Notes under the pieces: generated by a model
The model's database searches: none
What the model saw: only the letters and a program-made list of their open reading frames with translations
Told to the model about the DNA's origin: nothing
Assembly: GCA_017467265.1 (NCBI GenBank)
Contig: JAFTSO010000007.1
Coordinates: 1-35,159, forward strand
DNA length: 35,159 nt
Reading direction: 5' to 3'
DNA from: Clostridia bacterium
GTDB lineage: Bacteria > Bacillota > Clostridia > Christensenellales > Borkfalkiaceae
Shown: piece by piece, positions 1 to 35,159 of the stretch
Position numbering within the stretch: position 1 is the first letter of the stretch
How the letters are laid out: each line of letters begins with the position of its first letter
Position numbers and translations under genes: made by a program

Positions 1-130
1 GGCGTGATTTTTACACCACGCCAATATGTAAGTTTTTCCTTTATTTATAAGGGATTTCGCCTCCTTTTGGATATAGATTTTCGTTGTTAAAATTCACAGG
101 AAAACTTACTATATCCCTATTATACCAATG
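1..130. other. Unrelated structured sequence abutting truncated spoVAD
   Basis: This stretch does not continue spoVAD and I recognise no gene in it. It holds a hairpin at 1-22 (GGCGTG pairing with CACGCC). A perfect 8-bp inverted repeat, GGATATAG at 69-76 and CTATATCC at 109-116, lies further in. A second inverted match, GTAAGTTTTTCC near 29-40 against GGAAAACTTAC near 99-109, competes with it. It is AT-rich compared with the genes beside it. Inference: end of a mobile element or other inserted DNA, or an assembly join at a contig end. No transposase is visible in the bases present. Confidence 0.4.
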
Positions 131-777
131 TCGGGCGCCATCGCCGCACCCATATTATTGACGTCCGTAATCCCAAAATCGACCACTCTGCCGAACGTGG
201 CGGCGGTGATCGCAGGGGCGTTTTCGGCGTTTTCAAAGGCAGGTTTTTCACTTTTCCCCCTACCCGTGTCTGCAATGAACGCACCGCCAGCACCCGTGAC
301 CGTCCATTGTGCCTGTGGCGGTCGGGTATTGCCCAGCTCCAACGGATAGCGGTATTGTCGCTCCGCGGACGAGAAGTGGCTGCCCGTTGCCGCCACCACG
401 TTCTTGTAATATCCTGCGTTGACAAGTGCCGCCGCGACCGCCATACTTTCCGTCATTGTCGAACAAGCGCTATATACACCTAAAAAAGGCGTTTCAAAGT
501 CACGCGCAGCAAAGGACGCCGAGATGATTTGATTAAGCAAATCTCCTGAAACGAGCAAATCGACGTCCGTTTCTTTCCGTCCTGCGTTTTCGATCGTCCG
601 AGAAATTGCATAGGATAACATTTTGCACTCCGCTTTTTCGTACGTACTCTCCCCGAACGTATCGTCCGCGAGCGTCTTATCCACGTATTTGCCCACAATC
701 CCAGCCGATTCTTTCGGTCCTGCCACCGTACCCGTCGCCACGATTCGAGGTTTATTTTTGAATACTATCGTTTGCAT
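109..777 (-). CDS. spoVAD: Stage V sporulation protein AD, 3'-truncated
   Basis: SpoVAD is a thiolase-fold protein of the SpoVA complex that binds dipicolinic acid and helps move it into the developing spore. The first ~212 residues read as a normal SpoVAD: the N-terminal PRIVATGTVAGPKE, the thiolase-like SACSTM segment near residue 105, and DVNNMGAAMAP near 203-212. After that the reading frame runs into unrelated sequence, adds about nine residues and stops at TAG. The family is about 338 residues long, so roughly a third is missing. It follows spoVAC by 27 bp, as in other spore formers. Either the gene is interrupted by an insertion (probably inactive) or the join is an assembly artefact at a contig edge. 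Identity is secure; the state of the gene is not. Confidence 0.88.
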   Translation of the reverse strand: MQTIVFKNKPRIVATGTVAGPKESAGIVGKYVDKTLADDTFGESTYEKAECKMLSYAISRTIENAGRKETDVDLLVSGDLLNQIISASFAARDFETPFLGVYSACSTMTESMAVAAALVNAGYYKNVVAATGSHFSSAERQYRYPLELGNTRPPQAQWTVTGAGGAFIADTGRGKSEKPAFENAENAPAITAATFGRVVDFGITDVNNMGAAMAPDIGIIGI

Positions 778-804
778 TTCGTCACGTACCGTCCCCTATC
801 CTTT

Positions 805-1257
805 TTATAAAAAGAGATACACAATCCCCACCGCCGCGCCCGCCAAAACGCCGTACACGATGATAGGACCTGCCACAACGAACATCTTCGCCGCCAAGCC
901 GTACACCAACCCTTCCGTCTTAAACTCAATCGCAGGGGACGCTACGCTGTTGGCAAAGCCCGTAATCGGCACGATCGAGCCTGCGCCTGCATTTCGTCCG
1001 ATCCTATCGTACACACCCAGCCCTGTTAGGAGTGTACCCAAAAAGATGAGCAGAACGCTGACCGCGCCTGCCAGCTCGTCGCCGTTCATCTCCGTCGTCT
1101 GCTCCAAAATTATCCGAAAGAACTGTCCCACACAGCAGATCAAGCCCCCGACCAAAAACGCCCGAAAGCAGTTTTTGAAATGTTTTGTAGGCGGATCAAA
1201 GGAGTGCACGTATTGAATATAATTTTCGTTTTGATTTTTCTTGTTTTTCCCCGTCAT
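805..1257 (-). CDS. spoVAC: Stage V sporulation protein AC
   Basis: SpoVAC is an integral membrane protein of the SpoVA channel, which takes up dipicolinic acid in the forespore and releases it during germination. The 150-residue length matches the family. A polar N-terminus of about 30 residues is followed by AFLVGGLICCVGQ (first membrane segment), a second segment around the LIFLGTLLTGLG stretch, and the conserved GAGSIVPITGFANSVASPAIEFKTEG region, before the last hydrophobic segment. The gene lies immediately upstream of spoVAD. The start ATG is preceded only by a G-rich stretch rather than a clean ribosome binding site. It overlaps the stop of a 36-codon ORF (ATGA). No forespore (sigma-G) promoter could be assigned with confidence in the 150 bp upstream. 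Confidence 0.92.
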   Translation of the reverse strand: MTGKNKKNQNENYIQYVHSFDPPTKHFKNCFRAFLVGGLICCVGQFFRIILEQTTEMNGDELAGAVSVLLIFLGTLLTGLGVYDRIGRNAGAGSIVPITGFANSVASPAIEFKTEGLVYGLAAKMFVVAGPIIVYGVLAGAAVGIVYLFL

Positions 1258-1407
1258 CGCGTACCTGCCCCCGTCGTTTGTCCGTTTTTATCCATTTTTG
1301 GAAAGCAAGTTTCCCGTTCATCACGGTTCTTTCCGTCTCCGTCGAATACTTTGATTTTCCACATACGGACAGTTTGCGTTTCTTCGCCCTTTTTTATACA
1401 AAGAAAA

Positions 1408-1435
1408 CCCCGACGGCGCACGTACACCGTCGGGG
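1408..1435 (-). terminator. Rho-independent terminator after gpsA
   Basis: A perfect 9-bp stem, CCCCGACGG with CCGTCGGGG around a 10-nt loop, is followed on the minus strand by TTTTCTT. It lies 22 bp after the gpsA stop and closes the mrnC-to-gpsA operon. The rest of the 1258-1457 gap holds no confident gene. Confidence 0.85.
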
Positions 1436-1457
1436 CATTTCGCTTATTTTTATGATT

Positions 1458-2441
1458 TTAGGAATAGAATTCTGATTTGGTGTCGCGTTCAAAGAGCTTT
1501 GCCAACATCTTGATGCAGCGATCGCGATAAGAACCTTCTCCCTCGCCATAGCAAATCTCATACACCGCGTTGGTAATCGGCAGATCAACGTCGTATTTTT
1601 CACCCAGTGACTTCATCGCCGCCGCCGTCGGCACACCTTCTGCGAGCTTTGTAAACTTCGCGTCCTGCACCAACATTTCACCATATTTGCGGTTGTGCGA
1701 AAATTCGCTAAACAACGTCGCTTCGTAATCGCCCAAGTGCGCCAGACCATACGCGGACAGCTCGTTGCCGCCCATCGCCTTGATCAGACGCGCTACTTCG
1801 CGCGCACCGCGCGTCATCAGCGAGCCTTTGAGCGCCACGTAGCCGCAGCCGTCCAACACGCCTGCCACGATGCCCATAACGTTCTTCGCCGCCGCGCCCA
1901 GCTCCGTGCCGATCATATCTTCGCCGTAATAAAATCTGATCAGATCGCTCTTGAACTCGTTCGCAAGGCGCGTTTTCAACTCTGCATTAAGCGAATCGAT
2001 CACCATACAGTTGGGAATCCCTGCGGTAAACGCTTGAATATGTCCAGGGCCTACCCACGCCGCGATCTTTTGCGGATCAATGCCGCTCTCGATAAGCACC
2101 TCGGACAAGCGACAGCCCGTCGAAACCTCAATCCCTTTCATACAAAGTACGAAATTTTTCTGTGAAACGTCGTATTCCGTGATACGTTTCATAAATCCGC
2201 GCAAGCCCTGCGACGAAATGGAAATGATGATCGTTTCCGCATGCTCCACCGCCTCTTGCAAATTGCAGGTGAGGTGAATACGACTGTCGAGATCTACGTA
2301 TTCGTTCTTGCCCGTATCGCGCAAAACCTGATACGAATAATCGTCTTCTGGTCCCCACGAGTATACGTCGTGTCCGTGATTGCAAAGATACCACGCGATA
2401 AACGAGCCCCAACGCCCACAGCCTAATACCGATATTTTCAT
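1458..2441 (-). CDS. gpsA: NAD(P)-dependent glycerol-3-phosphate dehydrogenase
   Basis: GpsA reduces dihydroxyacetone phosphate to sn-glycerol-3-phosphate, the backbone precursor of phospholipids, in the cytoplasm. The 327-residue product starts with the Rossmann glycine motif GCGRWG (residues 7-12), here with Cys in place of the usual Ala. Downstream are the substrate-site segment WVGPGHIQ (the family usually has a GPSHAEE-like motif), the catalytic-lysine region ELGAAAKNVMGIVAG and the LMTRGAREVARL helix of the C-terminal domain. The start is supported by AAGGGGG upstream. It is the last gene of the mrnC operon, 18 bp after recR, and is followed by a terminator. Length and order of motifs are normal for the family. 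Confidence 0.93.
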   Translation of the reverse strand: MKISVLGCGRWGSFIAWYLCNHGHDVYSWGPEDDYSYQVLRDTGKNEYVDLDSRIHLTCNLQEAVEHAETIIISISSQGLRGFMKRITEYDVSQKNFVLCMKGIEVSTGCRLSEVLIESGIDPQKIAAWVGPGHIQAFTAGIPNCMVIDSLNAELKTRLANEFKSDLIRFYYGEDMIGTELGAAAKNVMGIVAGVLDGCGYVALKGSLMTRGAREVARLIKAMGGNELSAYGLAHLGDYEATLFSEFSHNRKYGEMLVQDAKFTKLAEGVPTAAAMKSLGEKYDVDLPITNAVYEICYGEGEGSYRDRCIKMLAKLFERDTKSEFYS

Positions 2442-2459
2442 AAGGATTACCCCCTTTTC

Positions 2460-3052
2460 TTACAGTTTATTCCGTTCCACGAACGCGCGCGCCAACGTCA
2501 CGTCGTCCGTGTATTCGATTTCCGATCCAATCGGAATCCCGTGCGCCAAACGCGTTACTTCCACGCCCAGCGGCTTGATCAATTTCGCGATATACATCGC
2601 CGTAGCGTCCCCCGAAACGTCGGGGTTCGTCGCCACGATTACTTCCTTTACGTCGCCGCTAGATATCCGCGCGAGCAGCTCGCGAATACGAATATCGTTC
2701 GGCCCTATTCCCGATAACGGATCGATAACACCGTGCAATACGTGGTACACGCCCTTGAATTCGTGCAACTTTTCAATCGCTGCCACGTCTTTGGGCTCTT
2801 TTACTACACAAATCATGTTTTGTTCTCTCGTACGGCAAATACCGCACGTCTCCTCTTCGGTGAAATTACCGCAAGTCTTACAATATTTCACTTTGCGTTT
2901 CACGCCCAAAATTGCGTCCGCGAACGCACGCGCTTCCGCTTCGGACATATCGATGATTTTATAGGCGTAGCGTTGCGCCGTTTTCTTCCCCACCCCGGGA
3001 GCTTGGAAAACTCATTGACGAGCTTGCCGATCGGCTCGATAAAAATATCCAT
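2460..3052 (-). CDS. recR: Recombination protein RecR, with an apparent one-base frameshift
   Basis: RecR acts with RecF/RecO to load RecA on gapped DNA. The reading frame that begins with ATG at 3052 gives MDIFIEPIGKLVNEFSKLPG, a canonical RecR start. It then breaks in a G-rich run near 2993-3000. The rest (VGKKTAQRYA onward) lies in the next frame and is open to the stop at 2460. Adding one G restores the helix-hairpin-helix LPGVGKKTAQR and gives 197 residues, the normal family length. The zinc finger (CKTCGNFTEEETCGIC) and the Toprim domain (VIVATNPDVSGDATA) are intact. ybaB ends 3 bp upstream, as is typical of dnaX-ybaB-recR operons. A sequencing error in the homopolymer is the simplest reading. 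Without a correction, only a product lacking the first 20 residues could be made, from GTG at 2993. Confidence 0.9.
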
Positions 3053-3055
3053 CGG

Positions 3056-3385
3056 TTAGATCATACCCCCGAGCGAGCCCATATCGCCGTATTTGCCCAT
3101 CTTTTCTTCATATACCTTGTCCGCCTTTGCATAGCCGTCGTTGATCGCTGCCATGATCAGGTCTTCCAGCATTTCCACGTCCGTGGGATCGACAATACTC
3201 TCGTCCAGCTCGATGCCGTTGATGATCTTTTTCGCGTTCATATACACGACCACCGCTTCACCAGCCGCCGTACCGACGATTTCCCAATCGTCCAACAGCT
3301 CTGCCGTCTTTTCCATCTCTTCCTGCATCTTTTGCGCCTGACGCATCAGATTTTGCATATTGTTGCCACCCTTAAAACCAGTCAT
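3056..3385 (-). CDS. ybaB: YbaB/EbfC family nucleoid-associated protein
   Basis: A small DNA-binding protein of the YbaB/EbfC family, dimeric and nucleoid-associated in characterised bacteria. The 109-residue product shows the family hallmarks: an N-terminal MQNLMRQAQKMQEEMEK helix, a central beta segment (AAGEAVVVYMNAKKIINGIELDESIV) and a C-terminal helix, ending in a glycine/methionine-rich tail. The chosen start has GGAGG about 9 bp upstream; an internal ATG nine codons later is possible. The gene sits between dnaX and recR, a conserved arrangement that suggests a role tied to DNA replication or repair. Confidence 0.93.
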   Translation of the reverse strand: MTGFKGGNNMQNLMRQAQKMQEEMEKTAELLDDWEIVGTAAGEAVVVYMNAKKIINGIELDESIVDPTDVEMLEDLIMAAINDGYAKADKVYEEKMGKYGDMGSLGGMI

Positions 3386-3433
3386 TTTCTTTTTCCTCCG
3401 ATTTTTTCTATCGTGATTTTTTTATTTTATTCG

Positions 3434-5209
3434 TTATTTAATTTCGACCTTCACACCCTTGAACGTGTCCTTAATCTCGTTCAATCCCTGCTGAAAATCG
3501 TCACCCTTTTTACCGCGCAAACGCACGTCGAATTGCGCCACGCCCACATCTGACAACGCTTGTTCAATCAGCGAATAGTGCCCTTCTTTTTTCAAGGAAC
3601 GGTAGATCGTGTCGCTCGTCGTGTACAGCACGAACGTGTCCCCGTCGTACTCGCTGTCTAAATCCATACAAAGCGTAAATAAAACGCCGCTGCGCGCGAT
3701 TTTGCGCAAACTTCTCAAAAAGCTGCCGAACGTCGCCTTTGCGTCCCCGATCGCCGCCGCGCGGACGGGTCTGGGCGCGGATACGGGTCGCGTTGATACC
3801 GTTTTTTCTTGCTCCGCCTTGGGCGCGATCGGCGCGTCAAAATACGCATAACCACCCGTCAAAGTTTCATCGGGCGGTACGTCTTCGTCGGGCGGAATAT
3901 ACAGATCGTCGGGCGCGTTTTCCACACCGTCGTCCTGTTTTACCTGTTTCGGTGCAGTTCTTTCCGTACGTTGTTCTACGGGCTGTTCTTCCACGGCGGT
4001 TTTCGCCGTCTGGGCCACCGTCGTTGCGGTCAAGCCCCCCACACTTACGGTGATTGAGCCGCTCGCAATCTTCTCTTCCAACGCCGCAATCCTGCCGAGC
4101 AGTGCCTCCATATCGTAATCGACGGCAGGCATACTCGCCTTCATTACCGCCGTTTCAAACAAAATTCTGGGCGAAGTGGAATATTTCAATTCCGTTTCCA
4201 CCGCCGCAAAAATCTCCGTCACGCGGAGCAATCTATGCCCGTCCGTGCTTTTGGCAATCTTCGCGATCCCCACGTACGCGCTGTCGGGCAACGCCAAAAC
4301 TGCCTGCCCGTTGCGGCACGTCTTTGCCACCGCACACGCGTTGAGAAAATTCAACACGTCTTTAATGAGCATCGCAACACTCTTGCCTGCCGCCAAGAAT
4401 TTTTCCGTCTGCTCGAATGCTTCGCCGCTATCGCCGCAAAGCATCGCCGCGCACAGCTTTTCCACTGCCGAAAAATCCAGACTGCCCATCACAGACGTCA
4501 CGTCCTCGTACGTCAGTTTTCCGCTGGTATAGGACACGCAAGTATCCGCCACCGAGAGCATATCACGCAAACTCCCTGCGCCTGCACGCGCAATCGCCGC
4601 AATCGCCTCCGCCTCGTACGTCTTGCCGATGCTGTCTAATACGTAGCGCAACCGCTCTTCCAAGTCCGCCTGCGGTATCAATTTGAAATCAAAACGCATA
4701 CACCGTGAAAGAATCGTCGCGGGAATTTTTTGCGACTCCGTCGTTGCCAGAACGAATACCGCGTGCGAGGGCGGCTCTTCCAACGTCTTTAACAGCGCGT
4801 TGAACGCGCCGGGCGAGAGCATATGCACTTCGTCGATGATATATACCTTATATCTGCCTGCAACGGGAGGATACTGCACCTTTTCGCGTAAATCACGCAT
4901 TTCGTCCACACCGTTGTTGGACGCCGCGTCAATTTCCGTAATATCCAGATTAGACGGATCTTTCAGCGCTTTGCACGCCTCACACTCGCCGCATGCCGAA
5001 CCGTTGACGGGGTGCTGACAATTGATTGCCGCTGCAAAAATTTTCGCGATACTCGTCTTACCCGTTCCACGCGGTCCGCAAAAGAGATAGGCGTGTCCAA
5101 TTCTGCCCGTTTCTATCTGATTTTTTAACACCGTCACGATATGCTCTTGACGTACCACGTCGTTCAACGTGCTCGGTCGGAACATACGGTACAATGCGAG
5201 ATATGCCAT
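3434..5209 (-). CDS. dnaX: DNA polymerase III subunits gamma and tau
   Basis: This is the AAA+ ATPase of the clamp loader, which opens and loads the beta clamp and, as tau, links polymerases to the helicase. Walker A GPRGTGKT is at residues 45-52, and a zinc module with Cys64, Cys73, Cys76 and Cys79 follows. The DEVH Walker B is at 126-129, followed by the EEPPSH segment and the SRC motif carrying the arginine finger. Residues ~390-480 are a low-complexity, acidic and proline-rich linker, and the last ~110 residues form a separate tau-like domain. The 591-residue length suits a tau-type product. GGAG lies upstream of the start. I did not find a clear frameshift signal for a short gamma form. 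Confidence 0.95.
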   Translation of the reverse strand: MAYLALYRMFRPSTLNDVVRQEHIVTVLKNQIETGRIGHAYLFCGPRGTGKTSIAKIFAAAINCQHPVNGSACGECEACKALKDPSNLDITEIDAASNNGVDEMRDLREKVQYPPVAGRYKVYIIDEVHMLSPGAFNALLKTLEEPPSHAVFVLATTESQKIPATILSRCMRFDFKLIPQADLEERLRYVLDSIGKTYEAEAIAAIARAGAGSLRDMLSVADTCVSYTSGKLTYEDVTSVMGSLDFSAVEKLCAAMLCGDSGEAFEQTEKFLAAGKSVAMLIKDVLNFLNACAVAKTCRNGQAVLALPDSAYVGIAKIAKSTDGHRLLRVTEIFAAVETELKYSTSPRILFETAVMKASMPAVDYDMEALLGRIAALEEKIASGSITVSVGGLTATTVAQTAKTAVEEQPVEQRTERTAPKQVKQDDGVENAPDDLYIPPDEDVPPDETLTGGYAYFDAPIAPKAEQEKTVSTRPVSAPRPVRAAAIGDAKATFGSFLRSLRKIARSGVLFTLCMDLDSEYDGDTFVLYTTSDTIYRSLKKEGHYSLIEQALSDVGVAQFDVRLRGKKGDDFQQGLNEIKDTFKGVKVEIK

Positions 5210-5239
5210 ATTCTTTCTCCTTCGTTTTTCGCCTTTTCG

Positions 5240-5815
5240 TTATTTTTTCAAAACTGATTGCAATTTCCGCTTGCTGCGCTGAATCGCGTTATCGATACTC
5301 TTCGCACTCTTGCCCGTGCTCTCACAGATCTCCGCACAGGACATACCGTCCATATACATCGTCGTCACTTTGAATTCAAAATCGGACAAAGTCTTGCTCA
5401 TCATTTGACGGAACTCGCGTTGCTCGTCACGCAAAATCATTTCGTCCTCGGGCGACACCGCCGTGCCTGCTTGCAACCCGTACAGCGTCAAACCGTAATT
5501 CAAAGGCACGTTCTTTTTCCGCGCCGCCGTCTTCACCGCGTCCATTATCCGCCGCGAAACGCAAAGATAGGCAAAATTCTTAAAGCTGCTACTCTCCGCT
5601 CCCGATTTGTAATCTCCGATTGCGTGGTACAGCCCTATCATGCCTTCCTGCAACAAATCTTCCGTTTCGCCGCCCATCAGGAAAAATCCGCGCGCGATAC
5701 CGCGCACCAAGCCAGCGTGACGCAGCAGCAACTCTTCCGTTGCCTGCTTGTCCCCCGATCTCGAAAGCTCTACCAGCTTTTCATCCGATTGTTTCCCGTA
5801 CTCGTTTTGCGCCAT
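5240..5815 (-). CDS. sigH: RNA polymerase sigma factor SigH (Spo0H type)
   Basis: A sigma-70 family factor of 191 residues. Region 2 contains the core-binding/-10 segment EDLLQEGMIGLYHAIGDYKSG followed by SSFKNFAYLCVSRRIMDAVK. Region 4 shows FEFKVTTMYMDGMSCAEICE and KSAKSIDNAIQRSKRKLQ, the helix-turn-helix that reads the -35 box. This SxKSIDNAxQRxKRKL signature and the genome position (after rlmB) are those of Bacillus SigH, which drives early sporulation and transition-state genes. It is somewhat shorter than the ~218-residue Bacillus protein. The start has no strong ribosome binding site and lies 7 bp after rlmB, suggesting translational coupling. The yacP gene that sits between rlmB and sigH in Bacillus is absent here. 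Confidence 0.88.
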   Translation of the reverse strand: MAQNEYGKQSDEKLVELSRSGDKQATEELLLRHAGLVRGIARGFFLMGGETEDLLQEGMIGLYHAIGDYKSGAESSSFKNFAYLCVSRRIMDAVKTAARKKNVPLNYGLTLYGLQAGTAVSPEDEMILRDEQREFRQMMSKTLSDFEFKVTTMYMDGMSCAEICESTGKSAKSIDNAIQRSKRKLQSVLKK

Positions 5816-5822
5816 TTTTATC

Positions 5823-6539
5823 TTATAACCTGTTGCGTACCACTTCGTACGCCGCTATCCCCAACGCCACCGACGCGTTGAGCGAATTCACTTTGCCTTG
5901 CAAAGGCAAGGACAAAATTTTATCGCATTTTTCCTTCGTCAGGCGTTTTACGCCGCTATCTTCACCGCCGACCACGAGCGCCACGTGCCCTGCAAAATTC
6001 TCCTTGTAAATATCTTCGCCTCCTGCCTCCAACGCATACACCCAGTAGCCGCTCTTTTGCAGTTTCTCCACCGCTTGATTGAGGTTGGGCACTTTTGCCA
6101 CTTTCATATGCTCCGCCGCGCCAGCGGAAATGCGAATCACGCTCTCCGTCACCGACGCGCTGCCCGATTTAGGAATCACCACGCCGTCCGCACCAGCGCA
6201 CTCCGCCACACGGATAATACTGCCGAGATTGTGCACGTCTTCGATACCGTCGCAAAGCACAATAAAACCGCCCTTTTCGCTCTTTTTCTCCGCAATAATA
6301 TCATCCAAATCGTAATATTCGTAATCGGTCGTGAACGCGATCACGCCTTGGTGGCGTTTCGTTTCGCTCTCCTTATCCAGCACCTTTTTATCGACGAATT
6401 GCACGCGAACGTCCTTTTTGCGCGCCTGCGCAAAAATCAACCCGAGCGAGCCTTGCGCTCCCTTTTCGAGCAAGATTTTTTCGATATTCTTATCCGTTTT
6501 CAGCAGCTCGATGACCGCGTTTCTTCCTTCCGTTTTCAT
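5823..6539 (-). CDS. rlmB: 23S rRNA (guanosine-2'-O)-methyltransferase, RlmB type
   Basis: A SpoU-family (SPOUT) methyltransferase that uses S-adenosylmethionine; RlmB modifies the 2'-O of G2251 in the 23S rRNA peptidyl-transferase loop. The N-terminal ~75 residues form the RNA-binding substrate domain (GRNAVIELLK start). The catalytic knot carries the three SpoU motifs: DVHNLGSIIRVAEC near 98-111, VVGGEDSGVKRLT and VNSLNASVALGIAAYEV at the C-terminus. The 238-residue length is normal. GGAG is placed before the ATG and mrnC ends 4 bp upstream. The exact target nucleotide cannot be proven from sequence because TrmH/RlmB paralogues are similar. Confidence 0.9.
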   Translation of the reverse strand: MKTEGRNAVIELLKTDKNIEKILLEKGAQGSLGLIFAQARKKDVRVQFVDKKVLDKESETKRHQGVIAFTTDYEYYDLDDIIAEKKSEKGGFIVLCDGIEDVHNLGSIIRVAECAGADGVVIPKSGSASVTESVIRISAGAAEHMKVAKVPNLNQAVEKLQKSGYWVYALEAGGEDIYKENFAGHVALVVGGEDSGVKRLTKEKCDKILSLPLQGKVNSLNASVALGIAAYEVVRNRL

Positions 6540-6543
6540 TACC

Positions 6544-6990
6544 TTATCTCCTTACGGGCTTGAACGCCTGCACGCTCTCCACCGCCTTGTATTCCGCTCC
6601 GTCGCTGTTGGCGAGCAGCTCTTTGATCCGCTCTTCGTTGCCCGTCAAATACAGATACCCCAGCACCGCCTCAAAACCCGTCGAACGGTTGTACTCCAAA
6701 TGACTCGCGCTCTTGCTCTTCGTGCCCTTTTTCGCGTTTTTTGCACGGCGGAACACGTCGCATTCCTCTTCGGTGAGCAGCGGCAACAGCCTGTCCAAAA
6801 ACGCACTCTGTCCCTTGGCGGATACGATGCGTGCCGCACTCTTTTGCAGGTCGGACGATTTACCGCCCACGTCCAGCGTCAACCGCTCGCGCACGTATAG
6901 CGAATACACCGAATCCCCCACGAACGCCAGCGTGACGACGTTGATCTGCGCCGCTTCCGTTTTCGTCAAAATCGCTCTCTCCGTCAGCAT
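6544..6990 (-). CDS. mrnC: Mini-ribonuclease III
   Basis: Mini-III is an RNase III catalytic domain without the dsRNA-binding domain; in Bacillus it matures 23S rRNA ends. The 148-residue product shows the RNase III signature FVGDSVYSLYVRERL with the metal-binding Asp26. The second signature, EYNRSTGFEAVLGYLYL, carries Glu107. The central KSSDLQKSAARIVSAKGQ segment is typical of the family. It is the first gene of the operon, with a sigma-A promoter 32-60 bp upstream and GGAG before the ATG. The pairing with rlmB follows the cysS-mrnC-rlmB order known from Bacillus, but cysS is not next to it here. Confidence 0.93.
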   Translation of the reverse strand: MLTERAILTKTEAAQINVVTLAFVGDSVYSLYVRERLTLDVGGKSSDLQKSAARIVSAKGQSAFLDRLLPLLTEEECDVFRRAKNAKKGTKSKSASHLEYNRSTGFEAVLGYLYLTGNEERIKELLANSDGAEYKAVESVQAFKPVRR

Positions 6991-7022
6991 CTTTTTCTCC
7001 GCTCCGTTTTTCTAATCGTCTT

Positions 7023-7051
7023 ATTATACCATATCCCCAAAAAAAATACAA
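7023..7051 (-). promoter_or_regulatory. Sigma-A promoter of the mrnC-to-gpsA operon
   Basis: On the minus strand -35 TTGTAT (7046-7051), a 17-bp spacer and -10 TATAAT (7023-7028) preceded by TGG, which forms an extended -10 (TGnTATAAT). It lies just upstream of mrnC. Between it and the amidase stop at 7153 is a short hairpin region (TTTCCGC/GCGGAAA near 7090-7110) without a good T-tract. Confidence 0.8.
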
Positions 7052-7152
7052 GCGTTTCTGCAATATTTTTCGCGCGAACGCGCATATCTTTCCGCTATGC
7101 GGAAACGGAATTTTTTCGCCGCGCGAACAACGTGTCCGTTTTTTATTCTTTT

Positions 7153-7911
7153 TTAGGCGATATTTCCCGAAAAATACTCGATCACTCCCGACGTGATTTG
7201 CTCCGCCAAACGATTTTTCCACCCGTCCGAGCACAGCAATTTTTCATCGGCAGCGTTGGATAAAAAACCGCACTCCACAATCACGGACGGATAAGCCGTG
7301 CTTTGCAGCATAAAATATTCGCCAGCCTTTGCGTTTCGATCCTTCACACCTGCCGTTTGATAGAGTTCGTTTAGACACGTCTGCAAGGTTTTACCCAAAA
7401 TCTCGCTGTTTTTATCTGCGGCGTTATAGAACACCTGTCCGCCCCGAACGGCGCGCGAGGGATAAAAATTTTGGTGCACGGAAATCACCAGCGCAGGCGC
7501 GGCCTTTTCGATGATCTCCTTGCGCTTTTGCATATCCCGTTTCTTAAATCCTTTCGTCGGCGCTCCGTACAAGCCACCTTCCGTCTTTCTCGTCATAATC
7601 ACCTCAAACCCTCGCTCTTCCAGCTTTGCCTTTATTGCATACGAAATGGCAAGATTGAGATCGCTCTCTTTTACCCCCGTCTCGATACCGCTGACGCCTC
7701 CGTCCACGCCGCCGTGCCCCGCGTCAATGACAACACGCATACCCCCGTCGTCGAACGCCCCGACGCTCTGCGGCAAAAATAACGTTTGCACGCACAAAAT
7801 CACCGCTGCAAAGAATGCGGCAGTCACCCCAAATACCCATACGAAAAACAGTCGTTTCATACCGTTATCGTATGCACAAAATCGGCGGTTTATGTCTATT
7901 CGTTTAGACAC
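7153..7911 (-). CDS. cwlD: N-acetylmuramoyl-L-alanine amidase, CwlD-like
   Basis: Amidase_3 family zinc hydrolase that cuts the amide bond between N-acetylmuramic acid and the peptide stem. A hydrophobic segment at residues ~20-42 would act as signal peptide or membrane anchor. The catalytic domain shows VIDAGHGG (zinc His66), the zinc ligand Glu82 in KESDLNL, a third His in VISVHQN, and the catalytic Glu in VIVECGFLSN. The size (252 residues) and simple one-domain layout match CwlD, which makes muramic lactam in spore cortex. Other small amidases look alike, so the sporulation role is inferred. The outer start has AAAGGCG upstream; an internal ATG at 7860 (MKRLFFVWVF) is the alternative. Confidence 0.8.
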   Translation of the reverse strand: MSKRIDINRRFCAYDNGMKRLFFVWVFGVTAAFFAAVILCVQTLFLPQSVGAFDDGGMRVVIDAGHGGVDGGVSGIETGVKESDLNLAISYAIKAKLEERGFEVIMTRKTEGGLYGAPTKGFKKRDMQKRKEIIEKAAPALVISVHQNFYPSRAVRGGQVFYNAADKNSEILGKTLQTCLNELYQTAGVKDRNAKAGEYFMLQSTAYPSVIVECGFLSNAADEKLLCSDGWKNRLAEQITSGVIEYFSGNIA

Positions 7912-7937
7912 GTCCCACGCCTTTTATCAAAAATATC

Positions 7938-7963
7938 GGCGGCGCGTGATTGCACGCGCCGCC
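7938..7963 (-). terminator. Hairpin after the DeoC-like gene
   Basis: A perfect 11-bp GC-rich stem (GGCGGCGCGTG/CACGCGCCGCC, 4-nt loop) is followed on the minus strand by GATATTTTTGAT. The T-tract is short, so it may attenuate rather than stop transcription into the downstream amidase gene. Confidence 0.55.
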
Positions 7964-7975
7964 CACCGTTCTCCT

Positions 7976-8956
7976 TTATAAAAATTTCAGCTCCGCTCCT
8001 TCCAAACGGCACTCATAATCGTTTTGTTTCTCCCATTCGCTCTTGTTTTCGCTTTCGTTCTTATGCTCCTTCTCTTTCACCGTTCCCTGCTTTTCAACGG
8101 TTTCTTGCCGTTCCGCCCGTTCTTCCTTTGGCATATGCTTTGGGAACGCGATCTTGTCCACTTCTTTCAGCCACGCCGATTGAATCTCTTCCACGCGCTC
8201 GGTCACGATACGCTCCACGCCTGCCGCCGACAAAACACGGTATTCGTCCAAACTCTCCACCCCGAAAATCTCCAAACGGCATCCGCCCGACAAACCCGAT
8301 TTCGCCCGTTCACACCCCTCGTAGAACGGCAAGGAAAGATAATCCACACCCACTTCTGCACAGATCTTGGATACGCGCGCCAAACGTTCCGCCGAGATCC
8401 GCTGACCAAGGCGCGCCTTTAACACCGCCTTGCCCGACGCACGGCGCAGGCGTTTGAGCTCCTTTTTAATACCGCCGTAGCGACACTCCGCCAGCATTGA
8501 CGGCGATACCGTCACCGTCAATTCCTGCGCTTTTAAGCGCAGCGCACACTTCGCCTCGTACGCCTTGACCTTGGACAAAGTCTCCCCGTCGCCGCCGATA
8601 AGACAATCGACCTTTACGCCGCTCGCCGCCACCCAAGGACGGACGTATTCGAGCGCGGACGGCGTCATACGCACCGCCGCCTGACGGTATTTCACCGCGC
8701 GATCGCAAATTTTTTTTGCCTCGCCGTTTTCGGTGAGCACCCCTTCCGATTTTAACATCGCACTGCGTATATCTGCACGCTTTCTCTGCTTTTTATACTC
8801 GCAATATTCCGCCGCCTCTTTGGTGGAGATCACCACACCGTCCTGCTCCGTTCCCAAAGCCGCCGCACCTTTCGTAAGACCGTTTTGATTTTCCTGTTTG
8901 CTTTCCATAGCTTGATTATGCGACAAACTCCGTGCGTTTATTCCTGTTTTTTCCAA
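7976..8956 (-). CDS. DeoC-like TIM-barrel protein lacking catalytic residues
   Basis: I do not know the function. Residues ~45-255 can be followed along deoxyribose-phosphate aldolase: CDRAVKYRQAAVRMTPSALEYV fits the first barrel strands, and SGVKVDCLIGGDGETLSKVKAYEAKCAL fits the GVKVxxVIGFPxG...KxxEAK region. LKARLGQRISAERLARVSKICAEVGVDYLSLP fits the LKVIIETGLLT...AGADFxKTSTG region. At the aldolase Asp (EIDMVI) the protein has ELTVTV, and at the Schiff-base Lys (FVKTSTG) it has YLSLPF, so aldolase activity is unlikely. The last ~60 residues are a highly charged Glu/Lys tail. Start is uncertain: neither 8956 nor the ATG at 8908 (MESKQENQ) has a clear ribosome binding site. Confidence 0.6.
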   Translation of the reverse strand: MEKTGINARSLSHNQAMESKQENQNGLTKGAAALGTEQDGVVISTKEAAEYCEYKKQRKRADIRSAMLKSEGVLTENGEAKKICDRAVKYRQAAVRMTPSALEYVRPWVAASGVKVDCLIGGDGETLSKVKAYEAKCALRLKAQELTVTVSPSMLAECRYGGIKKELKRLRRASGKAVLKARLGQRISAERLARVSKICAEVGVDYLSLPFYEGCERAKSGLSGGCRLEIFGVESLDEYRVLSAAGVERIVTERVEEIQSAWLKEVDKIAFPKHMPKEERAERQETVEKQGTVKEKEHKNESENKSEWEKQNDYECRLEGAELKFL

Positions 8957-8977
8957 ATTATGATAGCACGCGCCCGT

Positions 8978-8983
8978 TATACT
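8978..8983 (+). promoter_or_regulatory. Possible -10 element (TATACT) placed for a leaderless start
   Basis: TATACT lies 7 nt upstream of the ATG at 8990, so transcription would begin at about the start codon. No matching -35 box is seen. Tentative. Confidence 0.25.
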
Positions 8984-8989
8984 GTACGT

Positions 8990-9274
8990 ATGAAATGTTT
9001 CGTATCACAAAACCTGCTCGTCCCCTTTTGGTCGGGGTTTGGCTCGCTCACTCTTTTGTTTTTACTTTGCTTTGTCGGCGTACACGCCGCGAAATTCGCC
9101 GTGCGCGGTTGGAGGCTCTACGACCGCTCACAACCGCAAAATCCTACAAAAAACCAAGAAAAACCGCCTGCGCCCCAGCCTACGCCCGTAGAGCCCATCT
9201 ATTATATTGTAGAAAAAAAACGCCGCCGTAGCAGACCGAGCTACGGCGAACCAAAAGAAATCCGTTTTAAGTAG
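8990..9274 (+). CDS. Small single-pass membrane protein, unknown function
   Basis: A 94-residue protein of unknown function. Residues ~13-36 (FGSLTLLFLLCFVGVHAAKFAV region) form one membrane segment. A proline-rich linker (residues ~48-63) and a strongly basic C-terminus (IYYIVEKKRRRSRPSYGEPKEIRFK, split here as positions 70-94) follow. The ordered basic tail with PKEIRFK looks like a conserved motif rather than a chance ORF. The start is chosen at the ATG before KCFVSQ; upstream in-frame starts at 8885 (TTG) and 8960 exist. None has a ribosome binding site, and the ATG at 8990 may be leaderless. It is divergent from the DeoC-like gene. Confidence 0.6.
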   Translation: MKCFVSQNLLVPFWSGFGSLTLLFLLCFVGVHAAKFAVRGWRLYDRSQPQNPTKNQEKPPAPQPTPVEPIYYIVEKKRRRSRPSYGEPKEIRFK

Positions 9275-9286
9275 AGCGCAAAACAA

Positions 9287-9320
9287 ACGCAATACACCAC
9301 AAAAAGTGCAGTGATTGCGT
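9287..9320. terminator. Hairpin between convergent genes, likely bidirectional
   Basis: ACGCAAT (9287-9293) pairs with ATTGCGT (9314-9320), and an inner CAC/GTG pairing closes an AAAAA loop. T-rich sequence follows on both strands (TTTGTTTTG on minus, TCTTTTT on plus). It would serve rsfS on the minus strand and the small membrane protein gene on the plus strand. The stem is imperfect. Confidence 0.45.
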
Positions 9321-9352
9321 ACCGTATGCCGTCTTTTTACTGCTTTCGCGTT

Positions 9353-9739
9353 TTAATCCGCGGTGACGAGATCGCCCGTTTTATCGTCAAAACGCGCAAA
9401 ATTGCCACCGTCTTTCCACAGGCGTTCGAGATGATAGAACAGCCTGGTTTCGTCGTTAAAAATATGCACGATGACGTCGCCGTAATCGATGACTGCCCAT
9501 CTGCCGTCACGCACCCCTTCCGTACGGGTAGGGACAAGCCCCAAATTCTTCTCTACGAGCTCTTCCACGCGCTCGCCCATTGCACGGATTTGCGGCGCAT
9601 TGCTACCGCTCGCGATCACGAAATAATCGCAAAGATCCGTCTTTTCGCGCACGTACATCGCCACAATATCCTTACCGAGCTTGTCCGCGAGTGCCTTACA
9701 TACTTCGACTGCCAAAACTTTACTGGTGATTTCCGCCAT
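9353..9739 (-). CDS. rsfS: Ribosomal silencing factor RsfS
   Basis: RsfS (YbeB/Iojap family) binds ribosomal protein L14 (uL14) and keeps the 50S subunit from joining the 30S under poor nutrition. The 128-residue product has the family core: KLGKDIVAMYVREKTDLCDYFVIASG near residues 18-43, QIRAMGERVEE, then the EGVRDGRWAVIDYGDVIVHIFNDETRLFYHLERLW block that ends the domain. AAGGAG sits before the ATG. It follows the nadD-yqeK fusion by 22 bp; nadD, yqeK and rsfS are neighbours in many Bacillota, so one transcript is likely. Confidence 0.95.
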   Translation of the reverse strand: MAEITSKVLAVEVCKALADKLGKDIVAMYVREKTDLCDYFVIASGSNAPQIRAMGERVEELVEKNLGLVPTRTEGVRDGRWAVIDYGDVIVHIFNDETRLFYHLERLWKDGGNFARFDDKTGDLVTAD

Positions 9740-9761
9740 ATTCTTCTCCTTATCTTAAATA

Positions 9762-10907
9762 TTATCTTTTATCCTTATAAAATTCATACGCCGCACGCGT
9801 GAGCGGATAGATCGCACCGCCTTTGCTCTCCAAGAACAATAAGGTCTGATAGAGTGCTTCGGCAAGACACGTATCCAGCCCTTTATCCCAAAAGAGCGTG
9901 CGCAATTCGTCCACGCCCGTATAATGCCGCTCGTCTTCCAGCATATCCGCAAGGAAGATGAGCTTTTCCATTTCGCACATATTCGGTCTGCCGCTCGTGT
10001 GATAACGAATCGCATTGAGTACGTTTAGATCACTAACGCCAAAATGTTTTTCCGCCACGTACGCACCTTGATACTGATGCAAAACGGGCGCAGGGATCTC
10101 CCCCCACACCGTCGGCGGCGTAAAACCGTCCAAATAAGCCGAGTTTGCAGGCAGGTTTTTCGCACAATCGTGCAATAACGCCGCCGTCAACACCGATCGT
10201 TCGTCCAGATGCAATTCCTTTGCTTTGGCCATCGCCAAACGGGCTACGCGTACGCTGTGCGCCGCACGCTCCGCCTTTTCGAGCGAGAGTGCCTCCTTGG
10301 CAAACGGGATCGCGTACAAACCCTTCGTCGCGATATACTCCGCCACCTTTTGCGGAACAAGACCATCAATAGACTGTCCTGCGGCGGTCAAAAGCCGAAT
10401 CTCCGTCGAAGACACGGGCGCGCCGTTATACCCAACGAGCGCGAACCGCTTTCCAAATCGTTTTTCAAACGCCGCCTGCTCGTCCTGTTCCCAGCCGTCC
10501 GTCTCATTTCGGGCGCACACGCCGAGCGTGGCGTTTTGCAAAATATCCTGCGGCTCTTTCCAAGAGGGAAAATCGCGCAGCATATCCGTCCCCACCAGCC
10601 AAAAAATCTCCGCGTCGGGGTACTCTAAACGAAAATGCCGACAGGTGCGATAGGTATAGCTCGTCCCACCTTGGGTGATTTCGTAATCGCTGATTGTCAC
10701 TTTGTCCAGATGCGAAAAAGCCAGCCGACACATCTCTAATCGGTACGTATCGGGCGCGAGTGTTTTACCACGCTTATGCGGCGGTGCAAAAGCAGGCATT
10801 ACGAACAGCCTGTCCAAACCAAGCCTCTCGATTGCCGCCTCCACCAAACGGACGTGTTCCGTATGCACCGGATCGAACGATCCGCCAAAAATCGCTATCT
10901 TTTTCAT
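9762..10907 (-). CDS. nadD: Nicotinate-nucleotide adenylyltransferase fused to YqeK-type HD hydrolase
   Basis: Two enzymes in one 381-residue chain. Residues 1-~198 are NadD, which makes deamido-NAD from nicotinate mononucleotide and ATP: the GGSFDPVHTEH nucleotidyl-transfer motif at 8-18 and SSTEIR at 166-171. The motif has Thr-Glu before the second His where Gly is usual. Residues ~205-381 are a YqeK-type HD domain with His217, His246-Asp247 (LLHDCAKN), and His277 and His303 as further metal ligands. Bacillus YqeK and relatives hydrolyse diadenosine tetraphosphate symmetrically. In many Bacillota the two are adjacent separate genes. The start has only a weak ribosome binding site (GTAGG). 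Confidence 0.92.
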   Translation of the reverse strand: MKKIAIFGGSFDPVHTEHVRLVEAAIERLGLDRLFVMPAFAPPHKRGKTLAPDTYRLEMCRLAFSHLDKVTISDYEITQGGTSYTYRTCRHFRLEYPDAEIFWLVGTDMLRDFPSWKEPQDILQNATLGVCARNETDGWEQDEQAAFEKRFGKRFALVGYNGAPVSSTEIRLLTAAGQSIDGLVPQKVAEYIATKGLYAIPFAKEALSLEKAERAAHSVRVARLAMAKAKELHLDERSVLTAALLHDCAKNLPANSAYLDGFTPPTVWGEIPAPVLHQYQGAYVAEKHFGVSDLNVLNAIRYHTSGRPNMCEMEKLIFLADMLEDERHYTGVDELRTLFWDKGLDTCLAEALYQTLLFLESKGGAIYPLTRAAYEFYKDKR

Positions 10908-10927
10908 CTCTTTGCCTACCCAAAGCC

Positions 10928-10956
10928 ATTATACTACATTTTTTCACGTTTTTCAA
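10928..10956 (-). promoter_or_regulatory. Sigma-A promoter of nadD-rsfS
   Basis: Minus strand: -35 TTGAAA (10951-10956), 17-bp spacer, -10 TATAAT (10928-10933). It lies 20-49 bp upstream of the nadD ATG. Confidence 0.82.
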
Positions 10957-10992
10957 GGTTTAGCCGCAGATTTTTTCGGCAAAAATGCAAAT

Positions 10993-11790
10993 ATGAAACG
11001 ATTTGCCTTTTTTTCCGATCTACTATTCACCTTTCTTTCGTCCACGCTGCTGTGTCTGTGCCTATTCCGTTTTCTCTATCTCGGGTTTTGGTTCTCTCTG
11101 TTTTTGGCGGCACTTTGCGGCGGATTGATTTCTTCGTCCGTCGGCGCGTACCTGCAAGACAAGCGCAAAAATCTCCTATTAAAACGATCGGACGAGCAGG
11201 AAAAACAAAAACTTTTGCTCCATCTCGCCTTGCTAAGCGACGGTGCAAAAACGGAATTTTTTCGCGGTGCGCTCACCAAAAGCGCACGCGCCAAAGCACC
11301 GTCTACAAAGGACGCGCACACACAAGAAACATCCCTGAAACGCTTTTCCCTGCTCCGCCTGCATAGCGATACACAGTTTTATTTTTTGCATTTTAAGCTC
11401 TCGCCTGTCACCGCCGACGACGTAGCCAAATACGCGCGGCTGAAAACGGGCAAGGAAAAAATCTTGCTCTGCGGCACAATAGAAGAACCTGCACGTGCGC
11501 TGTGCGAGCGGCTGCATATTTGCGTGCAAACGGGCGAAGACGTGTTCGTACTGCTAAAAAATGCCGACGCGTTGCCCAAGGCGTATCTCGGCGACGACGC
11601 GCCGAGCGGAAAGCGCCACCGTTGGCAGCTCTGGTTTTCCAAACGCAATTCCAAACGGTTTTTGGTGAGCGCTGGATTGATTTTATTGCTGTCGACGCTC
11701 ACGCCGTTTTTCTATTATTACATCGTAATGAGCGCATCTCTATTGCTCGTTGCGATCTTCGTGCGGATTTTCGGCAAATCGGAAACTTAA
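10993..11790 (+). CDS. Four-helix membrane protein, possibly with a REase-like soluble domain
   Basis: Unknown function, 265 residues from the ATG before KRFAFFSD. Two hydrophobic segments lie at ~7-30 and ~33-52 and two more near the C-terminus (LVSAGLILLLSTLTPFF and MSASLLLVAIFVRIF). Between them is a soluble, basic part. Residues ~125-195 (DTQFYFLHFKLSPVTADDVAKY, then ILLCGTIEEPARALCERLHICV and FVLLKNADAL) have the order of strands and helices seen in Mrr-type restriction-endonuclease-like folds. A Lys stands in the active-site position, but the acidic residues are poorly matched. This is an inference. No ribosome binding site is obvious at the start. The stop overlaps the stop of the convergent nnrD gene by 3-4 bp. 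Confidence 0.6.
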   Translation: MKRFAFFSDLLFTFLSSTLLCLCLFRFLYLGFWFSLFLAALCGGLISSSVGAYLQDKRKNLLLKRSDEQEKQKLLLHLALLSDGAKTEFFRGALTKSARAKAPSTKDAHTQETSLKRFSLLRLHSDTQFYFLHFKLSPVTADDVAKYARLKTGKEKILLCGTIEEPARALCERLHICVQTGEDVFVLLKNADALPKAYLGDDAPSGKRHRWQLWFSKRNSKRFLVSAGLILLLSTLTPFFYYYIVMSASLLLVAIFVRIFGKSET

Positions 11791-13295
11791 TCTTCCAGCT
11801 CCAAAAACGCCTTACCCAGTTCCGCAATTACGTCCCGTGCCGTCATCGCATATTCGCTCTGCTTGCTCGCAGCAAGCTCCGCTGCGCGCCCAACGAGATA
11901 CGCGCCCAGCCGTCCACCGTCAAACGCCGACAGCCCTTGTGCGCACAGCCCTGCAATCACACCCGAGAGCACGTCGCCGCTGCCACCTTTGGCAAGCCCC
12001 GAGTTCCCCGTGACGTTCAACGCGATACGTACCCCGTCTGTCACGATACTCGACGCATTTTTTAAAAGAACGTTCACGCCGTATTCCGCGGCAAAATCGC
12101 AGGGCGCAGTCAAACCCCGTTCCACGACCTCTTCCACCGACACACCCGACAAACGGGAAAATTCTTTCACGTGCGGCGTCAACAAAACGCCGCATTTTTT
12201 ATTGCCAAATAGCGCGGCAAGGCAATCCTTTTTATACCGCGCTAAGCTATTGAGCCCGTCGGCGTCTATCAGCAGTCTGCCTTCATAATGGCACAGCAGG
12301 TATTCCACGAGCGCCGCAACATCTTCCGAGCAACCCATACCCATACCCAACGCCACCGTATCGTACGCGAGCAATTCCGCGCCGTTTTCTTGCGTGAACG
12401 CGTACCGTCCCCCGTCGTTCGTACTTTTCAGCAGCACTTCGGGATCTTTCAAAAGGTAATAGGGCAAAACGTCGCTGGGCAAAAACAGCGTGGTATATCC
12501 TGCGCCTGTACGCAGGCAAGCCGCCGCTGCGGCAGACAGATACGCCGCGCCCGTATATTCCGCGCTGCCAGCGACAATCGCCGCCCTGCCGTAGCTGCCC
12601 TTGTGCGAATTGCGTTTCCGCACGGGCAATATCGTGCGCACCGTGTCGCGATCAAGCAGCTGTGCATAGTCCTTTTCGGGGAGTGTAATCCCGATGTCGG
12701 CGCGTTTTATTTCACCCGAGCAATCCAGACCGTCCGCCATCAAAACGCCTGCCTTGATCTCGCCGATACACACCGTCACGTCGGCACGCACCCCTTCGCC
12801 TTTTTGCAAGCCGTTATCGCCGCAAAGCCCCGACGGAATATCCGCCGACAGGACTTTCGCGCCCTTGGTTTTTTGTTCGTTTATCCAAGCCGCCGCACAC
12901 GCCGTTTCGTCTTCCAAACCGCCGCGCAAACCCGTACCGAACAGACAATCGATCACGAGCGCAAAATTCTGATCGGGAAACGCCGTCAAAATCTCGCCGC
13001 CGCACGCCGTCCATTTCTCTTTATTCACAAGGCAATCGTCTGAAAATTTCTCCGCAAAACACACCGTCGTCACGACGCGTCCCCGTGTCTGTAATATCCG
13101 CGCGCATACGAAACCGTCGCCGCCGTTATTACCGCCGCCGCAAACGCAAACGATCTTCCCTGTGGGCGAAAGCCGCTCTGCCTCGTCCGCGAGCGCAATC
13201 CCTGCCCTTTCCATCAAAGTCAAGGACGGCACACCGAGCTTTTCAATGGTATAGCGATCCACGTCGCGCATTTGTTTGTTCGTCAGTACGTACAT
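11787..13295 (-). CDS. nnrD: Bifunctional NAD(P)H-hydrate epimerase / ADP-dependent dehydratase
   Basis: This repairs NAD(P)H damaged by hydration. The N-terminal YjeF_N epimerase domain (residues ~1-210) interconverts R and S hydrates and shows GGGNNGGDGFV at 53-63, IDCLFGTGLRG and DIPSGLCGDNG. The C-terminal ribokinase-like domain (residues ~220-502) is the ADP- or ATP-dependent S-hydrate dehydratase, with GSAEYTGAAYLSAAAAACLRTGAG split over its first helix, LTPHVKEFSRL and the catalytic GGSGDVLSGVIAGL. The 502-residue length is right for the fused form (also called nnrE plus nnrD). AAGGGG precedes the start; birA ends 12 bp upstream. It is the last gene of the recX-birA-nnrD unit. Confidence 0.94.
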   Translation of the reverse strand: MYVLTNKQMRDVDRYTIEKLGVPSLTLMERAGIALADEAERLSPTGKIVCVCGGGNNGGDGFVCARILQTRGRVVTTVCFAEKFSDDCLVNKEKWTACGGEILTAFPDQNFALVIDCLFGTGLRGGLEDETACAAAWINEQKTKGAKVLSADIPSGLCGDNGLQKGEGVRADVTVCIGEIKAGVLMADGLDCSGEIKRADIGITLPEKDYAQLLDRDTVRTILPVRKRNSHKGSYGRAAIVAGSAEYTGAAYLSAAAAACLRTGAGYTTLFLPSDVLPYYLLKDPEVLLKSTNDGGRYAFTQENGAELLAYDTVALGMGMGCSEDVAALVEYLLCHYEGRLLIDADGLNSLARYKKDCLAALFGNKKCGVLLTPHVKEFSRLSGVSVEEVVERGLTAPCDFAAEYGVNVLLKNASSIVTDGVRIALNVTGNSGLAKGGSGDVLSGVIAGLCAQGLSAFDGGRLGAYLVGRAAELAASKQSEYAMTARDVIAELGKAFLELED

Positions 13296-13307
13296 ACCTT
13301 GCCCCTT

Positions 13308-14006
13308 TTATACCTGTAATGAGATTTCTGCCGCCGCAAAACGCCGTTTTTCGCCGTCCATCTCCACCCACAATCCCCCTGTTTCGTCCACCGAAAGCAG
13401 GGTGACGGGTATGTGTTCTTCGCCAACGATCGCCGTGGCGCGCCTGCCCATATATCCGATTCGCTGCAAATAGTCTTCCACACCCTTTGATGCGGACAAA
13501 TTTGCAATCAGCCGCTCGCGTACGTCCTGCACCGTCGGAGGGGCTGGCAAAATACGTGCCATCGTCGTCGCAATGCTTTTCAGTTCTGTCGGCAATACAT
13601 TGCATACGTTCAGCCCGATTCCTACGATAGACGAGCTAACTTTATCTCCCGAAAAGACGTTCTCGATCAAAATACCGCAAATCTTTTTATCTTCCACGTA
13701 AATATCGTTCACCCATTTGATCACGGGGCGCAAACCGTAAAATTCCAGAGTTTCGCACACCGCCACCGCCGCGCTTGCCATGATTTGAAAGGCGTTTTTT
13801 GCCAACAAACCGTCGTGAAAAGTGAGTTTCGTCACGTACACGCCCCCCGTCTCCGACGAAAATGCCCTGCCTTTCGTGCCGCGGCCGCCCGTCTGCCGAT
13901 CCGCCGTCACCACAACGTCCGCACCATGCGCGCGCAACGATTTTGCATAGTCGTTGGTCGAGCCGATCTCGTCAAAATGTATCCGTTCTATCCCCTTGCC
14001 GTTCAT
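13308..14006 (-). CDS. birA: Biotin-[acetyl-CoA-carboxylase] ligase
   Basis: BirA activates biotin with ATP and attaches it to the biotin carrier protein of acetyl-CoA carboxylase and similar enzymes. The 232-residue product has the catalytic domain only: IGSTNDYAKSL, the biotinyl-AMP loop GGRGTKGRAF, WVNDIYVEDKKICGILIEN with the Lys of the active site, and IVGIGLNVCN. The small C-terminal beta domain follows. The N-terminal helix-turn-helix of regulatory BirA proteins is missing, so this enzyme should not repress biotin genes. The ATG at 14006 overlaps the recX stop (TGATG) and has GGAGG 5 bp upstream; a TTG one codon earlier is less likely. Confidence 0.93.
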   Translation of the reverse strand: MNGKGIERIHFDEIGSTNDYAKSLRAHGADVVVTADRQTGGRGTKGRAFSSETGGVYVTKLTFHDGLLAKNAFQIMASAAVAVCETLEFYGLRPVIKWVNDIYVEDKKICGILIENVFSGDKVSSSIVGIGLNVCNVLPTELKSIATTMARILPAPPTVQDVRERLIANLSASKGVEDYLQRIGYMGRRATAIVGEEHIPVTLLSVDETGGLWVEMDGEKRRFAAAEISLQV

Positions 14007-14626
14007 CAATCCTCCAACTCTCCCAACGTTTTGAGTGCCGCCTTTGCCACTTCGTAATCAAACCCCTTACTCATCAAATAACGGTATGCCTTTTGCAAAG
14101 TAGTCTGATCGCAAACCTTGCCGCGCATATATTTTTGCAAAAGCTCCGTCGCGGTAGCCAGCTCCGTCTCCTGATCGAGCGTATCGAGTGCGACGTCGAT
14201 TTCGTCGTCCGACACCCCTTTACCACGTAGCTCCATACGGATCAACCTGCCGCCCTTGCGCTTTGCCACGCTCTCCACATATGCCTCGGCATATTCCCCG
14301 TCGTTCAAAAAATTATAAGAACGGAGTTTTTCGATCGCGTAATCGATCACGGCAGGCAAATACCCCTTGCCCCCCAAAAACGTCCGCACCTGTTTCTCGG
14401 TTTTCCGTGTAGCGGAAATATGCGTAAGCGCTTTGTCAAACGCCGTGTTTTTCTCGCTTTCCAGCTGAATCTCCGCCAACCGTTCTTCGGTGACGATCAC
14501 GCCCGTTTTCAGGCGGTTCTTCATCACCGCTTCGAGCGTCAATCCACAGCAAAAACGCCCGTCCACGTACACGTTGCAACGGGTTTTGTCCTTTGCCTGC
14601 GGAGTGATAGCGGTAATCTCGTTCAC
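14006..14626 (-). CDS. recX: Regulatory protein RecX
   Basis: RecX binds RecA filaments and limits recombinase activity. The 206-residue product contains an N-terminal beta part (CNVYVDGRFCCGLTLEAV) followed by repeated three-helix RecX modules. These carry ALTHISATRKTEKQVRTFLGGKGY, YNFLNDGEYAEAYVES, GRLIRMELRGKGVSDDEID and KAYRYLMSKGFDYEVAKAAL, each given here as family-like segments. It starts with GTG; GGGAG is upstream. An ATG-CCG-TGA two-codon ORF overlaps the GTG start. It is the first gene of the recX-birA-nnrD unit, behind a strong promoter. Confidence 0.9.
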   Translation of the reverse strand: MNEITAITPQAKDKTRCNVYVDGRFCCGLTLEAVMKNRLKTGVIVTEERLAEIQLESEKNTAFDKALTHISATRKTEKQVRTFLGGKGYLPAVIDYAIEKLRSYNFLNDGEYAEAYVESVAKRKGGRLIRMELRGKGVSDDEIDVALDTLDQETELATATELLQKYMRGKVCDQTTLQKAYRYLMSKGFDYEVAKAALKTLGELED

Positions 14627-14668
14627 GGCATTTTTCTCCCTTTTTCAAAAAAATATTTCCTTTACGCT

Positions 14669-14697
14669 ATTATACCCCGAAACGGGCAAAAAGTCAA
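14669..14697 (-). promoter_or_regulatory. Sigma-A promoter of recX-birA-nnrD
   Basis: Minus strand: -35 TTGACT (14692-14697), 17-bp spacer, -10 TATAAT (14669-14674). No LexA-like box is evident near it. Confidence 0.85.
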
Positions 14698-14749
14698 CCC
14701 CTGCCGCAATTTCCGTATAGAAATAATTAAGGAAAGTTTCCAAAAACCG

Positions 14750-14778
14750 TTTACTTTTTCAAAAAAAAGTGTTATACT
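14750..14778 (+). promoter_or_regulatory. Sigma-A-like promoter of the phosphoribosyltransferase gene
   Basis: -35 TTTACT (14750-14755), 17-bp spacer, -10 TATACT (14773-14778), about 55 bp upstream of the ATG. Confidence 0.7.
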
Positions 14779-14797
14779 GTTCGTGTAGAGATCAACA

Positions 14798-14813
14798 GGC
14801 GGAATTTTCCGCC
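14798..14813 (+). promoter_or_regulatory. 16-bp palindrome in the 5' leader
   Basis: GGCGGAA-TT-TTCCGCC lies about 20 nt after the -10 box and just before the ribosome binding site AAGGAGAG. It could be an operator or an mRNA hairpin that affects translation of the phosphoribosyltransferase. Function is not known. Confidence 0.4.
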
Positions 14814-14832
14814 GCCAGATAAGGAGAGAGCT

Positions 14833-15369
14833 ATGGAATTTCATACGGTTAACATCCGCGGTTTTGACGCACATTTGCCCATTTTGCCCCTGCCCAGCGG
14901 CATTTCGATCGCCTTTTTTAATCTGCACGGCGACAGCGCACTCACCGAGCATTGCGGCAAAGAACTCGCCAAAGAGCTCGCCGATTGCGACGTTTTGATC
15001 ACGGCGGAATCCAAGGGCTTGCAACTCACCCATTGTGTTGCGAGAGAACTGGGACAACGCTATTACGCGGTGGCAAGAAAGACCAAAAAACTGTATATGC
15101 AGGACGGCATCGAAATCGTCATCGAATCGTCCATCACCACGGGCAAGGAACAAAAAATGTATCTTTCCAAGCACGACGTTGACCTGCTGAAAGGCAAAAA
15201 GGTCGGCATCGTGGACGACGTAGTGTCCACAGGAGCGTCCTTGCACGGTTTGGAAGCGCTCGTCGAAAAGGCTGGCGGCATTATACATAAAAAAGCGTTC
15301 GTACTGGCAGAGGCAGATGCGGCGGATCGCCCCGATGTAATCTATTTGGCGAAAATCCCCCTGTTCTGA
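14833..15369 (+). CDS. Type I phosphoribosyltransferase (adenine PRT-like)
   Basis: A phosphoribosyltransferase of the type I fold, which transfers the ribose-5-phosphate group of PRPP to a base. The PRPP loop IVDDVVSTGAS is at residues 127-136, and residues 57-62 (ITAESKGL) form the pyrophosphate-side loop. The flexible-loop region spans ~83-112. The 178-residue length and HGD-x-LTEHCGKELAKEL region resemble adenine phosphoribosyltransferase relatives found in Clostridia, but substrate cannot be fixed: xanthine PRT or a regulatory PurR-like role are alternatives. AAGGAGAG precedes the ATG. It stands alone, with its own promoter and a 5' palindrome. Confidence 0.8.
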   Translation: MEFHTVNIRGFDAHLPILPLPSGISIAFFNLHGDSALTEHCGKELAKELADCDVLITAESKGLQLTHCVARELGQRYYAVARKTKKLYMQDGIEIVIESSITTGKEQKMYLSKHDVDLLKGKKVGIVDDVVSTGASLHGLEALVEKAGGIIHKKAFVLAEADAADRPDVIYLAKIPLF

Positions 15370-15384
15370 TTGCGCTCCGCGCAA
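15370..15384 (+). other. Small hairpin right after the phosphoribosyltransferase stop
   Basis: TTGCGC-TCC-GCGCAA follows the stop codon directly but has no T-tract. The following 15385-15508 is AT-rich and shows no ORF. A loose stem (TTCGCGCGAT near 15419 with ATCGCGAA near 15453) before a run of T could be a weak terminator or part of a small RNA. Confidence 0.3.
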
Positions 15385-15508
15385 TACAAAGCCGTAATAT
15401 CAGCCGAGCCTTAAACACGTTCGCGCGATAGGTTGCACGGCAAATTTTGTTAATCGCGAAAATAATTTATTTTTTTTCCGCAAAAACCGACTTTTATGTG
15501 GAATACGT

Positions 15509-15533
15509 AAGGCAAGTTTACAAAACTTGCCTT
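15509..15533 (+). terminator. Rho-independent terminator upstream of the giant repeat gene
   Basis: A perfect 11-bp stem, AAGGCAAGTTT with AAACTTGCCTT around the loop ACA, is followed by TTCTTTTTT. It insulates the giant repeat gene from the phosphoribosyltransferase transcript. Confidence 0.88.
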
Positions 15534-15552
15534 TTCTTTTTTGTAAAAACGC

Positions 15553-15581
15553 TTGCAATTCGCCCTATTATAGTATATAAT
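15553..15581 (+). promoter_or_regulatory. Sigma-A promoter of the giant repeat protein gene
   Basis: -35 TTGCAA (15553-15558), 17-bp spacer, -10 TATAAT (15576-15581). It sits 20 bp after a strong terminator and 40 bp before the ATG, so the gene is its own transcription unit with a housekeeping promoter. Confidence 0.85.
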
Positions 15582-15621
15582 GTAAGTAGCACGTAAAAAT
15601 CCCTATAAAGGAGTACATATA

Positions 15622-18600
15622 ATGGCAGACGCTTATATCGAAGACGATTATAACCCAAAGAAACGCAACAGACGACCTAGAAAACGCCCTCGTTGGCCCT
15701 TTGTTATACTCGGCTTTTTAATCGGGTTTATTACCCTGCCCGCACTCATTTCGCTCACGGTACTGCTCATTGTCAACCGTCCCGTTGAAAAGACGGTGAA
15801 CACGATCGACAAGATTACCAACGTTGGGCTGTACGAAATGCTCTTCGGTACGGAAGGCGAAAACGGCGAAGACGGCAAGCTGGGTTATCTCGACGATCGC
15901 TATGGCGAAATGAAACTCAAAGATGCCCTTGGCGATATCGTGGATATTGCGCAAAAGGGCAATCAGCTCACGTTCAACGACTTGGCTACCATCTCTCCGC
16001 AGGTGGAAAAAGCGGTAGATGAGCTCGTCCAAGCCGCCGAAGAAAAGAGCATTATTCTCGACAAAATGGAACTGATGGCTACGCCCCTGTCCGGATTCTC
16101 CGACCTGTTGATGGACGAAGTAAAGGAAATTCAGCTGGGCGAAGTTTTGCTTGCAGTCAAACCCGATATCTTTGAAGACGAATCGACGGGCGCAATCCTG
16201 AAAAATCTCTTCTTTGGTAGAGCAGAAATCAATTATACGGAAAGCGACGGCGTAATTGAAATGCTCCCGATCACCTACACGTACGACGACCAAACGGATA
16301 CTTTTGTATGTGTGGACGAAACCGTTTACAAATACAACGGCGAAGTTTGGGAAACGGAAGACGGCGGATATATCAGCAAATCGGGTGACGCGTTCGCGTT
16401 CTATTCGTCCTACGGCGATCTTCTGTATCAGCTGCAACCCAGCAAAAGCAAGAGTATGACCTTCTATACGGCGTTCACCGTCAATTCCGAAGGCATTATC
16501 GAATACGTAAAACAACAATCGCTCGCACTCGGCTCGTTTATGGGCGACGGCGATCCGATGGCGATCATCGGAAAGCTGGAGCTGGGCGTTCTGCTCGGCA
16601 TCAACAGCCAAGAGGCGGCGGAATCGGACAATAACAATATGCTCGTTGCGCTCGCATACGGTACGTACGGCGTCGATTACACCTTTGAAAACGGCAAAGT
16701 CACACCCGTGCTCGGCGGCAAGGATTTCACCACGCTCGGCGATCTGATGAGCTCTCCCGACGAAGTGCTCAACAACGTACAGCTGGGTGCGATGCTCGGC
16801 ATCAAGACGAGAACGGACGCAGAAAAGGACGGCAACGAAATGCTCGTCGCGCTCGCATACGGTACGTACGGTATCGATTTTGAATACGACCTTGACGGCA
16901 CGATTATTCCCAAAGACGGCGGCAGAGAATTTACCACGCTCGGCGCGCTCATCAACGAACCGAACGATATTTTGAACGGTATTCAGCTCGGTTCGCTGCT
17001 CGGTATCTCCACGAGAGCGGAAGCGGAAAAGGACGGCAACGAAATGCTCGTCGCGCTCGCATACGGTACGTACGGCGTCGATTTCGAATACGACGCGCAA
17101 GACAACGTCATCCCGATGAGCGGCGGCAAGGAATTCACCACGCTCGGCTCACTCATTGAAAACCCCAACGACGTGCTCAATTCCATTCAGCTCGGTTCGA
17201 TGCTCGGCATCACGACGAGAACGGAAGCGGAAAAGGACGGTAACGAAATGCTCGTTGCGCTCGCATACGGCACGTACGGCGTTGATTTCGAATACGATAT
17301 TAACGGCAATATTATCGCAAAAGACGGCGGTAAGGATTTTACCACACTCGGCGAGCTCATCAATCATTCCGACCAAATTTTGGACGGAATCCAGCTCGGT
17401 GCACTGCTCGGTATCAAGACGAGAGCAGACGTAGATAGCGGCGAACACGATATGATGATCGCGATCGCATACGGTACGTACGACGTCGATTTCGAATACG
17501 ATGCAGACGATAACATTATTCCCAAGGCAGGCGGCGAGCCTTTCACCACGCTCGGCGAATTGCTCGACTCCCCCGACGCAGTATTGCAGGGCGTACAGGT
17601 CGGCGCACTCCTTGGTATCACCACGAAAGAAGACGTGGAGAAGAGCGACAGCTTGATGGTGTCCCTTGCGTACGGCACGTACGACGTCGATTTCGAATAC
17701 GATAGCAACAACAAGATTGTTGCCAAAGCAGGCGGCAAGCCTTTCACCACCGTTGCAACGTTGATGGATCCGGACGAAGTGAATACGATTTTGGAAGATA
17801 TTCCCCTTTCCACCATCTTCACGGTAGATATTTTCGATCCGAACGCAGACGCGCTCACCGTATCGCTCATTTACGGTACGGCTGGCAAACATTACGTCAT
17901 CGCGGAAGAGAACGGCAAAAAATATATCGACTGGCAGATCGATCCCGATACGGGCGCTCCGTATAGCGAACGCACCTTCGGCGATATCCGCAAAGGCAAT
18001 CTCACCGAATTCGTCAACGACCTGAAAGTGGGCGACGTGTTCGAATTGACGGCAACTTCCCCTAAACTCCTTGTCGCAATCCAAGACTGGTACGTTTCCG
18101 ATCTTGGCAAACAAGAAAAGATCAATTCACTCCAACTTAAAGACGTCATTGACGTAGGCACGGAAGGCGTGTTGGCGGAAATGGGCGAATGGCAGATCGG
18201 CGAAATCAGCGAAAGCAAGATCAAATCGATCAAGCTGTCCAGCGTTCTGAACGTCAATGCAGGAGACACGGGTTTGATCGCGTCCTTGGCAAACAAGAAA
18301 GACGACGCAGGCAATCCTTGGACGATCGCACATCTTACCGAAGCCAACGTGCAGAATTTGACGGTGGGCGAAGTATTGCCCAGCGCGCTCGGCGCGGATG
18401 CGGAAACGGACTTCTTTGCAGCGCTTAAAGACGCAAAGATCGGCGATTTGAACGCAACGTACATCAAAGAACAGCTGACCATCGGGCAGGTTTTGGGTAT
18501 TAAGACAACGGACGAAGGCATTTTGGCGACGTTCGCAAACTACAAAGTAGGCGATTTCACCGAAGGCGCATTAAAGAGCGAGCTGACGATCGGCGACGTA

Positions 18601-19578
18601 ATCGACGCGGACGCACACCCCATCTTGGGCAAGTTGGCAAGCACGCCGTTGGATCAGGTCGATAATGCAGCGATTGAGAACGCACTCAACGATTTGCAGC
18701 TGTCCGAAGTCATTGAAATCGACCACCCCCTGTTTAAGTATATGGCAACCAAAAAGCTGGGCGAAATCGACGCGGCGTTCATCGACGGCATTAAGGTAAA
18801 AGACGCGTTGGGCATCGAATCGACCACCGATCCCATCTTAACGCAAATTATGGATCTTAAACTCGGCGATCTGAAAGATTCTACTTTGCTCAAAGATAAA
18901 ATCACGAATTTGCAGCTCAATCAGCTGCTGGAAGTAAGCGGTATTCCCGTTCTGGAACAGCTCGGCTCTTACAAACTTAACGAGCTGGACGAAGAAACGA
19001 TCAACGAATTAAAGATCTGCGAAATTCTCGGCATCGAAGACCCCGACAGCGATTTCTATTTCAAGCACTTGAAGACTTCCACTATCGGGACGATGGTGAG
19101 CGATATTGACAATCTCACCGTTGTACAGCTCTTTGAAGATACGATGGAATACGACGAGCACGGCAATATTGCTGGTACTTGGAAATATCTGTTGACGCAT
19201 AACACGGACGAATCAGTCGAAAACCCTCCGAACAAGGATTACGTTGCTCCCGACAAGTACAAAGTGTCGGATATGGCGGCGATGATCGAAAATATGCACA
19301 ACAATATCGAAGAGGCAACGCTGTGGGATTTGCACGACGATAAACTGGCAGCGCATCTCGACGAAGAGACGTTGAACGCAGAGCTGGTGTACAGAATTGC
19401 AGGCGTAGATTTCTCGACGCAGGTAAAAGCTATCACGGGCATCACGACGATTGTCGATACGGACGATAACGGCACGATCGACGATGCAACCGTCGGCGAT
19501 CTCAACGTATTGCAGGTATCGCAATATCTGTCCTTGGTGCTCAATGCCATCCAAGGCAATATTTCAGGCGTGCTCTAA
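15622..19578 (+). CDS. Giant single-pass repeat ectodomain protein, unknown function
   Basis: I do not recognise this 1318-residue protein. The N-terminus is short and very basic (KKRNRRPRKRPRWPF, residues 12-26), then one membrane segment (~27-52, FVILGFLIGFITLPALISL start). By the positive-inside rule the remaining ~1265 residues lie outside the cell. No LPXTG, SLH or other wall-anchoring motif is seen. The ectodomain is acidic and built from one recurring motif, x-(I/L)-x-LG-x-(L/V)LGI...(M/I)L..LA...(I/L)G(D/E)L. Residues 321-728 hold six long units of ~68 residues. Residues ~834-1173 hold about ten short units of 33-43 residues. AAAGGAG precedes the ATG. It has its own promoter and terminator. 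Structural, adhesive or envelope-spanning roles are possible; nothing in it points to an enzyme. Confidence 0.85.
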   Translation: MADAYIEDDYNPKKRNRRPRKRPRWPFVILGFLIGFITLPALISLTVLLIVNRPVEKTVNTIDKITNVGLYEMLFGTEGENGEDGKLGYLDDRYGEMKLKDALGDIVDIAQKGNQLTFNDLATISPQVEKAVDELVQAAEEKSIILDKMELMATPLSGFSDLLMDEVKEIQLGEVLLAVKPDIFEDESTGAILKNLFFGRAEINYTESDGVIEMLPITYTYDDQTDTFVCVDETVYKYNGEVWETEDGGYISKSGDAFAFYSSYGDLLYQLQPSKSKSMTFYTAFTVNSEGIIEYVKQQSLALGSFMGDGDPMAIIGKLELGVLLGINSQEAAESDNNNMLVALAYGTYGVDYTFENGKVTPVLGGKDFTTLGDLMSSPDEVLNNVQLGAMLGIKTRTDAEKDGNEMLVALAYGTYGIDFEYDLDGTIIPKDGGREFTTLGALINEPNDILNGIQLGSLLGISTRAEAEKDGNEMLVALAYGTYGVDFEYDAQDNVIPMSGGKEFTTLGSLIENPNDVLNSIQLGSMLGITTRTEAEKDGNEMLVALAYGTYGVDFEYDINGNIIAKDGGKDFTTLGELINHSDQILDGIQLGALLGIKTRADVDSGEHDMMIAIAYGTYDVDFEYDADDNIIPKAGGEPFTTLGELLDSPDAVLQGVQVGALLGITTKEDVEKSDSLMVSLAYGTYDVDFEYDSNNKIVAKAGGKPFTTVATLMDPDEVNTILEDIPLSTIFTVDIFDPNADALTVSLIYGTAGKHYVIAEENGKKYIDWQIDPDTGAPYSERTFGDIRKGNLTEFVNDLKVGDVFELTATSPKLLVAIQDWYVSDLGKQEKINSLQLKDVIDVGTEGVLAEMGEWQIGEISESKIKSIKLSSVLNVNAGDTGLIASLANKKDDAGNPWTIAHLTEANVQNLTVGEVLPSALGADAETDFFAALKDAKIGDLNATYIKEQLTIGQVLGIKTTDEGILATFANYKVGDFTEGALKSELTIGDVIDADAHPILGKLASTPLDQVDNAAIENALNDLQLSEVIEIDHPLFKYMATKKLGEIDAAFIDGIKVKDALGIESTTDPILTQIMDLKLGDLKDSTLLKDKITNLQLNQLLEVSGIPVLEQLGSYKLNELDEETINELKICEILGIEDPDSDFYFKHLKTSTIGTMVSDIDNLTVVQLFEDTMEYDEHGNIAGTWKYLLTHNTDESVENPPNKDYVAPDKYKVSDMAAMIENMHNNIEEATLWDLHDDKLAAHLDEETLNAELVYRIAGVDFSTQVKAITGITTIVDTDDNGTIDDATVGDLNVLQVSQYLSLVLNAIQGNISGVL
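16582..17805 (+). repeat. Six tandem ~204-bp repeats inside the giant protein gene
   Basis: Units start at 16582, 16783, 16987, 17191, 17395 and 17599, encoding 67, 68, 68, 68, 68 and 69 residues. Each reads LGxLLGIxTR...MLVALAYGTYGVDFEYD...GGKxFTTLGxLI..PNDVLNxIQ in pieces. Units 2-4 are nearly identical at DNA level over AAGGACGGCAACGAAATGCT and the bases after it, suggesting recent duplication or homogenisation. The flanking units 1, 5 and 6 have diverged. Confidence 0.95.
18121..19140 (+). repeat. About ten short diverged repeats of the same motif
   Basis: Units of 33-43 residues begin at about residues 834, 867, 910, 950, 986, 1023 and onward. Each has a (N/E)xLxLxxVLxI start and a (I/L)LxxLAxxKxGDL end. 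They read like the long units without the YGTYGVDFEYD...GGK insertion. Protein-level repeat; the DNA is well diverged. Confidence 0.8.
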
Positions 19579-19592
19579 CAACAAAAAACAGC

Positions 19593-19622
19593 GAACACCC
19601 GAACGAATGCGCTCGGGTGTTC
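19593..19622 (+). terminator. Rho-independent terminator after the giant repeat gene
   Basis: A perfect 10-bp stem GAACACCCGA/TCGGGTGTTC with a 10-nt loop, followed by six T. It starts 15 bp after the stop codon. Confidence 0.9.
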
Positions 19623-19670
19623 TTTTTTACAAAATCCCCCCTTTTTCTTCCAAAAAAGCGCAAAAAACGA

Positions 19671-19699
19671 TTGACTATTTCTCCGTAATCGGTTATAAT
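19671..19699 (+). promoter_or_regulatory. Sigma-A promoter of rpsF-ssb-rpsR
   Basis: -35 TTGACT (19671-19676), 17-bp spacer, -10 TATAAT (19694-19699). Confidence 0.88.
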
Positions 19700-19707
19700 A
19701 TCTCTAC

Positions 19708-19768
19708 ACGGCTATGCGAATAGTCGTTATAACCTTGCACGCAACCGCGTGCCGAATAAGACCAGGAG
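19708..19768 (+). promoter_or_regulatory. Probable S6:S18 ribosomal protein leader
   Basis: The ~70-nt leader between the promoter and rpsF can fold into a hairpin GCACGC-AACC-GCGTGC (near 19736-19751) followed directly by CCGA. Autoregulatory S6:S18 leaders upstream of rpsF in other bacteria combine a stem with a conserved CCG. Assignment is by position and this partial match; I could not check it against a covariance model. Confidence 0.5.
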
Positions 19769-19777
19769 GTGGAAATT

Positions 19778-20062
19778 ATGGCTAAATACGAAATGCTCTA
19801 TCTGATCAACAACGATCTTAGCGACGAAGCAAAAGAAGCGAAAGTTGCAAAGTTCGAAAACGTTGTTACGTCTATGGGCGGTTCCGTTGCTGGCTCGGAC
19901 AAGTGGGGTACGAAGAAAACCGCATACCCTATCAACTTCAAGAACGAAGCATACTACGTTCTGATGACGTTCGAAGCTGACGGGAAAGTCGTAGAAGAGC
20001 TGAAGCGTATCGCGCTCATCGACGCAGATATCGTTAGACGCTTGATCACGAAGCTCAACTAA
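19778..20062 (+). CDS. rpsF: 30S ribosomal protein S6
   Basis: S6 (bS6) binds with S18 to the central domain of 16S rRNA. The 94-residue product opens with MAKYEMLYLINNDLSDEAKE and contains the conserved SDKWGTKKTAYPINFKNEAY-type segment (residues ~44-62), followed by YYVLMTFEADGKVVEELKR and the RRLITKL end. AGGAGGTG is correctly spaced from the ATG at 19778; the in-frame GTG 9 bp upstream lies inside that ribosome binding site and is not the start. It is the first gene of the classic rpsF-ssb-rpsR unit, behind a probable autoregulatory leader. Confidence 0.97.
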   Translation: MAKYEMLYLINNDLSDEAKEAKVAKFENVVTSMGGSVAGSDKWGTKKTAYPINFKNEAYYVLMTFEADGKVVEELKRIALIDADIVRRLITKLN

Positions 20063-20082
20063 GTAGATAAGAGGGAAAAGAA

Positions 20083-20502
20083 ATGAACAAAGTATTTTTG
20101 ATCGGAAACTTGACGCGCGATCCTGAACTGCGCGAAACCCCTTCCGGCGTTGCAATGTGCCGTTTTGGTATCGCTGTGCAAAGACCCTACTCTTCGTCCG
20201 AGGGCGAAAGACAGGCTGATTTCTTTGATTGCACCGCTTGGCGTGGTTTGGCAGAAACGATCGCACGCTACACCAAAAAAGGCAACAAGGTTGCTGTCAC
20301 GGGTAGTATTCAGATCCGCAACTATGAAGATAACCAAGGCGTAAAACGTAATGCTGTGGATATCATCGTACAAGATTGCGAATTCCTGACACCGAAAGCC
20401 AGCGATTCGTTTGACGACGTTGCCGACGCGCCTCGTGCGTCTGCGCCCAAGAAGAAACCTACTTTGCAAGCGATGGACGACGACAGCGATATTCCGTTCT
20501 AA
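20083..20502 (+). CDS. ssb: Single-stranded DNA-binding protein
   Basis: SSB coats single-stranded DNA in replication, repair and recombination and recruits partners. Residues 1-~105 form the OB fold: MNKVFLIGNLTRDPELRETP start, FGIAVQRPY, DFFDCTAWRGLAETIARY, GNKVAVTGSIQIRNYED and the AVDIIVQDCEFL end. A disordered linker follows. The tail ends DDDSDIPF, the acidic tip that binds SSB-interacting proteins. The 139-residue length is usual. AGAGGG precedes the ATG, 20 bp after rpsF. Its position between rpsF and rpsR is conserved across Bacillota. Confidence 0.97.
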   Translation: MNKVFLIGNLTRDPELRETPSGVAMCRFGIAVQRPYSSSEGERQADFFDCTAWRGLAETIARYTKKGNKVAVTGSIQIRNYEDNQGVKRNAVDIIVQDCEFLTPKASDSFDDVADAPRASAPKKKPTLQAMDDDSDIPF

Positions 20503-20539
20503 ATAGAGCGGACAGCCAAATAATTAAAGGAGTAAAATT

Positions 20540-20788
20540 ATGGAAGAAAAAGCACCTGTTAAAAAGGCATTTAAGAAAGCGCCCCGTAAAAAGGTTTGCG
20601 CGTTCTGCCAGGAAAAACTGGACGCAATCGATTACAAAGACGTAAACCGTCTTAAAAAATTCATCACGGAAGGCGGCAAAATCCTGCCCCGTAGAATGAG
20701 CGGTACGTGCGCAGCACACCAAAGAATCCTTGCAACGGCTATCAAACGTGCAAGAATTACGGCTCTTCTCCCCTTCAAAGGCGAGTAA
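20540..20788 (+). CDS. rpsR: 30S ribosomal protein S18
   Basis: S18 (bS18) forms a heterodimer with S6 on the 30S platform. The 82-residue product has a basic N-terminal extension (residues 1-~22), [22 protein letters not shown] with the CxxC zinc-binding pair, then [20 protein letters not shown] and [18 protein letters not shown], the nearly invariant C-terminus. The CxxC plus the later Cys and His suggest the zinc-containing (C+) form of S18. AAAGGAG precedes the ATG. It is the last gene of its operon, followed by a strong terminator. Confidence 0.97.
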
Positions 20789-20803
20789 GCTACATCACAA
20801 ACA

Positions 20804-20832
20804 AAAACCGAAGTCTTTTCGACTTCGGTTTT
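20804..20832. terminator. Bidirectional terminator between rpsR and the collagen-like gene
   Basis: A perfect 12-bp stem AAAACCGAAGTC/GACTTCGGTTTT with a 5-nt loop. T-rich tracts follow on both strands (TTT on plus beyond the stem; TTTGTTTGT on minus). It serves the convergent rpsR and collagen-like genes. Confidence 0.9.
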
Positions 20833-20845
20833 TTTGTTTACAATA

Positions 20846-21412
20846 TTACGTTTCCATTAAGCCTGCCGCACGGAGAGCCGCCAAAATCTCATTGATCTTC
20901 TCCGCGTTGGTGACCGTCGTCGCGTCCGTAGCCACCGTGTCCGCTACCGCCGCCGCAGGCGTCACCACTCCAGGCTCACCCTGCGGACCTTGTGGACCAG
21001 CAGGTCCTACTTCACCTTGCGGACCAGCAGGGCCGACAGGACCTTGTTCCCCTTGTGGACCAGCAGGACCGACAGGACCTTGTTCCCCTTGTGGACCAGC
21101 AGGACCGACAGGACCTACTTCGCCCTGAATACCCTGTTCGCCTTGCGGACCTTGTTCGCCCTGTATGCCTTGGATACCCTGAACGCCTTGTTCGCCCTGT
21201 ACCCCTTGTACGCCTTGAACGCCCTGTTCACCCTGCGGACCAGCCGGACCGGCAGGGCCTACTTCGCCTTGTGGACCTTGCGGACCGACAGGACCAGCCG
21301 GACCGATTGGCCCTGCGATATAACGGGGAATCGGATTAATATACACGCCGTTTGCCGACGACGCGCAGCCGCCGAAACAGCCGCACGTGTTTTCATTTTG
21401 ATGACAATACAT
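20846..21412 (-). CDS. Collagen-like (Gly-X-Y) repeat protein
   Basis: A 188-residue protein. Residues 1-33 form a short N-terminal domain with four Cys ([16 protein letters not shown]) that could cross-link or bind metal. Residues 34-147 are 38 uninterrupted Gly-X-Y triplets, mostly [12 protein letters not shown] and GIQ, which should form a collagen triple helix. Residues 148-188 are an Ala/Thr-rich C-terminal part ending [16 protein letters not shown], likely a trimerisation helix. There is no signal peptide. In spore formers such proteins are usually on the exosporium or spore surface (BclA-like), which fits the sporulation genes here, but this is inference. AGGAGGG 10 bp upstream supports the ATG at 21412 over the longer ORF. 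No vegetative promoter was clear. Confidence 0.88.
20972..21313 (-). repeat. Gly-X-Y coding repeat, 38 triplets
   Basis: A 9-bp-periodic region encoding 38 perfect Gly-X-Y triplets. Several larger blocks recur, e.g. the segment coding [12 protein letters not shown] twice in a row, so slippage length variation between strains is likely. Confidence 0.92.
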
Positions 21413-21495
21413 AAAATTTTTCCCTCCTGATAATACAAGAGCGCAAAACGCTCTCCATACAATATATGTCCGCAGAGAAAAACCCGTGAAAAAAC

Positions 21496-21518
21496 AGCCC
21501 CGACTTACCATCAGGGCC
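21496..21518 (-). terminator. Rho-independent terminator after the second GT-C-like gene
   Basis: Minus strand: GGCCCTGA pairs with TCGGGGCT (8 bp, two G-U) around a 7-nt loop, followed by GTTTTTT. It lies 8 bp after the stop. Confidence 0.75.
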
Positions 21519-21525
21519 GTCCTTT

Positions 21526-23634
21526 TTATTCGTCTTTCTTTTTCTTTTGCCAGAGCACAAGCCCGACCACAACGCTGCCAAGCGTGATCGCGCCCACCGC
21601 CGTCAGGGCGTTTGCCATCGTTAAATACGGCACAAAATATTCCACGTACAACGTGCCGCTCTCCGTGATTTCCGCCTCCAAAAATCCGTTCCTGCCGTGC
21701 ATTGGCGTGATCGAAACGCGCCTACCGTTCCCCGTCGCCAACGTCAAACGATACCCTTTATAATAATAGGACGGGAGCTCTAAAACGCCGCCGTCTGCCC
21801 CAGCCGTCACATCCACAGAATATTTGCCTGCGTGTTCTTTTTGAAGGTTCGTCGCGGTCACGTCCCCCGACAAAACCAAAACGCCAAAGGCGTTTTCCAA
21901 GAGATACGCCTTGAATAACGGCGCGTCCTTATAGTACAAAATGATTTTACTTTCCTTGTCATACGTGGGGAAGATGAGCTTTGTCTGTGCACCGCCGTCA
22001 TAGCTTTCCGCCGTAATCGGCAACCTCGCGTTTGTATAAGCCTTTTCAAAGCGGTAGAGCGCAACGCCGTCAAAGAGCGCATACGGAATATCGAGCACGG
22101 CATATCCACCTTTTTCCGCCACAAACGAGAGCTGCTGTAACGCATCGTAATCAGCAAGCTCGTAATTGCGCACGTCCGTATTCGAGATCAAACTGCTATT
22201 TAAGCGACTTGCAACGTATTCACTCGTACACCCCTTAGGAAAATAATCCCCGTTTTTGCGTACACCTAATCCATTGAACTCTTCAAACCCCGAAACCTGT
22301 GCCATTGGCGAGTTGACGTCCGTAGTGGACAAAACTCTGCGGAAGAGCGAAAAAGGCATACCGATTACGTTGGCGACACAAAGCAAACCACAAAACCACA
22401 CCGCAATTTTTTGCCATTTTTTATCTTTGCATACGTTATTTTTATGTATTGCAAGCGTTTCTCCAAGGGTATTTTTCGTCTTGAAATCGCTATTTCCTGT
22501 TTTCGATTTCGTCAGCACGTCGCCACACAATTTCCCGTTCGCGAGAGTTGCCACCTGCAAAGAAATCAAAATCCCCCCGATAATCATTAAGCGGAAGGGA
22601 TATTGAATCATACCCATAACCTTGGGTAATGCCCCCCATGGAAAAAACGGAGAATACATACCGAGCAGCAGTCCCCACAACACAATTAAAGACAGTCTAT
22701 CCTTCACCCGTTTTTCTTTTTCCGTGCGGAAATAGTTTATCGCATATACCATCCCCACTAGCGAGACGTATGCAAAGCCCGTCAGCAGATAAAAATTCCC
22801 AAACCCACCAAGGCTATTATAAAAAAGCGTCTTTGCGCTTCTACCCATCTTCTCCGTTTCCGTTACCGCATAGTTAGAAAACATAGGCAATAGATACGTC
22901 GCGGAAAGCAGCACGGCAATCGCCGCCGCGCCTGCAAGAGCGGCGAGATTTTTCTTCGTGAACGTCTGTTTGAAATGCACCAGCAGCCACACCGCCAAAA
23001 ACAGCGCGATGTACACCGTCATTGTCAGGTGCAGGAAAATCGAAAGCGCAAAGCCGAGCACGAACAGTGCGAAAAACACCGCATAATTTTTTCTGTAAAA
23101 CAGCTCGTACACACTCCACGCAATCATCGGGATCGAGAGCAATAAAAAGATTTCCGAAAAGGCAAAACGCACGTACACGTCCCACAGGAAATACGGGAAC
23201 AGAATATACGTCACCGCGCCGATCGCCGCCGTGCGCCCGTCACCAAAGACTCTGCGCAGGAAAGAATAGACGACAATACCGCCTGCGGCAAACAGCAAGA
23301 CGAGCTCGACGTAAATACTGCCGATCATCGAAAGCCCGAGCGTTTTCATCAAAATCACACACAATCCGCCAGGGATCGTGGAATAGAACAGCCCCGTACC
23401 ATACCCGTAATCGCCGCCGATAAGCTCCATTACTTTGCTAAAAAAATTACCTTTATCCCACGCCGCGGACAAACTTCTAATGACACCGTAATGATATTTC
23501 AAATCGTGCCCCGATTGCAGATTGGAAAATAACAGCGGCAAAAATTCCAACGCTGCAATCAGGAATAATAGCCCGCAGACCGCCGCGTGAAATTTTTTCG
23601 TATTCTGTTTTTCTTTCAAAAAATCCTTGATCAT
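21526..23634 (-). CDS. Multi-pass membrane protein, GT-C/PTPS-related family (paralogue B)
   Basis: A 702-residue protein with about a dozen membrane segments in the first ~400 residues and a soluble beta-rich domain, then a last membrane helix and a KKKKDE tail. The first outside loop has [19 protein letters not shown] and [13 protein letters not shown]. This arrangement is seen in the so-called 6-pyruvoyl-tetrahydropterin-synthase-related membrane proteins and in YfhO-like GT-C glycosyltransferases. A role in moving sugars from lipid carriers to envelope glycans is plausible but not shown. It is a paralogue of the gene upstream, from which it is separated by 10 bp. The ATG at 23634 has only a weak AAGAAG ribosome binding site, so coupling is likely. 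A Lys/Asn-rich insert (near residue 400) looks unlike the rest. Confidence 0.78.
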
Positions 23635-23644
23635 AGCCGCTTCT

Positions 23645-25768
23645 TTATTCCTTTTCGGTTTTGATTTCCTTTTTTGTTTTGCAAAGTACGCACCAAACGA
23701 CAACGCCGCCAAAGAGCGCAACGCCCACCGCCGTCAGCGCGTTCGCCGCCGTCAAATAGGGCGCGGAAAATTCCACGTACAGTCTGCCGCTCTCCGTGAT
23801 TTCCACTTCCAAAAAACCGTTTCTGCCGTGTATCGGCGTGATCGAAACGCGCCTACCGTCCCCCGTCACCAACGTCAAACGATACCCCTTATAATAATAG
23901 GAAGGGAGCTCTAAAACGCCGCCGTCTGCCCCAGCCGTCACGTCCACAGAATATTTGCCTGCGCGTTCTTTTTGAAGGTTCGTCGCGGTCACGTCCCCCG
24001 ACAAAGCCAAAACACCAAAGGCTTTTTCCGAGAGATACGCCTTGAATAACGGCGCGTTTTTATACGACAAAATCACCTTGCTCTCGTTCCCGTCGTTTGC
24101 CACCGTCAGCAGCGTTTTCGCGCCGCCGTCATACTGCTCCGCCGTAATCCCGATACGCCGATTACTGCTCGTCGTGCGGAAACGGAAAATCTCCACGCCG
24201 TCGAACATTTCGTACGGCACGTTGAGCACCACGTACCCGTTCTCCGTCTTAGGCACAACAAAAGACACCTGCTCAAGCGCGCGATAATCGGCAAGCTCCG
24301 ACACTTTCAAATTCGTATTGGAAACGATCTCTCCCACCAAACGGGTAGACACGTAAGCCCATTTGCAATTCTTCGGAAAATAATCGCCGTGTTTTCCAGC
24401 GCCCAGCGCGTAAAATTCACTACGTCCCGTCAGCTCGTCCAGTGCCACGTTCGCGCTCGTAGCCGCTTGATCGTACGCGGAAAGCATCGCGCGGTTATGC
24501 GATACACCCACCGTGCCGCAATAGGCAAACCCTGCACAGAGCAGCACCATCGGTATGAATTTGACGAGATTTTTCCAAACAAAGTTTTTTTGTCTGCGGA
24601 TAATCTCCGCAGACTCGGGCGCGGCGTTCGGCGCGCCGCGCAACCGTTTCCGTCTTTCTAACAGCGATCCAAAAATTTGCTGTATCAGCACGCACACCTG
24701 CAACGGCGCAAGCATACACCCCAAGAGCAACACGCGGAACGTGTATTGAATCATCCGCAAAAAATTGGGCATATATTGCCACGGGAAATAATGCGTGAAC
24801 AGCACGGGCACGAGTAGCGAACACACAAACAGCGCCGTCCTGCCTGCCGTGCGTTTTCTTCGCGCCAAGAACACGTACCAAAGCGCATAAATCACCGACA
24901 GCCCCACCGCAAATTTATAATCCCACATCAGAATTTCTTCGGTAAAATATTTTTTGGTGTTCACTTCCATTTGCGCGGGCGTTTTGCTCATACCATCCGT
25001 TGCGGTGACCCCGTAATTGACCAGCATCGGCAGATAATAGCTCGCCGTGAGAAAACCCACCACCGCCGCGCCGATTGCGAAATACAACACGTTTTTCCCT
25101 TTGAACACACGCCTGCAATCGATAAGCAACCACACTGCGATTAGCAACGTGATATACACCGTCATCGTCAAATGCGCGTATATGGAAAGCGTATAGCCCA
25201 CGATAAACAACGGCAAAAATGCGCGCGGATTGTTGCGATACAACAGCTCGTACACGCCCCAAACAATGAGCGGCATTGCGAGCATTAAAAAGATTTCGCT
25301 AAACGCAAAGCGCACGTACAAATCCCACCAAAAATAGGGATGACACAGATACACCGTCGCCCCGATCGCGCCAAGTGCGTTGCTGTTAAATACTCTGCGA
25401 AGAAAGAAATACACGATGATGGACGCGCTGCAAAAGAGCAAGAACAGCTCTACGTACAGCGCCCACATCACAGGCAGAGAAAACACCTGCATCAATAAAA
25501 CGCAAAGCCCTGCCGGGAGCGTGGAATAGAACAGCCCCGTACCGTACCCGTAATCACCGCCTACCAGCTCGACGAGCTTACCAAAGAAATCACCCTTTTC
25601 CCAAGCAGCCGAGAGCGCACGTATCACGCCCAAGTGATATTTTAGATCGTGCCCAGACTGTTTTTCGGACGTGCCGAACGGCAGCAAAATCAACGCCGCT
25701 GCGATCGCCAACGCCGCGCAGATTATCAGATGAAAATATTTGCTTGTATAAAAACCTTTCTTTGCCAT
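23645..25768 (-). CDS. Multi-pass membrane protein, GT-C/PTPS-related family (paralogue A)
   Basis: A 707-residue paralogue of the gene downstream with the same layout: N-terminal membrane helix, [32 protein letters not shown], a series of membrane segments to ~residue 430, a soluble beta-rich domain, and a C-terminal helix with a charged tail. N-terminal halves of the pair are moderately alike, whereas about 110 residues near the C-terminus (from FKAYL to ANALTAVG) are almost identical. The function is probably glycosyl transfer or envelope glycolipid work, inferred from the fold type only. Start is set at the ATG before AKKGFYTSK; the longer ORF would begin inside the tRNA terminator. The gene lies 62 bp after tRNA-Arg with a terminator between and no obvious promoter of its own. 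Confidence 0.78.
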   Translation of the reverse strand: MAKKGFYTSKYFHLIICAALAIAAALILLPFGTSEKQSGHDLKYHLGVIRALSAAWEKGDFFGKLVELVGGDYGYGTGLFYSTLPAGLCVLLMQVFSLPVMWALYVELFLLFCSASIIVYFFLRRVFNSNALGAIGATVYLCHPYFWWDLYVRFAFSEIFLMLAMPLIVWGVYELLYRNNPRAFLPLFIVGYTLSIYAHLTMTVYITLLIAVWLLIDCRRVFKGKNVLYFAIGAAVVGFLTASYYLPMLVNYGVTATDGMSKTPAQMEVNTKKYFTEEILMWDYKFAVGLSVIYALWYVFLARRKRTAGRTALFVCSLLVPVLFTHYFPWQYMPNFLRMIQYTFRVLLLGCMLAPLQVCVLIQQIFGSLLERRKRLRGAPNAAPESAEIIRRQKNFVWKNLVKFIPMVLLCAGFAYCGTVGVSHNRAMLSAYDQAATSANVALDELTGRSEFYALGAGKHGDYFPKNCKWAYVSTRLVGEIVSNTNLKVSELADYRALEQVSFVVPKTENGYVVLNVPYEMFDGVEIFRFRTTSSNRRIGITAEQYDGGAKTLLTVANDGNESKVILSYKNAPLFKAYLSEKAFGVLALSGDVTATNLQKERAGKYSVDVTAGADGGVLELPSYYYKGYRLTLVTGDGRRVSITPIHGRNGFLEVEITESGRLYVEFSAPYLTAANALTAVGVALFGGVVVWCVLCKTKKEIKTEKE

Positions 25769-25797
25769 CTGCGTATATTTCCGTAAGATAAGGAAAA

Positions 25798-25825
25798 ACG
25801 GATCAAGGCGCAAACCGTGATCCGT
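25798..25825 (-). terminator. Terminator after tRNA-Arg
   Basis: A perfect 8-bp stem ACGGATCA/TGATCCGT followed by TTTTTCC on the minus strand, 6 bp after the CCA end of the tRNA. T-rich on the plus strand as well. Confidence 0.75.
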
Positions 25826-25830
25826 TTTCC

Positions 25831-25907
<77 letters not shown>

Positions 25908-25956
25908 ATCTGTTTTCTATTCTATTTTTCTTCGCCCTTCGGCAAAGTGCTTATAT

Positions 25957-25985
25957 AGTATAGAATTTTTTCAAAAATTTGTCAA
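25957..25985 (-). promoter_or_regulatory. Sigma-A promoter of tRNA-Arg
   Basis: Minus strand: -35 TTGACA (25980-25985), 17-bp AT-rich spacer, -10 TATACT (25957-25962), about 50 bp before the tRNA. Confidence 0.85.
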
Positions 25986-26045
25986 CTGTTTTTGCGCTCT
26001 TTTTTAAGTTTTATCAAAAAAGTTTTCCGTACTTTGCGGATATAC

Positions 26046-26077
26046 GCAAGCGGTGCGATCGAGATCGCGCCGCTTGC
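26046..26077 (-). terminator. Long hairpin after the manA-ROK gene
   Basis: A 15-bp stem with one G-U, GCAAGCGGTGCGATC against GATCGCGCCGCTTGC, 8 bp after the stop codon. The T-tract on the minus strand is poor (GTATATCC), so it may mainly protect the mRNA 3' end. Confidence 0.55.
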
Positions 26078-26084
26078 GCAAATT

Positions 26085-27938
26085 TTATTCCATCAATAAC
26101 GCCGCGCCGCCCAAAAGCCCAGCCGAATTTCCCAGCTGCGCGATAACGATAGGCACTTGCGGTCCTAACTCTCCTGCAAACAACTCTTTGTTCAGCTGTA
26201 CCTGCAACGGTTTTACCAGCTCGTCGCCCTGCGCGCATACGCCGCCGCCTAAAATCACCACTTCGGGACGGAAAATGTTGGCGAAATTCGTAATACCACA
26301 AGCGAGGTTTGCAATATACCTGTCCACAACCGCTTTGGCGTACTCGTCCACGTCCTTATAATCGAACGCAGTCTTACCCGTCACCTTATCAAGCGCTCCG
26401 ATCTCCCACATCTTACTGTTCGGGTTCGCCTCCATCGCGCGTTTTGTATCGCGAATAATTGCCGTCGCCGACGCATACGCCTCCAAACACCCCTTTCTAC
26501 CGCAAGTGCATTGTTCGCCGCCAGCCACGATGACTGCGTGCCCCAGCTCCGCACCGGCAGACTTGTTGCCTTCCACCAGCTTGCCGTCCACGACGATACC
26601 GCCACCTACGCCCGTGCCAAGCGTCAACAAAATCGCATTTTCATAGCCTTTGGCTACGCCGAATTTCACTTCGCCGAGTGCCGCCACGTTGGCGTCGTTC
26701 GCAATTTTCACACGCAAGCCCGTGAGTGCAGCCACTTTCGGCCCGATCGCAAAATCCTTCCACGCCAAGTTGTTCGAATAGATCACGTTCCCGTTTTTAC
26801 TGTCGATCATACCGGGAACCCCCATACCGATGCCCTCCACGTCGTCCGTGCCCAGCCCCACTTTGGCAAGCAATTTCTTTACGAGCGCCGCGATGTTCTC
26901 CGCGACCTGTTCCGCGCCTTTGTCACTCTCCGTAGGCGCTTTGTCTTCATAGATGATATTGCCCAGATCGTCCACGATACCGCCCTTGATGAACGTACCG
27001 CCAAGATCGATCCCCACGTAATATTTCCGCACTTCATAGGCAATGAGGTGCATATTCCCCGTCAAAAGGACTTCGCCGCTGCCAGCCGGCACAAACCAGC
27101 TATCCCCCAACGTCACCTTTTTGCCGTCGATCGTACCCTCACCGCTTACGCACGTCACACATTTGAACGTGTTTTTATCGACAAAAAGGCTCTTTTCCCC
27201 CGAAACGCACACCGCCGTCGTCGTGAAATAGCGGCTAATCCCTAACAGTTCACCCTGCGCCGTCGCGATCGAGAGCGGATCGTATTCGTATTTTTCGAGC
27301 GCCGTCACCTTCAACGCCTTTTCCACGTGCAACTCGCGCTCTTTCCCGTTCTTGTCCTTTCTGCCGTAATCGTACACGCGGTACGTCAGGTTGCTGTTTT
27401 GCTGAATTTCGCAAATCAAACACCCCGAACCGATCGCGTGAATCGTACCCGACGGGATAAAATAACACTCCCCTGCCTGTACCTCAAAAAAGTTCAAAAG
27501 ATCGGTAAGCGTATGGTTTTTGATCGCGGTTTCATATTCCGCTTTCGTCACGTCGCGCTTGAATCCCAAATAGATCCCAGCCCCTTTCTCCGCCTCGACG
27601 ATATACCACATCTCCGTCTTACCAAAGCTATTCTCATTCTTTAACGCGTACGCGTCCGAAGGGTGTACCTGCACAGACAGGTCTTGCTTTGCATCGATCA
27701 GTTTTGCCAACATCGGGAAAAAGGGAAAATCTTTACAGTTTTTACCCAAATCCTGCTCCGTCGCCGTATCCTGCAACGTCGCGCCGTTTTCCAGACGGGT
27801 AGGTCCGTCCTTGTGGAAGGACAGCTCCCAGCTCTCCGCGACGGGATCTTTGTCCGTCTGCTTGCCGTACTTTTCCTTCAATTTTACGCCGCCCCAAATA
27901 TTGTCTTTACACTCGGGATACAATTTTACGATTTCCAT
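26085..27938 (-). CDS. manA: Mannose-6-phosphate isomerase fused to ROK-family sugar kinase
   Basis: One 617-residue chain with two sugar enzymes. Residues 1-~304 are a type I mannose-6-phosphate isomerase (mannose-6-P to fructose-6-P), with the zinc ligands Gln90, His92, Glu109 and His167 in QVHPSDAY, FGKTEMWY and PSGTIHAIG. Residues ~306-617 are a ROK kinase: phosphate loop DLGGTFIKGG at 311-320, ANDANVAALGE, LGTGVGGG, and the ROK zinc motif ELGHAVI...CTCGRKGCLEAYAS. ROK glucokinases usually start with K-YYVGIDLGGT, so the junction (YEVRKYYVGID) looks like loss of the stop and start between two adjacent genes. The kinase substrate may be glucose or mannose. It is 15 bp after the upstream membrane-protein gene. 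Confidence 0.93.
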   Translation of the reverse strand: MEIVKLYPECKDNIWGGVKLKEKYGKQTDKDPVAESWELSFHKDGPTRLENGATLQDTATEQDLGKNCKDFPFFPMLAKLIDAKQDLSVQVHPSDAYALKNENSFGKTEMWYIVEAEKGAGIYLGFKRDVTKAEYETAIKNHTLTDLLNFFEVQAGECYFIPSGTIHAIGSGCLICEIQQNSNLTYRVYDYGRKDKNGKERELHVEKALKVTALEKYEYDPLSIATAQGELLGISRYFTTTAVCVSGEKSLFVDKNTFKCVTCVSGEGTIDGKKVTLGDSWFVPAGSGEVLLTGNMHLIAYEVRKYYVGIDLGGTFIKGGIVDDLGNIIYEDKAPTESDKGAEQVAENIAALVKKLLAKVGLGTDDVEGIGMGVPGMIDSKNGNVIYSNNLAWKDFAIGPKVAALTGLRVKIANDANVAALGEVKFGVAKGYENAILLTLGTGVGGGIVVDGKLVEGNKSAGAELGHAVIVAGGEQCTCGRKGCLEAYASATAIIRDTKRAMEANPNSKMWEIGALDKVTGKTAFDYKDVDEYAKAVVDRYIANLACGITNFANIFRPEVVILGGGVCAQGDELVKPLQVQLNKELFAGELGPQVPIVIAQLGNSAGLLGGAALLME

Positions 27939-27953
27939 ACCAACTCTCCGATT

Positions 27954-29027
27954 TTATTTTTTCTGTTCTTGCAAAGTTTCCGCGCCCACGTTTTTCATAT
28001 CATACACTTCGTCGATATGCATCTGCGTAGCACCGCCGTATTCCTCGCGATATCCGTCGCGATTATACCCCCCCGTCGCACTCAAAAACGACTTGGCTTT
28101 TTCTTCACGCGCCTGCATACGCTTGCGCGCGTGTTCGGCAAACACAATCATAAACAAGCCGAGCGCCACAATGATCGCACACACGATACCGCCTGCCATC
28201 GCGTTGACCACCGCCACGTCCATTTCGCGTTTAAGCGGAAACGCTGCAAACAAAGCGGTGAACAACGTCAACGCCGACACAAACGCCGTTGCCAAGCTCA
28301 AATACCGCACCGCACGCACGGCGAGATCGTCATATTTTGTCGAACGCACAAAATTCACGATCGCCGTCACGATACGCCAACACGCGAACGCGCCGAATAA
28401 GATCAACGACCATTTCGGAATACGGAATCCCGTACCGCCCACGACCATCTCCAAGACGGAGATCGTCAGCGCCGCCGCCTGTATCAAAAGCATATATCCG
28501 CAATAGCGGTACACCCCGATTTTCGCCTTTTGCAACGCGTGAAAATCATTTTTCAATTTATGCTCGTCCGTCGCGTTCCGCACCAACATACCGCCGAGCG
28601 TGAGCACCAGCAGAATATGATACAAGGACAAAGCCCCATACCATGCCGAATCGTATTTAATCGCCATTACCGTCAAGAATACCGTGTAGCCGACGTTGAA
28701 CAGCGACGAACAAATCCCGAAAAAGATACTGCGGAATTCGTAGCTCTTATACAGATTGCGCGTAAATTTGAATTTGTCCGCGGCTTTGCCCACCTTTTTC
28801 TGCAGCCGCCTGATCGTAATCACCAACACATACAGCGTGTAGAGCAAAATGATCGCACAGATCACGTACGCCACGATGGCATAGACGTTATGCCCGTAAT
28901 CCATCACGATCGTTGCCAACGCCAAAGGACAGGCAATCAGCGTCGTCGCAAAGGCAAGCGTCGCCACCCAAGTCGGCGGATTATTCAGTTGTTTGAAAAA
29001 CTGTTTCCACTTGCTTTCGCGTGCCAT
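27954..29027 (-). CDS. Polytopic membrane protein, unknown function
   Basis: A 357-residue integral membrane protein that I do not recognise. It has a basic N-terminus (residues ~1-20), about eight hydrophobic segments in pairs, for example WVATLAFATTLIACPLALA, VAYVICAIILLYTLYVLVI and GGIVCAIIVALGLFMIVF, and a ~55-residue polar cytoplasmic tail rich in Arg, Glu and Tyr. The start is set at the ATG preceded by AAAAAGGA; a TTG 42 bp upstream is less likely. It lies between the PAS-PP2C phosphatase gene and manA-ROK, all on one strand with short gaps, so co-transcription is likely. Confidence 0.7.
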   Translation of the reverse strand: MARESKWKQFFKQLNNPPTWVATLAFATTLIACPLALATIVMDYGHNVYAIVAYVICAIILLYTLYVLVITIRRLQKKVGKAADKFKFTRNLYKSYEFRSIFFGICSSLFNVGYTVFLTVMAIKYDSAWYGALSLYHILLVLTLGGMLVRNATDEHKLKNDFHALQKAKIGVYRYCGYMLLIQAAALTISVLEMVVGGTGFRIPKWSLILFGAFACWRIVTAIVNFVRSTKYDDLAVRAVRYLSLATAFVSALTLFTALFAAFPLKREMDVAVVNAMAGGIVCAIIVALGLFMIVFAEHARKRMQAREEKAKSFLSATGGYNRDGYREEYGGATQMHIDEVYDMKNVGAETLQEQKK

Positions 29028-29105
29028 ACGTACAGTCCTTTTTTCTCTTCCTTCGTATTGTTTTGCCAAACCGCTCCGCTTTTATGCGACAACGGAATTT
29101 TTTAT

Positions 29106-30191
29106 TTACAGATCAAATGCGATCGCCGTAATATCGTCGCTAAATTTTCCGCCGCTGAATACACCGAGCGCCGTTTTCAATTTCCCGATAAAATCTTCTG
29201 CCCCGCGCGATTGCATCAGCACGCTCTCCGTGCGCTCGATCCCAAACAGCTCCCCTTTCGCGTTCATACACTCTGTCACACCGTCCGTGAGTAGCACGAG
29301 CAAATCCCCCTTTTCAAACGGGAGCTCCTTTTCTTCGTACGTCGCATTCTCCACCCAGTTGGAAATAGGCATACCCACCGATTCGATCTCGTGGATACCA
29401 TACCCGTTTTTCAGCAAGATGGGCGCGTTATGCCCTGCCATTACGTAGCGGAGCTTTTTCGTCTGCTCGTCGATACGTACCGCCGCCACCGTGATGTACG
29501 AACGCTCGTCTTGGTGCAATTCGTTGAATTTTGCATTGAGCTGACAGAGCGCCTTGGCAAGATCGGGTTCTTGACGATCAAGCCCCGCTTTGACGAACGC
29601 CGATAGCATACCTGCCGAAACACCTTTGCCCGATACGTCGGCGAGCACGCCGTAGGTATTGCCGCCCAGCTCGTACACGTCGGGCAGATCGCCGCCCACG
29701 CCAAGACAGGGGATATACACGAACGAATAATTTACACCGCCCATACTCTTGCCGGCAGGCAGTAATCGCTGCTGCAACTGTTTCGCCGAGAGCATATCCC
29801 GTTCAATCTCCGTCTGATAGCTCCCGTCCGTGATCCCTAAAAACAGCTTACCCTTGTCATCGGCAGGCAGAACGCGTATGCGCAGCGAGAGCTTGTCCGT
29901 GTGCCCTGTGCGTTTTACCGTCGTATGCAAAGTCTCCGTCTTTTCCGCACGGTCAGCAACCGCCGAGCGCATCGTGCGATAAAACGTACAATATTCACAG
30001 GCAGCGTTTTGTCCGCACGCCTTTTGTTCTCGGCAACCCACCACGTCCGCGAGCGTACCCACCGATTTTACGTCGTCGGAAACGGAACGCCGAAACGCCG
30101 CGTTCGTGAATTTCACGCGCAGCTTATCGTCGAACACGAACACCCCTTCGGGCATCGCATTTAATATTTTTTTATACGCTCCGTTTTGCAT
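29106..30191 (-). CDS. PAS domain plus SpoIIE/PP2C serine phosphatase
   Basis: A 361-residue cytoplasmic signalling protein. Residues ~1-120 are a PAS sensor (ILNAMPEGVFVFDDKLRVKF start). It carries four Cys at 53, 59, 65 and 68 in the order C-x5-C-x5-C-x2-C, a possible metal or iron-sulfur site. Residues ~135-361 form the SpoIIE-type PP2C domain with the metal-binding GGDLPD, VLADVSGKGVSAGMLSAFVK, LLTDGVTE and SDDITAIAF. Such phosphatases act on phosphorylated anti-anti-sigma proteins in partner-switching systems, but no SpoIIAA- or SpoIIAB-like partner is encoded here. GGAG lies before the ATG. It follows dagK by 30 bp. Confidence 0.88.
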   Translation of the reverse strand: MQNGAYKKILNAMPEGVFVFDDKLRVKFTNAAFRRSVSDDVKSVGTLADVVGCREQKACGQNAACEYCTFYRTMRSAVADRAEKTETLHTTVKRTGHTDKLSLRIRVLPADDKGKLFLGITDGSYQTEIERDMLSAKQLQQRLLPAGKSMGGVNYSFVYIPCLGVGGDLPDVYELGGNTYGVLADVSGKGVSAGMLSAFVKAGLDRQEPDLAKALCQLNAKFNELHQDERSYITVAAVRIDEQTKKLRYVMAGHNAPILLKNGYGIHEIESVGMPISNWVENATYEEKELPFEKGDLLVLLTDGVTECMNAKGELFGIERTESVLMQSRGAEDFIGKLKTALGVFSGGKFSDDITAIAFDL

Positions 30192-30221
30192 CTGCTTTTA
30201 CTCCGTGGCGGCGTTGCGCCG

Positions 30222-31088
30222 TCAATAATACATTTTCAATCCTTTGCCGATCTTCACCTCGAAAGGCAAGTCTTTATACAATTCCCCGTCCAGCTGTACC
30301 ATGCAGGGAGTGAGCGGCTCAAACCGTATGCTCTCGCAAAGGAAATGCGTCGTGCGGTGATACTGCGGCATTTTGCCTTTCATCAACGTCAATAGCGCCT
30401 TCATCAATTGCCATTTGCCCTTGATATGATCGACCACCATCACGTTCATCAGCCCGTCGTTCACTTCCGCAGGCGGACAAATGGGAATACCACCGCCAAA
30501 TTGCGATCCGTTGCAAGCCGCCGCTAACAGCGCGTCGTGTCTTTCTTCCGTGCCGTCCTCTTTTTTCATCACGATCGCATAGCCCTTGAACACGAAAAAG
30601 CTCTTTAACAGGCTGACGAAATATTTCAGCTTGCCGCGCATTTTGCCGCGCTGACAGCGCTCTAAAACATCCACGTCCATACCCAGCCCGGCAACGTTCA
30701 TACACCGCTTTTCGCCTACCTGTAAATAATCGACGTCTTTAGGCTCGTTATTCAAAAACAGCTTTACCGCGTCCGCCGCTTTCAAGGGAATACCCAGCTT
30801 TTCGGCAAAATCGTTCCCCGTGCCGCTGGGCACTAACGCGATGCGGCATTGCGTAGGATCGGCGATGCCGTTAAGAACCTCGTGCAGCGTTCCGTCGCCG
30901 CCCAAAACGACTATGTCGTTTTCGCCCACCTGCGTCAGCTCGCGCACGATCTTTTCCGCGTCGCCTGCCGCCGTCGTGGTGTGCACTTCGTAGGCGATTT
31001 TCGCCTCCTTCAACAGCGTTTCTACGATGTGTAAATTCTTTACGCTACGTTTTTTCCCCGATACGGGATTGACGATAATATGCTGCAT
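30222..31088 (-). CDS. Diacylglycerol/lipid kinase family protein (DagK/YegS type)
   Basis: A 288-residue lipid kinase. The N-terminal catalytic domain opens IIVNPVSGKK and holds the nucleotide motif VVLGGDGTLHEVLNGI near residues 60-75, then LVPSGTGNDFAEKLG. The C-terminal beta-rich domain has AGLGMDVDV, ACNGSQFGGGIPICP and the VQLDGELY ending typical of the family. Bacillus DgkB returns diacylglycerol to phosphatidic acid during lipoteichoic acid synthesis; other members phosphorylate undecaprenol-like or other lipids, so the substrate is open. GGGAG is before the ATG. It is the first gene after a sigma-A promoter shared back-to-back with the cca-type gene. Confidence 0.9.
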   Translation of the reverse strand: MQHIIVNPVSGKKRSVKNLHIVETLLKEAKIAYEVHTTTAAGDAEKIVRELTQVGENDIVVLGGDGTLHEVLNGIADPTQCRIALVPSGTGNDFAEKLGIPLKAADAVKLFLNNEPKDVDYLQVGEKRCMNVAGLGMDVDVLERCQRGKMRGKLKYFVSLLKSFFVFKGYAIVMKKEDGTEERHDALLAAACNGSQFGGGIPICPPAEVNDGLMNVMVVDHIKGKWQLMKALLTLMKGKMPQYHRTTHFLCESIRFEPLTPCMVQLDGELYKDLPFEVKIGKGLKMYY

Positions 31089-31151
31089 AAACTCCCTATT
31101 TTCTTACAACGTCGCTCTTTTGTAAAAATCTTTGATTTTTTCTGTAAAACT

Positions 31152-31180
31152 ATTATATAACACTTTGCCAAGAATTGCAA
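31152..31180 (-). promoter_or_regulatory. Sigma-A promoter of dagK (minus), sharing its -35 box
   Basis: Minus strand: -35 TTGCAA (31175-31180), 17-bp spacer, -10 TATAAT (31152-31157). The -35 hexamer is a palindrome and is also the -35 of the plus-strand promoter next to it. Confidence 0.82.
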
Positions 31181-31203
31181 TTTATTTTCCGATTTGATAT
31201 ACT
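31175..31203 (+). promoter_or_regulatory. Sigma-A promoter of the cca-type gene (plus), sharing its -35 box
   Basis: Plus strand: -35 TTGCAA (31175-31180), 17-bp spacer, -10 TATACT (31198-31203), 36 bp before the ATG. It shares the -35 hexamer with the divergent dagK promoter. Confidence 0.8.
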
Positions 31204-31238
31204 TAAAATATAAAAAAAATCGCAAAAAGGAGAGAAAA

Positions 31239-32597
31239 ATGTTCGATCGTATCGCAAAGAGCCTGATTTTGTTGGCGCAGAGCCTTCCAAAACCCCTTTA
31301 CGTTGTCGGCGGCGCGGTCCGCGATCATCTCATCGGCTTTCAAGAAAAGACGACCGATTGGGATATTTGCTCGCCTATGCTCGCCGAAGAATTCGCCGCG
31401 ATCGCCACGGCGCACGGCTTTACGATCAACGCCGTTTATCGCAATACGGGCACGGTGAAACTGCGCGATTACGAGAACAACGAGTTCGAATTTTCTTCCT
31501 TTCGCTCGGATGAATACGTGCGCGGCGTGCACACTCCCGTCAACGTCTTTTTTACCGACGACGTCACGCTGGACGCGCGGCGTAGAGATTTTACCTGCAA
31601 CGCCGTGTATTACGACGTCGCCGCACAAAAATACGTCGATCCCTTAGACGGGAGCTCCGCTATTAAGGAAAAACGGCTGTCCACCGTCGCGCCTGCTAAA
31701 AAGGTATTCGGCGAAGACGGGCTGCGACTGATGCGCCTTGCTCGGCAGGCAGGGCAGCTGGGCTTTACCCCCGATCAGGACTGTTTGAACGGGGCAAGGG
31801 AAAACGCCGCGCTCATTGACGATATTTCCGCAGAACGGATCTATACGGAGCTACTCGCGATCTTATCCGCCGACGAAAAACACGGGCTCGTCGGGGGGGC
31901 GTATCGCGGTTTACGCCTTTTGGACGACATCGGCGTATTCGAACGGATCTTCCCCGAGCTTGCCTTGGGAAAGGGTATGAAACAGCGCGCGGATTTTCAT
32001 AAATACGACGTGTTAGAACACACGCTCCGCTCCGTCAAATACGCCGCGCCGCAGGTGCGCCTTGCCGCCCTTTTGCACGACGTCGGCAAACCCTACTGTA
32101 TGCAACGCGACGGAAAATATCATGCCCACCCTATCGAGGGGGAACGCATTACGCACGAAATTTTGACCCGATTAAAAGCCCCGAAAAAGACGGTGGCACA
32201 CGTGGGCGAGCTCGTCAAATGGCATATGTACGATCTCGATTGCAAAACGAGCGAGAACAAACTGCGCCGTTTCTTCGTCCAGCACCACACACTTTTAGAC
32301 GATCTGCTCTTGTTAAAGCAAGCGGATTTCTCCGCGTGTATGGACGATCTCGACCAAGCGCCCACCTGCGTGCGTTGGCGCGCGCTGCTTTCTACAATGC
32401 AAAAAGAAAACGTACCGTTCTCTCTAAAAGCGTTGGCGGTGAACGGAAACGACCTGCTCACGCTCGGCATCGCACCCCACCATATCGCTGCGGTTCTTTC
32501 TCGTCTATTGCTGCACGTATCCACTTCGCCGCAGGATAATCAAAAGGAACGCCTGCTGCGCTTTGCCGTCGGTTTTGATCACGACGTAAACCATTAA
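31239..32597 (+). CDS. cca: CCA tRNA nucleotidyltransferase with HD domain
   Basis: A class II polymerase-beta-like nucleotidyltransferase of 452 residues. Residues 20-44 hold LYVVGGAVRDHL and the catalytic DWD (Asp40, Asp42). RRRDFTCNAVYYD and RLMRLARQAGQLGF are the next family motifs. An HD domain (LAALLHDVGKP, then HPIEGERITHEIL) lies at about residues 270-320. The family adds or repairs the 3'-CCA of tRNAs; HD-containing members may also remove the 2',3'-cyclic phosphate. Since the local tRNA-Arg encodes its CCA, repair may be the main role. AAAAGGAGAG places the start at 31239; the longer ORF begins inside the promoter. Confidence 0.9.
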   Translation: MFDRIAKSLILLAQSLPKPLYVVGGAVRDHLIGFQEKTTDWDICSPMLAEEFAAIATAHGFTINAVYRNTGTVKLRDYENNEFEFSSFRSDEYVRGVHTPVNVFFTDDVTLDARRRDFTCNAVYYDVAAQKYVDPLDGSSAIKEKRLSTVAPAKKVFGEDGLRLMRLARQAGQLGFTPDQDCLNGARENAALIDDISAERIYTELLAILSADEKHGLVGGAYRGLRLLDDIGVFERIFPELALGKGMKQRADFHKYDVLEHTLRSVKYAAPQVRLAALLHDVGKPYCMQRDGKYHAHPIEGERITHEILTRLKAPKKTVAHVGELVKWHMYDLDCKTSENKLRRFFVQHHTLLDDLLLLKQADFSACMDDLDQAPTCVRWRALLSTMQKENVPFSLKALAVNGNDLLTLGIAPHHIAAVLSRLLLHVSTSPQDNQKERLLRFAVGFDHDVNH

Positions 32598-32639
32598 CCC
32601 CCACAGCATACCCCGACGAACGGACATGTACAAAAATTT

Positions 32640-32671
32640 ACGGCGGAACACAACCCAACGTGTTCCGCCGT
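32640..32671. terminator. Bidirectional terminator between cca and galK
   Basis: A perfect 12-bp stem ACGGCGGAACAC/GTGTTCCGCCGT with an 8-nt loop; CTTTTGTT follows on plus and AAATTTTTG on minus. It serves the two convergent genes. Confidence 0.88.
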
Positions 32672-32677
32672 CTTTTG

Positions 32678-33835
32678 TTAAAGTTTTTCCACCGTAATCC
32701 CGTCCTCGATCGACGTTTCGTAAAAACTCGCTTTATACCCGATCGCGTCGTGATACGCTTTGCCTACCCGACGGATAAAGCCTTCCGTTTCCGTTTTTTT
32801 GACAATGGAGATGGTGCAACCGCCAAAACCTGCCCCGATCATACGCGAACCAAGGCAAGACGGCTCTTTTCGCGCGAACGCCGTCAACGCGTCCAGCTCC
32901 TTGCCCGTCACTTCGTATAAATCGCGCAGGCTGTAATGGCTCTCGTTGAGCAATCTGCCCAACTCCACCAAATCCCCTGTCTTCAACGCCGCCACCGCTT
33001 TGCTCACACGGTCGCACTCCATAACGACGTGCTCGGCACGCTTTGCCACCACCCCTGAAAGCAGGTATTTCAGCTCGTTAAAGAGCTTGGGAGAAATCTC
33101 GGCAAGGCACTTTACGTCTGCCTTCGTCTGCAACGTTTTGAGCGCCGTTTCCACTTCTTGCCGCCGCACGTTGTACTTGCTTTCGACAAGATTGTGCGGC
33201 TTGTTGCAGTTCGCCACCACCAAGGCGTATTCCCCCAAACGCAGGGGGACGTATTCGTACGAAAGATCGGAACAGTCCAACAAAACGGCGTGATCTTTCT
33301 TTCCCATCGCCGAGGCAAACTGATCCATAATGCCGCAATTTACGCCCGCATATTTATTCTCCGCACGCTGCGAAATCAGGGCAAGCTGGACCTTGTCATA
33401 AGCCACGCCTGCGTATTCGCAGAACGCCACCGCCGTTGCCACTTCGATCGCCGCCGACGAAGAGAGTCCGCTCCCAAACGGCACGGTACAATCGTAATAC
33501 AGATCGCAACCGACAATCTCCACGCCCGTTTCTTGTAAATAATAGGCAACGCCTGCCTGATAATTCCCGATTTTTAATTCCCGATACGCGTCGAGCGTAT
33601 CCACGCAAAGCTCCACGACGCCATCAATGCCGCGAAAGGCAAGGCGCACCGTTTTCCCGCCCGTTTTGCGCGCATAGATATTACAGCGCAGGTTGAGCGC
33701 CGCAGGGAACACCTTACCGCCGCAATAATCGATATGTTCGCCGATCACGTTGATTCTGCCTGCCGCCGTAAACAGATCGGTCGGCTCTGCGCCGAACGCG
33801 TCTTGAAAAGCCTGCATTCCTTCCGTCTTTGTCAT
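32678..33835 (-). CDS. galK: Galactokinase
   Basis: GalK phosphorylates alpha-D-galactose at C1 with ATP, the entry step of the Leloir pathway. The 385-residue product has the galactokinase signature GRINVIGEHIDYCGG at residues 26-40. The GHMP phosphate loop VPFGSGLSSSAAIEVA and the catalytic Asp region GVNCGIMDQFAS follow, with the C-terminal GARMIGAGFGG-type motif present as SRMIGAGFGGCTISIV. The galactose signature is slightly varied (INVIGEHIDY for VNLIGEHTDY). AAGGAG supports the ATG at 33835; GTG one codon before is possible. It is 12 bp after lgt, an unusual partner; galT and galE are not in the window. Confidence 0.94.
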   Translation of the reverse strand: MTKTEGMQAFQDAFGAEPTDLFTAAGRINVIGEHIDYCGGKVFPAALNLRCNIYARKTGGKTVRLAFRGIDGVVELCVDTLDAYRELKIGNYQAGVAYYLQETGVEIVGCDLYYDCTVPFGSGLSSSAAIEVATAVAFCEYAGVAYDKVQLALISQRAENKYAGVNCGIMDQFASAMGKKDHAVLLDCSDLSYEYVPLRLGEYALVVANCNKPHNLVESKYNVRRQEVETALKTLQTKADVKCLAEISPKLFNELKYLLSGVVAKRAEHVVMECDRVSKAVAALKTGDLVELGRLLNESHYSLRDLYEVTGKELDALTAFARKEPSCLGSRMIGAGFGGCTISIVKKTETEGFIRRVGKAYHDAIGYKASFYETSIEDGITVEKL

Positions 33836-33847
33836 CACACTACTCCT

Positions 33848-34702
33848 TTATTCGTTATCGTTTTCAGAGCCGTTCGCTATCGCGCCCGTCTCCGTAATTT
33901 TTCCGCGTTTTCTGGTAAAATACCAAGCCGTCAAATACACGATGCCGCCGATCACAAGCAAAATCGCAATCAACTGCGACGGCGTCAAAAAGGGCACAAT
34001 CGTCTTCCCCCGTGCGTCCGCACGGCAAAATTCGATCGCAAACCGCCACACCCCGTACGCGATCATATACACGGGCAAAAGGGGAGTCTGCCGCCAGCCT
34101 TCGCCGCGCTTTGTGGCGCGCAAATACAGCCACAGCAACACGCCTGCCAAAGCGAATAAAAAGACCGCCTCAAAGAGCTGAATCGGCACGACTTTTACCT
34201 TTGGATAGCACACGTCCCCCACGCAAACGTCGTAATGGGGCACACCGTACCACGCGTCCGTCACTCTGCCATAGCAACAGCCGTCGAGCAGACAACCGAG
34301 CCGTCCAAATCCGTGCGCCATCGGAATCAGCACCGCTGCAATATTTGCCAAGCAAGGAAATTGCTTTTTTGCCTCGTCATAGAGTTTTAACGGTTTCGTC
34401 AATACAAACCACGAGAACAGGAATACCCCTGCCCCGACGAGTAAACCGCCGTAAAAGGTCAACCCCGATTGCAGATCAAACGTACCCGTTTCCAAATAGT
34501 TGTAAAATGCCTGAAAGAGTGCCGCACCGAACAGGCCACATCCGATTGCAAGAACGGCGGATATAACCAGCTGCCTTTGGAGCGGAATACTAAACCCTGC
34601 CTTTACCGCCATTTTATCCGCCAAAAAGAGCGCCGCTATCATACCGAGCATCAAACACAGCTCGTACGCGTGTAAGCCGAGAAAAAGTTCGTTGGGATAC
34701 AT
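33848..34702 (-). CDS. lgt: Prolipoprotein diacylglyceryl transferase family protein
   Basis: Lgt moves diacylglycerol from phosphatidylglycerol to the lipobox Cys of prolipoproteins in the membrane. The 284-residue protein has about seven membrane segments. The diagnostic loop is HGFGRLGCLLDGCCYG at residues 130-145, containing the essential Arg. LTFYGGLLVGAG, VPIQLFEAVFLFAL and YGVWRFAIEFCRAD match the other conserved segments. The signature is the GCxxxGCCYG variant rather than the GNFxNxE of enterobacterial Lgt. Its activity as the main Lgt is likely but unproven. AAAAAGGAG lies before the start and a strong promoter is just upstream. Confidence 0.88.
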   Translation of the reverse strand: MYPNELFLGLHAYELCLMLGMIAALFLADKMAVKAGFSIPLQRQLVISAVLAIGCGLFGAALFQAFYNYLETGTFDLQSGLTFYGGLLVGAGVFLFSWFVLTKPLKLYDEAKKQFPCLANIAAVLIPMAHGFGRLGCLLDGCCYGRVTDAWYGVPHYDVCVGDVCYPKVKVVPIQLFEAVFLFALAGVLLWLYLRATKRGEGWRQTPLLPVYMIAYGVWRFAIEFCRADARGKTIVPFLTPSQLIAILLVIGGIVYLTAWYFTRKRGKITETGAIANGSENDNE

Positions 34703-34733
34703 AGCTCGCTCCTTTTTGTTTTTTGCTATGGAT

Positions 34734-34762
34734 ATTATACAATATCAGACGTGTTTTGTCAA
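34734..34762 (-). promoter_or_regulatory. Sigma-A promoter of lgt-galK
   Basis: Minus strand: consensus -35 TTGACA (34757-34762), 17-bp spacer, consensus -10 TATAAT (34734-34739); one of the strongest-looking promoters in the window. Confidence 0.9.
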
Positions 34763-34784
34763 TGATACGACGGCAAAAAATTAA

Positions 34785-34810
34785 AACCGCGCCGTTTTCA
34801 CGACGCGGTT
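34785..34810 (-). terminator. Terminator after the cold-shock gene
   Basis: AACCGCG pairs with CGCGGTT, with a further CG/CG pair after one mismatch. Minus-strand sequence after it is TTAATTTTTTGC. It ends 28 bp after the stop codon. Confidence 0.75.
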
Positions 34811-34837
34811 AAAATGCGTAAACATACAGCCAACGAA

Positions 34838-35050
34838 TCACAACGCTTGCACGTTCACTGCGCGGAGCTTTTCGGGATTTTTAGGATCGGGTTCGGTTTC
34901 GTAAGAAACTTTCTGTCCTTCCTTTAATCTCCTGTACCCTTCAGCTACAATGGCAGAAAAATGCACGAATACGTCATTGCCGCCCTCATCACCAGCAATA
35001 AACCCGTAGCCCTTCTCTGCATTGAACCATTTCACAGTACCCTGAGCCAT
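34838..35050 (-). CDS. Cold-shock domain protein (CspA family)
   Basis: A 70-residue single cold-shock domain, an OB-fold RNA/DNA chaperone. It shows both nucleic-acid motifs: RNP1-like KGYGFIAGD (residues ~13-21) and RNP2-like VFVHFSAI (~27-34), opening with [18 protein letters not shown]. Length and layout are standard. GAAGGGGG lies before the ATG at 35050; an in-frame TTG at 35077 is less likely. The mRNA leader is about 75 nt from the promoter to the ATG, as is common for cold-shock genes whose leaders respond to temperature. Confidence 0.95.
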
Positions 35051-35128
35051 CTTCGGTACCCCCTTCAATTTACTCAACGATAAATCTGCCGCAAAGTACC
35101 CCCGTCATTTTATTCGTTTATACTTCAC

Positions 35129-35157
35129 ATTATATCATAAAATTTTTGCCTTTGCAA
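35129..35157 (-). promoter_or_regulatory. Sigma-A promoter of the cold-shock gene
   Basis: Minus strand: -35 TTGCAA (35152-35157), 17-bp spacer, -10 TATAAT (35129-35134). Confidence 0.85.
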
Positions 35158-35159
35158 CA

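Follow-up and report, generated by a model that had tools for sequence, protein, structure and literature searches.

A family of membrane-anchored repeat proteins in Borkfalkiaceae and its possible role as a tether across the cell wall

What could be the function of a protein of 1318 amino acids that has one membrane helix, a long series of repeats and no annotation? This question is raised by the gene at 15622..19578 (+ strand) of the window, that is, the whole stretch of 35,159 nucleotides analysed here. With about even confidence, we regard its product as a wall-spanning tether or spacer with working conserved ends, possibly partnered with CvpA. The evidence in hand comprises the gene, the anatomy of the protein, its repeats, the family, the conserved ends and the gene neighbourhoods. 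The original prediction, made from the DNA sequence alone, holds in its observation and is partly supported in its interpretation.

The gene and the anatomy of its product

The open reading frame shows no interruption, and the genome, 79% complete, contains no second match. Its ATG is preceded at a distance of 8 nt by a ribosome binding site (AAAGGAG, 15607..15613, +), and further upstream lie a promoter-like site (TTGCAA-17-TATAAT, 15553..15581, +, 10 of 12 consensus positions) and a terminator-like hairpin (15509..15533, +). A second hairpin follows the gene at 19593..19622; the scan lists it on the - strand, and a T run is present on the + strand too. The signals expected from the first reading of the DNA, an own promoter, a ribosome binding site and terminators on both sides, were thus all located, the promoter and the terminators being consensus matches only: the scan over 7 kb yielded 12 promoter-like sites (7.6 in shuffled sequences) and 17 terminator-like ones (10.1 in shuffled sequences). 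The upstream neighbour is a gene for a phosphoribosyltransferase-domain protein of 178 aa (14833..15369, +; PF00156, E 4e-8). Downstream, on the + strand, follow three genes that, from their translations, we take to be rpsF (19778-20062), ssb (20083-20502) and rpsR (20540-20788).

Hydropathy and charge agree with the single-pass anatomy that had been proposed for the 1318 residues. A basic and presumably cytoplasmic stub (residues 1-26, 15622..15699, +; pI 10.5, net charge +5) precedes one membrane helix (residues 27-52, 15700..15777, +). Mean hydropathy over 19 residues exceeds 1.6 only for windows starting at residues 24-37, and the predicted structure of an ortholog places the helix, with low confidence, at 27-53. 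The remaining residues 53-1318 form an acidic ectodomain (pI 4.11, net charge -137), which consists of an N-terminal region (residues 53-318, 15778..16575, +), seven long repeat units (residues 319-800, 16576..18021, +), ten short ones (residues 801-1164, 18022..19113, +) and a conserved C-terminal domain (residues 1165-1318, 19114..19575, +). The conserved stretch 27-203 served as profile A1 and the C-terminal domain, with four invariant columns in 19 sequences, as profile A2.

The 17 clear units (residues 319-1164) comprise six of 67-68 aa, one of 76 aa and ten of 32-43 aa. Over residues 319-724 the identity at a lag of 68 is 48%, compared to a maximum of 13% in 200 shuffles, and the ten short units reach a pairwise score of 30.0, whereas 100 shuffles give 18.5 (sd 0.6) and never more than 20.2. 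The long unit is the repeat core plus a predicted beta hairpin; the core is rich in Leu and Ile, and the consensus of the unit profile has 34 positions. An 18th, interrupted unit probably starts at residue 170; only the head of this unit, not the tail, scores higher than every one of 500 shuffles. The clear units cover 846 of the 1266 ectodomain residues, or 995 if the unit at residue 170 is included. The repeats lie far above chance, but the description of the ectodomain as built almost wholly from one repeat goes a little too far; the N- and C-terminal domains are distinct conserved parts.

A pattern search of the protein revealed neither LPXTG or NPQTN nor a lipobox, an SLH-like pattern or RGD, and Pfam yielded neither a wall-binding domain nor any other family up to an E-value of 10, in agreement with the lack of anchor and enzyme motifs noted at the outset. 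NCBIfam gave no match above its cut-off and the PDB sequences gave none at all. A weak library match to TIGR03883 was judged to be noise, as was phrog_22662, a family of unknown function (E 5.7e-6 over 47 residues). The same applies to TIGR04464 and other weak matches and to TrkA_C and SporV_AA, the nearest Pfam matches, which were seen below cut-off in one relative and are not repeat families. Nothing on such a protein was found among the literature matches listed.

According to AlphaFold, residues 590-987, which hold eight of the 17 clear units, would fold into an ordered solenoid made up of short helices and single-residue beta bridges, with a pLDDT of 83 for the best model and a span from 83 to 47 over five models. 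This is consistent with the long outward rod or solenoid suggested at the outset and speaks against a disordered chain, though a model of a full-length ortholog reaches only 50-62 in the long units (55 overall, ends mostly below 50). The pattern of helices and bridges agrees between the two runs. Foldseek searches of the PDB with these models, themselves predictions from alignments of 6 and 5 rows, gave no match with E <1. As far as such models go, the repeat fold may be new, and neither profile nor structure searches with the repeat linked it confidently to a characterised domain or a described family.

Distribution, conservation and gene neighbourhood

The repeat protein is not an orphan but a member of a family with one locus per genome. 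It was identified in 32 of the 34 genomes of the source genus and in 62 of the 121 genomes of the source family, where recognition drops off fast, and it is sparse in the order (30/297). Outside the order, profile searches across the class (n=291) and the phylum (n=199) revealed no convincing member. The N-terminal anchor region, the repeat core and the conserved C-terminal domain are the shared features of the proposed family, although some relatives escape at least one of the three profiles; in L106, L111, L112 and L114, for example, no unit was recognised.

The genus tally was assembled as follows. A single-sequence search marked 20 of 41 genomes; one match (G034), presumably a glycerol kinase by its letters, was dropped, which left 19 of 25 genomes of the same genus. 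Four of the six genomes missed were recovered later (G001 by profile; G003, G008, G012), and two remained unmatched (G006, 86% complete in 150 contigs; G015, 61% complete). Nine further genomes of the genus, all matched by profile, are included, and 39 unlisted misses are taken, from row order, to lie outside the genus. From the alignments we excluded L034 (genome G010; frame without the N-terminal part, stop within the match) for A1 and L042 (truncated at a contig end) for A2. Across the class, the C-terminal profile marked six of 291 genomes, four of them from the source family; the weak match in G025, from the same order, and that in G551, outside the order (E 4.4e-5, internal stop), were not counted as members. 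The short-unit profile marked four of 291 genomes in the class (three from the source family, one from f28) and in the phylum one of 199, the source genome itself. L111 (f10) is absent from the final tally; its E-values with A1 were 8.4e-4, then 0.004 and 0.002.

Both ends of the protein are conserved (19 aligned sequences each), whereas the number of units varies. The ortholog L031, with 56% identity in the best segment, carries three long units, the 76-aa type and six short units before its C-terminal part, compared to six, one and ten here. For residues 1-452, comparison with L031 gives a dN of 0.31 and a dS of 1.61 (ratio about 0.19), and this part of the protein is, as judged from the codons, under purifying selection. 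Across the order, protein length ranges from 401 to 3291 aa and the sequence changes fast; the mean column identity of 28 units from four proteins is 27%.

The survey of neighbourhoods in related Clostridia revealed two contexts. In the source family, the repeat gene lies upstream of rpsF-ssb-rpsR on the same strand at 34 of the 36 loci with sufficient room (exceptions: L099 and L115), at a distance of at most 250 bp except for L043 (1117) and L114 (881). The phosphoribosyltransferase-domain gene precedes it on the same strand at 19 of the 24 loci compared, which come from 23 genomes of the genus plus L031. In the sister families f3 and f24, the repeat gene is located immediately 3' of cvpA at all ten loci (gap -70 to 53 bp), three of which were reached through a search for yyaC, independently of the repeat protein; PF02674 was confirmed for cvpA at three of the ten. 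The two contexts are connected, since two f24 loci carry both, with cvpA just 5' of the repeat gene and rpsF 4.1 and 5.4 kb 3' of it. At the 41 loci of the source family (two with little room), the search for cvpA on the upstream side of the repeat gene gave no match. A cvpA-type match is present in 85 of 101 genomes of this family (74 above cut-off), not in the incomplete source genome, and at the eight loci examined cvpA sits beside yyaC. Eleven further families of the order were sampled around yyaC, and the repeat gene was absent there.

Possible functions

We suggest that the repeat protein crosses the membrane of a monoderm envelope once, in type II (N-in) orientation, with its ectodomain outside. 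The working parts would be the conserved membrane-proximal N-terminal region and the conserved C-terminal tip; the predicted solenoid between them might serve as a spacer or tether that brings the tip through the wall, and its length could drift by gain and loss of units. The adjoining genes in the two sister families suggest that the protein acts together with CvpA. In favour of this reading are the anatomy and charge of the protein, the ordered model of the repeats, the conserved ends combined with a changing number of units, purifying selection, the presence in 32 of 34 genus genomes, the gene neighbourhoods and the result that Omp85 was found in none of 31 genomes. Against it weigh the failure to find cvpA upstream of the repeat gene in the source family, the lack of the repeat gene around yyaC in the eleven other families, the missing wall-binding domain, the low pLDDT of the full-length ortholog model, the spread among the five models of the repeat segment and the fast drop in recognition within the source family.

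Of the roles named in the original prediction, that of a scaffold, together with the tether, fits best. In a scaffold, the repeats would offer binding sites all along the ectodomain for peptidoglycan, teichoic-type polymers or envelope enzymes. The retention of the gene despite its varying length, the long repeat surface and the CvpA neighbourhood in two families agree with this, but no known binding module was recognised and the units diverge strongly; by itself, it is a rather unlikely explanation. We give as little credit to a surface adhesin, whose variable repeats would bind host, mucus or polysaccharide under selection by the environment. The range of lengths, the fast sequence change, the acidic ectodomain and the predicted beta-hairpin decoration of the long units are in line with such a function. 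However, it is weakened because there is one conserved locus per genome, present nearly throughout the genus, and no anchor motif; the conserved C-terminal domain, the low dN/dS and the missing RGD pattern do not favor it either.

A conduit for lipids or hydrophobic polymers, similar to AsmA/TamB, is very improbable. The long membrane-anchored repeat ectodomain and the Leu/Ile-rich core would suit it, but the protein and seven relatives lack an AsmA-type Pfam match. Omp85 (PF01103) was found in none of 31 genomes (control rings positive in 7/14), so there is probably no outer membrane to supply, and the predicted coils do not form an extended beta groove; the AsmA-type conduit is therefore unsupported. 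That the protein simply drifts without a dedicated role, as rapid divergence and unit turnover might suggest, is hardly credible in view of purifying selection, conserved ends and position, and its presence in 32/34 genus genomes.

The tether reading can be extended, tentatively and with less confidence than the reading itself: the 34-position unit would represent a solenoid class absent from solved structures, the proteins would form the outward-reaching part of an apparatus, linked to CvpA and not yet described, in the envelope of monoderm Clostridia, and the length of the array would serve as a ruler for the wall that can change in evolution. The repeat protein, unannotated yet kept at a single locus in almost all genomes sampled from the genus, is a good candidate for an undescribed part of the monoderm envelope. 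Moreover, the neighbourhood in the sister families opens a way to study CvpA, a membrane protein that is widespread and for which we know of no established mechanism.

Comparison with known systems

CvpA (PF02674) is multi-pass and, unlike the 1318-aa repeat protein, short; the two are not homologous, and CvpA is a partner only by its gene, adjacent upstream in f3 and f24. One study reports that EHEC, Vibrio cholerae and V. parahaemolyticus depend on cvpA to resist deoxycholate (PMC6705877). From S-layer and SLH proteins the repeat protein differs in having no SLH or other wall-binding domain recognised by Pfam or pattern search.

AsmA/TamB-like bridge proteins are fixed in the membrane by their N-terminus and extend a long repeat ectodomain into the envelope. 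The repeat protein shares this layout but not the family match, the beta-groove fold (as predicted for residues 590-987) or the accompanying Omp85. Sortase-anchored stalk adhesins of monoderms expose a long outer repeat rod of variable copy number, and the repeat protein is likewise a predicted long rod with a variable number of units. In contrast to them, it has an N-terminal helix anchor, a conserved C-terminal tip and no LPXTG, and it is encoded at one locus beside housekeeping genes. The repeat units match no Pfam repeat model of the LRR, TPR, ARM or hexapeptide solenoids. Leucine-rich and other short-coil solenoids combine a short coil, a small beta element and helices, and in these three elements the repeat unit is predicted to resemble them.

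Architecture and repeat units

The open reading frame at positions 15622-19578 (+ strand) is uninterrupted and encodes 1318 amino acids. Residues 1-26 are basic, the sole strongly hydrophobic stretch takes in residues 27-52, and the net charge of residues 53-1318 is -137, so that hydrophobicity and charge agree with the predicted basic stub, single membrane helix and acidic ectodomain. The promoter-like site, the AAAGGAG ribosome binding site and the flanking terminator-like hairpins expected from the original prediction were also found; on their account, the gene is probably transcribed alone. The genome itself, assembled to 79% completeness (1.39 Mb, 53 contigs), holds no second match to the protein.

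The repeat units start with an L-x-[ILV]-x-x-[VIL]-[LI]-type motif. Seven long units (six of 67-68 residues, one of 76) occupy residues 319-800 and ten short units of 32-43 residues follow at 801-1164. Identity at a lag of 68 within residues 319-724 is 48%, compared to 13% or less in 200 shuffles, and the short units reach a pairwise score of 30.0 versus 18.5 (sd 0.61) in 100 shuffles. The observation of a long single-pass repeat protein is confirmed. An interrupted unit probably starts at residue 170: its head scores 29.3, compared to at most 25.5 in 500 shuffles, and its tail does not score above these shuffles. With a short-unit profile of 34 positions, iterated on the protein family itself, 40 proteins of the family yielded 139 copies in total, with none in L106, L111, L112 and L114. 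The longest member (L107:9602-19474), which lies at the same place ahead of rpsF, has only one copy by this profile, and its repeats are therefore diverged or different.

An acidic loop at 19456-19500 (residues 1279-1293), which we take to be EF-hand-like, directly precedes the last conserved helix; it is also present in the C-termini of two relatives, L031 and L036, and not seen in some other members. Two members from the genus, L042 and L044, carry a long Pro/Gln/Ala-rich tail N-terminal of the membrane helix.

Searches for known families and predicted structure

The architecture was said to fit no described family, and the searches bear this out. The protein matched no Pfam family up to E 10, its four NCBIfam matches were all far below the cut-off, and neither the protein nor the unit profile matched PDB sequences. 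All library matches of seven relatives stayed below the cut-offs, and for the window protein PHROGs returned one short match, to a family of unknown function. Pattern searches for LPXTG, NPQTN, SLH-like, lipobox and RGD sequences were empty, in line with the originally noted lack of cell-wall-binding domains. We found no publication on the protein in an open-licence library.

AlphaFold was applied to residues 590-987 with a six-row alignment of window and L031 sequence only. The best model reached pLDDT 83.1 and pTM 0.56, the others pLDDT 74, 72, 57 and 47. The predicted short unit consists of a beta bridge, short helix, loop, helix, second bridge, short helix and helix; the long unit is modelled as the short core with an inserted beta hairpin. 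The full-length L031 model is weak (pLDDT 55 overall), with long units at 50-62 and ends mostly below 50, but the short-unit pattern recurs in its residues 521-790 (61-83 per ten-residue block). Foldseek with the predicted models gave nothing at E <1 against PDB (best 1.4 and 3.6) and nothing convincing against BFVD (best E 0.70). The repeat may be a new solenoid class.

Distribution and gene neighbourhood

A close ortholog, L031, is present in SVHT01000003.1 ('Clostridiales bacterium isolate SIG391'; best segment 56% identity). Its 1001 residues comprise three long units, the 76-residue type and six short units, followed by the C-terminal part, versus six, one and ten in the window protein; unit copies are thus gained and lost between related species. 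For residues 1-452 of this pair, dN of 0.31 versus dS of 1.61 shows purifying selection.

The gene occurs in 32 of 34 genus genomes examined; completeness is 86% and 61% for the two without a match. The N-terminal profile (residues 27-203; 19 sequences) matches 62 of 121 family genomes, 14 of them from the genus itself, and 30 of 297 genomes of the order, where the ten matches outside the family are weak. The unit profile matches 4 of 291 genomes class-wide and 1 of 199 phylum-wide, none outside the order in these samples. The C-terminal profile (residues 1165-1318; 19 sequences, four invariant columns) matches 6 of the 291, including a weak one beyond the order with a stop inside. All matches within a genome fall in one locus (single-sequence search of relatives and N-terminal profile search of the family). 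Stop-to-stop lengths range from 401 (L129) to 3291 residues (L107). A member in a 1.1 Mb genome of another family, f28 (L196:6267-10404), is apparently split by a frameshift near the membrane helix, which could be an assembly error.

Of the 36 family loci with enough sequence downstream, 34 have rpsF after the repeat gene in the same orientation; five further loci stop at the contig end and are outside this count. The 34 comprise all 21 loci from the 20 genomes of the genus plus L031 (assumed to belong to it) and 13 of 15 from other genera (exceptions L099 and L115). The gap is at most 250 bp, save in L043 (1117) and L114 (881). A phosphoribosyltransferase gene lies upstream in 19 of 24 genus loci, L031 included.

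Directly past rpsR, the window encodes a collagen-like repeat protein (20846-21511, - strand; PF01391, E 2e-19), then two adjoining large ORFs that look alike, contain hydrophobic stretches and match no Pfam family (21526-23721 and 23645-25813, - strand), and one ORF fusing mannose-6-phosphate isomerase domains with a ROK domain (26085-27938, - strand).

In two sister families of the order, f3 and f24, the repeat gene directly follows cvpA in all ten loci (gaps -70 to 53 bp). CvpA was identified by Pfam in three of them, in the rest by similarity to those or by profile. Seven of the ten were picked by similarity to the repeat protein; L198, L216 and L217 were reached through the neighbouring gene yyaC. 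Sampling by yyaC gave 20 loci from thirteen families. The repeat gene stands after cvpA in three of them, all in f3 or f24, and one further f24 locus breaks off at yyaC. Of the remaining sixteen, twelve show a cvpA-like gene but no repeat gene, and in four no cvpA-like gene lies within reach. rpsF lies 4.1 kb (L127) and 5.4 kb (L216) downstream of the repeat gene. At nine loci (L108, L109, L110, L125, L126, L127, L128, L198, L216), yyaC (PF06866, confirmed for two) is divergent beside the pair, with ftsH next to it except in L128, where the stretch ends; in L217, cvpA and yyaC are 4.6 kb apart. In the window's own family, yyaC adjoins cvpA in all eight loci picked around cvpA (the cvpA of L145 seen in a separate cvpA search only), with no repeat gene near. 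The simplest history would be an ancestral order yyaC / cvpA - repeat gene - ... - rpsF that was split in this family.

Possible function

Omp85 was found in none of 31 genomes, and the envelope is therefore taken to be monoderm. On a positive-inside reading, the N-terminus would lie inside the cell, so that the acidic solenoid would point outward into the wall zone. Since both ends are conserved and unit number is not, the ends may be the functional parts and the array a spacer or tether. CvpA is known mainly from phenotypes. One of these is resistance to deoxycholate (PMC6705877). In two families the repeat gene is tightly paired with cvpA, which suggests that the repeat protein works with CvpA; however, the two genes are kept apart in the window's own family. 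We consider this reading as a whole, with functional ends, an outward spacer or tether and a partnership with CvpA, about evenly balanced between right and wrong.

The original interpretation holds in part: structure prediction favours a rod or solenoid and no known family was matched. The adhesin and the scaffold roles it offered are both unlikely, neither more so than the other. Overall, the protein represents a real family from a single bacterial order, apparently undescribed so far; its repeat fold may be new, and as a membrane-anchored surface rod it belongs to a known class.
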